Origin: Candidatus Zixiibacteriota bacterium
GTDB lineage: Bacteria > Zixibacteria > MSB-5A5 > GN15 > JAAZOE01
Direction of reading: 5' to 3'
DNA length: 64,000 bases
Assembly: GCA_030668485.1 (NCBI GenBank)
Contig: DAOUTW010000008.1
Location: 30,957-94,956, forward strand
Part shown: piece by piece, positions 1 to 64,000 of the stretch
Numbering within the stretch: position 1 is the first letter of the stretch
Layout: every line of letters starts with the position of its first letter
Notes under the pieces: model-generated
What the model was told of the DNA's origin: nothing
The model's database searches: none
Seen by the model: only the letters and a program-made list of their open reading frames with translations
Translations under genes and position numbers: made by a program

Positions 1-2
1 CC

Positions 3-2258
3 CAACGGCAGTCATTACTAATAACGCAACGGGAAGAACAGGACCGATACCTGTTTTCGATCCGTTTTGACGGATATAAACCGTATATCCCGCGAGCTCT
101 TACGGTTGGACAGCGCCTGACGGCATATCTGACCGATCTGACCATCCGCGCCGACTATGGTTGCGCCGGTAACTTCGATTACCTGCCGATCCCATTTCGG
201 GCGGTGGCGACCGATATCGGTGACGGCAGCAAAGCAGTCCTGAAAAGCGGCAATCTGGCCGATGCCATGCGAGCCTCGATCGCTTTTCCGCTGGCATTCG
301 CGCCGGTGGAACTGGATGGTAAATACCTCATGGACGGCGGCATGGTCGATCCTATTCCGGTTAATATCTGCCGCCGGATGGGAGCCGATTATGTAATTGC
401 CGTCAATACCGCCTCGCCCCTTCTTCCGGTAGAAAATATCGATAATCCGGTCGATATCGCCAATCAGGTAACGACAATCATGACCCAGAACGCCCTGGCG
501 GAGCAGCTTCGCGGCGCCGATTACATTTTGACACCGTTGATCGATAGTCTGGAATCGCTCGATTTTGATATGATCGATACCCTGGTCGCGCTGGGGTATA
601 AAGCCGGCGTTCGGGCCGTTGGGGTGATCAAACGTGATTTGTCAGTTGGATCGGGTGAAGGAAATATCCGGATTAGTGGGGTTGAGACGATACGCGAAGA
701 TCAATTACTGAGCTATCTCAAGAATAATTTTCCGGTGCGGCCCGGCCAATCGATACAACCGGGTGTAATTAGTGAAGCGTTACTGTACGCCGACCGGGAG
801 ATGAAATTCCACCGGATGACGGCGTATCTTGTGCCGGCTGAGGATGGGACTGTTATTCGTATCGACGGCGAGCCGAATCTTCCGGGAAATAAGATCGATT
901 ATGAATTTGCCGGTAACAAAGTTATTCCCGATTCCCTTCTGGTGACCTACTTCCCGGCAGGCGAAAATCCGCTGTCGTTGATCGAGGTGAAAAAAGCGGC
1001 CGATTCGATTATCGCTCTTTTGCACGGGAGCGGGTTTGATCTGGCCCATATTCGTTCGATCGATTACGATCATGAAAACGGGCGACTGCAGGTTTCATTC
1101 GACGAGGGGTATCTTGATATTGTCGATATCCGTGGCAACCGCCGCACTCGGAGTTGGATTATCAAAGCCAACTACCCCCTCCGACCGGGAGATCCGTTCG
1201 ATGTGCGAAAATCGGATAAAGGGCTGGCTAATATTTTCGGAACCGGTTTTTTCGAGCATGTCGGACTGGATATCAGACCGACGGCCAACGGCGTTCAGCT
1301 TACTATTGACGTTAAGGAGAAGAAATTTACACAGGTTCGTTTCGGCGCTCATTGGGATGATGAGTACCAATCGGAGATGTTCGTCGAATTACTCGACGAC
1401 AATATTCTCGGGGCCGGGATTCAGGCCCTGGGCCATACCCATATCGGCTCACGGCGCAACAAATACGAGCTGTCACTCAAAGCCAACCGACTTTCCCGAA
1501 CCCTGATTACCGCTCAAAACCGGTTTTACTTTTCCCGTTTGCGGCGGCGTTTGTTTCAGGAGAACGGCGCACCCGACGGTTTCCGCGTTGAGGATCGGGT
1601 GGGATGGTCGATCCTGATCGGCCAGCAGATTGCCCGATTGGGGGCAATCGATTTCAAATATCGTCTGGAGGATATCAGTACCCGGCTGACTATCACGGGA
1701 GAAGAAGACGATCATGTCCTGTCGACCTTCACGGCCAAATCGACAGTGGAAACATTCAACAAATATCCCTATCCCGATTACGGGCATCGCCAGGATATCG
1801 CCATTGAATTTACCGGTAAATGGCTGGGGGGCACCTTTGAGGAATATACCAAAATCTTCGGATCGCTTGAGGGATACGCTCCGATCGGCGATTACCTGAA
1901 TATTCATCCGCGGGTTGCCGCCGGGATTTCGACCGCCAACCTGCCCGATATCGAAAAATATTATATCGGAGGTATGCATAATTTCTCCGGATATCGTACA
2001 GATCAACTTTATGGTGACAAATTCTTCGTGGCCAATGTTCAGTTGCGGATCAAATTTCCATATCGGGTCTACCTTATTGGAAATTTCGATTACGGTAATG
2101 TTTTCGACGATTATGAGCATATCAAGATCAAGGCTTTCCGCAAGGGTTGGGGTGGTGCTATTTCGATAGATACCCCGTTGGGCCCGTTCGATTTCGGCGC
2201 CGGCAAGGCCGACGACTCTGGCTGGCGGCTGTATTTAAATGTCGGCCTGCAGTTTTGA
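3..2258 (+). CDS. Patatin-like phospholipase fused to a BamA-type outer-membrane barrel (5' partial)
   Basis: The reading frame is open to the first base of the window, so the ATG at 204 is internal and the true start lies upstream. The visible N-terminal part is the end of a patatin domain: the catalytic-Asp motif appears as LMDGGMVDPIP, while the GxSxG serine must lie before the window. It is followed by POTRA-like periplasmic repeats (for example the FAGNKVIPDSLL and DIRGNRRTRSWII segments) and a C-terminal 16-strand-type barrel ending in aromatic F (LNVGLQF), the usual outer-membrane insertion signal. The architecture matches the NTE/RssA patatins joined to BamA-like barrels (PlpD-like, type Vd). 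The expected role is a surface or periplasm-facing lipid acyl hydrolase. Family assignment is firm; substrate is unknown. Confidence 0.9.
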   Translation, partial: QRQSLLITQREEQDRYLFSIRFDGYKPYIPRALTVGQRLTAYLTDLTIRADYGCAGNFDYLPIPFRAVATDIGDGSKAVLKSGNLADAMRASIAFPLAFAPVELDGKYLMDGGMVDPIPVNICRRMGADYVIAVNTASPLLPVENIDNPVDIANQVTTIMTQNALAEQLRGADYILTPLIDSLESLDFDMIDTLVALGYKAGVRAVGVIKRDLSVGSGEGNIRISGVETIREDQLLSYLKNNFPVRPGQSIQPGVISEALLYADREMKFHRMTAYLVPAEDGTVIRIDGEPNLPGNKIDYEFAGNKVIPDSLLVTYFPAGENPLSLIEVKKAADSIIALLHGSGFDLAHIRSIDYDHENGRLQVSFDEGYLDIVDIRGNRRTRSWIIKANYPLRPGDPFDVRKSDKGLANIFGTGFFEHVGLDIRPTANGVQLTIDVKEKKFTQVRFGAHWDDEYQSEMFVELLDDNILGAGIQALGHTHIGSRRNKYELSLKANRLSRTLITAQNRFYFSRLRRRLFQENGAPDGFRVEDRVGWSILIGQQIARLGAIDFKYRLEDISTRLTITGEEDDHVLSTFTAKSTVETFNKYPYPDYGHRQDIAIEFTGKWLGGTFEEYTKIFGSLEGYAPIGDYLNIHPRVAAGISTANLPDIEKYYIGGMHNFSGYRTDQLYGDKFFVANVQLRIKFPYRVYLIGNFDYGNVFDDYEHIKIKAFRKGWGGAISIDTPLGPFDFGAGKADDSGWRLYLNVGLQF

Positions 2259-2286
2259 CTAAATTTGCAATTTCGCCAAAAAGTGA

Positions 2287-2315
2287 TTGACGTCGGTAAA
2301 GACACTACCTAAATT
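2287..2315 (+). promoter_or_regulatory. Sigma70-type promoter of the restriction-modification pair
   Basis: TTGACG (2287-2292), a 17-nt spacer and TAAATT (2310-2315) lie directly upstream of the methyltransferase ORF. The predicted transcription start falls at about 2322, on the ATG itself, which would make the message leaderless or nearly so. Confidence 0.5.
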
Positions 2316-2321
2316 AATCAC

Positions 2322-3224
2322 ATGTTTAGGCGAAGGAGAATATATAAGAATTTCCATCCTGATCGGGATGTGGTCTTACATCATGGAAATTGTCTCGATC
2401 TGCTAAAACAGATTCCTGATGAAACAGTACAGCTAGTTGTTACCTCACCGCCATATAATATCGGAAAGGAATATGAAAAAAAGCTTAAATTGGATCACTA
2501 TTTACTCCAGCAGGAAACCGTGATAAAAGAATGTGTGCGTGTTTTATCAAAATGCGGTAGTATTTGTTGGCAAGTTGGCAATTATATAGAAAAGAAATCA
2601 ATTATTCCTTTGGACAGCGTTCTCTATCCTATTTTTCGTAAATTGGGATTGACCATGCGAAATCGAATCATCTGGAATTTTCAGCATGGATTACATTGTT
2701 CGCAGCGTTTTTCTGGACGCTATGAATCAGTAATTTGGTATACAAAATCTGATGATTATGTTTTTAATCTGGATCCGATTAGAGTGCCACAAAAGTACCC
2801 TGGCAAAAAATATTTTAAGGGCCCCAATGCAGGTAAATATTCATGTAATCCTCTCGGCAAAAACCCTAGTGATGTATGGCAAATCCCCAATGTTAAAGCC
2901 AATCATGTGGAGAAAACAGTTCACCCCTGCCAATTTCCCGTCGAATTAATAGAGCGATTAGTGTTATCGATGTCTAACAAAGAGGATTGGGTTTTTGATC
3001 CATTTTTGGGCACAGGAACCACTATAATAGCTGCCATCAGACATGATAGAAGAGGGGCGGGATCTGAAATTATGGAGAAATATGTAGAAATATCAAAGGA
3101 TCGGATTGAGCAGGAATCATTGGGCATACTAAAAACTCGTCCAATGAATAAGCCGATTTACGATCCCAAAGAAGCCGGTAATAGCCTGACTAACCCTCCT
3201 TGGGAAATAGAGCCAAAAACTTGA
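2322..3224 (+). CDS. Site-specific DNA methyltransferase (beta class), modification subunit of a type II R-M system
   Basis: The 300-residue protein carries the catalytic motif TSPPYN near residue 41 and the AdoMet-binding motif FDPFLGTGTT near residue 225. This motif order defines the beta class, and the S-P-P-Y form is typical of N4-cytosine methylases. The next gene, 41 nt downstream on the same strand, encodes a BglII-like nuclease, so this is presumably the protective methylase of the pair. The gene is clearly more AT-rich than the flanking patatin and ClC genes, which suggests transfer. The only ATG near the N terminus is 2322. A Shine-Dalgarno-like AGGAG lies just inside the ORF with no in-frame ATG after it, so the start is not settled. 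Methylated base and recognition site are inferred, not seen. Confidence 0.87.
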   Translation: MFRRRRIYKNFHPDRDVVLHHGNCLDLLKQIPDETVQLVVTSPPYNIGKEYEKKLKLDHYLLQQETVIKECVRVLSKCGSICWQVGNYIEKKSIIPLDSVLYPIFRKLGLTMRNRIIWNFQHGLHCSQRFSGRYESVIWYTKSDDYVFNLDPIRVPQKYPGKKYFKGPNAGKYSCNPLGKNPSDVWQIPNVKANHVEKTVHPCQFPVELIERLVLSMSNKEDWVFDPFLGTGTTIIAAIRHDRRGAGSEIMEKYVEISKDRIEQESLGILKTRPMNKPIYDPKEAGNSLTNPPWEIEPKT

Positions 3225-3265
3225 TAATGCCTATTAACAATAACGGCTATTGAAAGAAGGGCATC

Positions 3266-3877
3266 ATGAAAATTGTCGAAACTTATTCCCACCTCAATGG
3301 ATTGGAATTTTTGCTTGTGCATAAGAAGAAATTATGGGGAGAAATAAAAACAGTTATAAAAAATGTCGATGCACGCGCCTGCAAGACTAAAATATCAAAA
3401 GAGAAAACCAAAAAAGGAAAACGTCTCTTTAGCCCGGTTGCGATGAATTCGGAATTCAAGCGTCTTCTGCAAAAATCGCAATGGGAGGAGAGTAGAGTAA
3501 GCTATTGGGTAACAAAAAGCGAAAAGCTAATTAGAAAGACACTGTCTATGCCTTCAGACGAGCAAAAGAAGGAAATTGTTGATGCGGGTGAAATTCCATA
3601 TTTTAGCTATAATCAGACCGATTTTGTCAAGGATAGAGTAGCACTGGAAGTGCAATTCGGTAAATACTCCTTTGTCGCATACGATCTTTTTGTTAAACAT
3701 CTTGCTTTTTATATAGGTGATAAAATAGACGTTGGAATTGAGTTGCTTCCCATGAAGGAACTTTCGTCACAAATGAGTTCTGGTGTCCCATATTATGAGG
3801 GGGAACTTTATAACGTGATCCGACAAGGTCGGGGTGTTCCTGCTGTACCTCTTGTAATTTTGGGAATCAAGCCATAG
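3266..3877 (+). CDS. BglII-family type II restriction endonuclease
   Basis: This 203-residue protein resembles BglII. The segment LFSPVAMNSEFKRLL parallels the BglII segment before its active site, and NQTDFVKDRVALEVQFGKY holds the PD-(D/E)xK core. Candidate catalytic residues are D119, E128 and Q130: BglII also has the unusual E-x-Q ending instead of E-x-K. The start ATG at 3266 follows GAAGGG at good spacing. It sits just after the methyltransferase gene, the standard R-M arrangement, and shares its low GC. BglII cuts AGATCT; relatives such as BstYI and BamHI recognise related GATC-core sites, so the specificity here should not be assumed. Recognition of the family is from memory of the BglII sequence; moderately sure. 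Confidence 0.75.
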   Translation: MKIVETYSHLNGLEFLLVHKKKLWGEIKTVIKNVDARACKTKISKEKTKKGKRLFSPVAMNSEFKRLLQKSQWEESRVSYWVTKSEKLIRKTLSMPSDEQKKEIVDAGEIPYFSYNQTDFVKDRVALEVQFGKYSFVAYDLFVKHLAFYIGDKIDVGIELLPMKELSSQMSSGVPYYEGELYNVIRQGRGVPAVPLVILGIKP

Positions 3878-3915
3878 TTTTTTTATTCGATAGAAATATC
3901 TGCTGAATAGAAATA

Positions 3916-5673
3916 CTATTCCCGCAGGGTATCGAGCAGGCGTTTGTTGTAGATGGTCATCATGTCGTCGTAGCGGAGAACGCCGATGATCTTGTTGTCG
4001 CTGTGCGGCTCGATCACCGGCAACAGCTTCATCGCCCGGACGGCAAATTTCCGACGGACCTCTTCGAGATCCTCATCGGGGGTAACCGTCACCAGATCGG
4101 TATGCGCGATATCTTCGGCGATAATCAACTCCTGAACATCTCTTTTAGTCAACAGGCCGCGTAAATCCTGGAAGGAAATTATCCCCCGCAGATGATCGCC
4201 GTCATCAACCATCATGAAATACGATTCCCGCGAGGTTTCAATCTTGCGGATCAGCTCCTTCAGCGTTGTCCGGGGGCGGATCGATTCGTATTGACGATCC
4301 ATAACCTCATAGGTCTTGATCGCTCGCAGTACCGTCAGATCCTTACCGGCCTTCAGAAACACACCCCGCGAGGCAAGCTTGAAGGTGTAAATAGAATATT
4401 CGAACATATGCCGGGAAACCAGAGTAGAAAAGGTCACGGCAATCATCAGGGGCAGAATAATACGGTAGTCATTGGTCATTTCGAAAATGATCAGGATAGC
4501 TGTGATCGGAGCGTGAGTCGTTCCCCCGACCAGGGCCGCCATACCAACCAGCGCATAGGCTCCGGGAGTGGCGGTAATGGTCGGGAAAAGTGAGTGAGCC
4601 AGAGTCCCGAAGGCGCCGCCTGCCATCGCGCCCATAAACAGCGAGGGGGCGAAAATACCGCCGGAATTGCCTGATCCGAGAGTCAGCGATGTTGCGGCAA
4701 CTTTCAGGAAAATGAGTATGAAGAGCAATCCGAAAGCCATGCGACCATAAAGGGCGACGTCGATAGTGGAGTAACCATCGGCAAATACCTGGGGATAGAA
4801 TATCCCGATAATACCCAATAAAAATCCGCCAATCGCCGGCTTGCTGATTTCCGGGATTTTCAGGTTATCAAAAAAGTTTTCCGACCAGCCGAGGACGCGG
4901 GTAAACATGAGCGCGACAAAGCCGCAGATGACGCCCAAGATCACATAAAGGGGAATTTCCCAGGCCGAAACCAGTTCATATGACGGAATCTCAAAGGCAG
5001 GGTGATTGCCGAGAAAGAACCGGGTGATCACCGAGGCCAGAACCGATGAGAGCAAAACGGGAGCAAAAGTTTTGATGGCGAAATCGCCCAGAATGATTTC
5101 GAGGGAGAAAATTATCCCGGCAAGAGGGGCATTAAAGACGGCCGATATTCCGGCGGCAGCGCCGCATCCGACGAGGATTTTGACCCGATTGCCCGACATT
5201 TTGAAAATCTGGCCGATAGTTGACCCGATAGCCGACCCGATCTGGATGATGGGACCTTCACGTCCCGCCGAACCTCCCGATCCGATACAAATCGCCGATG
5301 CCAGCGCCTTGACCGCCGCTACCTGGGGCCGAATAATCCCGCCTTTTCGCGCTACGGCATCCATAACCTCCGGGACACCATGACCCTTGGCTTCCTTGGC
5401 AAAATAATAAATTATCGGTCCGGCCAGCAGGCCGCCGACGGCAGGGATAATCACTATCCACCATTTATAGCCGCCCTCTCCGACACTCAGAAGACCCGAG
5501 AGGACATCGGCCGAATAACCAAAAAAGAGCTGCCGGGCATACTCGATAAGGGAAATAAAGAGAATCGCGCCGAAACCGGTTCCGATTCCGACCACAATCG
5601 CCAGGGAAATCAGGATGTTGGTTTCCGACAGGCGAAATAAATTGCCTATTTTTCTCGACAGTAATTTTTGCAT
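3916..5673 (-). CDS. ClC-family chloride channel or transporter with C-terminal CBS pair
   Basis: The protein has the ClC signatures GHGVPEVMDAV, GSGGSAGREGPIIQ (gating glutamate present) and GNSGGIFAPSLFMG, across about ten to eleven membrane segments. About 140 C-terminal residues follow that form a CBS-domain pair, a nucleotide-sensing regulatory module. The position of the internal proton glutamate of H+/Cl- exchangers reads FSLEIILGDF, so the second Glu of the usual EE is replaced by Ile; the selectivity Ser of GSGIP is replaced by His. The protein may therefore be a channel or an uncoupled transporter. The ORF track begins at a TTG (5709) without a ribosome site; ATG at 5673 gives a normal N terminus of 585 residues and is preferred. 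It is convergent with the restriction gene. Confidence 0.88.
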   Translation of the reverse strand: MQKLLSRKIGNLFRLSETNILISLAIVVGIGTGFGAILFISLIEYARQLFFGYSADVLSGLLSVGEGGYKWWIVIIPAVGGLLAGPIIYYFAKEAKGHGVPEVMDAVARKGGIIRPQVAAVKALASAICIGSGGSAGREGPIIQIGSAIGSTIGQIFKMSGNRVKILVGCGAAAGISAVFNAPLAGIIFSLEIILGDFAIKTFAPVLLSSVLASVITRFFLGNHPAFEIPSYELVSAWEIPLYVILGVICGFVALMFTRVLGWSENFFDNLKIPEISKPAIGGFLLGIIGIFYPQVFADGYSTIDVALYGRMAFGLLFILIFLKVAATSLTLGSGNSGGIFAPSLFMGAMAGGAFGTLAHSLFPTITATPGAYALVGMAALVGGTTHAPITAILIIFEMTNDYRIILPLMIAVTFSTLVSRHMFEYSIYTFKLASRGVFLKAGKDLTVLRAIKTYEVMDRQYESIRPRTTLKELIRKIETSRESYFMMVDDGDHLRGIISFQDLRGLLTKRDVQELIIAEDIAHTDLVTVTPDEDLEEVRRKFAVRAMKLLPVIEPHSDNKIIGVLRYDDMMTIYNKRLLDTLRE

Positions 5674-5790
5674 CGTAACATTTCTTAAAAGCGCTTCAAT
5701 GTACAACAAAAGGAACTTAAAGCAACCAAATTATACCTCTCCCGGTTTCATTAAATGTTATTTTCCGGAGATCGTATGACCTGATTTTCC

Positions 5791-5818
5791 TTGACTTTAG
5801 CCCGTTTGACGGTAAATT
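5791..5818 (+). promoter_or_regulatory. Sigma70-type promoter upstream of the FAD oxidoreductase
   Basis: TTGACT (5791-5796), a 16-nt spacer and TAAATT (5813-5818). The track start at TTG 5791 lies on the -35 element, so translation must begin downstream, which fits ATG 5860. Confidence 0.5.
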
Positions 5819-5859
5819 ATTGTCGTGAAAATATTCACGAACCACTGGGATATATAGGA

Positions 5860-7008
5860 ATGAAAACAAACTACGACGCAATCATCATTGGGGGCGGTAT
5901 TACCGGGTTGGCGCTGGCCTTTAATATGGCCAAAGCCAAATTCGGTGATATCCTGATTCTCGAAAAAGAGCTTTTTGTCGGATCGGGCGCGACGGCTAAA
6001 TGCGCCGGAGGTATTCGGGCGCAATTTTCTTCCAAAGTCAATATTGAAGTTTCCATAAAAGCTATCGAAGTTTTTGAGCATTTCGAAGAGATCACAGGCG
6101 AACCGGCTTTGTACGATCAGGTTGGCTATACCTTTTTGTTAACCGATGAGACCACGGTCGAATCCTATACCAAAGCGTTCGAACTTCAGAAATCGCTCGG
6201 TTTGGATGTCCGTATGCTCAGCCCCGAGGATGTTTCGGAACTGGCGCCACCGGTTCGTACCGATGATATCATCAAAGCAACTTTCTGTCCTCGCGACGGT
6301 CTGGGCGATCCGCATGAATTCCTCCAGGGATATTTTCGAGCGTCGAAAAGTCTGGGAGTGGAAATCCTGACCGAGACACCGGTCACCGGCGTTCTCGTTA
6401 CGGGCGGCAAAGTCACCGGTGTGAAAACACCGACCGGAGAATTTTCTTCTCCTCTGGTCATCAACGCGGCCGGGCCATTTGCCAAATTGATCGGTGAAAT
6501 GGTCGGCGCCAAAGTTCATGTAGAACCGTATCGTCGCCAGATCGTTACCAGCGGTCAGTTGAATTTCATTCCCGACACCATGCCGATGGTAGTCGATGTC
6601 TCTTCCGGCCTCTATTGCCACAGGGAATCGAAGGGCCTCCTGATGGGCTGGGCCGACGACAGCGTCGAGCCGGGCTTCGACGAGTCGCAGGATCCCGATT
6701 ACAACGACAACATTTTAATGAAAGCTTTGGATCGAATTCCCCGCCTCGAAACGGCGGAGGTCGCCAATAGCTGGGCCGGTCTTTACGAGACTACTCCCGA
6801 CCACAATGCCATCATCGGTTTTGCCGACGAGGTCGCAGGCTTCTTCATTATCGGCGGCTTTTCCGGACATGGTTTCATGCATGCTCCGGGAGCAGCCATA
6901 ATTGCTACCGAGATGATAGCCGGCCAAAAGACATCAATTGACATCAGCCGCCTGGCACCGAATCGCTTCGTTGAAGGCTCAATCGAGAAAGAAGTCAACG
7001 TCATATAA
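5860..7008 (+). CDS. FAD-dependent oxidoreductase of the D-amino-acid/sarcosine oxidase (DAO) family
   Basis: The N terminus has the dinucleotide-binding Rossmann motif IIIGGGITGLALA at about residues 10-22. FAD-contact segments CAGGIRAQFSS and a C-terminal GLYETTPDHNAIIG ... GFSGHGFMHAPG block follow, all typical of soluble DAO-family amine oxidases or dehydrogenases such as the sarcosine oxidase beta-like group (382 residues). The start at ATG 5860 follows a GGGATATATAGGA stretch; the upstream TTG of the ORF track overlaps the promoter. The next gene begins 19 nt after the stop, so the two are probably co-transcribed. Substrate (a secondary amine or amino acid) cannot be told from the sequence. 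Confidence 0.87.
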   Translation: MKTNYDAIIIGGGITGLALAFNMAKAKFGDILILEKELFVGSGATAKCAGGIRAQFSSKVNIEVSIKAIEVFEHFEEITGEPALYDQVGYTFLLTDETTVESYTKAFELQKSLGLDVRMLSPEDVSELAPPVRTDDIIKATFCPRDGLGDPHEFLQGYFRASKSLGVEILTETPVTGVLVTGGKVTGVKTPTGEFSSPLVINAAGPFAKLIGEMVGAKVHVEPYRRQIVTSGQLNFIPDTMPMVVDVSSGLYCHRESKGLLMGWADDSVEPGFDESQDPDYNDNILMKALDRIPRLETAEVANSWAGLYETTPDHNAIIGFADEVAGFFIIGGFSGHGFMHAPGAAIIATEMIAGQKTSIDISRLAPNRFVEGSIEKEVNVI

Positions 7009-7027
7009 ATTTCCCCCGGAGAATTCT

Positions 7028-7774
7028 ATGAAAAATATTGCAAAAATCCTACCGGTTCTCGTGCTATTTCTTGTTTCCGCCTCTATGACAGCAGAACCTC
7101 CCGACCAGGATAATAGTGGTTGCCCCATGCACCAGGCCGCCGATAAAGGTTTCAAATTGCTCGACGAACTGCACCAGGTGATGGTCCCGGCCTGGCATGA
7201 AGCCTACCCGGCCAAAAACTATGTCGCCCTGGGTGAGGCGATTGCCAAATTCGATGCCATGATTCCGAAAGTAAAAGGGATGGCTCATACTTTCAAAACC
7301 ATCGAGCGCGAGGAACATTTCAATACCGCTCGGAACCGGTTTGTCGAGCTGGTCGGCAGAGGTAAGGCAATCAAGGGTACGGCGAATAACGATGCTCTCT
7401 ATGCCCTCTTCCCCGATCTTCATACCAGGTTTAAAGAAATGGCCTACTATCTGCTCCCTCTCGATTTTCCCGAATTTAATTCCCTGCGAATCGTCGTCGA
7501 TTTGATGATTGATACCCATCTCAAGAACAAAGACTACAAGGCGATTGTGACCTCACTGGAGGCTCTCAAAATAAAAAACGAGATGCTTCAGAAGGTGATT
7601 TTGCCTGAAGACCTGACATCGGTGGAAAAGAAGGCGGCAGCCGATATCGGTGAGATCGACAACATGTGTCGTGAATTGGAAGCCGCCAGCGGAGGGTTCA
7701 GCACCAAACTAATAGACGACTACCTGGGCAAACTGAAAATTCTTTGCGATAAGTTTGAACAGAACTATATTTAG
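7028..7774 (+). CDS. Secreted protein of unknown function, helical
   Basis: The ATG at 7028 follows CCCCGGAGAATTCT and starts a clear signal peptide (MKNIAKILPVLVLFLVSASM, cleaved before AEPP), whereas the longer track ORF starts inside the previous gene. The mature part, about 225 residues, is predicted to be mostly helical with a CPMHQAADKGF segment near its N terminus and repeated His, Asp and Glu residues. This is reminiscent of periplasmic four-helix proteins, but no family is recognised with confidence. It follows the FAD oxidoreductase by 19 nt and precedes the hydrolase by 40 nt, so the three may form one unit. Function unknown. Confidence 0.8.
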   Translation: MKNIAKILPVLVLFLVSASMTAEPPDQDNSGCPMHQAADKGFKLLDELHQVMVPAWHEAYPAKNYVALGEAIAKFDAMIPKVKGMAHTFKTIEREEHFNTARNRFVELVGRGKAIKGTANNDALYALFPDLHTRFKEMAYYLLPLDFPEFNSLRIVVDLMIDTHLKNKDYKAIVTSLEALKIKNEMLQKVILPEDLTSVEKKAAADIGEIDNMCRELEAASGGFSTKLIDDYLGKLKILCDKFEQNYI

Positions 7775-7814
7775 GGCCGTGTAACAATAGACGGGACGGA
7801 ATTAACCGACATAA

Positions 7815-8624
7815 ATGACAATGTCCAAAGATCTTATTAAACTGTTTAGTATCGGCCTGATTCTTTTTGCCGCCGGTTTCTTGCTGAAATCGGCCGGCGT
7901 TGCCGAACTTTCGGCGGCATCGTCCGCCGGAGAAAATCACCAGACCTTTGCAACCGCAGACGGCCTGAAACTCCATGCCTGGATCTCGGACGCCGCCAAA
8001 GAATCCGGTGGACAGGATCATCGTCATGGGCTGGCTTTGTTATTGCCGATGATGGCTAATACTCATACTTCTTTCGATCCGATCGTGGGAAAACTGAATG
8101 AGGTCAATTATACGACCATCGCCTTCGACCTTCGCGGCCACGGGGAGTCGATAATTTCGGGACCGGATACGCTTCTGGCCGGACGGATGGACAAGAGCGA
8201 GTTTGCGAAAATGGCAGCCGATGTCGAAGCTTTCTTCCTCGATTTTCGCAACAAGCATCCGCATGATTACAATTATTCGGATGTAGTCGTCATCGGAGCC
8301 TCGATCGGGGCTAATACGGCCGGGATGCTGCTGGATAAAGACTGGGTTATGCGCGCGGTGCTGCTTTCTCCGGGACGGGATTATTACGGTTTGCAGCCGG
8401 AAACGGTGATGACTGGCGGTGACAATCCGGCGAACAAACCGGTTTATTTTGCGGTATCGGTAGACGATACCTACTCGGCGGAGTCGAGCCAGTGGTTGTT
8501 CGATAATTATTCCGGACCCAAAGTACTTAAAAAATATCCCGGCGGCCTGCATGGAACTTCTATTCTAAGAGATGTCACCGATGCCGACAAGGAATTGATA
8601 AGCTGGCTCCGGCCCAAAAAGTAA
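7815..8624 (+). CDS. Membrane-anchored or secreted alpha/beta hydrolase
   Basis: After a hydrophobic N-terminal signal or anchor (LIKLFSIGLILFAAGFLL), the protein has the alpha/beta-hydrolase core. It shows FDLRGHGES after the oxyanion strand, the nucleophile elbow VIGASIGAN (Ser near residue 162), a probable acid in VSVDDTYSAE, and His in GGLHGTS near residue 245. At 269 residues it is a small lipase/esterase-type enzyme acting outside the cytoplasm. It is the last gene before a strong terminator at 8649-8678. Substrate unknown. Confidence 0.85.
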   Translation: MTMSKDLIKLFSIGLILFAAGFLLKSAGVAELSAASSAGENHQTFATADGLKLHAWISDAAKESGGQDHRHGLALLLPMMANTHTSFDPIVGKLNEVNYTTIAFDLRGHGESIISGPDTLLAGRMDKSEFAKMAADVEAFFLDFRNKHPHDYNYSDVVVIGASIGANTAGMLLDKDWVMRAVLLSPGRDYYGLQPETVMTGGDNPANKPVYFAVSVDDTYSAESSQWLFDNYSGPKVLKKYPGGLHGTSILRDVTDADKELISWLRPKK

Positions 8625-8648
8625 TTTCCGGTTGAATTCAGAACCTAT

Positions 8649-8678
8649 AACCCGCCGAATTACCGGCGGGTTTTTTAT
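8649..8678 (+). terminator. Rho-independent terminator after the hydrolase
   Basis: A perfect CCCGCCG/CGGCGGG stem with loop AATTAC is followed by TTTTTTATT. Confidence 0.9.
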
Positions 8679-8737
8679 TGCCGATTGGCATGAATAAAGA
8701 CGATATATATGAGGTATTTATTGCGGAGGTAGATGAT

Positions 8738-8950
8738 ATGGCTATGAATAAATGTTCCAAATGCGGGAGTCGGAATATCGACCCCGGGCAATTGTACAGC
8801 GCCGGAGCGGTGGCATACAAGTCGGATAAACATCGCCTGATTTTTAATTCCAATTGCCGGGCGTATGCCTGTCTCGACTGTGGCTATGTCGAAACCTACG
8901 TCGATCCCGAATACCGGGAGCGAATCAGGAAGCTACCGCCGCGAGCATGA
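8738..8950 (+). CDS. Small zinc-ribbon protein
   Basis: The 70-residue product has two Cys pairs, CSKC (C6/C9) and CLDC (C45/C48), with another Cys at 40. Together they form a probable rubredoxin-like zinc ribbon of the type annotated as nucleic-acid-binding zinc-ribbon protein. The track ORF starts at a TTG in the preceding terminator; ATG 8738 has a perfect GGAGGT seven bases upstream and is chosen. It stands between two short genes and has no clear operon partner. Zinc binding is inferred from the cysteines; function unknown. Confidence 0.75.
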   Translation: MAMNKCSKCGSRNIDPGQLYSAGAVAYKSDKHRLIFNSNCRAYACLDCGYVETYVDPEYRERIRKLPPRA

Positions 8951-9023
8951 TAGAAATCATCTCACGTTGTAACGAGTTGCAATTGGTAGCTGGAGTAAGT
9001 CGGAATTTTGAAAAGGAGTAGTC

Positions 9024-9317
9024 ATGGATACCGGGCAGGTTTATGAATTGAAGATCAATGAATCGATGGTGATTGCAAGAGGCTGGCTGGCCAAGCTGAC
9101 TGTCGTCTATGCCGGGATGCCTAACGAGTCTACCTATTCCCTGGCTCTGACTTATACCAGTTGTCATAATTCGATCGGGTATAATTTGTTTATCCCCAAA
9201 TCTCAGAGCGAGGTTATACTGACCAAAGGACGGCTGGTTATTCAGCGCGTGACGCCAACCAATATCTCATTCCGAATCGAAGACCGCGGGCAAAAGCATG
9301 GCAAGGCCCCGCTTTGA
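9024..9317 (+). CDS. Small conserved-looking protein of unknown function
   Basis: The ATG at 9024 follows AAAAGGAG at ideal spacing. The 97-residue product is predicted to be all beta, soluble, and lacks a signal peptide or cysteine pair motif. Segments such as SYSLALTYTS-like strands and the ISFRIEDRG tail suggest a small beta-sandwich or barrel. No family recognised. A run of dispersed repeats begins just after its stop codon. Confidence 0.65.
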   Translation: MDTGQVYELKINESMVIARGWLAKLTVVYAGMPNESTYSLALTYTSCHNSIGYNLFIPKSQSEVILTKGRLVIQRVTPTNISFRIEDRGQKHGKAPL

Positions 9318-9344
9318 TAAGCGGGATAATAGATTGAGAAATAA

Positions 9345-9492
9345 CCGGACCAAGGTCCGGGGCACGCTGGAATTGATTCCCTTGTAGAGAAGTTGGGGTG
9401 CCCCATCTCTTTAGAGGTGGGAATTTGAGATTTATCTAATTGCCAATGATTATTCTTGTAACCCTGCGTCTAAAGACGCAGGCCACCCGTGC
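9345..9492 (+). repeat. 148-nt dispersed repeat made of three REP-like hairpins (copy 1)
   Basis: This block contains hairpin CCGGACC-AA-GGTCCGG followed by GGCAC, hairpin CCCATCTC-TTTA-GAGGTGGG preceded by GGTGCC, and hairpin CCTGCGTC-TAAA-GACGCAGG followed by GGCCACCC. An almost identical copy lies at 14374-14523. The rest of the gene-free stretch 9493-9837 holds no ORF I would accept; it is AT-rich and presumably contains the promoter of the next gene. Confidence 0.85.
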
Positions 9493-9837
9493 ATAATGTC
9501 TTATGGGAGTGAAAGCTGGTCGAATAATGCCATAGGTGGAGGTAAAATCTTTTCATAAAATGCTGCCTGATCTAATATGATAATATTTTTTCCAAAATAT
9601 CAAAATATCATCGACCATTTTAGTCCAATATCCGTATACTCTTTGTGTTTCTAACACCAAAGCGAGTAGACTGCCAATTGTAAACTGAATATTGGGTGGT
9701 GTCGTTTCTTTTCGACCCAGAGGGTCTGACTGCATAGGGCGTAGTCCGGGTCTATGAGAGGTTCCACTCTCGATCAAGAGCACAATCAGCACTATAAGGA
9801 ATCGGTGAACCTGGAATGGCAATTGAGGTGACTGGTT

Positions 9838-12306
9838 ATGCACGACAAAGTGTTTCAGAGATGGACCGGGAGAGCTTGGGAAAACCATATCGGATACTGG
9901 TTGGCTACCACTCGGGGAGCTATGGGTAATTATTCGGGCAACTATGCTGTCGGAACTGAAACTCGATCCATAGTTTCTCAAATCCAACGCAATCTGATTA
10001 CAGGAATTTTGCTGGCCGCTTGCTACATTGGAGTTGCCAAATTTGGCCTGGCTTTCGCCATTCCCCCCGGCAATGCCACCGCCGTATGGCCGGCTTCCGG
10101 ATTGGCCCTGGCGGCTATCTTGCTATTGGGCTATCGAACCGCATGGGGAATCTGGTTGGGAGCATCCATCGCCGCGGCGACAACCGGAATTTCATTTGGG
10201 ACAGCAGCCGCTATTGGCGCTGGCAATACTCTGGAAGCCCTTCTGGCCGCCTGGATTTTTCGCAGATATATCGATCCGGATTCTCCCTTCGATAGGCCAT
10301 CGGAAGCATTTCGGTTCGCAATGCTGGTCGCTGTTTCAGCCGCTGTAGCTGCAACCTGCGGAATTATGACATTGTCTCTTGCAGGTTATATGCCATCGTC
10401 GGCACTGGCGGCAAACTGGCAAACATGGTGGCTCGGGGATGTCGCTGGTTTGATGGTGGTGGCGCCCCTGATTTTATCTTTCCTGGAAAAAAAGCGTCAA
10501 TCTTCGGTGAAAACCAGCCGACCCCTTATCTTCGCCAATCATGGTCTGTTAATCCTCATTGGCTTCGGCATTTTCGGGGGACTGCTGTCTGAGCATGTCG
10601 CCCGGGACATCCTTTATGTCACTGTGATTTATTTGATCTGGGCGGCTATTTCATTCAGATTTAAATATGTCACGGTGGCCATAGCGTTTTTGTCGGGCAT
10701 GGCCATTTGGGGGATCTCGCGTGGCGTGGGGCCATATTGTCTGATGTCTGTTGACCATTCGATTTTCGATCTTCAGCTTTTTATCAGCCTTTATGCTCTG
10801 ACCGGGTTGACGTTGGCGGGACTTGTCAGCCGGCGGCGGGAAGTTATGACGGACCTAAAAAATATGAAGTTCGCACTGGATCAATCGGCTATCGTGGCCG
10901 TAACCGACCGCAATGGATTAATTGAAAAGGTCAATGACAAATTCTGTGAAATCACGAAGTTCAGTCGCGAGGAAATTCTATGCCAGGCACCCCCTGTGTC
11001 AGACTCAGACGATCAACTCAGGGAACTGTATAAGAATCTAGTAGGGCAAAAGAACCCTGGCGATATATGGCGTGGCGAAGTCTCCTGTCGGGCCAAAGAC
11101 GGGGCGCCGTTTTGGACCAATACCACAATAGTACCGTTCCTCGACGATAGCAACCAGCCCAAGCAGTACCTGTCGATTTGCTTTGATATTACCAAGCAGA
11201 AACAGGCCAACGAGCATTCACGCCGTCTTTTCCAGGCGGTGGAAAAAACCACTGATATCGTCTTTATCACGGACCGGCAGGGACGGATCGAGTATGCCAA
11301 TCCGGCCTTTGAGACTATCACCGGTTTTGGTAGTGACGAAGTTGTGGGCCAAACGCCTCGTATTATGAAGTCCGGAAAACATGGGACGGAACACTATGAA
11401 ACGCTGTGGAAAACGATTCTCGGTGGGGATGTACATCGGTCAACGGTGATCAACTGCAAGAAAAATGGAGAATATTTCCATGCCGAACAAACCATCACAC
11501 CGGTCAAAAGCAAAGATGGAGAGATTTCCAATTTTGTGTCGGTTTTGAAGGATATCACCGAACTACTGGAGAAGCAGGAGCAGGAGGTGGCGATGCGTTT
11601 GGCTCGCCAGGTCCAACAATCGTATTATCGGGCCACGGCATCGGTTCGCGGCTATGATATTGCCGGATTTGCCTCTCCCGCCGATGAGACGGGGGGAGAT
11701 TATTTCGACTTTGTTAAACTGTCCGATGGCAGTCTGGCACTGGCTATCGGCGATGTCAGCGGGCATGGAATCAGCGCCGCTCTGATTATGGCCGAAACCA
11801 GGGCTTATCTGCGCTCATACGCCGGAACCTGCTGCGATGTCGGCGATCTATTGACCAATGTCAACCGTGCCCTGGCGCAGGATCTCGATCAGGGCCGGTT
11901 TGTTACCTTGCTGATCGTCTGCCTCGATTCAGTCAATAAGGTAGTGACATTCAGTGGCGCCGGACATGAACCGGGCTATCTGCTCAACCCTTCCGGCGGG
12001 ATTATCCAGGAGTTTGAGAGTGCCGGACCTCCATTGGGACTTATTTCCGATGTTGTCTATCCGTCGAGCAAGCCGGTTACGCTTCATAAAGATCAGTCGA
12101 TTTTGCTTCTCACCGATGGGATCACGGATACGCCGTTGCCGGATGGATATGCTTTTGGCGCCCGGCAGGCGATAAAATATTTTAATACTCACCGGGAAAA
12201 ACCGGCCCAGCAGATCGCGGAAGGTTTATGCGAAGCGGTGGAAGCCTATGCTGGGGATCAAAAACTTCAGGATGACATCACCTCGGTAGTTTTGAAGGTT
12301 TTGTAA
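9838..12306 (+). CDS. MASE1-PAS-PAS-SpoIIE (PP2C-type) membrane sensor phosphatase
   Basis: The protein has 822 residues. Roughly residues 50-335 form a MASE1 sensor of about eight membrane segments, including the family motif PPGNATAVWPASGLALA. Two PAS domains follow at about 340-460 and 463-585 (FALDQSAIVAVTDRNG and TDIVFITDRQGRIEYANPAF). The C-terminal 220 residues are an RsbU/SpoIIE-type serine phosphatase with metal-binding motifs GGDYFDF, IGDVSGHG and LLTDGITD. The ATG at 9838 has GAGGTG seven bases upstream, so the long N terminus is real. Such proteins usually dephosphorylate an anti-sigma-factor antagonist in a partner-switching pathway; no such partner is encoded next to it, so its target is unknown. 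Confidence 0.92.
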   Translation: MHDKVFQRWTGRAWENHIGYWLATTRGAMGNYSGNYAVGTETRSIVSQIQRNLITGILLAACYIGVAKFGLAFAIPPGNATAVWPASGLALAAILLLGYRTAWGIWLGASIAAATTGISFGTAAAIGAGNTLEALLAAWIFRRYIDPDSPFDRPSEAFRFAMLVAVSAAVAATCGIMTLSLAGYMPSSALAANWQTWWLGDVAGLMVVAPLILSFLEKKRQSSVKTSRPLIFANHGLLILIGFGIFGGLLSEHVARDILYVTVIYLIWAAISFRFKYVTVAIAFLSGMAIWGISRGVGPYCLMSVDHSIFDLQLFISLYALTGLTLAGLVSRRREVMTDLKNMKFALDQSAIVAVTDRNGLIEKVNDKFCEITKFSREEILCQAPPVSDSDDQLRELYKNLVGQKNPGDIWRGEVSCRAKDGAPFWTNTTIVPFLDDSNQPKQYLSICFDITKQKQANEHSRRLFQAVEKTTDIVFITDRQGRIEYANPAFETITGFGSDEVVGQTPRIMKSGKHGTEHYETLWKTILGGDVHRSTVINCKKNGEYFHAEQTITPVKSKDGEISNFVSVLKDITELLEKQEQEVAMRLARQVQQSYYRATASVRGYDIAGFASPADETGGDYFDFVKLSDGSLALAIGDVSGHGISAALIMAETRAYLRSYAGTCCDVGDLLTNVNRALAQDLDQGRFVTLLIVCLDSVNKVVTFSGAGHEPGYLLNPSGGIIQEFESAGPPLGLISDVVYPSSKPVTLHKDQSILLLTDGITDTPLPDGYAFGARQAIKYFNTHREKPAQQIAEGLCEAVEAYAGDQKLQDDITSVVLKVL

Positions 12307-12390
12307 GGATTTGTCCATCCCTGACCAAGGTCCGGTCCACACAGATTAATGGTCCGGCGCACCCGGCGCCGCTTTGATGGAAATCGAAGA

Positions 12391-12420
12391 TCGGGAGCCA
12401 CGCATTGTGACTCCCGACCG
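12391..12420. terminator. Hairpin between convergent genes, possible terminator
   Basis: TCGGGAG and CTCCCGA pair around a 13-nt loop with some further internal pairing, followed on the plus strand by GTATTATTTT. It lies between the ends of the phosphatase and radical SAM genes. A shortened REP-like segment (GACCAAGGTC ... GGCGCACCCGGCGCC) precedes it. Confidence 0.45.
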
Positions 12421-12437
12421 TATTATTTTAACTGGAC

Positions 12438-13502
12438 CTATATTACAGGGGAAATGACTTCATTTTTATGACGGCAAAAGTAACTCTCATAAAGAGATTT
12501 CGTTGTAAAGAAGTTTGAAGCGCGGCAGCCGCCACGACAGGTATCGCCGACATCGCAACCACTGCATTTACCGGATAATAATTCCACATTGAATTTGCGA
12601 TTATAACTGAAATTCTCGGAATCGTGCCAGATATCGGCCAGGGATTTTTCGCGAACATTTCCTTCTATGAATGCTTCGTCATACATGGCGCCGCATCCTT
12701 TGATATTGCCCACGCTGTCAATAAATAGCGAACTGACGCCGGCCTGACAACCCTGCCAGTAACAAATGGGGGCGCTTCGTCCCCGAATATACATTTCATT
12801 ATCATCGAAATACCCGATGCTATCCGCTGCAATGACCAACATCGTTTTCTCCATGTTCTTCTCTCTTACGAATTCGGTAATTTGCGGTATCTTTTTGGGA
12901 TTGATAATAAGTTCCCGCTTATCGGCCAAATTTCCCATCGGGTTGGCCAACTGCAGTTGCCAGAGCTGGACATTGTTATCGACAAAGAGTTCGTACATAT
13001 CCTCCAGATCCGGGTAATTGAACTCCATTAAGCATGTCACGACTCCAATCCGAATATCAGCCTGATTCAACAGATTAAAAGTATTCATAATTTGAGAGAA
13101 GGCATCTTCTTTGCCTCTTATTTTAGTGTGATTTTCCTTCATACCGTCAACCGAAATTCCCACGTTGGATAATTGTGCATATTCTATCTGACCAATCTGT
13201 TTCTCACCGATCCTGTAGCCATTGGACATGGTATTTACCGCTACACCCTGGTCCGCCAATCGCCGGGATACTTTTTCCCAGCCTTTATACAAAAATATTT
13301 CACCCCCGATAAAGGTCAGTTCCTTACCGCCCAGTTCAACGAATTCGTCGGCGACGCGATAACATTCGTCCAGGGTTAATTCCAAATGCCTCGCGCTTCC
13401 GGCCACGGAACCGCAGTGCATGCAATTCATGTTGCACCTTAATGTCAGTTCCCACAGCCCTGAAAATAATTCATATTCAGATTGATAAGAGTCTTTACCC
13501 AT
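12438..13502 (-). CDS. Radical SAM protein with SPASM domain (putative peptide or protein maturase)
   Basis: The N-terminal motif CNMNCMHC gives the Cx3Cx2C triad C23/C27/C30 that holds the SAM-cleaving 4Fe-4S cluster. It is followed by a GGE motif in TFIGGEIFLY and a partial TIM barrel. The last 110 residues carry a SPASM set of cysteines (CYWQGCQAG, IKGCGAMYD, CSGCDVGDTCRGGC) for two auxiliary clusters. At 354 residues this is the usual size for RiPP or enzyme maturases. It lies 74 nt downstream of a 106-residue ORF with a strong ribosome site on the same strand, with a perfect 13-bp hairpin between them. That ORF may be its substrate or accessory protein. No transporter or protease is adjacent. 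Function inferred from family only. Confidence 0.88.
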   Translation of the reverse strand: MGKDSYQSEYELFSGLWELTLRCNMNCMHCGSVAGSARHLELTLDECYRVADEFVELGGKELTFIGGEIFLYKGWEKVSRRLADQGVAVNTMSNGYRIGEKQIGQIEYAQLSNVGISVDGMKENHTKIRGKEDAFSQIMNTFNLLNQADIRIGVVTCLMEFNYPDLEDMYELFVDNNVQLWQLQLANPMGNLADKRELIINPKKIPQITEFVREKNMEKTMLVIAADSIGYFDDNEMYIRGRSAPICYWQGCQAGVSSLFIDSVGNIKGCGAMYDEAFIEGNVREKSLADIWHDSENFSYNRKFNVELLSGKCSGCDVGDTCRGGCRASNFFTTKSLYESYFCRHKNEVISPVI

Positions 13503-13532
13503 GTTGTCCTCATAGTGTGATAAGAATGTTCC

Positions 13533-13563
13533 CCGAAGACAAAGCCGCCAGCTTTGTCTTCGG
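13533..13563 (-). promoter_or_regulatory. Perfect 13-bp intercistronic hairpin
   Basis: CCGAAGACAAAGC pairs exactly with GCTTTGTCTTCGG around a 5-nt loop, in the 74-nt gap between the 106-residue ORF and the radical SAM gene. No U-run follows on the transcribed strand, so it looks like a processing or stability element, or a REP-like insert, rather than a full terminator. Confidence 0.6.
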
Positions 13564-13576
13564 AGAATTTCCAGAC

Positions 13577-13897
13577 TTATTTGAAAGTCACTGACCCGTT
13601 ATTCATAAATTGCTCGGTGATGTTTATGGAAGTAATCGGGTTTTTGATTTTCATTTCCACCCGGAGGTAATTGATCTGCTCATCGGTCAGATAGAGCACC
13701 CATTCAAATTTACGAATTCCGTCAATAGGAATTTTGTAAGATGCCGGGCAGTAAATAACCCCGGGTTTGAAGTTCATTTTCGTGACTCTTGTCAGGGGGA
13801 CTTTGAATTTTCTGAAATATTTAGGACTCACAAAATCCTTAATCATCCTTTTCTGCCATCCCGCCAGATACAGCGTCATTGCTTTGCCTCTTTGCAT
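13577..13897 (-). CDS. 106-residue protein upstream of radical SAM gene; possible substrate or partner
   Basis: ATG 13897 is preceded by AAGGAGG six bases upstream, the best ribosome site in this region, so the gene is very likely real. The product begins MQRGKAMTLYLAGWQKRM and has a basic middle part, one Cys in GVIYCPASYKIP, and an amphipathic C-terminal half (WVLYLTDEQINYL) ending in SINITEQFMNNGSVTFK. There is no signal peptide. I do not recognise the family. The gene order short ORF - hairpin - SPASM enzyme matches many RiPP operons, where a highly expressed precursor precedes its maturase. But the protein is long and well mixed in composition, so a folded partner or regulator is equally possible. 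Confidence 0.7.
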   Translation of the reverse strand: MQRGKAMTLYLAGWQKRMIKDFVSPKYFRKFKVPLTRVTKMNFKPGVIYCPASYKIPIDGIRKFEWVLYLTDEQINYLRVEMKIKNPITSINITEQFMNNGSVTFK

Positions 13898-14261
13898 AAC
13901 AATCCTCCTTATTATGGGTTAGCACACCTGCGATAAGCGATATTGCCAATTATCGGTTAGCGAAACTTATTCGGTTTTCAAATGATTACCTGACCAGGAA
14001 TATATATCCCGGTCCGTACTACTATTCAATCGCATCGCAAAGATTTTGATAGTGATTATAATCCAGATGCAATACCGTACACAAAATCTCTTGATAACGC
14101 CAATGTATAAGAATCTTAATCTGTTGTCAATTTTTTAATTCGATGGATATCGGAGTACAAACAAACCCACCCGACGTAGTCCGCTGTTGCGAACAAACTC
14201 TGGGCGGGGTACTCGGTTCCGTCCAATCGTAGAGTTTCAATCATTCATAAAGCAAGAACCC

Positions 14262-14394
14262 GATCATTGCGAGGAGTGAGACCTTCGCAACGCGGGGGTC
14301 GAATGACGAAGCAATCTATCGTTTGATGATCCACGCAGTTACCTTATGATTATTATAGTTGAAGGAACAAAACCCGGATCAAGGTCCGGGGTAC
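14262..14394 (+). repeat. Composite repeat, copy 1 (GTCATTGCGAGG-type element plus REP hairpin)
   Basis: The unit runs from GATCATTGCGAGGAGTGAG through TCGAATGACGAAGCAATC, GATGATCCACGCAGTTACC and a TTATAGTTGAAGG-like segment into hairpin CCCGGATCAAGGTCCGGGG. Copies 2 and 3 lie at 14521-14712 and 15638-15812. The whole gene-free stretch 13898-14815 is filled with such repeats apart from about 350 nt of AT-rich sequence next to the radical SAM operon, which must hold its promoter. Confidence 0.8.
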
Positions 14395-14523
14395 ACGCTG
14401 GGATTGATTCCCTTGTAGAGAAGTTGGGGTGCCCCATCTCTTTAGAGGTGGGAATTTGAGATTTATCTAATTGCCAATGATTATTCTTGTAACCCTGCGT
14501 CTAAAGACGCAGGCCACCCGTGC
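14374..14523 (+). repeat. Dispersed repeat made of three REP-like hairpins (copy 2)
   Basis: Almost identical over about 150 nt to 9345-9492, with the same three hairpins in the same order and the same end GGCCACCCGTGC; sequence outside the block is unrelated. Confidence 0.85.
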
Positions 14524-14712
14524 CAACCACAAAAATAGAATCCGGTCATTGCGAGGAATGAGGCCTACGCACCGCGGGGGTCGAATGACGAAGCAATCTA
14601 TAATGCGATCATCCTCGCAGTCACCGGATGGCTGTTATAATTGCAGGCAAAGAACCCGGACCAAGGTCCGGGCCACGATGGTTAATAGTCCCGGGCACCC
14701 GGCCACCATTCT
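14521..14712 (+). repeat. Composite repeat, copy 2
   Basis: Same order as copy 3: TGCCAACCACAAAAATAGAA, GTCATTGCGAGGAATGAGG ... GAAGCAATCTAT, a TTATAATTGCAGGCAAAG linker, REP hairpin CCCGGACCAAGGTCCGGG + CCAC, and a terminal CCCGGGCACCCGG palindrome. Confidence 0.8.
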
Positions 14713-14815
14713 GGTGGGGTACAAAGTCGCCTACCCCGCCAACGGCGGGGCGATTTAAACGTGACATCTTCTCCGCACGTCCTTATTATAGTATTAGTTC
14801 AGGGAGGTGTGGGGT

Positions 14816-15529
14816 ATGTCAAACAATTTTCGCAGTCTTGCTTTTCTATCGTGCATTTTTGCTATTCTAAGCATATTGGGGCCAGTCAATTCTCACAGCA
14901 GCAAAATGTTCAGTGGAACTATTGTCCTATTTCAGATAGACGAAAACAGTCGCATCTTTTGGTCTGTTGATCGCAACTTACCGGAATTACTTATTTCTGA
15001 CAGCATCATAAGAATTCCTGAAACACCATATATAAATTTTAGCGGCTTGCGAAGCCTTATTCACGAATTGATTCCTGATCGCAGACGCATAGCTATCATA
15101 ATCGTTCCTCATCCAAATTCGCACTTTATGGTTACCGATAAAATACTCAAGGTTATCAATCTAGTGGAAATGGAGGTGAATCAAAGCCGCGCGCAATTAA
15201 TTGGCCTGCCATTCGACAGCCTTCCGCAGCGCGATAAATTCAAACTTCTCCATGAATTGTGGCGATGGCAAGATCGTGACACCCGTATCATGCAAAAAGC
15301 TTATGCAGCTAACAAAATATTGATTTTCAGACAATCGCCCACTGCCGAGGAAAACACATTCATATTCAGATACGAAAGCAGCTATTGGAAAAACGAGAGG
15401 GACAGCCTTGTTCTTTATCCTCTCACAACAGCCAAACCCGGAATTGGCATCCCACCGCCGATTTCGGATGATGATGAAATTGATTTTGGGCCCATTGAAC
15501 TAAGTCCCCGGCCGCTGAAGAAAAAATAG
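14816..15529 (+). CDS. Secreted protein of unknown function
   Basis: ATG 14816 follows GGGAGGTG at good spacing; the track's GTG at 14807 overlaps that ribosome site. The N terminus is a signal peptide (FRSLAFLSCIFAILSILG, cleavage near VNS/HSS). The mature part of about 210 residues is AT-rich, has no cysteine in the mature part, contains a segment RRRIAIIIVPHPNSHF and ends in an acidic then Pro-Arg-Lys-rich tail (SPRPLKKK). The middle resembles the biopolymer-transport ExbD/TolR periplasmic pattern only faintly. No family assigned. It is a lone gene between two composite repeats, consistent with an acquired cargo gene. Confidence 0.6.
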   Translation: MSNNFRSLAFLSCIFAILSILGPVNSHSSKMFSGTIVLFQIDENSRIFWSVDRNLPELLISDSIIRIPETPYINFSGLRSLIHELIPDRRRIAIIIVPHPNSHFMVTDKILKVINLVEMEVNQSRAQLIGLPFDSLPQRDKFKLLHELWRWQDRDTRIMQKAYAANKILIFRQSPTAEENTFIFRYESSYWKNERDSLVLYPLTTAKPGIGIPPPISDDDEIDFGPIELSPRPLKKK

Positions 15530-15637
15530 GACGTGAGCAGCAGCGTGAATCGTTTCGTTTAATGGAGGGATTATGAAGTTTATCTTTGACTACTTTATTG
15601 ATCTTGCATCCCTGCGTCCAAAGATGACAGGCCACGC

Positions 15638-15812
15638 GTGCCAACCACAAAAATAGAATCCGGTCATTGCGAGGAATGAGGCCTACGCACCGCGTGGGTC
15701 GAATGACGAAGCAATCTATCGCGTGATGATCCTCGCAGTTATCTTAAGATTGTTATAATTGCAGGCAAAGAACCCGGACCGAGGTCCGGGGCACACGGGT
15801 TAGTCGTACCGG
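15638..15812 (+). repeat. Composite repeat, copy 3
   Basis: Closely matches copy 2 in order and sequence (GTCATTGCGAGGAATGAGG, GAAGCAATCTATCG, hairpin CCCGGACCGAGGTCCGGG + GCAC, then CCGGGCACCCGG). A degenerate REP hairpin (CCCTGCGTCC ... GACAGGCCACGCG) precedes it at 15609-15638. Together they fill the gene-free stretch 15530-15859. Confidence 0.8.
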
Positions 15813-15859
15813 GCACCCGGCGCACCCGGCGGCGAATCGGGCACCACGCACCCGAGCGG

Positions 15860-16468
15860 TTAAGTGATAGATCGGTTCCCTCTTTTCCGATTGCACTTAA
15901 GACAAGTCAATCTTAGATTTTGTTCTTCAGAGCTACCGCCTTTACTTATAGGAATAATATGGTCAAATTCAATTTCATCATCTCGTAGATGGCGCCCGCA
16001 AATTTGGCATAAGTAATTATCCCGACGAACGATTCGTAGCATAACAGACCTTGGAATATTTCTTCCTATTCTTCTCAATTCTTTGGTTTCAGTAAAGGGC
16101 TCGTTTACGAAAAAAACTGGGCACAAGTGCCCGAAGATCTCACATGATTTTTCCTTGTCCGATTTATCAATTATTTCTGGGTATTCCTCGGGGTTGAATT
16201 CAGCAACCTGTTTTTTAAACACTTTTGCTTTTTCTGCATCATACGCATTTTTATCCAATTGTTGTTTTAAAAATTCGTTATGTGCCTTAGCTTCACCCCT
16301 TGTTTTGGGTAATAGAGGAAAATCTTCCACTACTGGACCATATGGACAATATTTGAGCTCCCAGCAAGGTTTGCAAATATTCTTTGTTCTTCTATCCCAA
16401 TCCTTGCGGACTACATCATCAGGCGTATCAGAGTTGTAGCCCAATTTCATCTTTATAGAATCATCCAT
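15860..16468 (-). CDS. HNH endonuclease-domain protein with cysteine-rich N-terminal region
   Basis: The C-terminal 55 residues are a clear HNH nuclease with zinc-binding Cys pairs: CQICGRHL, FDHIIPISKGGSS and CLKCNRKRGN. The N-terminal 140 residues carry CKPCWELKYCPYGPVVEDFP and CEIFGHLCPVFF, a second Cys-rich region found in a recurrent family of about 200-residue HNH proteins. Such genes often sit in defence or mobile islands, and this one lies among dispersed repeats, but no partner gene is adjacent. The start ATG 16468 is accepted from the track. The biological target is unknown. Confidence 0.85.
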   Translation of the reverse strand: MDDSIKMKLGYNSDTPDDVVRKDWDRRTKNICKPCWELKYCPYGPVVEDFPLLPKTRGEAKAHNEFLKQQLDKNAYDAEKAKVFKKQVAEFNPEEYPEIIDKSDKEKSCEIFGHLCPVFFVNEPFTETKELRRIGRNIPRSVMLRIVRRDNYLCQICGRHLRDDEIEFDHIIPISKGGSSEEQNLRLTCLKCNRKRGNRSIT

Positions 16469-16531
16469 TGATTTGATGCCTCCCCAAACTTATCAGTAAA
16501 TGGCGCGAATCATTAAAGAAATCTATCCATC

Positions 16532-16563
16532 AACCATACTGCCAGCCGCGGTCACGGCCGAGG
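16532..16563 (-). repeat. Copy of the 3' end of the PEPCK-like gene
   Basis: These 32 nt match 16626-16657, the last codons of the PEPCK-like gene, with about three mismatches; read on the minus strand they still encode LGRDRGWQYG-stop. The 60 nt between the copies contain a repeat-family hairpin. Confidence 0.75.
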
Positions 16564-16564
16564 C

Positions 16565-16623
16565 TTGTTGTTGAACACCGAACCCAGGTCATCCGCGCGA
16601 CAGCCGAAGACAGGCTTTGCCTG
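16565..16623 (-). repeat. CGCGACAGCC-family repeat
   Basis: ATCCGCGCGACAGCC is followed by hairpin ACAGGC-TTT-GCCTGT. Other members are at 26164-26215, 54361-54385 and 62612-62672 (two in tandem), each with CRCGAYAGC followed by a short, differing hairpin. Confidence 0.65.
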
Positions 16624-18483
16624 TTAACCATACCGCCAGCCGCGGTCGCGGCCGAGTCGTTCGTTCGGCTTCCAGTCAACCAGTTTCTTGACCGGTTTGC
16701 CGGTATCCTTCGGTGGCGGGATGTCGTCTTTTTTCTTCGATGAAATAAATACTTTGGGCGCTTTTTCCTGAGCGATACTATATGACTCTTCCGCGGCGCG
16801 GATAATTTCCGGCATCAACCACTCTTCGGCCACAGCTTCAGTAAACTTGCGACGGCCGCTGACGATGTCGCGGACATAATTGTCAATCTGATCCTGCGAA
16901 TAATACGCCTCGGGACGATATGCGGTCAGGTCCACACCCTCGGCGGAAACTATCGTTTCGGTGCCGAGGAAACTGTCCTGATACTTATTGGTGCCGCGCA
17001 GGTCGCCGCGCTGGATGGCGGCCATGGTGTCGATCGGAACCCGCTCGGTTTTGCGAATCATATTCTTGTTGCCGGCATCGTCCTTCTCGATAATCTCGCC
17101 CATCCCGCCGGTATTGTATTGATAGAAATGAACCTTATCGGGAAAACTACTGGCCAGATCCATGATGATGCGGTAAAACTGGTTGATCTTATGCGCCCGC
17201 GATCCGACAATAAACGGATCGGTGCCGACCGTCCGGACCGATTCGCCCGCCTTGGCCGGGTTTGATGCATAACTATGGCTCGATTCACCCCAAAGATATG
17301 CCAGCGCCGCTTGAATCGGCGTCAACCGCTGCGCGAAAGTCATAATCGTATTACGGCGAGTGATGAACGCGAAGACAATCCCGTCGAGTTCATCGACCGG
17401 CGGCAGATTGAGGGTATGATACCAGATATCTTTCATGGCAAAGGGCCAGTGGCCGCGGTCGATTTTCAACTGCTTACGCGCGATCACGCCGCGACCATTG
17501 CCGCACAGATTTTCATCAAGGAAATCGGGGTTGCCGTCGGCGTTGATCATGACATTTTCATAGAGCGCGCTTTTATGCACCAGCGAGTTGTACATCGATT
17601 CCTGCAGTTTGGCATCGACATCGGTTTTGACAAAGTAATTGAATTCCGAGCCGTAGGCGGTTCCGTCGTTTTTCAAAAAGCAGATATCATCCTGACAGAC
17701 CAGAGTCCGTTCGCCCTTTTTCCAGTCGAGACCGAGCTGATGGCATGACCAGGTGCTTTTGCCGGTGGCTGACAGCCCGAACAGCAAAACGCCGTAGCGT
17801 TTCAGCTTGTTGGTCTTGGCATCGCGGATGACAACCACCTTTGTTCCGGCATGCAATCCCAGCATCCCGAGCGAATCGGCATAATGCATACCGTTGCGCA
17901 GGAAACCCTTCTTGTCCTCGCCCATATAGTCGGAGCCGAGAACGAGGGTAGTATTATGATCGGGCAACATCAACGCCTGCTGGCGGATTTGATGTTCTTC
18001 CGGTATATGAATCAGAGTGAATTCGGGCCCGGGAGCATTCGTAACCGGCCCCATGGTATTACCCCACATGTAGGCCAGCCGATAATTTTTCAGATCGGCG
18101 ACCGACATATAGAGGTTACATTTCGGGTTATACTCGCCGTTCTGCCCCATCTGGCGGCGCAGCTTGACGAACGGCAGAGTTTCCATCAGGTGCAAAACCT
18201 TGTCCAACTCTTCCGGGGCCTTCTTGATAATATTTTTCTTTCCATCGGGCAGATGAAACTCGCGGACTTTTTCGCTTCCCAAATAACAGGTCTTGCCGCC
18301 GATACGGCTGGAGACCGCCGAACGCCATCCCCATGAACCGAACTTGGTCTGCGTTCCGGTCCTGATGGCCGGTTCGCGCAGATCTTCGAGGGTCACTTCC
18401 TTGATATTGGGGCCGTTGAGCCGCCGTTGCAGGTCCCGGCTAAACCGGGCGTACAACTCTAAATCATATATCGAATCAGACAT
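16624..18483 (-). CDS. Divergent phosphoenolpyruvate carboxykinase (ATP-type fold)
   Basis: The 619-residue protein has the PEPCK nucleotide site: P-loop FGLSATGKST at about residues 235-244, kinase-2a CQDDICF at 263-269, and the downstream NYFVKTD, ALYENVMI and RLTPIQAALAYLWG blocks that match GCYAKT, ALLENVV and LTPEQAMYYFLSG of ATP-dependent PEPCK. The sequence is otherwise far from the E. coli type, and N-terminal residues that bind oxaloacetate cannot be confirmed by eye. It would convert oxaloacetate plus nucleotide triphosphate to PEP and CO2. It is the last gene of a minus-strand operon: 3 nt after ndk, itself 9 nt after an aminotransferase fused to a related domain. The last 32 nt are duplicated downstream. 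Confidence 0.78.
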   Translation of the reverse strand: MSDSIYDLELYARFSRDLQRRLNGPNIKEVTLEDLREPAIRTGTQTKFGSWGWRSAVSSRIGGKTCYLGSEKVREFHLPDGKKNIIKKAPEELDKVLHLMETLPFVKLRRQMGQNGEYNPKCNLYMSVADLKNYRLAYMWGNTMGPVTNAPGPEFTLIHIPEEHQIRQQALMLPDHNTTLVLGSDYMGEDKKGFLRNGMHYADSLGMLGLHAGTKVVVIRDAKTNKLKRYGVLLFGLSATGKSTWSCHQLGLDWKKGERTLVCQDDICFLKNDGTAYGSEFNYFVKTDVDAKLQESMYNSLVHKSALYENVMINADGNPDFLDENLCGNGRGVIARKQLKIDRGHWPFAMKDIWYHTLNLPPVDELDGIVFAFITRRNTIMTFAQRLTPIQAALAYLWGESSHSYASNPAKAGESVRTVGTDPFIVGSRAHKINQFYRIIMDLASSFPDKVHFYQYNTGGMGEIIEKDDAGNKNMIRKTERVPIDTMAAIQRGDLRGTNKYQDSFLGTETIVSAEGVDLTAYRPEAYYSQDQIDNYVRDIVSGRRKFTEAVAEEWLMPEIIRAAEESYSIAQEKAPKVFISSKKKDDIPPPKDTGKPVKKLVDWKPNERLGRDRGWRYG

Positions 18484-18486
18484 TTC

Positions 18487-18912
18487 TTACTGTCCCTTGG
18501 GCAGGATTTCATCTTCACGGAAAAAGAAAGCCACTTCGGCTTTGGCCGTATCGGGGCCATCCGATCCGTGCACTACGTTTTTTTCCACCGAGGTGCCATA
18601 TTCACGCCTGATGGTATTGTATTTCGCTTTGGCCGGGTCGGTGGCGCCCATAAGTTCGCGCCATCTTTCGATGGAGCTATGACCGCCGAGGACCATGACG
18701 ACAACCGGGCCGGAGGTCATAAACTCAACCAGCGATTTATAAAACGGCCGGCTCTCATGAACGGCGTAAAACCTCTGCGCATCGTCCTTGCTGAGCTTGA
18801 CAACTTTCATTCCGCGCAGTATCAGGCCTGACTTTTCAATTTTGGCGATAATGTTTCCGGCCAGTTTGCGACTGACAGCGTCCGGTTTGATTATGCCCAG
18901 TGTATTGGCCAC
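18487..18912 (-). CDS. ndk: Nucleoside diphosphate kinase
   Basis: The 141-residue protein has the Ndk start (TLGIIKPDAV), the FYAVHESRPFYKSLVEFM block and the active-site histidine in NVVHGSDGPDTA. Size and residues are typical of the housekeeping enzyme that equilibrates nucleoside triphosphates. Its place between an aminotransferase-PEPCK-like fusion and a PEPCK, with gaps of 9 and 3 nt, suggests it supplies or recycles the nucleotide used by those enzymes; that link is inference from gene order. Confidence 0.95.
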   Translation of the reverse strand: MANTLGIIKPDAVSRKLAGNIIAKIEKSGLILRGMKVVKLSKDDAQRFYAVHESRPFYKSLVEFMTSGPVVVMVLGGHSSIERWRELMGATDPAKAKYNTIRREYGTSVEKNVVHGSDGPDTAKAEVAFFFREDEILPKGQ

Positions 18913-18921
18913 GACGGCCTC

Positions 18922-21267
18922 CTATCCTATCAATTCCCGGATACGCGCCTTGAGCGCCTCCGGCGGCATTGCCGCAATGTTGACTTTGTACGCAGCGGCC
19001 ACCCGGAACAACTGATGGAAATTGCGCCGTTGCAAATCTTCCTGGTCCACCGATGACGCCAGCATATACGGATTGAAAAACGGCTGCGTCATAAACGGCG
19101 ACATCCCGCCGTCTTCCGGCACCCGATAATTTCCGGCCGTGATATATTCCAGCGCGTCTTCCGGCGAAAGCTTCTCGACTGCCGGTCCGTTCGGGTCGCA
19201 ACTCAGCATTACCACCGCTTTCAGGCGAGTCCGCTTGACATACCGCTGCGGCCCATTGATCCAGGCAGGATCGATCATCGCCCGCGAATCTTTCGATCCC
19301 CAATAGCAATACGGATCGCCGAGATCGAGCGGGCACTCGTTTTGGAGCGCCTTCATGTTGGTCCAGTCGGCGCGGGTAGTGACGACATTTTCACATTTAC
19401 TGCGGTCGAATATCCGCGCATAACGGGGGAATTTCTCCGCGACCGATGTCTTGAAATAAAATTTCCGTTCGGGAGCGTCGGCAATCGCCTCGTCGCCTCG
19501 ATATCGGACAAACATCCAGTCGTTGGTCACGAATCGGGAATTGTCTTCTTCCAGAAGGCGGCTAAAGGTCGTTCCGCGCTTCATTCCCTTCGGTCCGATC
19601 AGAGCTATACCGCGCCCGTTGAAATCGAGACAGGCGGCGCGGATACCATGCACATCAAGCAGTCTTTCGCTGGCATGGGCCACCATCGCCAGAGCCCAGC
19701 TTCGCACCTGACCGTAATAGGTGGTGTTGAACATGACCGCCGTCTTCATATCCTGATTGTAATAGGCATACGGCTTGCGTCCGGCAACACCGTCGACGGC
19801 GTAGATGATTCCATGCGGTTCGAGGTCGGATTCGAGTTGAGCCGGATACCAGTTCTCGACCCAGAAATCATACAGATGCGGTACATTGGTCCTGAGTTGA
19901 ATGATAATGCCGTTGATATTGGCATTCCATTCGAAATACCGATCATACGGCAGGGCCGCTTCGGCCTCTTGCACAAGAGCATCGCGCTCTTCGATGGCAA
20001 TTGCCGTTTCGGCTTCGGTATTCTTCCGCGGATTGGTCATGACATTCTGCAAAGCCACCCGTTTGTATTTCGGCGATTCTTTCAGTCGAGCCATAGCCTC
20101 GATTACCCGGTCGGTGCCTTCTTCGATTTTTTCCATCGAGGTCGAATACGAAAAGCGAATATTGTCTTCGGCTCCGAACGCGCTTCCCGGAACCAGAGCC
20201 ACCGCCGCCTCGCGGAGAAGATAATATGACAGGCCGTAGGAGTTACGGATTTTCATACCGCCGTATTCCGTGTTATAATAAGCCGACACATTCGGGAACA
20301 GGTAGAAGGCTCCTTGCGGTTCAAAGCATGACACATTCGGGATCCGGCGTAATTTGTTGATCATGTAATTGCGGCGGGTCTGGAATTCGGCCACCATCTG
20401 GCTGATTTCGCTTTGATTTCCCGACAATGCCTCCGCTGCCGCTTTCTGCGCTATCGAATTGGCGTTGGAAGTCGAATGCGACTGGATGATACTCATCGCC
20501 GAGATAATTTCCCGCGGTCCCATCGCAAAGCCGATACGCCATCCGGTCATGGAATAGGCTTTTGAGACGCCATTGACGACCACAGATTTATCTTTGATTT
20601 TGTCACCCAGGGCGCCTACCGAGGTGAACTTATAGCCGTCATATGTCACTTTGTCATAGATTTCATCAGCGATAACGACCAGCCCTTCAGCGACAGCGAT
20701 CTCGCATATTTCCTGCAATTGTTCCCTGGTATATGCTCCGCCGGTCGGATTGCTGGGGTTGTTGAGGATCAACGCTTTGGTATTGAAATTGAGATTGGCT
20801 TTGAGTTCGTCCGGGGTAAGGAGAAAACCGTTCTCCTCGCGAGTCGGGACGATTACCGGCTTACCTTCGGCCATCAATACCATCTGAGGATATGACACCC
20901 AGTACGGTGCCGGAATGATCACTTCCTCGTCGCGGCTGACAATCGCCATGAGCAGGTTATAGAGGCATTGTTTCCCGCCGGTGCCGACAATGATTTGATT
21001 CTTCTGATATTCGATTCCCTGATCTTCGCGGAATCGAGTGCGAATCGCCTCTTTCAGTTCCGGGATGCCGTCGTTGGCGGTGTACCCGGTAAAATTGTTA
21101 TCGATGGCCTTTTTTCCCGCGTCCTTGATATTGGTCGGGGTGTTGAAATCAGGCTCCCCGACGGAAAAATCAATGACGTCAATCCCCTCGGCTTTCATCG
21201 CCCTGGCCTTGGCGCTGATGCGCAGGGTCGGGGAAAGTTCGAGACGGCCGATCCTGTTGGATATCAT
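18922..21267 (-). CDS. Aspartate aminotransferase fused to a PEPCK/HprK-like P-loop domain
   Basis: Residues 1 to about 395 are a complete class I aspartate/aromatic aminotransferase: FSVGEPDFNTP, NNPSNPTGG, the PLP lysine K236 in VSKAYSMTGWRIG and the carboxylate-binding Arg371 in RFSYSTS. Residues 420-781 are a second domain with HIRAACLDFNGRG-like and GPKGMKRGTT sequence where HprK/PEPCK proteins have their P-loop, TNDWMFVR at kinase-2, and a C-terminal LSPEDALEYITAGNY block like PEPCK. The P-loop lacks the canonical GKS/T order, so it may be catalytically dead or altered. There is no stop codon between the domains. The gene is followed by ndk and a PEPCK-like gene; a complex turning aspartate into PEP via oxaloacetate is the obvious hypothesis. 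Confidence 0.85.
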   Translation of the reverse strand: MISNRIGRLELSPTLRISAKARAMKAEGIDVIDFSVGEPDFNTPTNIKDAGKKAIDNNFTGYTANDGIPELKEAIRTRFREDQGIEYQKNQIIVGTGGKQCLYNLLMAIVSRDEEVIIPAPYWVSYPQMVLMAEGKPVIVPTREENGFLLTPDELKANLNFNTKALILNNPSNPTGGAYTREQLQEICEIAVAEGLVVIADEIYDKVTYDGYKFTSVGALGDKIKDKSVVVNGVSKAYSMTGWRIGFAMGPREIISAMSIIQSHSTSNANSIAQKAAAEALSGNQSEISQMVAEFQTRRNYMINKLRRIPNVSCFEPQGAFYLFPNVSAYYNTEYGGMKIRNSYGLSYYLLREAAVALVPGSAFGAEDNIRFSYSTSMEKIEEGTDRVIEAMARLKESPKYKRVALQNVMTNPRKNTEAETAIAIEERDALVQEAEAALPYDRYFEWNANINGIIIQLRTNVPHLYDFWVENWYPAQLESDLEPHGIIYAVDGVAGRKPYAYYNQDMKTAVMFNTTYYGQVRSWALAMVAHASERLLDVHGIRAACLDFNGRGIALIGPKGMKRGTTFSRLLEEDNSRFVTNDWMFVRYRGDEAIADAPERKFYFKTSVAEKFPRYARIFDRSKCENVVTTRADWTNMKALQNECPLDLGDPYCYWGSKDSRAMIDPAWINGPQRYVKRTRLKAVVMLSCDPNGPAVEKLSPEDALEYITAGNYRVPEDGGMSPFMTQPFFNPYMLASSVDQEDLQRRNFHQLFRVAAAYKVNIAAMPPEALKARIRELIG

Positions 21268-21270
21268 CGT

Positions 21271-22665
21271 TTATCCCTCGTCCGGATCGCCTGGCGACAG
21301 TTTTCCCGGATCATTTTTCGTTTTGGCCATTTTCTTGATCCACTCTTCCAGGTCAAATCCTGACAGCGATTTGACGACCGTCGGCAGTTGCGTCATCATC
21401 GAGGCCATTTCGCCGGTGATTTTCGAAGTCCCCATCGTGCCGTCGTTGGAGACCATGACGATCTTATCGATCTTGGAAAGCGGCGCGGCCATTTCGCGGG
21501 CCAGTTCCGGCATTTTGTCGAACATCATCTGCAACAGAGCCGGCTCAGAATAGGAGTTCCACGACTCGGCTTTCTTACGCATGGCGTCAGCTTCGGCCTG
21601 GCCAACCTTTTCAATCAGTTCCGCTTCGACAATACCCTGGACCCGTTTGGCTTCGGCCATACCTTTGGCTTCGGCTTCAAGGCGATACTGTTCTGCCGCA
21701 GCCGGCTTACGCACCGTCGCTTCCAGTTCCTGCTCGACACGCTCGATTTCTTTTTTCTCCAGCTCGATAACCGATTCTTTTTCGATCAGTTTGACTTTGC
21801 CTTCTTCGGTTTTCAATTCCTGGTTGAGTTTGTGACGTTCCAACTCATAGGCGAAATCGGCGTCGGCTTTCTTGCTGTTGAGAGATTTCTGCAGTTCAGC
21901 CTTTTTCAGTTCGAAATCCTGATTCGCTTTGGCGACTTCGGTTTCGGCGACTATCTTGGCGATATCTCCCTCTTTCTTCGCCCCAGCCGACTTGATGATG
22001 GCATCCCTCGCCGCTTCGGCTTCAGCCACTTCGGCATCACGCCGGGCCTCAACAATACGCGGTTTTCCCAGAGCCTCAAGATATCCCGATGGATCGGTGA
22101 TCTCTTTGAGATTGAAGGAAAGCAGCTTCAGCCCCATATTGGCGAAGTACTGCTCCACCTCCCCGAACACCTTCGAGGTGAAATCTTTGCGGTTCTTATT
22201 GAGTGATTCAAGATTTAAGGTACCGATCAAAGCTCTCGATGAACCTTCCAGCGTACGCAGGGCGACATCGCGAATGTCGGTCACCGGTTTACCCAGGAAC
22301 TGTTCCGCTGCCAGATGAATCGAGGCTTCATCGCCGGAGATTTTTACTTCCGCCGTCCCGAGGATGTTGCAACGGATACCGTTGGTCGAAATGGCGTTTT
22401 CGACCTGAATATTCATCGGGATAATTTCCAGGGGCAAAATCTGCGCCTGCTCGATAAAAGGCCGTACAAAGGTACCACCGCCGATACGGAATCGATATCC
22501 CACCTGTCTTGATGATCCGTCCGGCAGGGTCACACTACGTTTCCTCCCACCGGAAATAATCAGCACTTCGTTGGGGCCGACTTTCCGGTAGTTCTTCAGA
22601 AACATCACCACAATCGCCGCCAAAACGACGATGGCCACGATAACAATAATCAAAAGGGAACTCAC
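21271..22665 (-). CDS. Flotillin-family (SPFH domain) membrane scaffold protein
   Basis: One N-terminal membrane segment (LIIVIVAIVVLAAIVVM) is followed by the SPFH/band-7 domain (VGPNEVLIISGG, then ILPLEIIPMNIQVENAIST). A long Ala/Glu/Lys-rich coiled coil with flotillin-type repeats (VAEAEAARDA, EYRLEAEAKGMAEAKRVQG-like segments) comes next. The track start lies upstream of a good ribosome site; GTG 22665 follows AAGGAG by 8 nt and gives a 464-residue protein of normal length. It organises membrane microdomains in other bacteria. It is the first gene of the operon with the aminotransferase fusion (3 nt gap), which may tether those enzymes to the membrane; that is inference. Confidence 0.9.
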   Translation of the reverse strand: MSSLLIIVIVAIVVLAAIVVMFLKNYRKVGPNEVLIISGGRKRSVTLPDGSSRQVGYRFRIGGGTFVRPFIEQAQILPLEIIPMNIQVENAISTNGIRCNILGTAEVKISGDEASIHLAAEQFLGKPVTDIRDVALRTLEGSSRALIGTLNLESLNKNRKDFTSKVFGEVEQYFANMGLKLLSFNLKEITDPSGYLEALGKPRIVEARRDAEVAEAEAARDAIIKSAGAKKEGDIAKIVAETEVAKANQDFELKKAELQKSLNSKKADADFAYELERHKLNQELKTEEGKVKLIEKESVIELEKKEIERVEQELEATVRKPAAAEQYRLEAEAKGMAEAKRVQGIVEAELIEKVGQAEADAMRKKAESWNSYSEPALLQMMFDKMPELAREMAAPLSKIDKIVMVSNDGTMGTSKITGEMASMMTQLPTVVKSLSGFDLEEWIKKMAKTKNDPGKLSPGDPDEG

Positions 22666-22738
22666 CTTATGCTCTCCTTGCGAAGAATGAAAAGGCGGCG
22701 CCACAGGCCGCCGCTTTATTTTCGTTTTTTAGGTGAGC

Positions 22739-22767
22739 AAGATAAATTTTTCACAAGCGGATGTCAA
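22739..22767 (-). promoter_or_regulatory. Sigma70-type promoter of the flotillin-PEPCK operon
   Basis: On the minus strand: TTGACA, a 17-nt spacer and TATCTT. The leader of about 70 nt contains a GGCGGC/GCCGCC hairpin just ahead of the ribosome site. Confidence 0.65.
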
Positions 22768-22922
22768 CCGATCTTTTGCCTTTTGGACCGATTAAAAGGC
22801 TGGAACATATTGAAAAATCAGGCCTTTTTAGGCACAGAACTTACTTTGTACGTATTCAATTTTCGGCCCGGAAAGGCAGGAATTCCCGTGGTTATGCCGT
22901 TTGCGATATTTGGCCGGTTATA

Positions 22923-22951
22923 TTGTCATTTGGGCAAAAATATATTATATA
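22923..22951 (+). promoter_or_regulatory. hutH: Sigma70-type promoter of hutH
   Basis: TTGTCA, a 17-nt spacer and TATATA, about 70 nt upstream of the hutH start. It diverges from the flotillin promoter. The rest of the 22768-23022 gap shows nothing else I would call. Confidence 0.6.
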
Positions 22952-23022
22952 TCCGCTTCCGGGGTGGTTGTCTCATCGCTGCCGCGGACTTAAAAAATCG
23001 AGTTTATTAGAAAGAGGTTACC

Positions 23023-24546
23023 ATGGCTATTATTATAGAAGGTTCGGGACTGACAATTGAGAAAATAGTCAGGATCGCGAGAAACAACGAGCCGGTCGAA
23101 TTGCATCCAGATGCAATCGAGCGGATAAAAAAATGCCGGGCGATGCTGGAGAAGAAAATCGAAGCCCATGAAATTATGTACGGCGTCAACACCGGCATCG
23201 GCGAATTTTCGGAAGTCGTCCTTGATGACGATCAGGTCAAGGATTTTCAAAAGTATCTGGTTTATAACCACAGCGCCGGTATTGGCGATCCGATGCCGAT
23301 TGAATATGTTCGCGGCGCGATGGCGGGCCGTATCAATGTCCATGCGCACGGCAACTCCGGCGTCAGGCTTGAAATTACTCAAACTCTGGTCGAGATGCTA
23401 AATAAGGGCGTCACCCCTTTTGCCTGCCAAAAAGGTTCGGTCGGGGCATGCGGTGATCTGGCGCCCATGTCGCAGATCGCACTATTGATGATGGGCGAAG
23501 GCGAAGCCTTTTATAAAGGTGAATGGCTGGAGGGCAAGGAAGCGATGGACCGCGCCGGGATACCGATCCCGGGTCTTCAGGCTCGCGACGGGCTGGCGGT
23601 GATCAATGGCTCCAATGTCCTGACGGCCATGAGCGCCATCTTTTTATATGATGCCAACAATTGGTTCAAGCAGGCGGAAATCGCCGCCGCCATGTCGCTG
23701 GAGGCGCTCAAGGCGAATATGAAGCCATATACTGCCAAACTTCATGAAGTGCGCGGATTCAAGGGTGCTGTTCGCAGTGCCGAGGCGATACGCAAGCTGG
23801 TCGCTGGTGGCGATCTGGCGGAAGACCGGGTCAAATGCAAAGTTCAGGATGCCTATTCCATGCGCTCCACACCGCAGGTTATCGGCGCGGCGCATGACGC
23901 TCTCGCCTATGCCCGGTCGCAGGTCGAGATCGAACTCAACGGCGTCGGCGACAACCCGATCTTCTTCCCCGATGAAAATCTGCAAATATCGGGCGCCAAT
24001 TTTCAGGGCACGCCGGTGGCATTGCCGATGGATATGATGAGTGCGGCCGTCACGATGGTCAGCGTTATGTCAGAACGTCGCATGAACCGGCTCAACAATC
24101 CGGCTCTCAGTGTCGGCCTGCCGCCGTTTTTGACCAAAGGCGCGGGAATGTTCTCAGGGATGATGCTGTCGCAATACACCGCTGATACGCAGATTGTCGA
24201 ACAGCGCATGCTTTCAGCCCCGGCCTCGGTTCAATCGATTCCAGCCGCTGCCGATCAGGAAGATTTCGTCTCGATGGGGATGAACACGGCCATCAAAAAC
24301 TTTCAGATAATGGATAACGCCTATGGCGTGCTCGGAATCGAATTCATGGCCGCTGCGCAGGCTCTTGATTTCCGTGATTACAAATTCGGCGACGGTGTCA
24401 CCAAAGGCAAAGAGGTGATTCGCAAATATGTGGATTTTCTCGACATCGACCGCCCGCTTTATCCGGATCATACCCGAATGAAAGAGTTGGTGAAATCCTG
24501 CGAGATCTTGGACGAGGTCGAGAAGGTTGTTGGGAGTTTGGAATAA
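23023..24546 (+). CDS. hutH: Histidine ammonia-lyase (aromatic amino acid lyase family)
   Basis: The 507-residue protein has the conserved Tyr53 in YGVNTGIG and the MIO-forming region GSVGACGDLAPMS at 139-150. It also has the typical NGSNVLTAMSA, VQDAYSMRSTPQV and QQ-type downstream blocks. The MIO triad reads Ala142-Cys143-Gly144 where most lyases have Ala-Ser-Gly; Cys at this position is known to support MIO formation in mutated histidase and occurs in some natural homologues. The expected reaction is deamination of histidine to urocanate; other aromatic substrates cannot be excluded. The start has AGAGGT upstream. A formiminotransferase-cyclodeaminase gene lies at 47 kb, but hutU and hutI are not in the window. 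Confidence 0.9.
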   Translation: MAIIIEGSGLTIEKIVRIARNNEPVELHPDAIERIKKCRAMLEKKIEAHEIMYGVNTGIGEFSEVVLDDDQVKDFQKYLVYNHSAGIGDPMPIEYVRGAMAGRINVHAHGNSGVRLEITQTLVEMLNKGVTPFACQKGSVGACGDLAPMSQIALLMMGEGEAFYKGEWLEGKEAMDRAGIPIPGLQARDGLAVINGSNVLTAMSAIFLYDANNWFKQAEIAAAMSLEALKANMKPYTAKLHEVRGFKGAVRSAEAIRKLVAGGDLAEDRVKCKVQDAYSMRSTPQVIGAAHDALAYARSQVEIELNGVGDNPIFFPDENLQISGANFQGTPVALPMDMMSAAVTMVSVMSERRMNRLNNPALSVGLPPFLTKGAGMFSGMMLSQYTADTQIVEQRMLSAPASVQSIPAAADQEDFVSMGMNTAIKNFQIMDNAYGVLGIEFMAAAQALDFRDYKFGDGVTKGKEVIRKYVDFLDIDRPLYPDHTRMKELVKSCEILDEVEKVVGSLE

Positions 24547-24564
24547 GGCATTGTAGGAAGTTTT

Positions 24565-24606
24565 CCGGCAGGTCACAATTTGGCAAGCCAAATCAAGACC
24601 TGCCGG
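24565..24606. repeat. Perfect nested hairpin after hutH
   Basis: CCGGCAGGTC pairs with GACCTGCCGG (10 bp, perfect) and encloses TTTGGC-AA-GCCAAA (6 bp, perfect). No U-run follows, so it is not a classical terminator. CAGGTC/GACCTG also closes hairpins at 57856-57876 and in the 62.7-62.9 kb structure. Confidence 0.7.
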
Positions 24607-24920
24607 AACAGTTAATAATTGATCGCCGATATGGAAATAGTGTAAATGTTGAAATTATACCTAATACTGGCGAGCTTAATCTAGATATCACTGAGTTATC
24701 GGGGGACATAAGCGTTATCAGACGCGAATTAAATGCATTGAAACACCAGAATAATGAAATTAATAAATATGCTGACCCCACCGAGCTACCACTTGAATTA
24801 TATAAGAATTATATTGAACCCAGGCAAAACCAATACAAGATTAGATATTTACCTTCCGACGGTGATATATATTATGAATGGATCGTTTTTTTAATTAGAA
24901 AATCACACTTATTCATTTAG
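24603..24920 (+). pseudogene. Possible gene remnant without a start codon
   Basis: The frame ending at 24920 is open upstream through the hairpin into hutH and reads as protein-like from about 24603 (LIIDRRYGNSVNVEIIPNTG ... SVIRRELNALKHQNNEINKY). It has charged, helix-forming and strand-forming stretches and codon use unlike random sequence, but no ATG before the middle. The AT-rich composition differs from hutH. It may be the 3' piece of a truncated gene left by a repeat insertion. No family recognised; this could also be chance. After it, 24921-25007 holds a small CCCCGAGTACTCGGGG palindrome only. Confidence 0.25.
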
Positions 24921-25007
24921 GGTGGGTGGCTGCGATCTCTGATCGCCCCGAGTACTCGGGGCCGGTATCCAGCGTCGCAGGTGGAATAGGTTTGCTGAGG
25001 CGCAGCC

Positions 25008-25916
25008 TTATAGATTTGGCGGTAGAAAATGGAGTATCCATAGCCGCCCCTTATCATTTGTGGACGTCAACTGTGACGTATTCTCTTCCAATGTCTCACT
25101 ATTGACCCACAGAATCAACCGCCAGTATTGTGGTTCGCCATAGTACTTGATACTGAGTTCGCGCAAATTGGTAATTCCCCCTGATGTGTCTGCCGGAGTC
25201 AATGCAAGCGGCAATCCCTCTTCCTTGTAAAACTCAGTGAGCCAACTAAAGGTCACGTCATCGCCGAATCTCAGCCCCTTATTAGCCAAAGACAAAATGT
25301 GGTTATATGCTTGCTTACGATCGACATATGCGACTCTTACCCATGAACTGTCCCGGTAACGGGAGACATGCCAGATGTCCAGAACGGAGTTTGGAAGGAT
25401 CATCGTTTCGGGACTTGCGTCGCCTAAGGAAAAATAGCCTCGATCGCAATTAACAGCAGCCAAAAGCAGCCAGTATTTTTCCAGACCATATTCGGTTTTT
25501 GATATCCCGCCAAGCGTGCTGGTGTCTCTGATGACACGACTGACGACATGAACGCGTTCCGACGGTGTTTCGCCCAGAATAGTGGCGAGTATTGTCGAAT
25601 AATCTTCATCGCCTGCGATGTTTTGACTCCTTGCCAGCCAGAGGTCAAGAACGTCTGTGGAATTTGATGATTCCGATACCTGAACCCGGCCGACCTCCGA
25701 TTGCAGGGAAAAGACAATGATTACCATTCCAATCAAACAAACAATTATCCCCGGTGCGGCATTGTTTACAGTGGCTTTAATTCCGGGGCCTTGGATAGAG
25801 AAAGAACTCCGACCGGAAATTCCTCGAACGAACAAATAAACACCTAAGAGACACAGAGCGATCCCGACTGCCTCGGCGACCATCAATTGTATAAATTTGA
25901 GTTGAATGTCTCCCAC
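25008..25916 (-). CDS. Two-span membrane protein with LysM-like C terminus, unknown function
   Basis: The 302-residue protein has two N-terminal membrane segments (AVGIALCLLGVYLFV and GIIVCLIGMVIIVFSL) and a soluble domain of about 230 residues. The last 60 residues, NLRELSIKYYGEPQYWRLI ... LWILHFLP, resemble the LysM-type tail (L..IA.KYYG....W..I...N ... G..L.IP). This would suit binding to glycan or acting inside a membrane-associated complex. There is no adjacent partner. The start ATG 25916 lacks an obvious ribosome site but no better one is seen. Family unknown; the LysM call is by eye. Confidence 0.65.
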   Translation of the reverse strand: MGDIQLKFIQLMVAEAVGIALCLLGVYLFVRGISGRSSFSIQGPGIKATVNNAAPGIIVCLIGMVIIVFSLQSEVGRVQVSESSNSTDVLDLWLARSQNIAGDEDYSTILATILGETPSERVHVVSRVIRDTSTLGGISKTEYGLEKYWLLLAAVNCDRGYFSLGDASPETMILPNSVLDIWHVSRYRDSSWVRVAYVDRKQAYNHILSLANKGLRFGDDVTFSWLTEFYKEEGLPLALTPADTSGGITNLRELSIKYYGEPQYWRLILWVNSETLEENTSQLTSTNDKGRLWILHFLPPNL

Positions 25917-26163
25917 AGACTGACCCTCAAACTGACGAATATTAGACTTTGAATCTTTTTACATTATGAAAAAGCTTTCAGTTCCCGGCGCTGTTGTTAA
26001 AATATCCATAGAATCTAAAATGTCAATAGGCTTGTGGATTCTTTTGCTGCCCGGCATCCCACAAAGTACCCCGCCCAGAGTCCGCCGCGGAAAATCACCG
26101 TCTGCCGGCTTGTCTATTGGCGCACGAGGACGTACGCCAACCACCAATATATTTAGCTCATGA

Positions 26164-26215
26164 CCTGGGTCATCCACGCGATAGCAGAAAGCCGGCCTCT
26201 GCCGGCATTGGCCTG
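26164..26215 (+). repeat. CGCGACAGCC-family repeat (degenerate)
   Basis: GGGTCATCCACGCGATAGC is followed by hairpin GCCGGC-CTCT-GCCGGC. The surrounding gene-free stretch 25917-26333 also contains GTACCCCGCCC-type REP fragments (about 26068) and, nearer the next gene, AT-rich sequence likely to hold its promoter. Confidence 0.55.
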
Positions 26216-26333
26216 AAAACGGACATAAAAGTATTACCTTGCCCCAATCCTGTCCAGCACCACATATTCGATTTACTAAATAACAGTTGACGGCGCCTAT
26301 ATTCTGCAGTCATAAATATGATGGGGATGTGCA

Positions 26334-27845
26334 ATGAGGTTCTTCGAAATATCGATTCTGGCCGCGATTTTTATCACCTGTCTGTTCCTATTTGTCCGGA
26401 GGGAAAAGCGCCCCCGAATTTTGCACTATCTCCCGTCTGTCACGGTCATCCTGATGATCGTTCATTTTTTTATTGAAGGATATCGCTGGCAGATGTTCAC
26501 CGCTTATTCTGCGACTGTTATTATTTTCGTTTTGACCCTGCCTCATCTTATACAAGTAATTCGAACCGGATCACCGGTAGCGGCTCGCCGAAGATGGCCG
26601 GGGATACTGGGTGCCGTCGGTGTCCTCCTTCTTTTGGCTTATGTCGGTTTGATGAATTTTATATTTCCCATGTTTTCTCTGCCGGAGCCGTCCGGTCCTT
26701 ATTCCGTCGGAACAACCTATCTTTATTTTGTGGATACCTCGCGTGAGGATATCTTTACCGATGATCCTGACGACCTCCGGGAAATTTCGATCCAAGTCTG
26801 GTACCCGGCGGTACAGCCTGATGGGAAATCACCTATAAAGTATATGCCCCATGATGCGGCAGTTTCCTTTGCAGAATCATTCTCCCTGCCGGGATATATG
26901 ATGACCCACCTGTCTCGCATTCCTACTCATGCCTATCTCGATATCAATCTGGACACCGAAGGGGGGCCATACCCCGTTGTTTTATTCTCTCATTCGGGTC
27001 TGATGACAGGTTGTCAGGCGTTGGCCGAAGAGATGTCCAGTCATGGCTATGTCTTCCTGGCCATCGGTCATCAGCATTGGAATCCATTTACCCTTGGCGA
27101 TGACGGGGTAGTCATCCCCGGTGATCGGGATAATGCCTATCTGAAAATGATCCGGGATGAATTGCAATCGCCCGATGCCGAAAATATCAAATCGGGCATA
27201 ACCTGTGCCACCGACCATGAAACCAAACGTGGATTACAGCAGCAACTCAACGATGTTTACCCGATCAATATCAGCGATATCAGAATGTGGGCGGAAGATA
27301 TGGATTTCGTCATTGAAATCCTCGATACTCTCAACCAGGAGAATCGTTATTTCAACAAGTGGCTTGACCTCGACCGTATCGGTGTCATGGGATTTTCAAA
27401 AGGCGGTTGCGCCGCCGGTCAGTTCTGCGCCACCGATAACAGATGTCGGGCCGGTATCAATATAGATGGCTTTATGTACGGAGATATTGTCACCACCCCG
27501 CTCGAAAAGCCGTTCATGTTTATGCACAGCGAAACTTCTATCGACACCGCATTTATCAATGATTTCTTCTTCAATGAGTCGCATGCCGACGCTTATATGA
27601 TGAAAATCGATGGCGCTCGGCACCCCAATTTCGGTGACCTTTCACTTTTCGGCGGCATCCTGAAGTTGTATGAGACTCTCGGTCCAATCGATGGCGAACG
27701 CTGCGTTGACATCCAAAATGAATATGTGTTGGCCTTCTTTGATAAGTATCTGAAAGACAAGACATACATTCTTCTTGATGGGCCGTCCGATAAATTTCCC
27801 GAGGTCGATTTTCGTTACCGCCGGGGCGCAAAATCTTCAGAGTAA
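26334..27845 (+). CDS. Membrane-anchored PAF-acetylhydrolase-like lipase/esterase
   Basis: Four hydrophobic segments within about the first 120 residues precede a large alpha/beta-hydrolase domain of the platelet-activating-factor acetylhydrolase (isoform II-like) type. It has ISIQVWYPAVQ near the start of the domain, GPYPVVLFSHSGL before the oxyanion region, the nucleophile elbow GFSKGG near residue 352, and a late His in GARHPNFGD. At 503 residues it matches bacterial members that carry N-terminal membrane helices. It presumably cleaves short or oxidised acyl chains from lipids or small esters on the periplasmic side. It is a single-gene unit flanked by repeats. Confidence 0.87.
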   Translation: MRFFEISILAAIFITCLFLFVRREKRPRILHYLPSVTVILMIVHFFIEGYRWQMFTAYSATVIIFVLTLPHLIQVIRTGSPVAARRRWPGILGAVGVLLLLAYVGLMNFIFPMFSLPEPSGPYSVGTTYLYFVDTSREDIFTDDPDDLREISIQVWYPAVQPDGKSPIKYMPHDAAVSFAESFSLPGYMMTHLSRIPTHAYLDINLDTEGGPYPVVLFSHSGLMTGCQALAEEMSSHGYVFLAIGHQHWNPFTLGDDGVVIPGDRDNAYLKMIRDELQSPDAENIKSGITCATDHETKRGLQQQLNDVYPINISDIRMWAEDMDFVIEILDTLNQENRYFNKWLDLDRIGVMGFSKGGCAAGQFCATDNRCRAGINIDGFMYGDIVTTPLEKPFMFMHSETSIDTAFINDFFFNESHADAYMMKIDGARHPNFGDLSLFGGILKLYETLGPIDGERCVDIQNEYVLAFFDKYLKDKTYILLDGPSDKFPEVDFRYRRGAKSSE

Positions 27846-27944
27846 TTGATCCGGTGAAAATCTGATGAATTACCTTGCGTTACCTATGGCTTTTCCATGG
27901 GTGGGGTACGAAGTTTTCAGTGCCCCTCCAATGCCCATAATTAG

Positions 27945-28100
27945 TCGTGATGTGTAAGGCAGATGTCCTCATCTGCCTGGCCGCAGTTGACAGCCCGCCA
28001 AAACAGCTTGTATCATCCACGCGCCTTAATTATATTGAAATGAACGGCACATTACTGCTTTCGATCGAGTTCGGGAATTTCCTTTGAGGAGGGTTTCTCC
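27945..28100 (+). repeat. Duplicated leader region, copy A
   Basis: Nearly identical to 29421-29576, including GTGATGTGTAAGGCAGATGTC, a REP-like hairpin AGGCAGATG-TC-CTCATCTGCCT + GGCC, and the ribosome site GAGGAGGG. The identity continues into the coding sequence of the following gene. Confidence 0.85.
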
Positions 28101-29411
28101 ATGTTTTCCAAATCGCTTATAACTTTGACATTATTTTTTGCGATATCATTGATGATCAGCTTCAGTGAGTCGGTTCGTTCCGGCAATAATGAATACCCAA
28201 TGGACTGGCCGCAGGTTATATATACTTCAGATTTCAACAATGACCTGTCTTCTGACCTGGCAGTCGTATCCGGGCTGAACAATAGCGCGATACTGCTCAA
28301 CAACGGCAGCGGAGATTTTACAAATCTCGGATCGTCCTATACCGGAACCATGCAGAGAGATATTGACGGCGCCGATTTCGATGGCGATGGTAATCTCGAC
28401 CTGGCCTTTGCCCTCTGGAACTTCGACTATGTGGCGGTCCGTGCCGGCAATGGTGACGGGACATTTCAAAGCCCGGTTTTGTACACTCTCGAAGGCGACC
28501 TTTCCCGCCCGCCGGGATTATGCATCGCCGATTTCGACGGCGATGACGATGACGATATCATTGTGACAGAAAACTATTATCATGTTGCCCGATTTCTGTC
28601 CAACGACGGCGACGGCACGTTTACGGTCGGACCATCCTATGCGACCGGGTTCTCACCCTGGGGAATCGCCGCCGCGGATTTGGATGGAGACGATGACATA
28701 GACCTGGCCGTGGCGCTCACCGGCGGAGATATGAGCATTATGCTTAATAACGGTGATGGCTCCTTCGCTTCCCCCGTCGGCTATCCCGGAGGGGGTGGTT
28801 CGAATTGGATCGTTGCAGCGAATCTGGACGGGGATACCGATATAGATGTGGTCATGACGACAGCCAACACCGATAGCATCGCCGTTTATTTGAATCATTC
28901 AAACGGCACCTTTGCACCTGCGACTATGTATCAAGCGGATTCACATCCCAAAAGCATAATAGCCGCCGACCTTGACGATGACGGCGACCAGGAAATCATA
29001 ACCGGCAACCTGGGAGCCGGTAACATTTCGATCTTTTATAATCCGGGTAGCGGAAATCTAATGCCGGCCTTAAATTACAATGTCGGCCATGGTCCGTGGG
29101 GGATTGCGGGCGATGATTTCGATGACGACGGGGACACCGATCTGGCCGTGACGTTATCCGAAGACAACATGGTTCGCATCCTGCAAAACGACGGTACCGG
29201 TACGTTGTATATCTGCGGCGACGCCAATGGCGACGGCACCGTCAATGTCGCCGATGCGGTTTATCTCATCAGTTATATATTTAAAGGCGGCCCCCCTCCC
29301 TACTCCATGGAGGCTGCCGATGCCAATGCCGATGGTGACGTCAATGTTGGGGATGTTGTCTACGTGATTGCCTACGTTTTCAGCGGCGGCCCCGCCCCCC
29401 AATGCCCCTGA
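28101..29411 (+). CDS. Secreted FG-GAP/VCBS-repeat protein with C-terminal dockerin
   Basis: A signal peptide (SLITLTLFFAISLMISFSES) is followed by about six FG-GAP/VCBS-type repeats of 50-60 residues, each with a calcium-binding D-x-D-x-D-G-x-x-D loop (ADFDGDGNLDLAFA, ADLDGDDDIDLAVA). They probably build a beta-propeller. The last 65 residues are a type I dockerin: two Ca loops GDANGDGTVNVADAVYLIS and ADANADGDVNVGDVVYVIA, each followed by the FxGGPxP signature. The ATG follows GAGGAGGG. Surface adhesion or assembly into a dockerin-cohesin complex is inferred from the family. The 5' third is duplicated in the next gene. Confidence 0.9.
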   Translation: MFSKSLITLTLFFAISLMISFSESVRSGNNEYPMDWPQVIYTSDFNNDLSSDLAVVSGLNNSAILLNNGSGDFTNLGSSYTGTMQRDIDGADFDGDGNLDLAFALWNFDYVAVRAGNGDGTFQSPVLYTLEGDLSRPPGLCIADFDGDDDDDIIVTENYYHVARFLSNDGDGTFTVGPSYATGFSPWGIAAADLDGDDDIDLAVALTGGDMSIMLNNGDGSFASPVGYPGGGGSNWIVAANLDGDTDIDVVMTTANTDSIAVYLNHSNGTFAPATMYQADSHPKSIIAADLDDDGDQEIITGNLGAGNISIFYNPGSGNLMPALNYNVGHGPWGIAGDDFDDDGDTDLAVTLSEDNMVRILQNDGTGTLYICGDANGDGTVNVADAVYLISYIFKGGPPPYSMEAADANADGDVNVGDVVYVIAYVFSGGPAPQCP

Positions 29412-29420
29412 TTAATTATT

Positions 29421-29576
29421 CGTGATGTGTAAGGCAGATGTCCTCATCTGCCTGGCCGCAGTTGACAGCCCGCCAAAACAGATCGTATCATCCACGCGCC
29501 ATAATTATATTGAAATGAACGGCACATTACTGCTTTCGATTGAGTTCGGGAATTTCCCTTTGAGGAGGGTTTCGCC
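29421..29576 (+). repeat. Duplicated leader region, copy B
   Basis: Copy of 27945-28100 placed directly after the stop of the first FG-GAP gene, with only a few mismatches in about 155 nt. Confidence 0.85.
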
Positions 29577-30248
29577 ATGTTTTCCAAATCGCTTATAACT
29601 TTGACATTATTTTTCGCGATATCATTGATGATCAGCTTCAGTGAGTCGGTTCGTTCCGGCAATAATGAATACCCAATGGACTGGCCGCAGGTTATATATA
29701 CTTCGGATCTAGATAATGATTTGTCTCTCGATCTGGCGGTCGTTTCCGATCTGAATAATTCCGCGATACTGCTCAACGACGGCGGCGGAGATTTTACAAA
29801 TATCGGGGCCTCTTATACCGGTACCATGCAGAGAGATATTGACGGCGCCGATTTCGATGGCGACGGCGCGCTTGACATCGCGGTCAACAACCTGCTCGAT
29901 TCCAAGGTGGAAGTCTTTATCAATAAGAGCCCGTCCGATGTCGATGACGATATGCCCGCAGGCCTACCGGTCACGTATAACATGTCGCAGAACTATCCTA
30001 ATCCGTTCAACCCGTCGACGACGATTAAATACAGCCTCGATAAACGGTCTCCGGTTCGAATAACGGTTTACAATCTTCTGGGACAATATATCAAAACACT
30101 GTCCGATGAGGTTAAGAATGCCGGAACCTATTATGTCAGATGGGATGGCACTGACTGGAAAGGACAGCCGGCTTCGAGCGGTATCTATTTCTATCATCTC
30201 GATGCCGGTGGTATCATCGAGACGAAGAAGATGATGCTGTTGAAGTAA
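29577..30248 (+). CDS. Short secreted protein: duplicated FG-GAP N terminus joined to a FlgD/Por-type C-terminal tail
   Basis: The first 43 residues are identical to the preceding gene; the next 60 are about 80% identical up to one FG-GAP loop (FDGDGALDIAV). Then the protein switches to a C-terminal sorting domain: SQNYPNPFNPSTTIKYSL, ITVYNLLGQYIKTL and ASSGIYFYHL, ending in KKMMLLK. This is the FlgD-like/type A Por_Secre_tail family used by type IX secretion or related systems. With 223 residues it looks like a shortened gene formed by recombination between a dockerin-type and a Por-tail-type gene. It has its own ribosome site and no frameshift, so it may be functional. Confidence 0.85.
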   Translation: MFSKSLITLTLFFAISLMISFSESVRSGNNEYPMDWPQVIYTSDLDNDLSLDLAVVSDLNNSAILLNDGGGDFTNIGASYTGTMQRDIDGADFDGDGALDIAVNNLLDSKVEVFINKSPSDVDDDMPAGLPVTYNMSQNYPNPFNPSTTIKYSLDKRSPVRITVYNLLGQYIKTLSDEVKNAGTYYVRWDGTDWKGQPASSGIYFYHLDAGGIIETKKMMLLK

Positions 30249-30274
30249 GATTAATGTCGGGTTATTCCTAATTT

Positions 30275-30305
30275 TTTCCCGGGAGCTCTGCGCTCCCGGG
30301 AAAAT
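30275..30305 (+). terminator. Stem-loop after the Por-tail gene
   Basis: TTTTCCCGGGAGC pairs with GCTCCCGGGAAAA (13 bp, perfect) around TCTGC, followed by a short TTT. Symmetric A/T ends would let it act in either direction. Confidence 0.55.
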
Positions 30306-30379
30306 TTCATGGTTGCCACGCAGTATTATGTGCCAAACAATTTTGATAACGCTCTGAGATTTATTCCAGAACAAACGGC

Positions 30380-30408
30380 TTGACAATCATGATGAAAATA
30401 GGTATAAT
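30380..30408 (+). promoter_or_regulatory. Consensus sigma70-type promoter of the lipoprotein gene
   Basis: TTGACA, a 17-nt spacer and TATAAT: an exact match to both consensus hexamers, 65 nt upstream of the start codon. Confidence 0.85.
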
Positions 30409-30472
30409 TCAATTCAATCTTTGATTTTTCTCCAAGGGACAATAAACATCTTATCGAGGAGGTAATTTACCT

Positions 30473-32398
30473 ATGAAAAAATTGTTTTTCATGCTAATGA
30501 TTATCGCTGTTGTTATATGGGCAGGCTGTGGGGACGAGGAAAACATAACCAACAACTATTTGGAATCGGATCTCGGTTCCATCATTGGGCGTGTCGTTCC
30601 TGCCGAAGAGGGGATTGAAGTCGCTGCCTGGCAGGCAATTGAGATAAAAAAGAGTTATACAGACGACGCCGGATATTTCGCGATTACCGATATTGAACCC
30701 GGACTCTATGAAATCAGAATAACAACGCCAGGGGGACGTCACAGGACAATTATTGATATCAAGGTATCCAGCGGACAAACCACCTCATTAGATGCCGTCG
30801 GAATAGATGCCGTTCCCGGACCACTGGTATCATTCTCTCCCTGTGAAGGTTGTGTACCTAAATCGACGTACGGTCTGTATATTTCCTTCACGAGCCATGT
30901 GGAAGTAGATATGAATTCCCTTAGTTCGGCAGTTGAGATACAACCAGCCACGGATGGTCAGTGGATAATTGAACAAATCTACGGTCCCGATATATACAAA
31001 TTCATCCCGGCCAATCCGTTGAGAACAAATACCGAATACCAGGTCGCTATTGGTCCCAATTTACGTTTTCAAAACGGCGAAGACTGGGGCGACAGTCTCA
31101 GTTTTTCTTTTACTACCGATGAAATGTGCATGCGAAACGTAGTCTGGAACCAATATTCGGCCCCCAATTCAATTCTTTCTACCTTCACCGGAAATCTCGT
31201 CAAATTTTATTTTTCCGGATGCCTGAACGAATCTTCCATACAAAATGCCGTTGATATCGATCCTTCGATTTCGCATACGATTATTTTCGATCCGGAAACC
31301 GACAATTTTGATCTATATGTGGATGGAGGCCTGACCAGCGGAGTTGATTATGCCATTACTCTCGATACCACTCTGGTAGATATATATGGTATTCCGATTG
31401 AGTCTTCGGTCATCTCGCATTTCTCAACCCTTCCTTTTGAAGCTACTGAAAAATACTACCCGTCCGGTTTCTACAATATCCCACCGCGACTTGACAATAA
31501 TCTTGTTTCTTATCGATACCGGGTGCCTATCGATACTACCTCTGCGTATTCGGCCATCACCATCGACCCTCCGGTACCGTTCGACATAAGAGTCAATGCC
31601 GGGTATTCCGATTATAGTCTGTACGTCTCACCGACCGGCCAGCTGAAACCGGCCACTGAATACACTATGATAATAGGCGAAAGCCTGGCAGCGGTCGATG
31701 GTGCCGTGACGGGAGAGGGCGATACTCTGTCTTTCATGGTGCAGTCGCTTACAATAACCCAGTATGGTATTAGAAGTGGTTATTCCAGTCTTGATACCAT
31801 TGTGGATCCCGGCACGAGTTTTGGCTGCAATATTTATCTGAATGCTGATATCAATATCGACTCGTTCAATATCGCTACGTCTATCGACCCACCTATGAAT
31901 GGTTTTTGGTATAAGGGATACAGTGGCTATTCTTCCCCTTATACGGAATACATGCAGTTCTTTTCCACAAGTCCCAACCTGCTTGAACCCAATGATACCA
32001 TTACCATATCCATTAATGGTTCAATAGGTCTGGCAGATGAGATCGGCTTGGGCGAAGATGTCGTTTTACGCCTGTATACCGAGCCTGTGCGGATAACATC
32101 TATGCTACCCAGCCAGGGTAGTCAAAATGTCTCTTATTATTCGAGTGTGCAAATAGATTTCAATGCACCCATGGACACCGTTCTTACTGAAGCGGCTTTC
32201 AGTATTACCACATGGGATGGCGACCCCGTACCCGGTACATTTTACTGGTATAACAATTACAGGGAGTTCAATTTCAATCCAACCGGCTATTTTATACGCG
32301 GCGAAACTTACAAAGCCTATCTTGACACCACCGCGCGCAGTACTACCGGACATCGGTTGGAAAGTCCCGGTTATACTTTCTTTAGGGTTAGCAATTAA
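30473..32398 (+). CDS. Large lipoprotein with Ig-like (SbsA/Big_5) domains
   Basis: The N terminus is a lipoprotein signal with lipobox IWAGC (Cys at about residue 19). A carboxypeptidase-regulatory-like beta-sandwich (GSIIGRVVPAEEG ... SYTDDAGYFAITDIEPGLYEIRI) follows. The rest is about five SbsA Ig-like domains, recognisable by F.P..G.......I.I.F...MD....AF.I....G.V.G-type blocks, clearest in QGSQNVSYYSSVQIDFNAPM. At 641 residues it is a typical surface-exposed cell-envelope lipoprotein of this group. The ATG follows GAGGAGGT. Driven by a consensus promoter and closed by a strong terminator, it forms its own transcription unit. Binding partner unknown. Confidence 0.85.
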   Translation: MKKLFFMLMIIAVVIWAGCGDEENITNNYLESDLGSIIGRVVPAEEGIEVAAWQAIEIKKSYTDDAGYFAITDIEPGLYEIRITTPGGRHRTIIDIKVSSGQTTSLDAVGIDAVPGPLVSFSPCEGCVPKSTYGLYISFTSHVEVDMNSLSSAVEIQPATDGQWIIEQIYGPDIYKFIPANPLRTNTEYQVAIGPNLRFQNGEDWGDSLSFSFTTDEMCMRNVVWNQYSAPNSILSTFTGNLVKFYFSGCLNESSIQNAVDIDPSISHTIIFDPETDNFDLYVDGGLTSGVDYAITLDTTLVDIYGIPIESSVISHFSTLPFEATEKYYPSGFYNIPPRLDNNLVSYRYRVPIDTTSAYSAITIDPPVPFDIRVNAGYSDYSLYVSPTGQLKPATEYTMIIGESLAAVDGAVTGEGDTLSFMVQSLTITQYGIRSGYSSLDTIVDPGTSFGCNIYLNADINIDSFNIATSIDPPMNGFWYKGYSGYSSPYTEYMQFFSTSPNLLEPNDTITISINGSIGLADEIGLGEDVVLRLYTEPVRITSMLPSQGSQNVSYYSSVQIDFNAPMDTVLTEAAFSITTWDGDPVPGTFYWYNNYREFNFNPTGYFIRGETYKAYLDTTARSTTGHRLESPGYTFFRVSN

Positions 32399-32464
32399 GG
32401 TATCTCTGCAAAATTTGTGATAATTTTTGTTGAGGAGAACACGCGATAAATCAAACTCCGGATC

Positions 32465-32499
32465 GGGCAGCCCGCGGAGGCAGGCTGCCCCTTTTTTAT
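32465..32499 (+). terminator. Rho-independent terminator
   Basis: GGGCAGCC/GGCTGCCC stem followed by CTTTTTTATT, just after the lipoprotein gene. Confidence 0.85.
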
Positions 32500-32627
32500 T
32501 CTCGGATGCCTTGCCTCTCGACGGGGAACTCAGTACTCTGTAATGACGTCGTCAGGAATGGGTTCCTGACACCGCAACGACTCCAATGTCAGGTTTCCTG
32601 CCACAAACGCGGTGAACCCAATCTGCC

Positions 32628-34016
32628 CTACATCCTCTCAGGCACCTCATCATACGGCGTAAACCCCCGGACCCCTTTATGAAGATAGGCATACGGTTTA
32701 TGAAATGCCGGGTCGTCATGGATTTGCTTTAACAACTGATCACGAAACTCCGGCGCCGCCAGATGTGCGATACCGACCGCATGCTCACCCAGACTCAGCT
32801 TGCGGGGATCGAACGCCCCCTGTTCGGTGACAATAATTACCTGATCGGCCGGGATGGCGGTCGTGGTTATCCCCGCCGGGCAGCAGTCGACGATTTTTGA
32901 TATCCCGTCTTTGGTTTTCGATTTCAAAGCGATAATGGCAATCCCGTCTTTGGCGTACTGCGTCCCCCGGATGAAATCGCTCTGCCCGCCAATGCCACTG
33001 TAAATACTTCGAGCATCGAGGGAATCGGCCCAGATGTTGCCGTGCAGATCGACGCCGATGGCGCCGTTGATGGTAACCATTTTGGGCATTTCGGCGATTT
33101 CAAAAACACTGTTGGTATAATTGCACGGGCGGCTCTGCACCGAGCTGTTGTAATTATACCAGTCGTAGTTTTCCTGTTTGGAGGCGAGAAATATCGATGA
33201 TACGGCGAAATTGACCGGCCGTTTCCACCGATTGGTAACTATCCCCTGCTTTACAAGTTTGATCATCGCATCGGTAAAAAGCTCGGTATGGATCGCCAGG
33301 TCGCCAACCCCTTTGCGAATGATCGCATCGGTGACCGCTTCCGGCACCTCGCCGAGACCATACTGCAAAGTCGAACCTGGTTCGCTTCCGGTGCCATCCT
33401 CAATAAATAATGAGGCGATAATCTCGCCGATGCGCAGCGCGGTTCCATCGGGCTCGTGTACCGGGCTGGTTGGTAACGGGTAATCGGTATCATAGAGATA
33501 ATCGATATAACTTTCCGGGATGGTCGTCCCCAGCACAAACGGCATCCTGGCATTTCGCTCGGCAATTACGATACCATTATTGCGCCGCACCGACCGGATC
33601 GCCGCCATAACTGCCTCAACCGTCGTCCCCAGGCTATAATTGCCACCCGGATCGGGACCGCTGACACTGATGATGGCGACATTGGGACCGCCTTCCATCA
33701 TGGCATATTTGGGTATCTCCGACAGATGCATCGGATGATATTTGGCCCACCCTTTATTCACCGCCTCACGGGTCAGATAGCTGTTGAAAATGACCCGATG
33801 GGTCAAATCCTGACATCGCTCTTCCGAATAAAGCGGCTTGAGGCGTTCCCCCAGAGGCAGGACGCAGTAGAGAGCGACATGCCTGATGGATAAATCTTTG
33901 GCCAGTTGCTCCAGCAGGTCCTGGGGTGTGGCGGCGTTCCCCGATGTATAGATGACGCTTCCCGGTTTAAGTACCCGGTTATTTATAACTTCTTCCGGAT
34001 GTTTGACAATCTTCAT
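32628..34016 (-). CDS. Acetyl-CoA hydrolase/transferase family CoA-transferase (4-hydroxybutyrate CoA-transferase-like)
   Basis: The protein belongs to the AcCoA hydrolase/transferase family. It has ISVSGPDPGGNYSLG in the N-terminal domain, then GLGEVPEAV and LAIHTELFTDAMIKLVKQG, whose Glu in HTELFTD is the expected catalytic residue. The C-terminal GGQSDFIRGTQYAKDG and AVGIAHLAAPEFRDQLL blocks complete the fold. Length 462 residues is normal. The ATG 34016 follows GAGG and is preferred over the track's TTG two codons earlier. It transfers CoA between acetate and another acid such as 4-hydroxybutyrate, butyrate or propionate; the exact acid is not determinable. No adjacent pathway gene. Confidence 0.88.
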   Translation of the reverse strand: MKIVKHPEEVINNRVLKPGSVIYTSGNAATPQDLLEQLAKDLSIRHVALYCVLPLGERLKPLYSEERCQDLTHRVIFNSYLTREAVNKGWAKYHPMHLSEIPKYAMMEGGPNVAIISVSGPDPGGNYSLGTTVEAVMAAIRSVRRNNGIVIAERNARMPFVLGTTIPESYIDYLYDTDYPLPTSPVHEPDGTALRIGEIIASLFIEDGTGSEPGSTLQYGLGEVPEAVTDAIIRKGVGDLAIHTELFTDAMIKLVKQGIVTNRWKRPVNFAVSSIFLASKQENYDWYNYNSSVQSRPCNYTNSVFEIAEMPKMVTINGAIGVDLHGNIWADSLDARSIYSGIGGQSDFIRGTQYAKDGIAIIALKSKTKDGISKIVDCCPAGITTTAIPADQVIIVTEQGAFDPRKLSLGEHAVGIAHLAAPEFRDQLLKQIHDDPAFHKPYAYLHKGVRGFTPYDEVPERM

Positions 34017-34208
34017 AACCAATCCTCAAAATTCCCGCGATGCGGTATCGTTTATCTTAACTTCGAGCGAATACATAATCAATTTCCGCCAAAGAGTCCA
34101 TGTATTTATATTATCAAAGTGATCATTGAGGCGTCAAATTGCTGGTTTTTCCGGAGTTGCTCGTTATATTGGTATCAAGTTGAAATTCAAAACAGACAGG
34201 ATTATAAT

Positions 34209-34583
34209 TTGGGATTTTTCAAAAATATATTCAACCGGCCCCCCAAACCGGGTAAACCGCGTCCGGTGACCGACGCCACGTTCGATCAGGAAGTCCTCAA
34301 TTCCGATGTGCCGGTCGTGATCGATTTTTGGTCGCCGACCTGCCGACCCTGCCAGGTGATGGCAGGGCTCCTAAACGAGATCGGACCCGATTTTGCCGGG
34401 CGGGTTAATATTTTCAAGTTGAATGTCGCTCAGAATCCGGAGACGGCGGCACGATTTGAGATCAGAAGCGTGCCGACGCTGGTATTTATAATTGGCGAAA
34501 CGGTGGTCGATACGGTTGTGGGATTATTACCGCTGATGCCGTTGACGCAAAAGCTGGAAGATCTGGCGCGGAAGCGCCGGTAA
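34209..34583 (+). CDS. Thioredoxin-like protein
   Basis: The thioredoxin fold is clear: TFDQEVLNSDVPVVIDFWSP, redox motif CRPC at about residues 45-48, the Asn-Val strand FKLNVAQNPETAARF and cis-Pro in RSVPTLVFI. The motif is C-R-P-C instead of the C-G-P-C of Trx1. TTG 34209 with AGGA upstream gives a 124-residue protein with a short basic N-terminal stretch (FFKNIFNRPPKPGKPR); the long track ORF from 33906 is out of character. The last 70 nt of this gene and the end of the convergent DUF1858 gene are duplicated around a transposase element directly downstream. Confidence 0.87.
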   Translation: MGFFKNIFNRPPKPGKPRPVTDATFDQEVLNSDVPVVIDFWSPTCRPCQVMAGLLNEIGPDFAGRVNIFKLNVAQNPETAARFEIRSVPTLVFIIGETVVDTVVGLLPLMPLTQKLEDLARKRR

Positions 34584-34618
34584 ATCGGTTCCGGTTATCC
34601 CCCGAGGGTATTCAGATT
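34514..34618 (+). repeat. About 105-nt direct duplication flanking the RAYT element, left copy
   Basis: Contains the thioredoxin 3' end including its stop codon plus a copy of the DUF1858 3' end. It matches 35173-35277 with roughly a dozen mismatches. Here the thioredoxin end is the functional one. Confidence 0.85.
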
Positions 34619-34653
34619 GGTGGCCCACCCCAGCTTGCTGGGGTGGGTTTATA

Positions 34654-34682
34654 TTGACATAAGTACATACATTATTTATAAA
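34654..34682 (+). promoter_or_regulatory. Near-consensus promoter inside the RAYT element
   Basis: TTGACA, a 17-nt spacer and TATAAA, right after the left terminal hairpin and just before the transposase start. Confidence 0.75.
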
Positions 34683-34688
34683 ATAGCC

Positions 34689-35110
34689 TTGACCAAGCTT
34701 AAGCATTTTGATCATCTTGGCACAGCCCGTTTTATCACTTTCTCATGCTTTCACTATCATCGACTATTGAAGGACGAGGTGGGGAGATGAATCTTGGTCC
34801 AGTAATAGGCAAAATCAAGGGCCAATCCGGACGGAAAATAATTACCGCATGGAAGAAATATCATCCTGGTAAACTCTCAAGATTGGCTATTATTAGAGAT
34901 GGTAAACCTCGTTATGCGTTTTGGCAGCGGCGGTGTTATGATCATAATTGCCGGACGGTGGAGGCCGTAAGAGAAAAGATTAATTATTGTCATATGAATC
35001 CAGTCAAGGCCGGAATGGTTTCAGATCCTGCCGATTGGCCATGGTCCAGTTATTATTGGTATCACGGAAAACGGGATTCAATTGTTGTTATAGATGATAT
35101 TGAATTGTAG
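34689..35110 (+). pseudogene. REP-associated tyrosine transposase (RAYT, Y1 family), internally deleted
   Basis: The first part, starting at TTG 34689, reads KHFDHLGTARFITFSCFHYH, the typical RAYT N terminus, then LLKDEVGR and a stop. The track ORF from 34745 continues in another frame from NLGPVIGKIKGQSGRKI through FWQRRCYDHNCRTVEAV and INYCHMNPVKAGMV to DWPWSSYYWYHG, the RAYT C terminus. The middle part, including the HuH metal motif region (normally MPNHVHLL), is missing. So the gene carries an internal deletion with a frameshift and is very probably inactive. RAYTs mobilise REP palindromes in other genomes, and the element ends resemble dispersed hairpins elsewhere in this window. Confidence 0.82.
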
Positions 35111-35172
35111 TATTAAAGAGATATGAACCCACCTTAAATCCGCCAAAGCCGAATTTCAAGTGGGCCACCGGT

Positions 35173-35277
35173 GGTTGTGGGATTATTGCCGCTGATGCCG
35201 TTGACGCAAAAGCTGGAAGACCTGGCGCGGAAGCGCCGGTAAGCAGGGCCGGTTATTCCTGAAGGGCATTCAAATCG
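35173..35277 (-). repeat. About 105-nt direct duplication flanking the RAYT element, right copy
   Basis: Second copy of 34514-34618. Here the DUF1858 3' end (minus strand) is functional and the thioredoxin end is vestigial. Confidence 0.85.
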
Positions 35278-35453
35278 TCAACAAATTTCCGGATATCGTC
35301 ATCGCCAAACCCCTTTTCTCTGGCCGCTTCCTCAATCGTGCCCCAGATCGGTTCGCCGCAGCGGATGCAGCGAAGACCAGCCCGGCTGAGGTATGTTACC
35401 GCAGCCGGAATCTTTTCCACCAGTTCTTCAATTGAGGTATCTTTCGATATCAT
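35253..35453 (-). CDS. DUF1858 (ScdA N-terminal-like) small protein
   Basis: The 66-residue protein matches the DUF1858 pattern: ISKDTSIEELVEKIPAAVTYL, then the paired cysteines in GLRCIRCGEP, then a helical C terminus. The domain occurs alone or at the N terminus of iron-sulfur repair (ScdA/RIC) and hybrid-cluster-linked proteins, so a role in iron-sulfur or NO stress biology is possible. It lies 8 nt downstream of fusA on the same strand and is probably co-transcribed. Its last codons are duplicated on the far side of the RAYT element. Confidence 0.85.
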   Translation of the reverse strand: MISKDTSIEELVEKIPAAVTYLSRAGLRCIRCGEPIWGTIEEAAREKGFGDDDIRKFVDDLNALQE

Positions 35454-35461
35454 TGCAGTCC

Positions 35462-37537
35462 TTATGCTGCGCGCCCTTTCTTTTTCTCCCGCTGCTCCTC
35501 GACCACCTTTTCGGCGATACCGGCAGGCATCGGTCGGTACTCGAGAAACTCCATCGAGTAGCTGGCGCGTCCGCTGGAATTGGTGCGCAGGCTGGAGGCA
35601 TAACCGAACATTTCCATTAGCGGCACGGTGCCGGTCAGCTTTTGCGATCCTTTACGGTGCCGGCGCATACTTCCGATTTTACCTCGGCGGCGGTTGACAT
35701 CGGCGATTATATCACCCATGAAAACATCCGGGGTATTGATTTCGATTTTCATTACCGGCTCAAGCAGTTGCGGATGAGTTCGGGAAGCGATTTCCCTCAG
35801 GGCCTGGCGGGTGCAGATGCGGAAAGCCATTTCGCTTGAATCGACATCATGAGAATCGCCATCGATCAGAACAAACTTCATATCGACCATTGGGAATCCT
35901 GCCAATAGCCCGGTTTCGACCGTATCGCGAAAACCTTTTTCCACCGCCGGAATATATTCGCGCGGTATATTTCCGCCCTTGATATTATTGACAAACTCGA
36001 TTCCGGCGCCCTTGTTCGGCTCAATCCGGAAATCGATCCGGGCAAACTGGCCCCTGCCGCCGGTTTGCTTTTTGTATTTATAATCGTAACGGACTTCACG
36101 AGTGACCGTTTCGCGGAAAGCCACCGACGGCTTACCGACAATAACATCGACTTTGTGTTCGCTTTTGAGGCGATCGACGATAACTTCCAGATGAAGCTCG
36201 CCCATGCCGGAAATAACCGTTTCTTCGGTTTCATCGTCATAACTGGTCTTGAATGAGGGATCTTCCAGGCCGATCTTGCTCAAGGCCACCGACAATTTAC
36301 TTCTCTCTTTGACAACCGCCGGTTCGATTTTCATATCAAGCACCGTTTCGGGGTAATGAATCATTTCCAGGTGAATAGGACTTTCCTCATCGCACAGGGT
36401 ATCTCCCGTTGTGGTGTATTTCATCCCGATCAAAGCGCCGATATCGCCTGCCTTGAGTTCACTTACCTCTTCTCGGCTGGCGGCATGAATCCTCAAGATC
36501 CGCCCGACACGTTCCCGCTTGTTTTTGGTCGAATTATAAACATAACTGCCGGCGCTCAGCTTTCCGGAATATACGCGAATAAAGGTCTGCTGGCCGACAT
36601 AGGCATCATTGATAATTTTGAAAGCCAGCGATGAAAACGGCGGGCTGGGTGACGGCTTGCGAGAGATAACGACATTCGGATCATCAATATCCGAGCCGAT
36701 AATTATTCCCCGATCGATCGGCGAGGGGAGATAATCGACAACGGCGTCGAGCAGGAGTTGGATACCTTTATTCTTAAAGGCGCTGCCACAGAATACCGGC
36801 GTGATGCAAATACCGAGAACCGCTGTACGAGCGGCTCGTTTGATATCGTCGAGTAAAATCTCTTCACCATTAAGATATTTCTCTGCCAGATCGTCGTCAA
36901 AATCGGCCAGCTTTTCGATCATCGCTTCCCTGAATTTTTCGGCTTGTTCCTTATACTGGTCCGGGATTTCCGAATCGACCTTATCCAAACCCTGATAGGT
37001 GATCGCCTGCATCGTGACCAGATCAATAATACCCTCAAATTCAGCCTCGTCGCCCATCGGTATCTGGAACGGTACCGCATTGGCGCCCAGCATCTCATTC
37101 ATCATTTCCACAGTATTAAAAACGTCGGCTCCCTGCCGGTCGAGTTTGTTGATAAAAGCTATCCGGGGGACTTTGTACCGGTCGGCCTGATGCCAGACAG
37201 TCTCGCTCTGAGGCTCCACCCCGCCGACGGCGCAAAAAACCATCACGATACCATCCAGAACCCGCAGTGATCGTTCCACTTCCAGAGTAAAATCGATATG
37301 CCCCGGGGTGTCGATAATGTTGACGTGATGATCTTTCCACTTGGTCGTAATCGCCGCAGAGGAAATAGTAATCCCACGTTCTTGTTCCTGCTTCATGAAA
37401 TCCATGACCGCCTGGCCGTCATGAACCTCGCCCATTTTGTGGGTGCGCCCGGTGAAAAAGAGTATTCTTTCGGTTGTCGTGGTCTTTCCCGCATCTATAT
37501 GAGCCACAATACCTATATTTCTTATTTTCTGTGTCAT
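35462..37537 (-). CDS. fusA: Translation elongation factor G
   Basis: Full-length 691-residue EF-G with G1 [12 protein letters not shown], switch [10 protein letters not shown]3 DTPGHIDF and G4 NKLDRQGAD. Domains II-V follow (domain IV shows [13 protein letters not shown], domain V ends with the [18 protein letters not shown] tail). It catalyses ribosomal translocation. Bacteria often have more than one EF-G; here it is not in a str operon (no rpsL, rpsG or tuf nearby), so it may be a second paralogue. ATG 37537 follows AGGTAAGGAA. A DUF1858 gene follows. Confidence 0.95.
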
Positions 37538-37704
37538 TTCCTTACCTGCTTATTCAAGTTTTTACATCGGGAGATGGTATTATCCCCGACCCTTTCATAG
37601 CTAACAACTTCTTTCTCTTTAGGTTCCCCAGGAACCATTTAAATCCAGCTTCTCAATAGCCGGATTTTGCGGCCTACTGACTTATTCGACATTATCGGGA
37701 GAAT

Positions 37705-37742
37705 CTAAAGAAGCAACGCCGACCCGATTTTGGGGCCGGCGC
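37705..37742 (-). terminator. Terminator after the cysteine desulfurase gene
   Basis: On the minus strand CGCCGGCCC/GGGTCGGCG (9 bp, one G-U) is followed by TTGCTTCTTT. Confidence 0.7.
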
Positions 37743-37774
37743 CAGGATTTATAATTTCGCCGATTCAGATTTTC

Positions 37775-38980
37775 TTAATGACTGCTGGGTTGGTGATTCA
37801 CCTTTTTCATGGTTTTGGCCTGTTCGGCGATTTCAGCGACCCCGCGAATAGCGGCATCGATATGTTCTTCGGTGTTAAAATACCCGATCCCGAATCGGAC
37901 TCCGCCATGTCTTTCGACAAGACCGAGTTGCTTATGCACCAGCGGAGCGCAATGTAATCCGGTTCGGGTGGCGACATTATGATCGACATCGAGCATGATG
38001 CCGACATCACCGGCTTCTAGACTTTCGACATTGATCGTCACTGTGGATATATGATTTTCGAGATCGTCGCAGCAATACAAAACGACGCCGTCGATCTGTT
38101 TGAGCCCATCGACCAGCCTTTGCGCCAGCTTCATTTCATGCTCGTGAATAACCTCGACGCCCCCCTGCTCTTTGATCCAATTCTGGGCCGCCCAGAGTGA
38201 CGCCACCCCGACCATATTGGTCGTCCCGAACTCCATTCGATAAGGGTAATCTTCAAGATGATATGGATAAGCCGAACGGACGCCGGTGCCGCCGCTGCGG
38301 GTCTGGCGGATATCCAGATGTTTGCGGACACAAAGACCGCCGATTCCGGTAGAACCCATCATCGATTTATGCCCGGTAAAGGCCAGGACGTCGATATTCA
38401 TTTCCTGCATATTGATCGGTATCTTGCCGGCGGTTTGCGAGGCATCGATGGCGAACGGAATCCCCATCTCCTTACAGATAGCGCCGATTTCGGCCACCGG
38501 CTGGACGGTCCCGATCACGTTGGAGCCATGATTGACAATCACCAGTTTGGTATTCGGCTTGATCGCCTTTTTGATCTCATCCGGCTCGACAAATCCCTGG
38601 CCGTTGAACGGCACATAGGTCGCCTCGACCCCTTCATCACGAACCTTGTGATTGATCGGGCGGATAACCGAGTTATGCTCCAGATTGGTGCTCACGACAT
38701 GGTCGCCGGAAGCAACCATTCCCTGGACAATCAGGTTCAGGGCGTCGGTAGCGTTATAGCTGAAGCAAAGCCGTTCCGGAGTAGCTTCATCGCCGCCGAA
38801 AAACCGGGTCAGCCGTTTCCGCAGGTCTTCAATGATATTACCGGCTTCGATCGCCTTGTCAAAACCGCTTCGACCGGGATTAACTCCGCAGTCGCGATAG
38901 AAATCGATCATGTATTTATATACGCTATCCGGCTTGGGCCAGGATGTCGCTGCACTATCAAGGTAGATCAACTCTTCCAC
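37775..38980 (-). CDS. Cysteine desulfurase/selenocysteine-lyase-like class V aminotransferase
   Basis: The start IYLDSAATSWPKP, CFSYNATDALNLI, NHGSNVIGTVQP, the PLP-lysine block FTGHKSMMGSTGIGGL and the late TGLHCAPL loop (candidate catalytic Cys) place it in the SufS/CsdA-like family, the group annotated as 'cysteine desulfurase family protein'. GTG 38980 follows GGAG by five bases; the track's TTG at 39001 has no ribosome site, so 38980 is chosen, giving about 401 residues. It would provide persulfide sulfur from cysteine, or act on selenocysteine. No isc or suf scaffold gene is adjacent. Confidence 0.85.
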   Translation of the reverse strand: MEELIYLDSAATSWPKPDSVYKYMIDFYRDCGVNPGRSGFDKAIEAGNIIEDLRKRLTRFFGGDEATPERLCFSYNATDALNLIVQGMVASGDHVVSTNLEHNSVIRPINHKVRDEGVEATYVPFNGQGFVEPDEIKKAIKPNTKLVIVNHGSNVIGTVQPVAEIGAICKEMGIPFAIDASQTAGKIPINMQEMNIDVLAFTGHKSMMGSTGIGGLCVRKHLDIRQTRSGGTGVRSAYPYHLEDYPYRMEFGTTNMVGVASLWAAQNWIKEQGGVEVIHEHEMKLAQRLVDGLKQIDGVVLYCCDDLENHISTVTINVESLEAGDVGIMLDVDHNVATRTGLHCAPLVHKQLGLVERHGGVRFGIGYFNTEEHIDAAIRGVAEIAEQAKTMKKVNHQPSSH

Positions 38981-39177
38981 GGTGTCTCCGTTGTTTGCCA
39001 ATTCTCTTGTTTTCGTAGCCCCAAGATAGTCAAAAATCGTAATTTGTCAAATGATTCCATGCCGCTATAATAGCCGTATTTATAAACTTAAACAGGCCTC
39101 ACTTCTTCCACGATTGGGTGAATAATTTGGGCCGCCCATCAAGTTTGCTCAGTGAAGCTCCAGCTAGCCATCTTAAG

Positions 39178-39250
39178 AAACCCGGAGCAGAACTCCGGGC
39201 CACGCGGCCAGGTACATATACTAGTCAACTGGTCCCGGGCACCCGGCGGC
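39178..39250 (+). repeat. REP-like hairpin with downstream CCCGGGCACCCGG module
   Basis: ACCCGGAG-CAGAA-CTCCGGG is followed by CCACGCGG and, 20-40 nt later, CCCGGGCACCCGGCGG, the same module order as in the 14.6 and 15.8 kb composites. The gene-free stretch 39002-39328 otherwise shows nothing recognisable. Confidence 0.7.
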
Positions 39251-39328
39251 TTGTCAGGTTGATGCACCCTTCATACTTCAGGACACGCGAGGACATACAC
39301 TAACCATAAAATATAGCCTGACGAAGTG

Positions 39329-40012
39329 CTATTCCCTGACAATATACTCCAAATCTTCTTCTCTGGATGTCGGCAGTTTTACCAGTATCTCCTGAGTTTT
39401 ACTTTCCCCGCACCAGGTAACAGACAGCTGGAGCGTATCTTCATGGATCAACTCGCCAGCGAGTTTTTCTACTGGTGCAATAAGAATCGATCGAGTATAT
39501 AGAAACAGAGAAGTATCTGCAGTCCTTAAGATATAAACTTTGTCTATCCGAGTGCTGTCGTAATAGACCAAACGGTTCCCATTCGATTCTATGGCGTAGG
39601 GAATTGTATCGCATTCGAAAGGATCATCAGAAGAACCCATATCGAAGGCTATTGTGCCCAAACTTCTCATCGGAACACGTAGCATATAGTGTACTCGGTA
39701 GGATGATAATCCCTCTATTATGCTCTCTTTTAGCAGCAATAGGTCATTATCTATAAAATTGCCGCAGATATCATGGGGTCCCTGGATTTCAAGAAGCTTT
39801 GATTTTTTGAATTGATAACTTTCTGTCGACTCCACATACACGCTGAGTATATATGCATCAAAAGCAGACGGATTGAGGCGGCTGACAGTCACCTTAAAAG
39901 AATCATTCTCTATCGTCCGAACAGTTTCTGTGCAGCCAATCAACACGGTAAAATAAATGATTAACCCGGCCACGCAGATGGCTCTCAGACATATATTTAG
40001 AAGTGCCATCAT
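39329..40012 (-). CDS. Predicted lipoprotein, tandem paralogue 1
   Basis: The 227-residue product has a lipoprotein signal with lipobox VLIGC followed by TETVRTIENDSFKV. Shared blocks with its neighbour include LNPSAFDAYILSVYVE, KLLEIQGP, IRVPM-like segments, GELIHEDTLRLSVTWCGE-type C-terminal motif and KLPTSREEDLEYIV. The ATG follows AAGGAG. About half of the residues match the protein encoded at 40122-40808. No known domain recognised; predicted beta-rich and periplasmic. The upstream 90 nt of both genes are also alike, so the gene and its leader were duplicated together. Confidence 0.8.
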   Translation of the reverse strand: MMALLNICLRAICVAGLIIYFTVLIGCTETVRTIENDSFKVTVSRLNPSAFDAYILSVYVESTESYQFKKSKLLEIQGPHDICGNFIDNDLLLLKESIIEGLSSYRVHYMLRVPMRSLGTIAFDMGSSDDPFECDTIPYAIESNGNRLVYYDSTRIDKVYILRTADTSLFLYTRSILIAPVEKLAGELIHEDTLQLSVTWCGESKTQEILVKLPTSREEDLEYIVRE

Positions 40013-40059
40013 GGACAGTTCTCCTTCTTATCATACAAGTCAATACCCTTTTGTATATG

Positions 40060-40090
40060 GCCGGTGGCCCGCCCCTTGGGCGGGGTACTC
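40060..40090 (-). repeat. REP-like hairpin between lipoprotein paralogues
   Basis: GGTGGCCC-GCCCC-TT-GGGCGGGGTAC has the same flank and stem plan as the RAYT element ends (GGTGGCCCAC ... GGTGGGTT). Confidence 0.75.
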
Positions 40091-40121
40091 ATGTAAGCGG
40101 CACCCGGCACTCGACTACAAG

Positions 40122-40808
40122 CTACTCTATGACGATATATTCCAAATCCTCTTCTATGGATGTCGGCAATTTCACCAGTATATCTTGAGCTTTATCTTCC
40201 CCGCACCAGGTAACCGATAGGCGGAGCGTGTCTTCATGAATCAACTCGCCGTCGAGTCTGTCCACCGGCGCAATACGAATAACTCCGGTATGCCGAGTTT
40301 TTGCCGTGTCGACAATTTTTACAACATATACCCTATCGAGCCAAGTACGTTCAATAGATGCCCGGCGGTTGCCAGAATATTCTATGGAATAGGGGAGAGA
40401 GTCATTACTTGTAAATGGATAGAAGTACTCATCGGAGTTCATCTCAATTGTACCAATACATTCCATCGGAACTCGTATTAAAAAATCCAATCGAAAAGCA
40501 GGAAAAGGAGATGCATATGGTTCTTTAAGGACTAAAAGGTCGCCGCTTAAAAACCCTCCCTCGAGGTCATTCGGCCCTTGGATCTTACAAAGTTTCGTTT
40601 TATGAAATTGATTATCGCCTTTTTGCTCCAGATACACGCTCAGTATATATGAATCAAAGGCCGATGGGTTGAGGCATCTTACTATCACCCTAAACGCGTC
40701 GTTTTCTATTGTTCGGACAGTTTTCGTGCATCCGCCAAACCCGATGGCGGCAAAGATCATTCCGAGCACGCAGATGCGGGTCAAATATTTGATTAGAAAC
40801 GCCATCAT
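40122..40808 (-). CDS. Predicted lipoprotein, tandem paralogue 2
   Basis: The 228-residue product starts with a lipoprotein signal ending in GFGGC, followed by TKTVRTIENDAFRVI. It shares its full length with the previous gene, with the same C-terminal DLEYIVIE ending. The conserved core LNPSAFDSYILSVYLE and TLRLSVTWCGEDKAQ suggests one common beta-rich fold. Function is unknown. Its leader (ATACAAGTCAATACCC ... GGTGGCCCGCCCCTTGG) matches that of paralogue 1. Confidence 0.8.
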   Translation of the reverse strand: MMAFLIKYLTRICVLGMIFAAIGFGGCTKTVRTIENDAFRVIVRCLNPSAFDSYILSVYLEQKGDNQFHKTKLCKIQGPNDLEGGFLSGDLLVLKEPYASPFPAFRLDFLIRVPMECIGTIEMNSDEYFYPFTSNDSLPYSIEYSGNRRASIERTWLDRVYVVKIVDTAKTRHTGVIRIAPVDRLDGELIHEDTLRLSVTWCGEDKAQDILVKLPTSIEEDLEYIVIE

Positions 40809-40856
40809 GGACAGTTATCCTCTCTATCATACAAGTCAATACCCTTCTGTATATGG

Positions 40857-40886
40857 CCGGTGGCCCGCCCCTTGGGGCAGGTTCCA
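40857..40886 (-). repeat. REP-like hairpin upstream of lipoprotein paralogue 2
   Basis: GGTGGCCCGCCCC-TTG-GGGCAGGTTCC, a slightly decayed copy of the hairpin at 40060-40090. Confidence 0.65.
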
Positions 40887-40988
40887 GCTTTTTGGGTACG
40901 CTTTCATCATTGACAATTTCCGTTTAAACCAAGCAGGAACGTACCGCAAGCGATTTTACACACCAATCTTTATGATCGACACCCCCCC

Positions 40989-41537
40989 CTACAACCCCAA
41001 CACATCCCCTATCTTCATCATGCCGTCTTTGACCAGCGTCAGGAAATCCGGTAGTTCGAGACCGAGGTTGGAGCAGGCCGCCATGTTTTCGCGCTCCGCA
41101 CCGGCGGCAAACCGTTTTTCCTTGAACCGCCGCAGCATAAATTCGACATCGACACCCTCAAGACGCTTCCCCGGATGCATCAAGGCACAGGCAACCAGAA
41201 ATCCGGTAGTCGGATCGGTGGCATACAAGGCCCAATCCATCCGCGTCTGACAGGGCGTATGCCCCGGATGACAACGAATAGCACTTATCATCTCCTGCGG
41301 CAGATGATAATCTTTGAGCCATTCCTCGGTGATAAAGGTATGCTGCTGTGGTTTCTTGACCGTTTTGTCATAATCGAGATCATGCAAAAGCCCGGTCAGC
41401 CCCCAAATTTCAACATCCTCACCGAAATGCTCGGCCAGCCGGATCATGCCCGCCTCGACGGCATAGATATGTTTACGCAGGTTGATATTTTTGATTTTGC
41501 TTTCCATCAGGGAGGCAGCTTCTTCACGAGTAATCAT
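40989..41537 (-). CDS. HD-domain hydrolase
   Basis: The 182-residue protein shows the HD-superfamily metal site: H in LRKHIYAVEAGM, the HD pair in GLLHDLDYDK, and later His in HTFITEEWL and IRCHPGHTPC. It belongs to the group of small HDIG/YfbR-like phosphohydrolases. Predicted role is a cytoplasmic phosphatase or nucleotidase; substrate unknown. It is the last gene of the long minus-strand run, 9 nt after the TonB-like barrel gene. Confidence 0.87.
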   Translation of the reverse strand: MITREEAASLMESKIKNINLRKHIYAVEAGMIRLAEHFGEDVEIWGLTGLLHDLDYDKTVKKPQQHTFITEEWLKDYHLPQEMISAIRCHPGHTPCQTRMDWALYATDPTTGFLVACALMHPGKRLEGVDVEFMLRRFKEKRFAAGAERENMAACSNLGLELPDFLTLVKDGMMKIGDVLGL

Positions 41538-41546
41538 CTATCTACC

Positions 41547-43511
41547 TCAATCGAGAAAATTCCAGTTAATCCCCCAGCTTTGGAACCAGCCGGTATAGGA
41601 ATATCCTTCGGGTCTTTCCTGATACTGACTGAGAGCATTATGCATCATATAATAAAAGGTAAAATCTTTCAGCGTGGCGTTGACGCCCCAGTCGACCATC
41701 GCCGTCGTGTTCAGTTCCTGCAACGTATATGAAAGCGGTCTCTCGAAATAAGTGATATCGCCGAAGAGACGGACATGCACATTGTATTTTTCGATATAGC
41801 GTTTCAGGCCGAGTTGACCGTACACCTGCCATCGCGGCGAATACGGCGTTTTGTCGCCGTACCGGTCGGAATCGATACGCCGGGCGGTGGCCGAAGCTTT
41901 GCCGTAAAACCACCAGAGGTCGTGGAAACTACCGCTTATATTGGCGTCGGCAAAAGTTACCTTGTCGTTTTCCGGAGTAATCTCGACACTGGGGTATTGA
42001 TCGAAGGTCTGTTCGTAATAGATCAAGTCTTTTGCCGTACCGGCATTGAATGAGGTCGAAATCTCGAATTTATCGGTGATGAATTGAATCGTCGCATTCC
42101 CGGTCAGCTTCTTCTCCGCCTTAAGATCGGTGTTGCCCCTCTCGTTGTATAGGCCCAGAGTTCCCTCCGGCAAATACAGATCGGTCAGGTCGGGCCAGCC
42201 CGATAGATAACCGCTGGAAACTGTCACTTGCCACCGCTGCCCGATCCGGCGCGAGTATCCGCCGGCGGCCTCGACAGCAATGTCCTGCAGTTCGGCGTCG
42301 CGCAACCGTCCAAAGAAAAACAAACGGCCACCTTGCAGATCGATCATCCCGGAGAGATCGCCGTAGCCGTAATACCGGGTCGCAAAGTAGCGATTAATAT
42401 AAAACTGCTCTTTGCCGAAACGGATCGACGCCTGGTAGAGACCACCATTGCGTGCCAGCAGGTATGACAGATCGGTATAGGTATCGCGGGGGCGAATGGT
42501 TTTGGTTATGTCGGCTGATCGGGATAGATTGAGATTATATCGGCCGGTCAAGACGCCGCCGAAAAATTCCTGGCGGGTTATCGATACCGCATATTGCTCG
42601 TCGCGGCGCAGCCTCCGGTAGGATAAATAGCCTCCCTTGCGCCGATAAACTCCGACACTGGCATCCAGGGTGGTGCGATAATTGAACCGGCGAAACAACC
42701 GGGCTTTAATATTATAGCTGTCGTCGTCAACATTGGAAACGAAGCCGTCCCCTTTCCGATAATCGGTGGAAAAGGCGAAACCGAGATCAGGAGTCAACAT
42801 GCGAGCCACCCGGCCCCGGGTGTAAGCATAACCGAATGCGCCCCGCTCAACGGTAAATTTCGTTACCGCCGGACCTTCGGGGATCCGGAACGGTTCGAGA
42901 TAGAGAAGCGACAGAGCGCCGGAAAGAGAGTTGTATCCGGCCAGAGGCCCTTCAACAATCGCAGCCCGCGCCACATCGCCGGTAATAATATCATTAAAAT
43001 CGATCAGGCCGTCACCGGGAATGGTTCGATCATACGGCGCCAGTTCATTATTCCCCGATCTGACAGTCATCCGGTCACCAGGCATCCCGAACGGCGCTAC
43101 CGTTGTCCGAAGGGGCGTTTCCAGAGAGGTGAGAGCGAAATAGGATGCTTCGTGGTATAGAAAGCCGGCCGCATCGCGCGGATAGAGATCGGCTTGTTGA
43201 ACATCGAACCGGTACTCATGGCGTGCAAAATAATGGATGAGACTGTCGAGCAGTTGCGGCGGCGGCGGCAGCGGCGGTATTTCAACGGTTGTGGTGGTAT
43301 CAATGCCAAGGCTGTCAAGGCTGATCATAGTGCTGTCGTCGATGGCCGCCGCAGAATCGACCGCCGGAGTACTAACGGAGTCGGAAGCGATGGAATCGAT
43401 TGCCGGAGAATCAGCCGGTGTTTCATCGGTATTCTGAGCTTGGATATTAATCCCGGGCAGAAAGCAGAGTAACATCAATACTCCGATTATGGCCGGTTGA
43501 CGCAGCATCAA
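41547..43511 (-). CDS. TonB-dependent-receptor-like outer-membrane protein
   Basis: A signal peptide (IGVLMLLCFLPGINIQA) is followed by an acidic Ser/Thr/Pro-rich linker and a Pro stretch (VEIPPLPPPPQLL). A plug-like domain comes next (IPGDGLIDFNDIITGDVARA, IVEGPLAGYNSLSGALSLL), then a barrel of about 450 residues with alternating aromatic strands, ending in WGINWNFLD. The 654 residues are short for a full TonB receptor, and no TonB box is obvious, but the plug-plus-barrel plan fits. The gene overlaps the ECF S-component gene by 4 nt, so both are likely to handle the same small molecule. Substrate unknown. Confidence 0.78.
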   Translation of the reverse strand: MMLRQPAIIGVLMLLCFLPGINIQAQNTDETPADSPAIDSIASDSVSTPAVDSAAAIDDSTMISLDSLGIDTTTTVEIPPLPPPPQLLDSLIHYFARHEYRFDVQQADLYPRDAAGFLYHEASYFALTSLETPLRTTVAPFGMPGDRMTVRSGNNELAPYDRTIPGDGLIDFNDIITGDVARAAIVEGPLAGYNSLSGALSLLYLEPFRIPEGPAVTKFTVERGAFGYAYTRGRVARMLTPDLGFAFSTDYRKGDGFVSNVDDDSYNIKARLFRRFNYRTTLDASVGVYRRKGGYLSYRRLRRDEQYAVSITRQEFFGGVLTGRYNLNLSRSADITKTIRPRDTYTDLSYLLARNGGLYQASIRFGKEQFYINRYFATRYYGYGDLSGMIDLQGGRLFFFGRLRDAELQDIAVEAAGGYSRRIGQRWQVTVSSGYLSGWPDLTDLYLPEGTLGLYNERGNTDLKAEKKLTGNATIQFITDKFEISTSFNAGTAKDLIYYEQTFDQYPSVEITPENDKVTFADANISGSFHDLWWFYGKASATARRIDSDRYGDKTPYSPRWQVYGQLGLKRYIEKYNVHVRLFGDITYFERPLSYTLQELNTTAMVDWGVNATLKDFTFYYMMHNALSQYQERPEGYSYTGWFQSWGINWNFLD

Positions 43512-44029
43512 CGGGTTTCCCGTACAGCAAGTTTGACGATCAGCGGATAGCAGGCAGGGAAAATCAGGCCGTTGGATACGATCGTGATCAGGGCGAACAT
43601 CAATCCGGCCGAGAGTGATTCCCAGAATGGCCCGAACAGCCAGGCCGATACGACGCTGACCAGAATTTGAAAGATTAATCCTGAAACGACACCCAACAAG
43701 GCGAACATGGCAAAACCTCTGGGAACAACGGCGCGCATAATTGCCGATCCGGCAACCGTGGCGCCGAGGGCGCCGACGATTATCATGCCGACTACCTGGG
43801 CAATGGTTGTCGGCACCGGAGCCATGCCGAAAGGGTTGAATACGGTCCAGAGGAACATTCCGAGGCCGCCGGCAGCCATTCCGGTTTTGCCTCCGAAAAG
43901 GGCGCCGCAGGTAAATACGGCAATAAAAGAAAGACTGACATTGGGGAGATAAACGCTGGCAAGCGCAAGAATATAGGCCAGGGCGGAGAACAGCGCCACC
44001 CTGGCCGCAAATTTCCCGTCAATTTTCAT
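43508..44029 (-). CDS. ECF transporter S component-like membrane protein
   Basis: The 173-residue protein has five to six membrane helices and the ECF S-component look. It has an Ala/Leu-rich first helix (ARVALFSALAYILAL), a conserved GALFGGKTGMAAGGLGMFLWTVFNPFG block before helix 3 and VSGLIFQILVS later. S components bind a vitamin or cofactor and work with shared EcfA/EcfT proteins, which are not encoded here. Start and stop overlap both neighbours by 4 nt (ATGA), so it is translationally coupled to the metalloprotease gene upstream and the TonB-like barrel downstream. Confidence 0.75.
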   Translation of the reverse strand: MKIDGKFAARVALFSALAYILALASVYLPNVSLSFIAVFTCGALFGGKTGMAAGGLGMFLWTVFNPFGMAPVPTTIAQVVGMIIVGALGATVAGSAIMRAVVPRGFAMFALLGVVSGLIFQILVSVVSAWLFGPFWESLSAGLMFALITIVSNGLIFPACYPLIVKLAVRETR

Positions 44030-46107
44030 CGCAACACGACAAATTTCTTTATCTGCTTTTCATCTTTGAATTTAATCACCGCCAGGTATGGTCCGGCGGC
44101 CACCAGTTCACCGCCTTCATTGGTATAATCCCATTGGTGAGCCGAAACCCTGGTGTCGTTTATGGTCAACTCGACTCCACGCCCTTCGATTCTCTGAACC
44201 ATCTCACCCGCCAGGGTCAGAATAGTCACCGACCAATCGATCTGGCCGCGATCCGACGATTGATAATTTACCGGAAAGGTTATAAGCTCATCGTTCTGGA
44301 TCCAAGCCGGATTGGGAAATGGTTCGCCGAAGATCAGCCCGGTGGCTGATATGGAAAAGACCCCTTCATTCTGTACCATTATTCCTGGATTTTCCACATC
44401 CGAAATTCTTATCAGGCAGAAATCAGATTCTATATTTGGTACCGGCCAGGGATACTGACCGTTGTTGGCCGTCGAGTTTACTACGTTCGACCAGGTGGCC
44501 CCATTGTCATCGGAAAATTCAATTTTAACGCTGTCTCCGGCATCAACCAGGCTCCAGCGGATGACAAATTCCCGCCCAGCATCAACTGTATCGCCCGCGT
44601 TAGGTCGGAGAACTCCATCGCCCATGGTGCTCACAGTCAAAGAATAGCCGACCTGCTTCGCATTTCCGCCCAGAACCGACAATATCAATGCAATCTTGTC
44701 GAAGTCGGCGGCATCCGGGATTTGGATCACCGATGTCACCGTATCATAATCGATATGTTCAACCACAACCGGCTGACCGATATCATCCTGCATACCCACC
44801 AGGGTTATACCCCAGGAATCCGCCGTTTCCGGTTCGAACTCGATTTTTATACCCAAGCTCATTAGATCGACATTCTCAAGCATGATATAGTTGGCGCCAA
44901 GATTGTCGGGGGTAATACTGTCTCCGAGAGCCACAGTCGTCGGATAATCGATTATCCTCGCTGCGAGGTTAACGGTGTCATAGTTGATTGCTTCCGGGAA
45001 ATAATCACCCGATTTGAAGCGGTGCTTGGTAAACAGATTCCAGAGAGCAAACTCCTGGAATTCGCTCTTCAGATCCGAAGTATCGCCCGACCTGCTTTTT
45101 ATTGCATCATCGGCAGCCAGCCACCAGTTAGGCCCCGAAACTTCGCCGCAGCCTTCCCAAATATCTCTGACGATAACGCTTCCATACCTTTCGGCCAGAA
45201 AGATCGGGAAAATAACCGAGGCATACATATGCAGATTGCGCCAGTAATTAATTGTCGGCGATCCCAATACCGTACCGGTGCGAATCGACCATTGCGGGAC
45301 ATCATAAAAATAAAGCAAGTAGTTGATATAGTCGTCTATATCATCGTAATGTTCCTCTTCCATGAAGACCGCCGACATCTCGATCCAGGCCGGATTGAAG
45401 TCGGGTGAGGATCCTTCCAACTCGCTGGCATCGATACCGAACTGAACGGTGTGAAAGAACTCATGGGCAAGACTGACCCGGAGCGCATTGAGCCGATTCA
45501 TTTCATAACCAGGGAAGCCTTCATAATCGTTTTCGATAAACATATAGGTCGTCATCGTCAAAGGAATCGTCGCCTGCACCGAATCGCGCACCGTCGCTCC
45601 ATAAGCCGGGAAATGGACGAAGTAGATATCCAAGAGTCCGTTTCCTCCGCCGTTGTAATATCCGTCTGAAATCGGGGGAGGATAGCCCAGGTCGCCCACG
45701 GTATGTTCCCAAACCGAGTCGCAGATCTTGCCGGCTTCGAATATATAATTGGGAACACCGGCCATGCTGTCCTGAACGTCGAACTGATATATCCGGTTGG
45801 CTCCTGTACCGGTATAATGGAGCAGGAAATGGTTGGTACTATAGGTATAAGACATAGTGTCTTCGCGCTCGTAATAGGCCGCTTTCGAATCGACCCCTTT
45901 GGGCTGACTGGATATTAGGGCATTCAGTATCGGAGTGGCGCATTTGATCGGCGGTTCCTCGCCATTGCGCACCGCGTCGGCAAGCTCTTCAAACATTGTC
46001 GTGACGGTTTCATTGTACTGCAGCCATTGTTCGGCCGACATCTCCTCCGCCGACAAGACGGCGCCCGACACCAGACATATAAATAATAATAGACTGATTT
46101 TTTTCAC
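44026..46107 (-). CDS. Secreted MXAN_6640-like putative metalloprotease with FlgD/Por-type C-terminal tail
   Basis: GTG 46107 follows CAGGAG and starts a signal peptide (KKISLLLFICLVSGAVLSA); the track ATG at 46152 lies within the previous gene. A zinc motif HEFFHTVQFG lies around residue 215 (HExxH), followed by NPAWIEMSAVFMEEEHYDD, which holds a likely third ligand. This is the pattern of the MXAN_6640 family of putative metallopeptidases. The last 90 residues (EPFPNPAW, VTILTLAGEMVQRI, GPYLAVIKF, FVVLR) are a FlgD/Por-type sorting tail. The export route and substrate are unknown. The gene is coupled to the ECF S-component gene. Confidence 0.85.
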   Translation of the reverse strand: MKKISLLLFICLVSGAVLSAEEMSAEQWLQYNETVTTMFEELADAVRNGEEPPIKCATPILNALISSQPKGVDSKAAYYEREDTMSYTYSTNHFLLHYTGTGANRIYQFDVQDSMAGVPNYIFEAGKICDSVWEHTVGDLGYPPPISDGYYNGGGNGLLDIYFVHFPAYGATVRDSVQATIPLTMTTYMFIENDYEGFPGYEMNRLNALRVSLAHEFFHTVQFGIDASELEGSSPDFNPAWIEMSAVFMEEEHYDDIDDYINYLLYFYDVPQWSIRTGTVLGSPTINYWRNLHMYASVIFPIFLAERYGSVIVRDIWEGCGEVSGPNWWLAADDAIKSRSGDTSDLKSEFQEFALWNLFTKHRFKSGDYFPEAINYDTVNLAARIIDYPTTVALGDSITPDNLGANYIMLENVDLMSLGIKIEFEPETADSWGITLVGMQDDIGQPVVVEHIDYDTVTSVIQIPDAADFDKIALILSVLGGNAKQVGYSLTVSTMGDGVLRPNAGDTVDAGREFVIRWSLVDAGDSVKIEFSDDNGATWSNVVNSTANNGQYPWPVPNIESDFCLIRISDVENPGIMVQNEGVFSISATGLIFGEPFPNPAWIQNDELITFPVNYQSSDRGQIDWSVTILTLAGEMVQRIEGRGVELTINDTRVSAHQWDYTNEGGELVAAGPYLAVIKFKDEKQIKKFVVLR

Positions 46108-46109
46108 TT

Positions 46110-46961
46110 TTAACTCCTGACGTCTCCGCGCTTTCCGGCGCGTTTTTGCCATGCTTCTTTCATGTCGACCAGGAATTCTTCCGGTACATTTTCCTGACCA
46201 ATAGATCCGTAGCGACCGTTGCGGTTATGAGAATCGGAACCGCCGGTGATAAATAATCCGTGGCGTTTCGCCAGTTGGCGATATTTCTTCCGGGTGGCGC
46301 GATTATGAGTGGGATGAAATATTTCCAGCCCATCCAAACCGTTTGCCGCCAGTTCTTCGATCATATCATCTTTTTTTGTCAATGCGGGATGAGCCATAAC
46401 GGCCACCCCCCCGGCTTCATGTATCAATTCAATCGCCTCAGCCGGTGTCAGCTTCGCTTTGGGCACATAAACCGGCCCGTTAAGGCCGAGATATTTGTCG
46501 AAGGCTTCATTATACGATGACACACAGCCTCTTTTTACCATCGCCTCAGCCAGATGAGGACGCCCCACGACGGCCTCGCCGGCCGCTTCCAGGACATCGT
46601 CGTATTTGATATCAAAGCCCAAATCGACCAGCCGTTCTATCATTCTTTTACCCCGTTCGGACCTGATCCGCCGAAATCTATCAAGCGTTTCCAGCAGCCG
46701 GCCGTAATCGGGGCGAAAAAGGTATCCCAGGAGATGAGTATCATCGTCGGCTTTCGATGCCGAGAGTTCGATTCCCGAAATAACTTCTATATTTTTGTCA
46801 CGCGCATACTCTGCAGCCTCGATATAACCCGAAACGACATCATGGTCGGTGATCGAGATCGCCTTCAACTTTATTTTCAGGGCCCGATCAACTATTTCCT
46901 TCGGGGTCTGTTTGCCGTCAGAGTGACTACTGTGAACATGCAAATCAACGAAATCAGGCAT
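46110..46961 (-). CDS. PHP-domain phosphoesterase (TrpH/RNase AM-like)
   Basis: The 283-residue protein has the PHP metal motifs FVDLHVHSSHSDGKQTP, ITDHDVVSGY, SGIELSA, VMAHPALT and GGSDSHNRNG in the right order. The best match is the stand-alone PHP group that includes TrpH/RNase AM and 3',5'-nucleotide bisphosphate phosphatases, acting on short RNA or pAp. Its start overlaps the end of ftcD by 8 nt. Its stop is 2 nt before the metalloprotease start, so it belongs to the same unit. Confidence 0.88.
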   Translation of the reverse strand: MPDFVDLHVHSSHSDGKQTPKEIVDRALKIKLKAISITDHDVVSGYIEAAEYARDKNIEVISGIELSASKADDDTHLLGYLFRPDYGRLLETLDRFRRIRSERGKRMIERLVDLGFDIKYDDVLEAAGEAVVGRPHLAEAMVKRGCVSSYNEAFDKYLGLNGPVYVPKAKLTPAEAIELIHEAGGVAVMAHPALTKKDDMIEELAANGLDGLEIFHPTHNRATRKKYRQLAKRHGLFITGGSDSHNRNGRYGSIGQENVPEEFLVDMKEAWQKRAGKRGDVRS

Positions 46962-48489
46962 TCATAATTTTCTGATCGACAATCCGTAAAACCTCTTCGA
47001 CCAGCGCTTCTCCTCTTGCCTTATAACCCTCAAATTCCCCTGTAAGTTTCCCCACAAAATCAGTATCGCCAAGACCGCTGATATTAATTCTGACGTTCAA
47101 GATAGCGCCGTCCATAGCCGCCTTGGCCATGAGGGCCCCCACTCCGGCATCGGAAATCGAATTAACATTTCCTTTTTCGGCGACAACCTTCACCAGCGAA
47201 AGCACTTCCAGCGATTTCTCGGCCACTTTCAAGGGCACCAGAGCAGCGCCTTTGTTGGCATCTTCAATCCCAACGGCTCGGGCTTTAACCTCCGCCTCGG
47301 TGTCTTTCGGCAGTTTGAAAGCGACCATAACGCGGTCGAAAGCCTCTTTGTCTTTGATAATAAGATCCATCAATTCCCTGCGCAAAACCTCGGATCGAGC
47401 CAGAATGGCGCTGATCTCGTCATGCACGGTTTTATATTTTTTCTTGGAAACGGTCAACCGGCTGACCATAGAAGTCAGGGCTGCGCCGAGAGCACCGGCT
47501 GCCGAAGCAACCGATCCGCCGCCCGGAGCGGGCGATGAGGAGGCGACTTCATTGAAGAATTCTTCCCCGGAACGCTGCTGCATCTCGGCCGCAGTTTTCA
47601 GTTTTTCCTCGAGGATTTGATCACTGGAAAAGTTTTCAAGACGCAGGTAGAAATCGGCCGCCTTGATCAAGGCGGCATTCGGTACCAGCCCGATAATTTC
47701 GGTCGATGTCACCGCGACGCCGAAACGTTCGGCTTCGATCTTGATCATTTCAAAAACACGATGCATCGGGGTTTTCTTGAAATTGACCAGGTTCATCGAC
47801 ACCTGGACGCAGTTGCGATCTTCGATTTCAAAGCCGAGCGCTTTGCAGAAGGCAAAACCGCCGGAACGGCTCCGGATCGCCTTGGCGATTTTTTTCGCCA
47901 CTTTGATATTGTTAGTGCCAAGATAGGCGTTGAAAGCAACCAGCGGCAGACGGACACCGATAACTGTCGCGCCCGCTTTGAGGTTCATTTTATCCGGACC
48001 GAAGTCGGGCTTCCGTTTTGGATTGACTCCCATCTCGTCGCGGAGACCTTCATATTCCCCTTTGCGAATTTTCGCCAGGTCCTTGCGGGCAGGACTGGTA
48101 GCCGCCTCTTCATACATATAAACCGGTATCTGCAATTTTTCGCCGATATCCTGGGCCAGTTCCCTCGCCAGTTGCACCGTTTCGGCAACTGTCATTTCCG
48201 AAATCGGGATAAACGGACAAACATCGGTGGCTCCCATCCGAGGATGCTCACCGGTATGAGTTTGCATATCGATCAATTCGGCCGCTTTTTTATAGGCCAG
48301 AAAGGCCGCCTGCTTGACCTCCATCGGGGAACCGACAAAGGTGACCACCGCCCGGTTATGGCTGGCATCCATCTCATGATCAAGCAGCGTGATTCCTTCG
48401 ACCGAGGTGATTTCGCGGATGATTTCATCTATAACTTCCGGACGCCGTCCCTCTGAAAAATTGGGGACGCATTCTACCAATTGTGCCAT
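46954..48489 (-). CDS. ftcD: Bifunctional glutamate formiminotransferase / formiminotetrahydrofolate cyclodeaminase
   Basis: Residues 1 to about 300 are the formiminotransferase (start QLVECVPNFSEGRRPEV, then HEMDASHNRAVVTFVG, THTGEHPRMGATDVCPFIP). Residues about 310-511 are the cyclodeaminase (EFFNEVASSSPAPGGGSVAS, then a helical bundle with VSRLTVSKKKY). The fusion matches the mammalian FTCD layout, which in bacteria is found in several anaerobic or FCB lineages. It moves the formimino group of N-formiminoglutamate, the end product of histidine breakdown, to tetrahydrofolate. hutH lies 22 kb away; hutU and hutI are not in the window. Confidence 0.93.
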   Translation of the reverse strand: MAQLVECVPNFSEGRRPEVIDEIIREITSVEGITLLDHEMDASHNRAVVTFVGSPMEVKQAAFLAYKKAAELIDMQTHTGEHPRMGATDVCPFIPISEMTVAETVQLARELAQDIGEKLQIPVYMYEEAATSPARKDLAKIRKGEYEGLRDEMGVNPKRKPDFGPDKMNLKAGATVIGVRLPLVAFNAYLGTNNIKVAKKIAKAIRSRSGGFAFCKALGFEIEDRNCVQVSMNLVNFKKTPMHRVFEMIKIEAERFGVAVTSTEIIGLVPNAALIKAADFYLRLENFSSDQILEEKLKTAAEMQQRSGEEFFNEVASSSPAPGGGSVASAAGALGAALTSMVSRLTVSKKKYKTVHDEISAILARSEVLRRELMDLIIKDKEAFDRVMVAFKLPKDTEAEVKARAVGIEDANKGAALVPLKVAEKSLEVLSLVKVVAEKGNVNSISDAGVGALMAKAAMDGAILNVRINISGLGDTDFVGKLTGEFEGYKARGEALVEEVLRIVDQKIMNA

Positions 48490-48492
48490 AAT

Positions 48493-49482
48493 CTAACTCC
48501 GCTTCTTTGCAGTTTTATTTGCAGATTTTGATTTTCGTTTATATCGAGCTTTCAGCCCCCAGGCCAAAAGAGGGATCATCAGTTCGTGATGGCCGACAAA
48601 GTTGTAACCGGTTCCGCCATGCATGGTCGGCCGATGAACGACATTGGTCGCCGGGCGATAATGATTGATCATGTCGAAATTGGCGGTGATTATCTTATGC
48701 GGTTTGCCGTAGATGTTGCGCGAAACCGTCAGCGCCTTGAGGAAAACCTCCGGCAAAATTACCGCCGATCCGATGTTTATAAAGACTCCCCCGCCTTCGG
48801 CGCGGGAAATTTGGTGAGCCAGGATCTTGAAATCATGATGACTCGCGCGAGCCGCGGCGGCGGCGTCATATTGAGGATGCTGGCAGACGATATCGGTGTC
48901 GACGGCGATATGGATCATCGCTGGCAGGCCCAGACGATTGCAAGTGGCCAGCAGCGAATGTCGGCGATAACGGTTGGCTTTGTCATCAAGGACAATTCCG
49001 GCCGATTGGCCCAGTCCAAGTCCTTGATCCGAGGCATATTGAGTGGCTGTCGTAAATAACTTTGCGGTTTGGGCCGACATGCCGAAACTACCGTCGCCGA
49101 TACCGGCGGCAACATCCTCGGAGGTCTCGCCCACCATCGCAATCTCTGAATCATGAATCAACCCGGCCCCATTAAGGCATAGCCCGGTAATCAGCCCCTG
49201 TTTCATCAAGTCGATCAGAATCGGATTGAGACCGACTTTGATGACATGGCCGCCGGCCATAATTATAACCGGTTTGCCTTTGCGGCGGGCAGCTATAATC
49301 GAATCGATCAGCGCCTGGATATCTCCCGCTTTGAGGAATTTAGGCAGGCTGTCAAAAAAGGCTTCGGCCCCGGCGCTGCCGGGAATACCGGCCAGATTTT
49401 TCGACGATGCCAGCGACTTTCGCCTGGCCAGCGAAATCGTCTTGACGCGCTTGAGATCGACGGTATCGAATTTCGCCCTCAA
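48493..49482 (-). CDS. Conserved Rossmann-like protein, possibly deoxyhypusine-synthase-related; function unknown
   Basis: The 329-residue protein has no signal peptide. Blocks such as KPVIIMAGGHVIKVGLNPIL, LCLNGAGLIHDSEIAMVGET, IHIAVDTDIVCQHPQYDAAA and PTMHGGTGYNFVGHHELM look strongly conserved and recall NAD-binding deoxyhypusine-synthase-type folds, but I am not sure of the family. It starts at a TTG that overlaps the stop of the DUF3108 gene (TTGA), and ends 3 nt before ftcD, so it is tightly coupled to both. A link to one-carbon or histidine metabolism would be guesswork. Confidence 0.75.
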   Translation of the reverse strand: MRAKFDTVDLKRVKTISLARRKSLASSKNLAGIPGSAGAEAFFDSLPKFLKAGDIQALIDSIIAARRKGKPVIIMAGGHVIKVGLNPILIDLMKQGLITGLCLNGAGLIHDSEIAMVGETSEDVAAGIGDGSFGMSAQTAKLFTTATQYASDQGLGLGQSAGIVLDDKANRYRRHSLLATCNRLGLPAMIHIAVDTDIVCQHPQYDAAAAARASHHDFKILAHQISRAEGGGVFINIGSAVILPEVFLKALTVSRNIYGKPHKIITANFDMINHYRPATNVVHRPTMHGGTGYNFVGHHELMIPLLAWGLKARYKRKSKSANKTAKKRS

Positions 49483-50324
49483 AATTCTTCCAGCCTCCCC
49501 AGTCGATAATCGGTCAATTCGGCGGTTATCGAACCGACCACCACCTTCGATTTCATCAATACCGGTAATCGCATCCGATCATCCGTAACATAGACTGTCA
49601 GTTTGCCCTCATGCTTGAAAATCCCGGATGACCGCAGCAACGGTTCCAGTTCCAGGCATTCAAATTCGCCGGCCTTGGTCTTGATTTTTTCCCTGCCTTT
49701 GACTTTCACTTCCAGAGGGTAGTTTTTCCCATCGGTGAAATTTTCGACAAAAACCGACTGGCCGACTTCGAGTTCCTGGGTTCTGACAAAGTACATAACC
49801 GAGAGAGCATCCTGAACATAAGGGGCGACCTCTATAGTATCATCTTTGTAAATTACGCTGTGATTTATCTGGTCGAAGGCATATTTTCGATGTGATCGAT
49901 ACTTGCCCTCCCGGATTTCCTTTTCGAAGCGCCACGAAAACAGCCCGATAGCATCGACGATCGATTCCACCCGGTCGCGAACCGGGTAAAAGGATGAGAA
50001 GAACTTATTTGAAGTGGCGGTACTCACCAACTGGTATGCCGGGCGGCCGTTGAACTCGATGATATCGGAAACCTCCAGCGTCGCGGTTCCGGCGTTTATG
50101 AATCCGTATCCGATATCAAATTGAAGCCATTCCCCGACTCCGAAAGCGATATTGTCGATCCGGCGATTGATTGCGTCATCCCCCGGATATAACGACTCGA
50201 TTTCCTCGGTCAGCGGTTTATCCTGCGCAACACCGTATTGCACTTTCACAAAATAAGCTATCGGCGCCAGGCCGCAGCCGATAATCATAACTACAATCAG
50301 ATTTTTAAAAACAGAATTACCCAC
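49479..50324 (-). CDS. DUF3108 periplasmic protein
   Basis: An N-terminal membrane or signal segment (NLIVVMIIGCGLAPIAYFV) precedes a beta-rich domain with DUF3108 hallmarks: GVGEWLQFDIGYGFINAGTA, ISTATSN-like ferried strand (QLVSTATSNKFFSSFYPVRD), RKYAFDQINHSVIYKD, IKTKAGEFECLELEPLL and DDRMRLPVLMKSKVVVGSI. These proteins fold into a beta-barrel-like sheet in the periplasm; function is not established. Its start overlaps the phosphatase gene by 8 nt. Confidence 0.87.
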   Translation of the reverse strand: MGNSVFKNLIVVMIIGCGLAPIAYFVKVQYGVAQDKPLTEEIESLYPGDDAINRRIDNIAFGVGEWLQFDIGYGFINAGTATLEVSDIIEFNGRPAYQLVSTATSNKFFSSFYPVRDRVESIVDAIGLFSWRFEKEIREGKYRSHRKYAFDQINHSVIYKDDTIEVAPYVQDALSVMYFVRTQELEVGQSVFVENFTDGKNYPLEVKVKGREKIKTKAGEFECLELEPLLRSSGIFKHEGKLTVYVTDDRMRLPVLMKSKVVVGSITAELTDYRLGRLEEF

Positions 50325-50820
50325 TCCGGTCCGCCTCGTTTTGTTTGTTTCGGGCCAATTCTATCAGATCGGGAACCATCCGTCCCAGTTCCTCGCCAAT
50401 TTCCAGAAAGGTCTGGTTGTACATATCAAGCGAACCGCCGATAGGATCGGCAACTCCCTCGCCGTTTCCTCCCGGATCGGGAAACGATTTGAGCATAAAG
50501 GTCTTCTCTTCCGCCTCCGGCATCATCGATACTACCGCCTGATAATGCGACCTGGTCATCGTCAGGATAAGGTCGATCTCCTCCAGTAATTCTCTCGACA
50601 ACGGCCTTGATTTGTGATGGGAAAGGTCGCCGTCCCATGTCTTGACCGCTTCCATAGCATAGAGTGTCGCGGGACAGCCCGGGATCGCGGCTGTTCCGGC
50701 CGAAATCACCTGGATAGTTTCGATATCCCTGCCCTCCAGCAAAGCCCGCAATCCGGCTTCCGCCATCGGCGAACGGCAGGTGTTGCCGGTGCAAACGAAC
50801 AATATTCTAAAATGGCTCAT
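50317..50820 (-). CDS. Low-molecular-weight protein-tyrosine-phosphatase family protein
   Basis: The catalytic loop ILFVCTGNTCRSPMAEAGL at residues 6-24 gives the C-x5-R-S signature, with the paired Asp expected in VADPIGGSLDMYN (D-P motif). At 167 residues it has the normal length. Members act as tyrosine or arginine phosphatases, often linked to capsule or polysaccharide export. Its neighbour downstream of the promoter, a GDP-mannose pyrophosphorylase, is compatible with that, although the closest gene is the YrdC-type enzyme, and in Firmicutes such pairs are arginine phosphatases (YwlE next to YwlC). Confidence 0.92.
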   Translation of the reverse strand: MSHFRILFVCTGNTCRSPMAEAGLRALLEGRDIETIQVISAGTAAIPGCPATLYAMEAVKTWDGDLSHHKSRPLSRELLEEIDLILTMTRSHYQAVVSMMPEAEEKTFMLKSFPDPGGNGEGVADPIGGSLDMYNQTFLEIGEELGRMVPDLIELARNKQNEADRSG

Positions 50821-50822
50821 CC

Positions 50823-51467
50823 CTACTTTTTCTCTTCCTCAAGGCAGCGCCTAATTTCCGCCTCGGGTATAGCTCCATAACGAAGGATAGTCACTTCGTC
50901 GGCGATTTTTGCCACCGTCGACGGAACCACTCCGTGGCAAGGGCCGGCATCGACATACAGGTCTACGGCATCACCCAGGGCCTCCCTGATTCCCACCGCC
51001 GTATCGGGCGAAATCTCGCCGCTGAGATTAGCCGAGGTCGCCGTTACCACAAACGGTACTTTGTCCATCAGAGCCAGGATCAAAGGCGACGATGAAACTC
51101 GAACCCCTATTCCATCTTCCGAGACAAAGCCCGGAGCCACAGCATTTTGATCTTTCCTGACCGGCATGACCAGCGTCAACGGTCCTGGAAGGAAACGGGC
51201 CGCCAGTTTTTCCGCGGCCTTATCGACGGAGCAAAACTGGCTTGCCATATCCAAATCTTTTACAAATAAAGCCGCTGTTACGCCTTTCAATCTTTTCTTA
51301 ACGGCGCAAATTTTCTGCGGCGCATCATTCCGGTCACCGCGAACCGATAGCGAATATTGCGTCTCGGTCGGCATCACTACCACCGAATTATTTGTCAGAG
51401 CCTCGACGATTTCATTTATCACGCTGATATCAGGCCTGACAGGATCGCACTCCAGCATCCGGCTCAA
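50823..51467 (-). CDS. YrdC/Sua5-type L-threonylcarbamoyladenylate synthase
   Basis: The 214-residue protein shows the YrdC fold: VVMPTETQYSLSVRGD, ICAVKKRLKG (Lys-Arg substrate pocket), LAARFLPGPLTLVMPV, IGVRVSSSPLILAL and VVTATSANLSGE. It makes threonylcarbamoyl-AMP for tRNA t6A37. The usual PTET-Y-GL start is changed to PTETQYSLS. The TTG 51467 overlaps the upstream stop (TTGA); ATG 51458 is the alternative start. Confidence 0.9.
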   Translation of the reverse strand: MSRMLECDPVRPDISVINEIVEALTNNSVVVMPTETQYSLSVRGDRNDAPQKICAVKKRLKGVTAALFVKDLDMASQFCSVDKAAEKLAARFLPGPLTLVMPVRKDQNAVAPGFVSEDGIGVRVSSSPLILALMDKVPFVVTATSANLSGEISPDTAVGIREALGDAVDLYVDAGPCHGVVPSTVAKIADEVTILRYGAIPEAEIRRCLEEEKK

Positions 51468-52084
51468 AAGTCGTTATCCCCTGTTTCCGGGGCGATCTCA
51501 TCAGGTGGCACCGCCGTAGAATCGATCTGATCCTCCGGCAAAATCGGTTCATCCGTCAATTCATATTCCGGCGCATCGTTGACACGCAACACCACCCGCG
51601 CCACCCAGGCGTTGCGGTAGCCGATCGACTTGATCTCGGCGAGCATATTCTCCGCCTCATCCCTCGTTAAAAAATCCCCCACCCGAAGTTTGTAATAGGG
51701 AACCTCGTAATCGAGATAAATCGGTAGATTGAAAATCTCTTCGGCCAACTGGCGTTCACGTCCCGCTTCGGTATAAAGGCGCGAGGTGAAAATTTGAACC
51801 CGATAAACTTCGGTAGGAGCCGTGACCGATGCCGCCGAATCAAACTGGAGGTAAGATAAATCGCCTGGGCGCATCAGGGAATCTCCGGCATCGGCAACAG
51901 TAACCACCCGCACCGGGTGGACTTCGGGAACTATCTCCCTGTCTTCACTGGTGGCCAGAGGATCGAAGAGCGGCGTGGCCGGATCCTTTTTTTCATCAGG
52001 TGTACGGGTGCCGACCCGTCTCCCTCCGCATGAGACGATCATCGATGCCAGAATCATTATTACGACCGCAAAACGCACTATCAT
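51464..52084 (-). CDS. Lipoprotein with SPOR domain
   Basis: The signal ends in a lipobox-like MIVSCGG. Residues about 95-170 form a SPOR domain (TEVYRVQIFTSRLYTEAGRE, then VPYYKLRVGDFLTRDEAENML and YRNAWVARVV), which binds denuded septal peptidoglycan. An acidic tail rich in Pro and Glu follows. In this group SPOR lipoproteins are commonly envelope or division-associated. Starts with an ATGA overlap to the sugar nucleotidyltransferase gene. Confidence 0.87.
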   Translation of the reverse strand: MIVRFAVVIMILASMIVSCGGRRVGTRTPDEKKDPATPLFDPLATSEDREIVPEVHPVRVVTVADAGDSLMRPGDLSYLQFDSAASVTAPTEVYRVQIFTSRLYTEAGRERQLAEEIFNLPIYLDYEVPYYKLRVGDFLTRDEAENMLAEIKSIGYRNAWVARVVLRVNDAPEYELTDEPILPEDQIDSTAVPPDEIAPETGDNDF

Positions 52085-53160
52085 AAATATTTTTTCAAAT
52101 CCTCATTTTCGCCCAGTTTTGCCAGCAGTTCTTTTATTTTATCGAGCTGAGTCTTATGCGCCACCATGACCACATCGCCCGATTTGGCGATAACCAGATC
52201 GGAAACGCCCAGCGCGGCGATCATCCCGCCATCATCATTGTAGATGGTCGACTCGAAAGTGTTGAATGTCAGCGCCGGACCGATTATGACATTATTCCCC
52301 TTGTCCTGTTCTTTGAAGCGCTGCAACGACAGCCAGCTACCGACATCGTCCCAGACAAAATCGCCCTTGAGCGTCAGGACATTGTCGGCCTGTTCCATTA
52401 TGGCCACGTCGATCGAAACCGCTTCCGCCTCCTGATACAGTTTTTTGCGCTCTATGAGTTCATTGTCGGTGCCGATATGGGCTGAATATTCCGTCAACAG
52501 TTCGAACATTTCCGGCATATGCTGTTCAAACGCCTTGAGAATCGACTTCACTGACCAGATGAACATACCGGAATTCCATAAATGGCGGCCGCCGTAGTAG
52601 TATTGCTGGGCTACGGTCGGACGGGGCTTTTCCTTGAACGCCGTCACGCCAAAAACACTGATTTCATCAATTTCTCTCTGAGCGTCGGTAAGTTCGATAT
52701 AACCATAGCCGGTTTCGGCCCGAGTCGGTGTGATACCGATCGTTATCAGCTTGTCTTCCTTGGCGGCGATCTTGGTGCCCACCTTGATCACCTTAACCCA
52801 TTTCGCTGCCGGCTGGATCAGGTGGTCGGCTGACAAGACGACCATGATCGCATCGGGATCCTTCTTCTGCAAATGTATGGCAGCGCACCCGACAGCCAGA
52901 CAGGTGTTGCGCCCGAACGGTTCGGATAGAACACTCGATTCCTCAATCCGGTGGCAACTTTCGACGATGGCGTCTTTGATATTGCTCCCGGCCACGACAA
53001 TGGTTTGATCGATCGGGATAAAGTCCTCGATACGGTCGAGTGTTTCCTGCAGCAAATGTCTGTCGGAGGTTATTGCCAACAGTTGTTTGGGGTGAGATTC
53101 GTTGGAAAGCGGCCAGAATCTCTCACCCTTGCCTCCGGCCATTATTACGCCATAAATCAC
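52081..53160 (-). CDS. manC: Mannose-1-phosphate guanylyltransferase (GDP-mannose pyrophosphorylase)
   Basis: The 359-residue protein has the nucleotidyltransferase signature IMAGGKGERFWPLSNESHPKQ at its start, VLSADHLIQP (metal-binding Asp), TGYGYIEL, FKEKPRPTVAQQYY and WNSGMFIW, all typical of the ManC/RfbM family. It lacks the C-terminal isomerase domain of bifunctional enzymes. GTG 53160 follows GGGAG. It makes GDP-mannose for surface polysaccharides. It is the first gene of the long run and is directly behind a consensus-like promoter. Confidence 0.92.
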   Translation of the reverse strand: MIYGVIMAGGKGERFWPLSNESHPKQLLAITSDRHLLQETLDRIEDFIPIDQTIVVAGSNIKDAIVESCHRIEESSVLSEPFGRNTCLAVGCAAIHLQKKDPDAIMVVLSADHLIQPAAKWVKVIKVGTKIAAKEDKLITIGITPTRAETGYGYIELTDAQREIDEISVFGVTAFKEKPRPTVAQQYYYGGRHLWNSGMFIWSVKSILKAFEQHMPEMFELLTEYSAHIGTDNELIERKKLYQEAEAVSIDVAIMEQADNVLTLKGDFVWDDVGSWLSLQRFKEQDKGNNVIIGPALTFNTFESTIYNDDGGMIAALGVSDLVIAKSGDVVMVAHKTQLDKIKELLAKLGENEDLKKYL

Positions 53161-53206
53161 TGGCTGGTCTCCCTTTATAGAAGTACCGAGAATACGTCAA
53201 TGATTG

Positions 53207-53235
53207 ATAATACGATGCCCCAAATGCTATGTCAA
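53207..53235 (-). promoter_or_regulatory. Sigma70-type promoter of the manC-led gene run
   Basis: On the minus strand TTGACA, a 17-nt spacer and TATTAT; the start codon of manC is about 40 nt downstream of the predicted transcription start. Confidence 0.8.
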
Positions 53236-53332
53236 GTAAACTTTATTTAACACAGTGATTTAGCCTCAGAGAGGAGCGGAAGACCCGACCCGATTGATCT
53301 GACGATTCTGCCATTAGGCGCCAAAATTACAT

Positions 53333-53361
53333 TTGTCGAGCGAGATCTAATGAATTATACT
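53333..53361 (+). promoter_or_regulatory. Sigma70-type promoter of the second DNA methyltransferase
   Basis: TTGTCG, a 17-nt spacer and TATACT. The spacer contains AGATCT (53343-53348), a site of the BglII type. Confidence 0.7.
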
Positions 53362-53401
53362 TTCTTTGAAGCGGGTATGTTTTTGGCAATGAGGTTATTC
53401 G

Positions 53402-54343
53402 ATGAAATCACGCGCCCCTCGGAATAGAACGGTTACTTTATCCGATGCCGACCGTCGGCGTCTTAAGGGAAAACTGATCACCATCGACCGACTGGGCGAT
53501 GAAATGGACGCCCCCACCGGCACCATCGTGGGCGATTACCGGGAAGCTATCCCGTATCTGCCGCATGGGTTTGTCGACCTGCTGATTCTCGACCCCCCAT
53601 ATAACCTGAATAAGAACTTCAACGGTCAGAAATTCGCAAAGCAGCCAGTCAATAATTACACCGAGAAACTGCGCCAGATGTTTTTCTGTTTGAAATTGAC
53701 CCTGAAGAAAACCGCCTCTATCTATATCTGTGGCGATTGGCACAGTTCGGCCTCGATCTATACCGCCGCATCACAATTCTTCACCGTGCGCAACCGCATT
53801 ACCTGGGAACGTGAAAAAGGCCGGGGATCGAAAACCAACTGGAAAAATTCCAGCGAGGATATCTGGTTCTGCACCGTGTCCGATGATTATACTTTCAATG
53901 TCGATGATGTCAAACTGCGCCGCCGGGTCATGGCTCCATATCGTGAGGACGGCCAGCCGAAGGACTGGAAGGAAACCGATAAGGGGAAATTTCGCGATAC
54001 CGCCCCCTCCAATTTCTGGACCGATATCACCATCCCATTTTGGTCGATGCCGGAAAACACCGATCATCCGACTCAGAAAAGCGAAAAACTAATAGCCAAA
54101 TTGATACTGTCCGGGAGCAACCCCGGTGATTTTGTTTTCGATCCTTTTGCCGGAAGCGGTTCATCCTCGGTGGTCGCTAAAAAACTGGGGCGACGGTATC
54201 TTGGGATCGAGATGGATGAGGAGTATTGTCTGCTGGCTGAGCATCGTCTCGAACAGGCCGACGAGGACAAATCGATCCAGGGCTACACCGACGGCGTCTT
54301 CTGGGAGCGCAACACCCTCCCCGATCAAAAAAAATCAAAGTAG
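53402..54343 (+). CDS. Site-specific DNA methyltransferase (beta class) without a visible restriction partner
   Basis: The 313-residue protein has the catalytic motif DPPYNL near residue 64, ICGDWHSS as motif V/VI-like block, WSMPENTDHPTQK (motif near the target-recognition part) and AdoMet-binding FDPFAGSGSSSVV near residue 246, followed by YLGIEMDEEY. DPPY is typical of N6-adenine methylases. The recognition part NRITWEREKGRGSKTNWKN is distinctive but its target cannot be named. No nuclease gene is adjacent, so it may be a solitary regulatory or protective methylase. GC matches its neighbours, unlike the R-M pair at 2.3 kb, so it is probably long established in the genome. Confidence 0.9.
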   Translation: MKSRAPRNRTVTLSDADRRRLKGKLITIDRLGDEMDAPTGTIVGDYREAIPYLPHGFVDLLILDPPYNLNKNFNGQKFAKQPVNNYTEKLRQMFFCLKLTLKKTASIYICGDWHSSASIYTAASQFFTVRNRITWEREKGRGSKTNWKNSSEDIWFCTVSDDYTFNVDDVKLRRRVMAPYREDGQPKDWKETDKGKFRDTAPSNFWTDITIPFWSMPENTDHPTQKSEKLIAKLILSGSNPGDFVFDPFAGSGSSSVVAKKLGRRYLGIEMDEEYCLLAEHRLEQADEDKSIQGYTDGVFWERNTLPDQKKSK

Positions 54344-54360
54344 TAACTCAAACTCAGATG

Positions 54361-54385
54361 GTCCACGCGACAGCCGTCGGCTAAA
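54361..54385 (+). repeat. CGCGACAGCC-family repeat, short copy
   Basis: GTCCACGCGACAGCCGTCGGCT holds the family core and the tiny stem AGCCG/CGGCT. Confidence 0.45.
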
Positions 54386-54408
54386 ACCCGTTTCTGCCAC
54401 CTTTCGCC

Positions 54409-54437
54409 TTGACGCCGACACGTTGTTATCTTATAAT
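54409..54437 (+). promoter_or_regulatory. Sigma70-type promoter of the IPTL-like tail protein
   Basis: TTGACG, a 17-nt spacer and a perfect TATAAT, about 90 nt upstream of the next gene. Confidence 0.8.
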
Positions 54438-54529
54438 ATTACTGTCTATTAAATACTTTCTCATCCGGGAATCGCAACTTTGATCTACACCATTGGGATA
54501 ACGCAGGACATCTTGCAGGAGGGTTTTCT

Positions 54530-55225
54530 ATGAAATGGCTAATACTTCTATTGATTCTGTGCCCGGCATTGGCCTGGGGACAAATCTGGAACGACAACTT
54601 CGATGACGGTGATATCACCGACTGGGAAATGTATGGTGACGGCAGTTGGGGTTTGGTATCAGACGGCAGCCTGTGCCTCGAACAATCCAATATGTCGGCT
54701 TCCGATAGCTGGGCAGTCCCTGATGCCATTACCGATCAAGCTGATTATATAATGAAAGCAAGGGTGAAAGTCATTGGCTTCAGTGCCGACGGAGCTATCG
54801 AAATCCTGTGCCGCATGGATAATGGAGATATCCATTTCGGAATTGGGCATATGACTGGGTTTGACGGCATTTATATTTATGACGATAACAACAGCCTGAT
54901 TGCCGATTCCATGACGATGTCTATTACCTACGGTGAATGGTATCACTACATGGCCTATCTGAACGGCGACGCGGTCAAATTCAAAGTTTGGCACGAAGGC
55001 GATGCCGAACCGGTCGATTACCAGCTTTCTGCGATTGTTACCGGATGGAATGCCGGGATGGTTGGAGTCAGAACTTCTAATGCTTCTGCCCGCTGGGATG
55101 ATCTGATAATAATACCGGCCAATATACCTTTCCCATCGCTTAGTCCAATAGGGATATCAATCCTTGCGCTGATGTTGGTTCTGACGGGAGCTTATGCTCT
55201 GCGCAGGGCTTACCGACGAGCATAA
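54530..55225 (+). CDS. Secreted beta-sandwich protein with IPTL/PEP-CTERM-like C-terminal sorting signal
   Basis: A signal peptide (WLILLLILCPALAWG) precedes one concanavalin/LamG-like jelly-roll domain of about 170 residues (IWNDNFDDGDITDWEMYGDG at its start, ARWDDLIIIP at its end). The last 30 residues read FPSLSPIGISILALMLVL followed by TGAYALRRAYRRA. This pattern of short Pro-containing motif, one membrane helix and an Arg cluster is that of IPTL-CTERM/PEP-CTERM exosortase substrates. The ATG follows CAGGAGGG. The domain may bind carbohydrate. Exosortase itself is not in the window. Confidence 0.85.
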   Translation: MKWLILLLILCPALAWGQIWNDNFDDGDITDWEMYGDGSWGLVSDGSLCLEQSNMSASDSWAVPDAITDQADYIMKARVKVIGFSADGAIEILCRMDNGDIHFGIGHMTGFDGIYIYDDNNSLIADSMTMSITYGEWYHYMAYLNGDAVKFKVWHEGDAEPVDYQLSAIVTGWNAGMVGVRTSNASARWDDLIIIPANIPFPSLSPIGISILALMLVLTGAYALRRAYRRA

Positions 55226-55248
55226 TTGTTTAATCTGTGAATGGTCCG

Positions 55249-55357
55249 ATCCCCGGGAGCACAGGGCTCCCAGGCTACAAAACTGGGGGTGCCTCACCGC
55301 TTGCGGTGAGAATTTGATCCACAAGCATCCCCGGGAGCACAGGGCTCCCGGGCTACG
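55249..55357 (+). repeat. Cluster of three REP-like hairpins
   Basis: CCCGGGAGC-ACA-GGGCTCCCAGGC, GGTGCC + TCACCGC-TT-GCGGTGA and CCCGGGAGC-ACA-GGGCTCCCGGGC within 110 nt. The remaining sequence of the 55226-55526 gap holds the promoter of the next gene. Confidence 0.75.
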
Positions 55358-55419
55358 CTTCTGACTTTGTAAACCGGGATCAGAGACCATGGCCACACGT
55401 CCCAGTCAAAACAAATAGA

Positions 55420-55448
55420 TTGACGAAATCGACTATTTCGCCTATTTT
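55420..55448 (+). promoter_or_regulatory. Sigma70-type promoter of the TSP3-dockerin protein
   Basis: TTGACG, a 17-nt spacer and TATTTT. The spacer is part of an inverted repeat (GACGAAATCGACTATTTCG), a possible operator. Confidence 0.5.
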
Positions 55449-55526
55449 ATGGATAGAACTTACCTTATTTTGGTATAAAACATATCATCGCCAAGAGTCA
55501 AATTATTATTCCTGGGAGGGATTATA

Positions 55527-57698
55527 ATGTTTTACAAGTTCAACTCTGGACTGATAGCGACGCTGCTTACTATAATTGCGGTGTCTCCACTTCAGGCCGC
55601 TTCACCTCAAGTGACAATTGTCGAACCGGCCCGCTATTCAGCCGGGGCATCCCCCGCTATCGAAATCTCAGCAACTTTCGATATGGCTATGAATCCTGCT
55701 TCCATCAATAGCACCTCCGTCACCGTCTTTAGCACACTATCCGGATTGAAATCCGGTACGGTGACTTACGATCCGGTTCTGAATAAAGCGATTTTCACTC
55801 CTCTAAGTCCTTTTTTCTACGGCGAGGAGGTGCGTGTCCAACTGGCCGCGACTATTGAATCTGCTATCGGCGAGACATTAAATGGCGGCTTCGGCTGGTC
55901 ATTTTATGTTGATGTCGACGAATTGAGCTCAGGGAATTTCGCCATCGGCTATGTGACTTCATTCGGACCCTCCATTTCCGATTTCGCAAATGGGGACGTC
56001 GATGGTGATCTTGATATTGATCTTATTATATCCCGTTTCGCAAACGAAATCACTATTTACCTGAATAATGGTCTGGGTGAATTCTCCCTTGGAGCGACAT
56101 GTAACATTGACGGAACTCCATATGGAATCGAGCCGGCCGATTGTGACAATGACGGCGATCTTGATATTGTCGTTGGTTGCGGCGGAGTGTCCGGTATCAT
56201 TGTTTTGACGAACGACGCCGGTACTTTTGTCCCATCAGATCCCTATATCGTTCTGCCCGGGGGTGTGCCGCGGATGGTTCACAGTGGTGATTTCAATGGT
56301 GACGGTTATCTTGATGTCGCCGTCGGTGACTATAATCGCCAATCTCTCACGCTAATGATAAACGACGGCCAAGCCCAATTTTCAATTGGAGGCAGCTTTG
56401 CCTTGCCCGGTATTCCCGATGAAATAAACAGCGCTGATCTGAATGGAGACGGATTTTCTGATATTGTCGTTGTCACTTACAATGACGACAGCATTTCCGT
56501 TTTCTTAAATGACGGTACCGGGGATTTTGGCAACCGGACTGACTATGGACATGGTGGATTTACCCATGGACTGGTGTTAAATGATTTCGATGCCGATGGT
56601 GATGCGGACATGCTTGTTACCAGGACTTTTAACGACAGCGTTGCCTATCTTAAGAACAATGGCGCGGGGGTATTTCAATATCACACAGGCATTGATTTTT
56701 ATAGGGGACAAAAGGAGATGTCGGTTTCCGATTTTGATGGTGATAACGATTTAGACGTTATTGTGGCAAGCGGCGGCGGCTTCAAGATCTGTCTTAATGA
56801 CGGCGCCGGCAATTTCGACGACCGTCCCAAGCATTTTACTGATGGCAGCGTGCAATGGGTCAGTTCTGCCGATTATGACGGCGACGGTTCAGTTGACCTG
56901 GCCACTTTGATCCAGCATGTTGTTCCGATCTTTGAATTGCAGATATACATAAATCAAATTTGCGTCGATTCCGATTTTGACGGTTATGGCGATCCCGGTC
57001 ATCCTGAAAATGTCTGCCAGGATGATAATTGCCCGAACGTCTACAATCCCGATCAGGCCGACCACGATGGCGACGGCATCGGGGATGCCTGCGACGAATG
57101 CACCGATTCCGATGGCGATGGCGCCGGAGATCCCGGATACTTTGCCAATACCTGCCCGACCGATAATTGTCCCGACACACCCAATCCGAATCAGGATAAC
57201 AGCGACGGCGACGAACATGGCGATGCCTGCGACAATTGCCTCTATGTTGATAATTCCAATCAATGGGATGTCGACGATGATGATATCGGCGATGTCTGCG
57301 ATGAGTGTACCGATTTCGATGGCGATGGTTATGGCAATCCCGGTTTCCCGGCCAATATCTGCCCTGTGGACAATTGTTGTTTCGAATTCAATCCCGATCA
57401 GGCCGATTCAAATTCGGACGGTGTTGGCGATGCCTGCGAATATTGTGACTGCATCCCCGGCGATGCCAATGGAGACGATGCCGTCAATATTGGCGATGCC
57501 GTACATATTATCGATTATGTTTTCAAAGGCGGCCTGCCGCCTATGCCATATTTCGAATGCAGTGGCGATCCCAATGGGGATTGCCAATGCAATGTAGGCG
57601 ACCCGGTATGGATCATCAGGTATGTCTTTTCGGGCGGCCCCCCGCCAATTAATTGTGAGGATTGGCGCAACCATTGCGGCCCGGTATTGCATAAATGA
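55527..57698 (+). CDS. Secreted SbsA-Ig / FG-GAP / thrombospondin type 3 / dockerin protein
   Basis: The 723-residue protein has a signal peptide (LIATLLTIIAVSPLQA) and an SbsA-type Ig domain (residues about 25-125: ISATFDMAMNPASI). About seven FG-GAP/VCBS repeats with Ca loops follow (GDVDGDLDIDLII, ADCDNDGDLDIVVG) over residues about 135-470. About five thrombospondin type 3 repeats come next (DNCPNVYNPDQADHDGDG), and finally a dockerin pair at about 645-720 with FKGGLPP and FSGGPPP. Nearly all modules bind calcium. ATG follows GGGAGGG. It is a typical large surface or extracellular protein of this lineage; its ligand is unknown. Confidence 0.92.
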   Translation: MFYKFNSGLIATLLTIIAVSPLQAASPQVTIVEPARYSAGASPAIEISATFDMAMNPASINSTSVTVFSTLSGLKSGTVTYDPVLNKAIFTPLSPFFYGEEVRVQLAATIESAIGETLNGGFGWSFYVDVDELSSGNFAIGYVTSFGPSISDFANGDVDGDLDIDLIISRFANEITIYLNNGLGEFSLGATCNIDGTPYGIEPADCDNDGDLDIVVGCGGVSGIIVLTNDAGTFVPSDPYIVLPGGVPRMVHSGDFNGDGYLDVAVGDYNRQSLTLMINDGQAQFSIGGSFALPGIPDEINSADLNGDGFSDIVVVTYNDDSISVFLNDGTGDFGNRTDYGHGGFTHGLVLNDFDADGDADMLVTRTFNDSVAYLKNNGAGVFQYHTGIDFYRGQKEMSVSDFDGDNDLDVIVASGGGFKICLNDGAGNFDDRPKHFTDGSVQWVSSADYDGDGSVDLATLIQHVVPIFELQIYINQICVDSDFDGYGDPGHPENVCQDDNCPNVYNPDQADHDGDGIGDACDECTDSDGDGAGDPGYFANTCPTDNCPDTPNPNQDNSDGDEHGDACDNCLYVDNSNQWDVDDDDIGDVCDECTDFDGDGYGNPGFPANICPVDNCCFEFNPDQADSNSDGVGDACEYCDCIPGDANGDDAVNIGDAVHIIDYVFKGGLPPMPYFECSGDPNGDCQCNVGDPVWIIRYVFSGGPPPINCEDWRNHCGPVLHK

Positions 57699-57701
57699 CT
57701 T

Positions 57702-57743
57702 GTACCCCACCTAAGCCCGTCTTAGGGCGCAAGGTGGGTTTAC
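57702..57743 (+). repeat. REP-like hairpin of the RAYT-end type
   Basis: ACCCCACC-TAAGCCC ... GGGCGCAA-GGTGGGTTTACA. Stem and outer half match the ends of the RAYT element (GGTGGGTTYATAT). Confidence 0.7.
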
Positions 57744-57852
57744 ATTTTGATCCTGAGGCGTTTCCTTAATACATCATTGTATCTAATTCCGGGTGCCTCA
57801 TTCGCCAATTGAAAAACGGTCAGGAAAGCCTGCCGCGGCGGGTGATCGCATT

Positions 57853-57880
57853 AAACCCAGGTCTGAAGACCTGGGGCACC
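57853..57880 (+). repeat. REP-like hairpin
   Basis: AACCCAGGTC-TGAA-GACCTGGGGCACC, again with AACCC before and GGCACC after the stem. Confidence 0.75.
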
Positions 57881-57902
57881 CAATTTTAATAATCTAAATT
57901 AG

Positions 57903-59447
57903 CTAAATTTCGAGGGCATTAAAGGTCGAACTTAGATATTCTATTAAATCACCGGCTACCAGCGAGCGCGGATTTATTTCACCCACTGCGATGTCGCCGG
58001 CGAGGCCGTGGATGAATACGGCACAGACCGCCGCCTCCAGCGGTGCCAGTTGCTGACCCAATAATGATACAATAATTCCGGTCAAGACATCACCCGATCC
58101 ACCAGTCGCCATCCCCCAGTTACCAGTCGGGCTGAGATAAACATCACCATCAGGTGAGGCAACTATCGTCGGCGATCCTTTTAGAACCACCACCGCATCA
58201 TATTTCTTCGCATACTCCGCCACCAGATCGAAATTATTAATCGGATTTTCATCGGGGCTCTGCCCTGTCAACCGCGCAAACTCACCCGGATGCGGCGTCA
58301 ATATCAACTCACCATGATCGGACAACAACGGCGAGTCATCGCCGGACAACGGGTACAAGCCATCGGCATCAATCACCGCCGGAATCTCCAGACTCGGAAT
58401 CAGCCGCCGAATCAGTTCGCCGGTTTCATGATGTCGCCCGATACCGGGACCGATGGCGACTGCATCGCGCTCCCTGAGTTGCATTCTAATTTCGCCGATC
58501 CCGCGTAACGCCAGTACCGACTTCTTACGATTCTCCGGCAATGGCGCGGTCATCACCTCCGTCAGCTTCGCTTCCAAAATCGGATTGAGCGACGAGGGAC
58601 ATCCGACCGTCACCAACCCTGATCCGCATCGCGCAGCCGCCATACCGGAAAGCGCCGCCGCTCCGGTCAGCCCCGGCGATCCGGCAAGGATATAGACCTT
58701 GCCAAAGTCCCCCTTATGCCCATCGGCTTTGGGAGTCGGCAGCAGAAACGAAACCGTTTCGCCGGTGATCAGGTTCGTATTGATATCAAATTTATCGACG
58801 ACATCATTCGGGATACCGATTGGAATCACCGCCACCGTGCCTGACAGTTCGCGCCCCGGTGATATAAAATGACCCAATTTCGGCAAGGCCAGGGTCGTGG
58901 TAACATCGGCGATCACCGCCGCGCCCTCGGCCTGACCGGTCGAAACATCGAGACCGGAGGCAACATCGACCGCGACCACAAACGGTTCCGCCTGATTGAT
59001 TTTATCAATGACGGTCACCGATATATCACGCGGCGCACCGGAGAACCCGGTGCCGAAAATAGCATCGATCACCATATCATAATTTGTGAAATCGGGCACG
59101 GATGATTCATCGACAATCTGAACCACATCATAACCGGCCTCGCGCACCCTGTCATAATTTCCCCGGCAATCGTCGGAGAGTTTTTCATCGTTCCCGACGA
59201 GGAAAAAATCGGGTTCGAGGCCATAGTCAAACAGATATCGCCCGACCACAAATCCGTCGCCGCCGTTGTTGCCGCGACCGCATACAATCGCGATGCGAGG
59301 ATTCTCGAACATGGTCAGGACATTGTCCCGGATATGTTCGAAAATCCCCCGCCCGGCGTTCTCCATCAATTCCAGCGACGGGATTTTTTCGACGTTGATC
59401 GCCTGACCGTCGATCTCCCGCATCTGATCCGCATTTACCAGCTTCAT
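57903..59447 (-). CDS. nnr: Bifunctional NAD(P)H-hydrate epimerase / ADP-dependent NAD(P)H-hydrate dehydratase
   Basis: The 514-residue protein has the YjeF_N epimerase (VNADQMREIDGQAI, IAIVCGRGNNGGDGFVVGR, DAIFGTGFSG) at about residues 1-215. The ribokinase-like dehydratase (GHKGDFGKVYILAGSPGLTGAA, VIDADGLYPL, LTPHPGEFARL and GMATGGSGDVLTGII) occupies 225-514. It repairs hydrated NAD(P)H. It follows lon with a 4-nt overlap and is co-transcribed with it. Confidence 0.96.
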   Translation of the reverse strand: MKLVNADQMREIDGQAINVEKIPSLELMENAGRGIFEHIRDNVLTMFENPRIAIVCGRGNNGGDGFVVGRYLFDYGLEPDFFLVGNDEKLSDDCRGNYDRVREAGYDVVQIVDESSVPDFTNYDMVIDAIFGTGFSGAPRDISVTVIDKINQAEPFVVAVDVASGLDVSTGQAEGAAVIADVTTTLALPKLGHFISPGRELSGTVAVIPIGIPNDVVDKFDINTNLITGETVSFLLPTPKADGHKGDFGKVYILAGSPGLTGAAALSGMAAARCGSGLVTVGCPSSLNPILEAKLTEVMTAPLPENRKKSVLALRGIGEIRMQLRERDAVAIGPGIGRHHETGELIRRLIPSLEIPAVIDADGLYPLSGDDSPLLSDHGELILTPHPGEFARLTGQSPDENPINNFDLVAEYAKKYDAVVVLKGSPTIVASPDGDVYLSPTGNWGMATGGSGDVLTGIIVSLLGQQLAPLEAAVCAVFIHGLAGDIAVGEINPRSLVAGDLIEYLSSTFNALEI

Positions 59448-61786
59448 TTATTCTTACTTTCCGGCTCGAGAGATAATTTTATGACATCATAGGCATCCTC
59501 AACAAACTTGAACTTGAGCGCCTTTTTGAGTTCCGGCGGGATATCGAACAAATCTTTACGATTATCCTCCGGCAAAATGATAGTCTTGATCCCATACCGA
59601 TAAGCCGCCAGCAATTTCTCCTTGAGGCCGCCGATCGGCAGTACCTGCCCGCGCAGGGTTATTTCACCGGTCATCGCCAGCTTATCCTTGACCGGACGGC
59701 AGGTCGCTACCGAAGCCAATGCAACCGCCATCACCACCCCTGCCGAGGGGCCATCCTTTGGCGTAGCGCCGGAGGGAACATGGATATGCAGTTCATGCTC
59801 CTCGAAAAATTTCGGCGGGACCTTCAGCAGATGTGAAATCGACCTGACATACGAAAGCGCCGCCTGCATCGATTCCTTCATCACATCGCCCAAATGACCG
59901 GTCAGCAACAACGATTTCTTACCCGGCATGGCGGTCACCTCAACCTTGAGGACCTCGCCTCCGAATGCGGTCCAGGCCAGTCCGGCAACCTCGCCGATCC
60001 GGTCCTTGCTGAATTTGGTATCGGAAGTAAAGCGCGTCGGTCCCAGATACCGGCTCAAATCCTTGCCGGCAATTATATATTTCTTGCGGCTCCCGCCAGC
60101 CACCTTAGCCGCAACCTTGCGGCAGAGATTGGCCAGTTCCCGCTCAAGATTGCGCAATCCTGATTCGCGAGTATAATCATTGATGATCGATTTGACAGCA
60201 TCCTGCCGGATGGCGAGGTGCGAATTTTTCAGGCCGTGGTTATCCATCTGCTTCGGTAGTAAATGCCTTTTGGCAATTTGCGCTTTTTCCAAATCAGTAT
60301 AACCCGGTATCCGAATAACCTCCATGCGGTCCCGCAGCACCGCCGGAATCGGATCGAGCATATTAGCGGTGGTAATAAACATCACCCGCGAAAGATCGAA
60401 ATCGACTTCGAGATAATGATCGGAGAAAGCATGATTCTGCTCCGGATCGAGGACCTCCAGCAATGCCGACGACGGATCGCCCCGGAAATCGGTTCCGAGT
60501 TTGTCGATTTCATCGAGCATAAAAACCGGGTTATTCGACCCGACCCGTTTCAATCCCTGAATAATGCGTCCCGGCATGGCGCCGATATAAGTTCTGCGGT
60601 GCCCTCTGATTTCAGCTTCGTCGCGCACACCGCCGAGTGACAGCCGATAAAATTCCCGCCCCATGGCGCGAGCGATAGAACGCCCCAGCGAGGTTTTACC
60701 GACCCCTGGCGGACCGACAAAGCATAGAATCGGTCCTTTCATATCCGGCTTCAAACGGCGCACGGCCAAAAATTCGATAATTCTTTCTTTGACCTTATCG
60801 AGATCATAATGATCTTTATCGAGAATCTTGCGGGCTTTTTTGACATCGAGGATATCATCGGTCGACTTGGCCCACGGCACGGAAACCAGCCAGTCGAGAA
60901 AAGTGCGGCTGACAGTATATTCGGCCGATGACGGATTCATTTCGATCAACCGTTCCAATTCCTTGTCGGTCACTTTTCTGGCTTGTTCCGGCATGCCCGA
61001 TTCTTCGATACGCTCTTTGAGTTCGACTATTTCCGGCCGGGCGGCATCATCGCCCAGTTCTTTTTGAATCGCTTTTATCTGTTCTCGCAGGATATACTCG
61101 CGCTGCATCTTCCCCAATTCCTGCGCGGCATCGCTCTGGATCTTTTTGGAAAGCTCCAGCACCTCTTTTTCCCGGTTGATATGATATATCAGCTTCTCCA
61201 TCCGCTTCTGCACGTTCGGCTCAGCCACGAATTTCTGTTTTTCCTCGATCGAGAGGTTCATATTCGAGGCTACCAGGTCGGTCAACTGACCCGGCGTATC
61301 CTGGTTGAGGGCCGAGACATAAAATTCTTCGGACAGATACGGCGCCAATTCGATCAATTGCTTAAGCTGATCCATGAGATTGCGATGAAGCGCCTCGTTT
61401 TTAACCGATGGGGAATAGGTTTCATCGACGGCATCGATGGCAGCCATCAGGTAGGGATCGGAGGACAATGGTCTCTTAATCCTGATCCGCGACAGACCCT
61501 GTACCAAAAAACGGACCGACCCATCCGGGAAACGAAGCATTTTCAGGATATTCCCGGCGATTCCCGACCAGTAAATATCGTCAAACCCGGGATTGACAAT
61601 ATCGGCGTCGCGGGTATTGAAAAGACCGACTGTTTTACCCTGCATCAGGGCTTCGTCGATCAGACGGATATGGCTATTTTCCGTTATAATAAGAGGAACA
61701 ACCAGAAACGGAAAAACGACCACACCCTTGACCGGGAGGATCGGCATTTCCTTGGGAAGGACCACCGGTTCCTGCTGTTCTTTCAT
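59444..61786 (-). CDS. lon: ATP-dependent Lon protease
   Basis: Full-length LonA: N-terminal substrate domain (LPILPV-type start [13 protein letters not shown]), AAA+ module with Walker [20 protein letters not shown] and Walker [11 protein letters not shown]. The C-terminal Ser-Lys dyad protease follows, with [15 protein letters not shown] and the Lys further on after [19 protein letters not shown]. The ORF track starts at a TTG (61825). I choose ATG 61786 (780 residues), with TTG 61801 behind AGGAAG as an alternative. Degrades misfolded and regulatory proteins. A terminator-like hairpin lies in the leader (61881-61905), which suggests attenuation. Confidence 0.95.
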
Positions 61787-61880
61787 TATCGATATTTCCA
61801 ATTTATCTTCCTTTCCTGCGATCAATCATTTTTAATGGTCACCTTTAATATGCTAACCAAATCAAGTACGTAACGCAATC

Positions 61881-61905
61881 CAAAAAGGCCAGTGAAACTG
61901 GCCAT
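61881..61905 (-). promoter_or_regulatory. Terminator-like hairpin in the lon leader
   Basis: On the minus strand GGCCAG-TTTCA-CTGGCC is followed by TTTTTGG, ahead of lon. It could attenuate transcription or terminate a short upstream RNA. Confidence 0.55.
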
Positions 61906-62045
61906 TTGACACAAACCCTCTTCGATGACCGAAAAACAACTTCCCAAAAACATCTTGACTTTTTTTACGATTTCTTTACCCTGTGGCAACGTACAATTTG
62001 CAACAGCAAATAATATAAACGTATTTGTATGGAGGAATATGACGC

Positions 62046-62528
62046 ATGACTCCTGTTAATCCTAAAGTCTTAGAATCGCTCTCATGGGGCATATCGGCTG
62101 AAATCAAAGCCTATGTTTTCTATAAAGAGGCCGCCAAGTTTACAAAAAATGAGGAATTCAAGAAAACTCTGCTGGACCTGGCCGCCGAAGAGAAAAATCA
62201 TTACCGCGTCTTGGAACGGCAGCATCACTCGCTGGTCACCTCCGAAAAATGGGTTACCTATAACGATATCCTTCTGAAAAACGGCCTGCCGGATATCAAC
62301 GAGGATATGGCCAACAAACATCAGGAAGTCATCGACCAGGTGCGCAATGCCGAATCCGAACTGAAAGTTTTGGAAATCGCCTATGATCTCGAAAAACAGG
62401 CCAATGAGGTTTACACTGCCGCCGCCGAACGGGCTACCGACGATGAAGAAAAAGAGACGTTCGAATTCCTTGCCAAATTCGAAAAAGGCCACATGACTCT
62501 CATCCAGAAAATGATCGACGCCCTGTAA
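62046..62528 (+). CDS. Ferritin-like/rubrerythrin-type diiron protein
   Basis: The 160-residue protein is a four-helix bundle with the diiron ligands expected of rubrerythrin-like ferritins: E in ISAEIKAYVFYKEAAK, ExxH in LAAEEKNHYRVLERQH, E in YDLEKQANEVYTAAAERA and ExxH-like in FEKGHMTLIQKM. It lacks the C-terminal rubredoxin domain, so it is of the short 'ferritin-family' type. ATG follows GGAGG at ten bases. A role in peroxide or iron handling is likely from the family. It is a single-gene unit with a strong terminator. Confidence 0.87.
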   Translation: MTPVNPKVLESLSWGISAEIKAYVFYKEAAKFTKNEEFKKTLLDLAAEEKNHYRVLERQHHSLVTSEKWVTYNDILLKNGLPDINEDMANKHQEVIDQVRNAESELKVLEIAYDLEKQANEVYTAAAERATDDEEKETFEFLAKFEKGHMTLIQKMIDAL

Positions 62529-62555
62529 GTCGTCAGATAAAAATATTGTTGCCAT

Positions 62556-62590
62556 AAAAAAAGGATACGCATTACGCGTATCCTTTTTTA
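62556..62590. terminator. Bidirectional rho-independent terminator
   Basis: GGATACGC/GCGTATCC around ATTAC, with a run of A before and TTTTTT after. Confidence 0.9.
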
Positions 62591-62611
62591 CTCACCATCA
62601 TTCAGATCATC

Positions 62612-62700
62612 TTCGCGACAGCCAAAGAGTGGCCCCTGCCTGCGCGACAGCCAAAAACAGGCCTCTGCCTGTGGTGCCGCACCGCTTGCGGTGCGAATTC
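62612..62700 (+). repeat. Two tandem CGCGACAGCC-family repeats plus a REP-like hairpin
   Basis: TTCGCGACAGCC and TGCGCGACAGCC occur 30 nt apart, the second followed by ACAGGC-CTCT-GCCTGT; then GGTGCC + GCACCGC-TT-GCGGTGC + GAATTC, the same plan as at 55283-55313. Confidence 0.7.
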
Positions 62701-62729
62701 ATATCCGGAGTTTCAGGTTATAGTACCTT

Positions 62730-62880
62730 CTTGCGCCAGGTCTGGCGCGCTATTGCGTCCGCCGCGGCGGATGACCTGACTGAATATCCACACTATTATT
62801 TGTTCCGCTGGGTCCTGATCCACATTGTGGATTGTGACCCGGCGGTATTTCGGTGTCAGGTCACACACCTTCAGCGCAAG
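62730..62880 (+). other. Candidate structured RNA or large palindromic element
   Basis: Nested complementary segments: CTTGCGC (62730-62736) with GCGCAAG (62874-62880), TGACCTGAC (62772-62780) with GTCAGGTCA (62855-62863), and CCGCTGGGTC (62805-62814) with GACCCGGCGG (62836-62845, one G-U). There is also an apical ATCCAC/GTGGAT hairpin and local palindromes TCCGCCGCGGCGGA and GCGCCAG/CTGGCGC. The overlapping 85-residue track ORF has no ribosome site and looks spurious. Confidence 0.5.
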
Positions 62881-62895
62881 ACCTGATCGTGCATA

Positions 62896-64000
62896 CTATT
62901 CTTCCATCCATTGGCAGCAATTATCCACCGGCGGTTCGCCGCCTTTGAATACATAGCTGATCAGATAGACGGCGTCCCCTACGTTTGTATCGCCGTCACC
63001 GTTTGCATCTCCAATACAAGGGGGTTCCGGCGCTACGCCGCCCCTAAAGACGTAACTTATGGTATATACCACATCCCCGACATTCACCTGGCCATCGCTG
63101 TTGGCGTCTCCACACATATAGTCACAAACATCGCCAACGCCGTCATCGTCGGCATCAGCCTGATCAGGGTTTGAAATCGTCGGGCAATTATCAATATAAT
63201 TCGGGACCGAATCGCCATCATCATCGTCACGTTTCGTCCATTGTGCCAGATAGGCTGAGACCTTATTCCCTGTTATAGTGAACTCACCCCCCGCGATCAG
63301 GTTCCCATTGTACACGGTCAGGGCAGGGACATTGGGAGGATATGCTCCACCCATCCCCGATCCCAGCGGTGACCAAGCCGTACCGTCCCAGGAGGCGATA
63401 CGGTTGGCGCTTGACCCGCCCGCCTCCGAGAAACTGCCGCCAGCGATCAGGTTGCCATCGTACACGGTCAGGGCATTGACAGAGTTATAATTCATCCCCG
63501 ATCCCAGCGCTGACCAGGCCGTACCGTCCCAGGAGGCAATACGGTTGGCGCTTGTCCCGCCAGCCGTGGTGAAACCACCCCCCGCGATCAACTTCCCGTC
63601 GTACACGGTCAGGGCATAGACATAGGGATAATATGTTTCACCCATTCCCGATCCCAGCGTTGACCAGGCCGTACCGTCCCAGGAGGCTATGTAATTGGCG
63701 CTTGTCCCGCCTGCCGTGGTGAAACGGCCCCCCGCAATCAGCTTCCCATCGTACACGGTCAGGGCATAGACCCAGCTGTTCATCCCCGAACCCAGCAGTG
63801 ACCAGGCCGTACCGTCCCAGGAGGCGATACGGTTGGCGCTTGTCCCGCCCGCCGTGGTGAAATAGCCCCCCGCGATCAGCTTCCCATCGTACACGGTCAG
63901 GGCATAGACCCAGCTGTTCATCCCCGAACCCAGCGGTGACCAGGCCGTACCGTCCCAGGAGGCTATGTAATTGGCGCTTGTCCCGCCTGCCGTGGTGAAA
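62896..64000 (-). CDS. Secreted tandem-repeat (propeller-like) protein with thrombospondin type 3 and dockerin end (5' partial)
   Basis: The frame is open to the window edge, so the ATG at 63921 is internal and the gene continues beyond 64000. It shows five to six repeats of 46-50 residues with consensus ALTVYDGKLIAGGxFTTAGG and IASWDGTAWSxLGSGM, nearly identical at DNA level (138-150 bp period). They probably form blades of a beta-propeller or a solenoid. One thrombospondin type 3 segment (NCPTISNPDQADADDDGVGD) and a C-terminal dockerin pair with FRGGVAPEPP and FKGGEPPVD follow. It belongs to the same surface-protein class as the genes at 28 and 55 kb. Confidence 0.88.
   Translation of the reverse strand, partial: FTTAGGTSANYIASWDGTAWSPLGSGMNSWVYALTVYDGKLIAGGYFTTAGGTSANRIASWDGTAWSLLGSGMNSWVYALTVYDGKLIAGGRFTTAGGTSANYIASWDGTAWSTLGSGMGETYYPYVYALTVYDGKLIAGGGFTTAGGTSANRIASWDGTAWSALGSGMNYNSVNALTVYDGNLIAGGSFSEAGGSSANRIASWDGTAWSPLGSGMGGAYPPNVPALTVYNGNLIAGGEFTITGNKVSAYLAQWTKRDDDDGDSVPNYIDNCPTISNPDQADADDDGVGDVCDYMCGDANSDGQVNVGDVVYTISYVFRGGVAPEPPCIGDANGDGDTNVGDAVYLISYVFKGGEPPVDNCCQWMEE

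Follow-up and report, generated by a model that had tools for sequence, protein, structure and literature searches.

A flotillin operon with an aspartate aminotransferase–pseudo-PEPCK fusion in Zixibacteria, a candidate membrane-scaffolded AspAT–PEPCK module

The closest described systems are the ATP-PEPCK (PckA, PF01293), the HPr kinase and HprK-related kinases, the bacterial flotillin FloT and the canonical Zixibacterial gene pair, in which an aspartate aminotransferase (AspAT) and a PEPCK lie in the order prfB–pta–AspAT–PEPCK–glcD–gltA. The clients of flotillins are difficult to identify, and so are genuine metabolons in bacteria. In the locus described here the partnership was set by the genome, as one flotillin, one AspAT–pseudo-PEPCK fusion and often a matching PEPCK, and it was swapped for a plain AspAT–PEPCK pair in relatives. 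A search of the open-licence literature returned nothing relevant on an AspAT–PEPCK-like fusion or a flotillin–PEPCK link. The operon resembled the canonical pair in its two predicted activities and its genomic slot, whereas the canonical pair consists of separate, ordinary enzymes without flotillin, fusion or Ndk, and its AspAT was only 33–41% identical to that of the operon. The operon flotillin shared with FloT the SPFH and Flot domains and an N-terminal hydrophobic segment; its Band_7 (72.7 bits) and Flot (43.6 bits) profile matches were both above the cut-off. It differed from FloT in scoring 344.8 bits, below the NCBIfam FloT cut-off of 700, and in being fixed beside a metabolic enzyme gene.

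The window (the whole stretch of DNA that was analysed, 64,000 nucleotides) contained the following features.

16624–18483, minus strand: divergent PEPCK-like protein, 619 aa, catalytic motifs intact (PEPCK_ATP, 82.9 bits)
17752–17778, minus strand: intact P-loop GLSATGKST (context FGLSATGKST), residues 236–244 of the PEPCK-like protein; A239–T244 invariant in 16 homologues
18487–18912, minus strand: Ndk, 141 aa, second copy (NDK, 177 bits)
18922–20010, minus strand: predicted pseudo-PEPCK domain of the fusion, residues 420–781 (362 residues; AF2 and Foldseek)
19567–19596, minus strand: degenerate P-loop GPKGMKRGTT, residues 558–567, replacing GxxGxGK[ST]
19639–19641, minus strand: Arg543 at the catalytic His, aligned with E. 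coli H232
19702–19704, minus strand: Arg522 at the Lys of the YxGxxK motif, aligned with E. coli K212 (PEPCK alignment)
20080–21267, minus strand: AspAT domain of the fusion, residues 1–396 (Aminotran_1_2, 251 bits)
21271–22665, minus strand: FloT-like flotillin, 464 aa, GTG start, Band_7 and Flot domains, adjoining the fusion
22739–22767, minus strand: promoter-like TTGACA-17-TATCTT (consensus match alone)

The open reading frames agreed with the preliminary description of four minus-strand genes in the order flotillin, AspAT–PEPCK-like fusion, Ndk and divergent PEPCK, with intergenic gaps of 3, 9 and 3 nt. The promoter that it had proposed was present as a sequence, but the consensus scan is weak evidence for it, since 14 promoter-like sites were found in 6.7 kb where 5.5 would be expected.

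The aminotransferase half of the fusion is a class I AspAT (Ib type) by its profile, its PLP-Lys motif and its closest structures. It carried the PLP-Lys motif SKAYSMTGWRIG and a GGKQ motif, and its best PDB matches were AspATs (top 1j32, E 3e-106); the score of 440 did not reach the NCBIfam AspAT equivalog cut-off of 617. The other half, residues 420–781, had no Pfam match in the profile search. Its AF2 model was confident (pLDDT 90, pTM 0.88), and the 50 best Foldseek matches listed were all PEPCKs, with an ATP-PEPCK as the best (E 1e-16). The 'HprK/PEPCK-like' blocks noted earlier in this domain thus held for the ATP-PEPCK fold but not for the HprK part, and a fold outside PEPCK and HprK was not predicted. 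HPr kinase and its relatives belong to the same P-loop superfamily as the fused domain, and weak matches to them were confined to the surroundings of the P-loop (NCBIfam HprK_rel_B, E 0.15 only); the fused domain differed from them in its PEPCK folds and in a PEPCK-type NTG motif near the C-terminus. An HprK identity was ruled out by the PEPCKs that filled the listed matches. Domain packing was not confident in the model of the full-length fusion (pTM 0.53). Complete copies of the fusion, each an uninterrupted frame of about 780 aa, recurred in many other genomes, which ruled out a frame or assembly artefact.

The fused domain has the ATP-PEPCK fold, but it is short and appears catalytically dead. 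The catalytic Lys and His sites were Arg/Arg in all 50 scored fused copies, whereas the standalone copies of the domain had Lys/His (18 of 18). In the fusion of the window, the Asp pair was replaced by ND and GPKGMKRGTT stood at the P-loop site, as had been noted earlier, so that none of the residues expected of an active PEPCK (catalytic Lys and His, Asp pair, P-loop) was retained; the standalone relatives had APTGTGKST at the P-loop position. An intact P-loop was missing from most of the 50 scored fused domains. A single branch separated the fused from the standalone copies. Because Arg/Arg occurred in every fused copy and the P-loop was mostly not intact, the fused domain is predicted from these residues to be a catalytically dead paralogue that probably arose only once.

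The last gene of the operon encodes an unusual PEPCK that is apparently live, to judge from its motifs. It retained the P-loop, as the preliminary description had stated, together with the YxGExKK, catalytic His, Asp pair and NxR motifs. Its 82.9 bits exceeded the PF01293 cut-off of 26.5. The protein thus had the fold and catalytic motifs of ATP-PEPCK, but it was very divergent, with no recognisable R65 region and with an extra C-terminal Arg/aromatic tail. Canonical PEPCKs scored >700 bits, and the protein was below all NCBIfam PEPCK cut-offs (best NF006821, 277 against 369; pckA, 23 against 590 bits). The equivalent of E. coli R65 was not located in the protein, whose N-terminal region could not be aligned with canonical PEPCK; hence, its substrate is not assured. 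R60 of an SSR motif was invariant among the homologues. This divergence, the missed cut-offs and the unaligned N-terminal part would suit a reading in which the protein, like its relatives, acts as a kinase on some other substrate and the operon belongs to another pathway, one beginning with an AspAT product. That reading is unlikely, as six tested non-Zixibacterial genomes with the PEPCK-like protein, and also G041 and G044, had no other PEPCK, and as the operon and the canonical AspAT–PEPCK pair use a common slot and exclude each other.

This slot, prfB–pta–[ ]–small protein–glcD–gltA, held either the operon or the canonical pair. The operon adjoined prfB–pta and/or glcD–gltA in nine Zixibacterial contigs of three families; the window's own copy was outside the pta–glcD slot. 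The canonical pair was found in 32 of the 45 genomes without the operon versus 0 of the 15 with it, a pattern repeated in three families. Since both occupy the same slot, the operon probably does the job of the ordinary pair in a scaffolded form, and the aspartate–oxaloacetate–PEP role proposed earlier gained support. A canonical ATP-PEPCK was kept elsewhere in 11 of the 15 operon genomes; hence, in those genomes the operon does not simply provide the housekeeping PEPCK. The operon PEPCK as the sole PEPCK of the window's genome was ruled out by a canonical one at G000:C109. Another Ndk was encoded at G000:C40 and was 47% identical to that of the operon.

The combination of flotillin and fusion recurred in several little-studied phyla (Zixibacteria, Calditrichota, Bacteroidota/Ignavibacteria and Aminicenantota), and the order was kept at 45–55% protein identity, with the flotillin gene immediately upstream of that for the fusion in 48 of the 49 testable loci. 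Fusion and gene order were thus kept in related genomes, against the refuting case of unlinked and unfused parts, and a chance neighbourhood of unrelated housekeeping genes, whose probability is negligible, was ruled out. Ndk was in essence an addition of the Zixibacteria, and many Aminicenantota had flotillin and fusion but no PEPCK-like gene; hence, the invariant core is the flotillin and the AspAT–pseudo-PEPCK fusion. The PEPCK-like protein was found in 37 of the 42 phylum genomes with the fusion and in 0 of the 91 without it, some copies being unlinked; the genomes counted are related, so Fisher values overstate their independence. Furthermore, GTP-PEPCK was present in 12 of the 13 tested non-Zixibacterial genomes that had the fusion but not the PEPCK-like protein.

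The absence of the PEPCK-like gene from many Aminicenantota, and the partial P-loop GxxGTxKT kept in most non-Zixibacterial fused copies, would also fit a regulated transaminase, an alternative likewise raised earlier, in which the pseudo-PEPCK is an allosteric sensor of PEP, oxaloacetate or a nucleotide acting on AspAT alone, and the PEPCK-like protein, Ndk and flotillin are merely co-regulated. This is rather unlikely: the PEPCK-like protein was confined without exception to those phylum genomes that bear the fusion, and flotillin adjacency was near-constant, which together suggest more than co-regulation, and the P-loop was more eroded in the window's clade. The operon is read instead, with a probability of roughly 0.65, as an alternative membrane-scaffolded AspAT–PEPCK module through which aspartate, oxaloacetate and PEP would be converted into one another, the dead PEPCK acting as an adaptor or sensor. 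AspAT would exchange aspartate and oxaloacetate, the divergent PEPCK would exchange oxaloacetate and PEP with a nucleotide, and the extra Ndk would balance nucleotides. The dead domain would most likely be an adaptor or a ligand sensor (PEP, oxaloacetate or nucleotide) and may link AspAT both with the flotillin platform and with the PEPCK that a given genome has. Of the membrane-associated complex suggested earlier, the part that stood, by predicted fold and by the order kept across phyla, was a conserved unit in which one PEPCK-like protein is intact and the other degenerate; enzyme activity, membrane location, complex formation and flux direction are inferred parts of the model. Three or four genes would suffice to test what flotillins do, how pseudoenzymes regulate and how the oxaloacetate–PEP node is controlled. 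In genomes of Aminicenantota, Calditrichota and Bacteroidota/Ignavibacteria that seem to have no other PEPCK, the locus also supplies a candidate for the enzyme.

It is possible, though doubtful, that the dead paralogue is a docking hub that puts AspAT, PEPCK and Ndk on the flotillin platform, as a genetically hard-wired, membrane-scaffolded central-carbon metabolon. If so, the compact standalone relatives would be an unrecognised minimal PEPCK family and the source of the dead domain. These relatives were about 360 aa long with intact catalytic residues, and the seven genomes tested had no clear ATP- or GTP-PEPCK. No neighbours common to all groups of the standalone domain were found. Its neighbours were purine genes, SppA and a mannosyltransferase-like gene in Deltaproteobacterial MAGs, a TPR protein and a branched-chain transporter in Nitrospirota, and an ABC transporter in two Zixibacteria.

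The four minus-strand genes of the operon, with gaps of 3, 9 and 3 nt, were found as claimed in the preliminary description.

16624-22665, minus strand: operon of flotillin, a 781-residue fusion of aspartate aminotransferase (AspAT) with a C-terminal domain, Ndk and a PEPCK-like gene
22665, minus strand: GTG start of the flotillin gene, with AAGGAG a few bases 5'
16624-18483, minus strand: PEPCK-like gene, 619 residues

The flotillin contained Band_7 and Flot domains, both above the Pfam cut-off. Residues 1-396 of the fusion were a class I AspAT, and residues 420-781 matched no Pfam family. The model of this C-terminal domain (AlphaFold2, 42-sequence alignment) had a pLDDT of 90 and a pTM of 0.88, and the best 50 Foldseek matches listed were all PEPCKs, led by ATP-dependent enzymes (E 1e-16, query TM about 0.75). 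Moreover, profile-profile comparison linked the fused domain to the operon's PEPCK-like protein (E 7e-9), and its standalone relatives, which occur without AspAT, to canonical PEPCK (E 1e-7). The domain, described earlier as HprK/PEPCK-like, is predicted to have the PEPCK fold, so on this point the earlier reading was not refuted. An HprK identity was ruled out by the predicted fold, the Foldseek matches and the profile-profile links. The placement of the two domains in the full-length fusion model was not confident (pTM 0.53).

A total of 74 relatives of the fused domain were found in 84,980 bacterial and archaeal species genomes. One set was fused to AspAT, with both parts visible at 55 loci; the other comprised standalone proteins of about 360-440 residues, hosted by groundwater Deltaproteobacteria, Nitrospirota, Acetothermia and Planctomycetota MAGs. 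Motifs were scored in the copies that were long enough (50 fused, 18 standalone). All 18 standalone copies kept the Lys of YxGxxK, the His, the Asp pair, the Arg and the GxGK[ST] P-loop, whereas all 50 fused copies had Arg at both the Lys and His positions; the first Asp of the pair was lost in 47 and an intact GxGK[ST] was missing in 45. The P-loop read GPKGMKRGTT in the window and GxxGTxKT in most other fused copies. The PEPCK domain is hence predicted to be catalytically dead in every scored fused copy. Two fused copies (loci L041 and L078) kept GTGKS and the Asp pair yet had Arg/Arg, a pattern that suggests loss of the Lys and His before that of the P-loop. Fused and standalone copies were split by one branch (SH-aLRT 100), so a single origin of the fusion would suffice to explain the tree. 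The Lys of YxGxxK aligned with E. coli K212 (ungapped alignment), next to the metal ligand K213; the roles given to the scored positions are those of the residues in E. coli PEPCK. R65, Y207, K212, K213, K254 and D269 were among the mutants in the PDB titles of the Foldseek matches.

The standalone relatives at L066 (7947-9017), L067, L073, L082, L084 and L105 (5423-7144) had intact PEPCK-like catalytic motifs and no Pfam name, and two intact copies of 574-578 residues, beyond the 18 scored, occurred in Zixibacteria (genomes G067 and G068). The loci examined had no gene neighbours in common. These proteins make up an uncharacterised family. Seven genomes with the standalone domain had no clear ATP- or GTP-PEPCK, which gives rise to the idea of a putative minimal PEPCK.

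Flotillin lay immediately 5' of the fusion in 48/49 testable loci and the PEPCK-like gene immediately 3' in 29/44, and Ndk was in the fetched cluster at 17 loci, all Zixibacterial except L032. Hence, flotillin and the fusion were the invariant core, the PEPCK-like gene was a frequent third member and Ndk was a lineage-specific addition. Among 133 genomes of the window's phylum, 42 had the PEPCK-fold domain and 37 the PEPCK-like protein, all 37 within the 42 (Fisher 8e-28; here and below, kinship among the genomes means that Fisher p-values cannot be read as if each genome were an independent event). In several of these genomes, the PEPCK-like gene lay far from the fusion or on a different contig.

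Zixibacteria that lack the operon typically had a canonical ATP-PEPCK coupled to a different AspAT, in the order prfB-pta-AspAT-PEPCK-small zinc-ribbon-like protein-glcD-gltA, with prfB and gltA recorded only where the fetched stretch extended to them. This central-carbon cluster was conserved at L138, L141, L143 and similar loci, where the AspAT and PEPCK genes overlapped; AspAT lay 3' of PEPCK in G015 and G024. The operon adjoined the same flanks in nine contigs from three families (L019-L025, L031 and L043). Both flanks were seen in L020, L021, L022, L024 (pta not detected) and L031, and the remaining contigs stopped within or near the operon, showing one flank. The canonical pair occurred in 32/45 genomes without the operon and 0/15 with it (Fisher 7e-7), the pairs of G035 and G059 being counted from coordinates alone and that of G037 lying at a contig edge. 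The exclusion recurred in three families despite the kinship of the genomes (operon versus no operon: f1, 0/3 versus 3/4; f3, 0/5 versus 9/10; f4, 0/7 versus 20/27). If these families are true clades, in-place exchange would have happened more than once. The shared slot and the exclusion are together the strongest sign that the operon fills the role of an AspAT-PEPCK pair. A canonical ATP-PEPCK, not adjacent to an AspAT of this type, was retained in 11/15 operon genomes, which argues against simple replacement. The window's own operon lay outside this slot, beside a histidine ammonia-lyase gene.

The PEPCK-like protein scored 82.9 bits with PEPCK_ATP, above the cut-off, and fell under the cut-off of every NCBIfam PEPCK model. 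None of the operon genomes among the 60 sampled had GTP-PEPCK, and G041 and G044 (97% and 96% complete) had neither canonical ATP-PEPCK nor GTP-PEPCK. No other PEPCK was found in six tested non-Zixibacterial genomes with the PEPCK-like protein (Aminicenantota, Calditrichota, Bacteroidota/Ignavibacteria), whereas 12/13 genomes with flotillin and fusion but without this protein (mostly Aminicenantota) had GTP-PEPCK and no ATP-PEPCK (Fisher 2.6e-4 pooled, 0.03 within the Aminicenantota-type set). This complementary distribution outside Zixibacteria supports the PEPCK-like protein as a predicted active PEPCK. Its C-terminus had a variable linker and then an Arg/aromatic tail that reads RDRGWRYG in Zixibacteria and RRPGSWRWR in Calditrichota and Ignavibacteria; canonical PEPCK lacks this tail, which is a candidate docking peptide. 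Just 3' of its stop in the window (16530-16570), the last codons were repeated (LGRDRGWRYG-stop, then LGRDRGWQYG-stop), as if the gene tail had been duplicated.

PEPCK runs in either direction, depending on the bacterium. The AspAT and the PEPCK-like protein would interconvert aspartate, oxaloacetate and PEP, and Ndk would connect the nucleotide used with the general pool. The operon Ndk, ordinary by domain search, came on top of another Ndk, about half identical to it, which the window's genome and most genomes with the operon carried separately. The operon AspAT was also extra, the other AspATs of operon genomes being only 34-41% identical. Since the dead PEPCK domain sets it apart from ordinary AspATs, this domain likely acts as an adaptor or sensor. 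Bacterial flotillins are described as membrane-complex scaffolds (PMC5718613, PMC4409396). Literature searches, limited to openly licensed papers, turned up no report of the fusion, of such a PEPCK pseudoenzyme or of a flotillin-PEPCK link, and this absence is not proof. The observation behind the earlier aspartate-to-PEP reading was confirmed, and its interpretation was partly supported and sharpened by comparative evidence, which is good for the predicted operon function.

The TTGACA-17-TATCTT sequence proposed as the promoter was present at 22767-22739; it is weak evidence of a promoter because the consensus scan gave 14 such sites in 6.7 kb, where 5.5 would be expected. Between it and the flotillin start, a G+C-rich hairpin followed by a T run in the operon sense (22692-22717) is a possible leader terminator or attenuator. 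A divergent histidine ammonia-lyase-like gene (23023-24546) adjoined the operon. Elsewhere in the window, an ORF at 12438-13502 resembled a radical SAM/SPASM protein by eye, having CNMNCMHC close to the N-terminus and a cluster of Cys at the C-terminal end; a 106-residue ORF lay upstream on the same strand.
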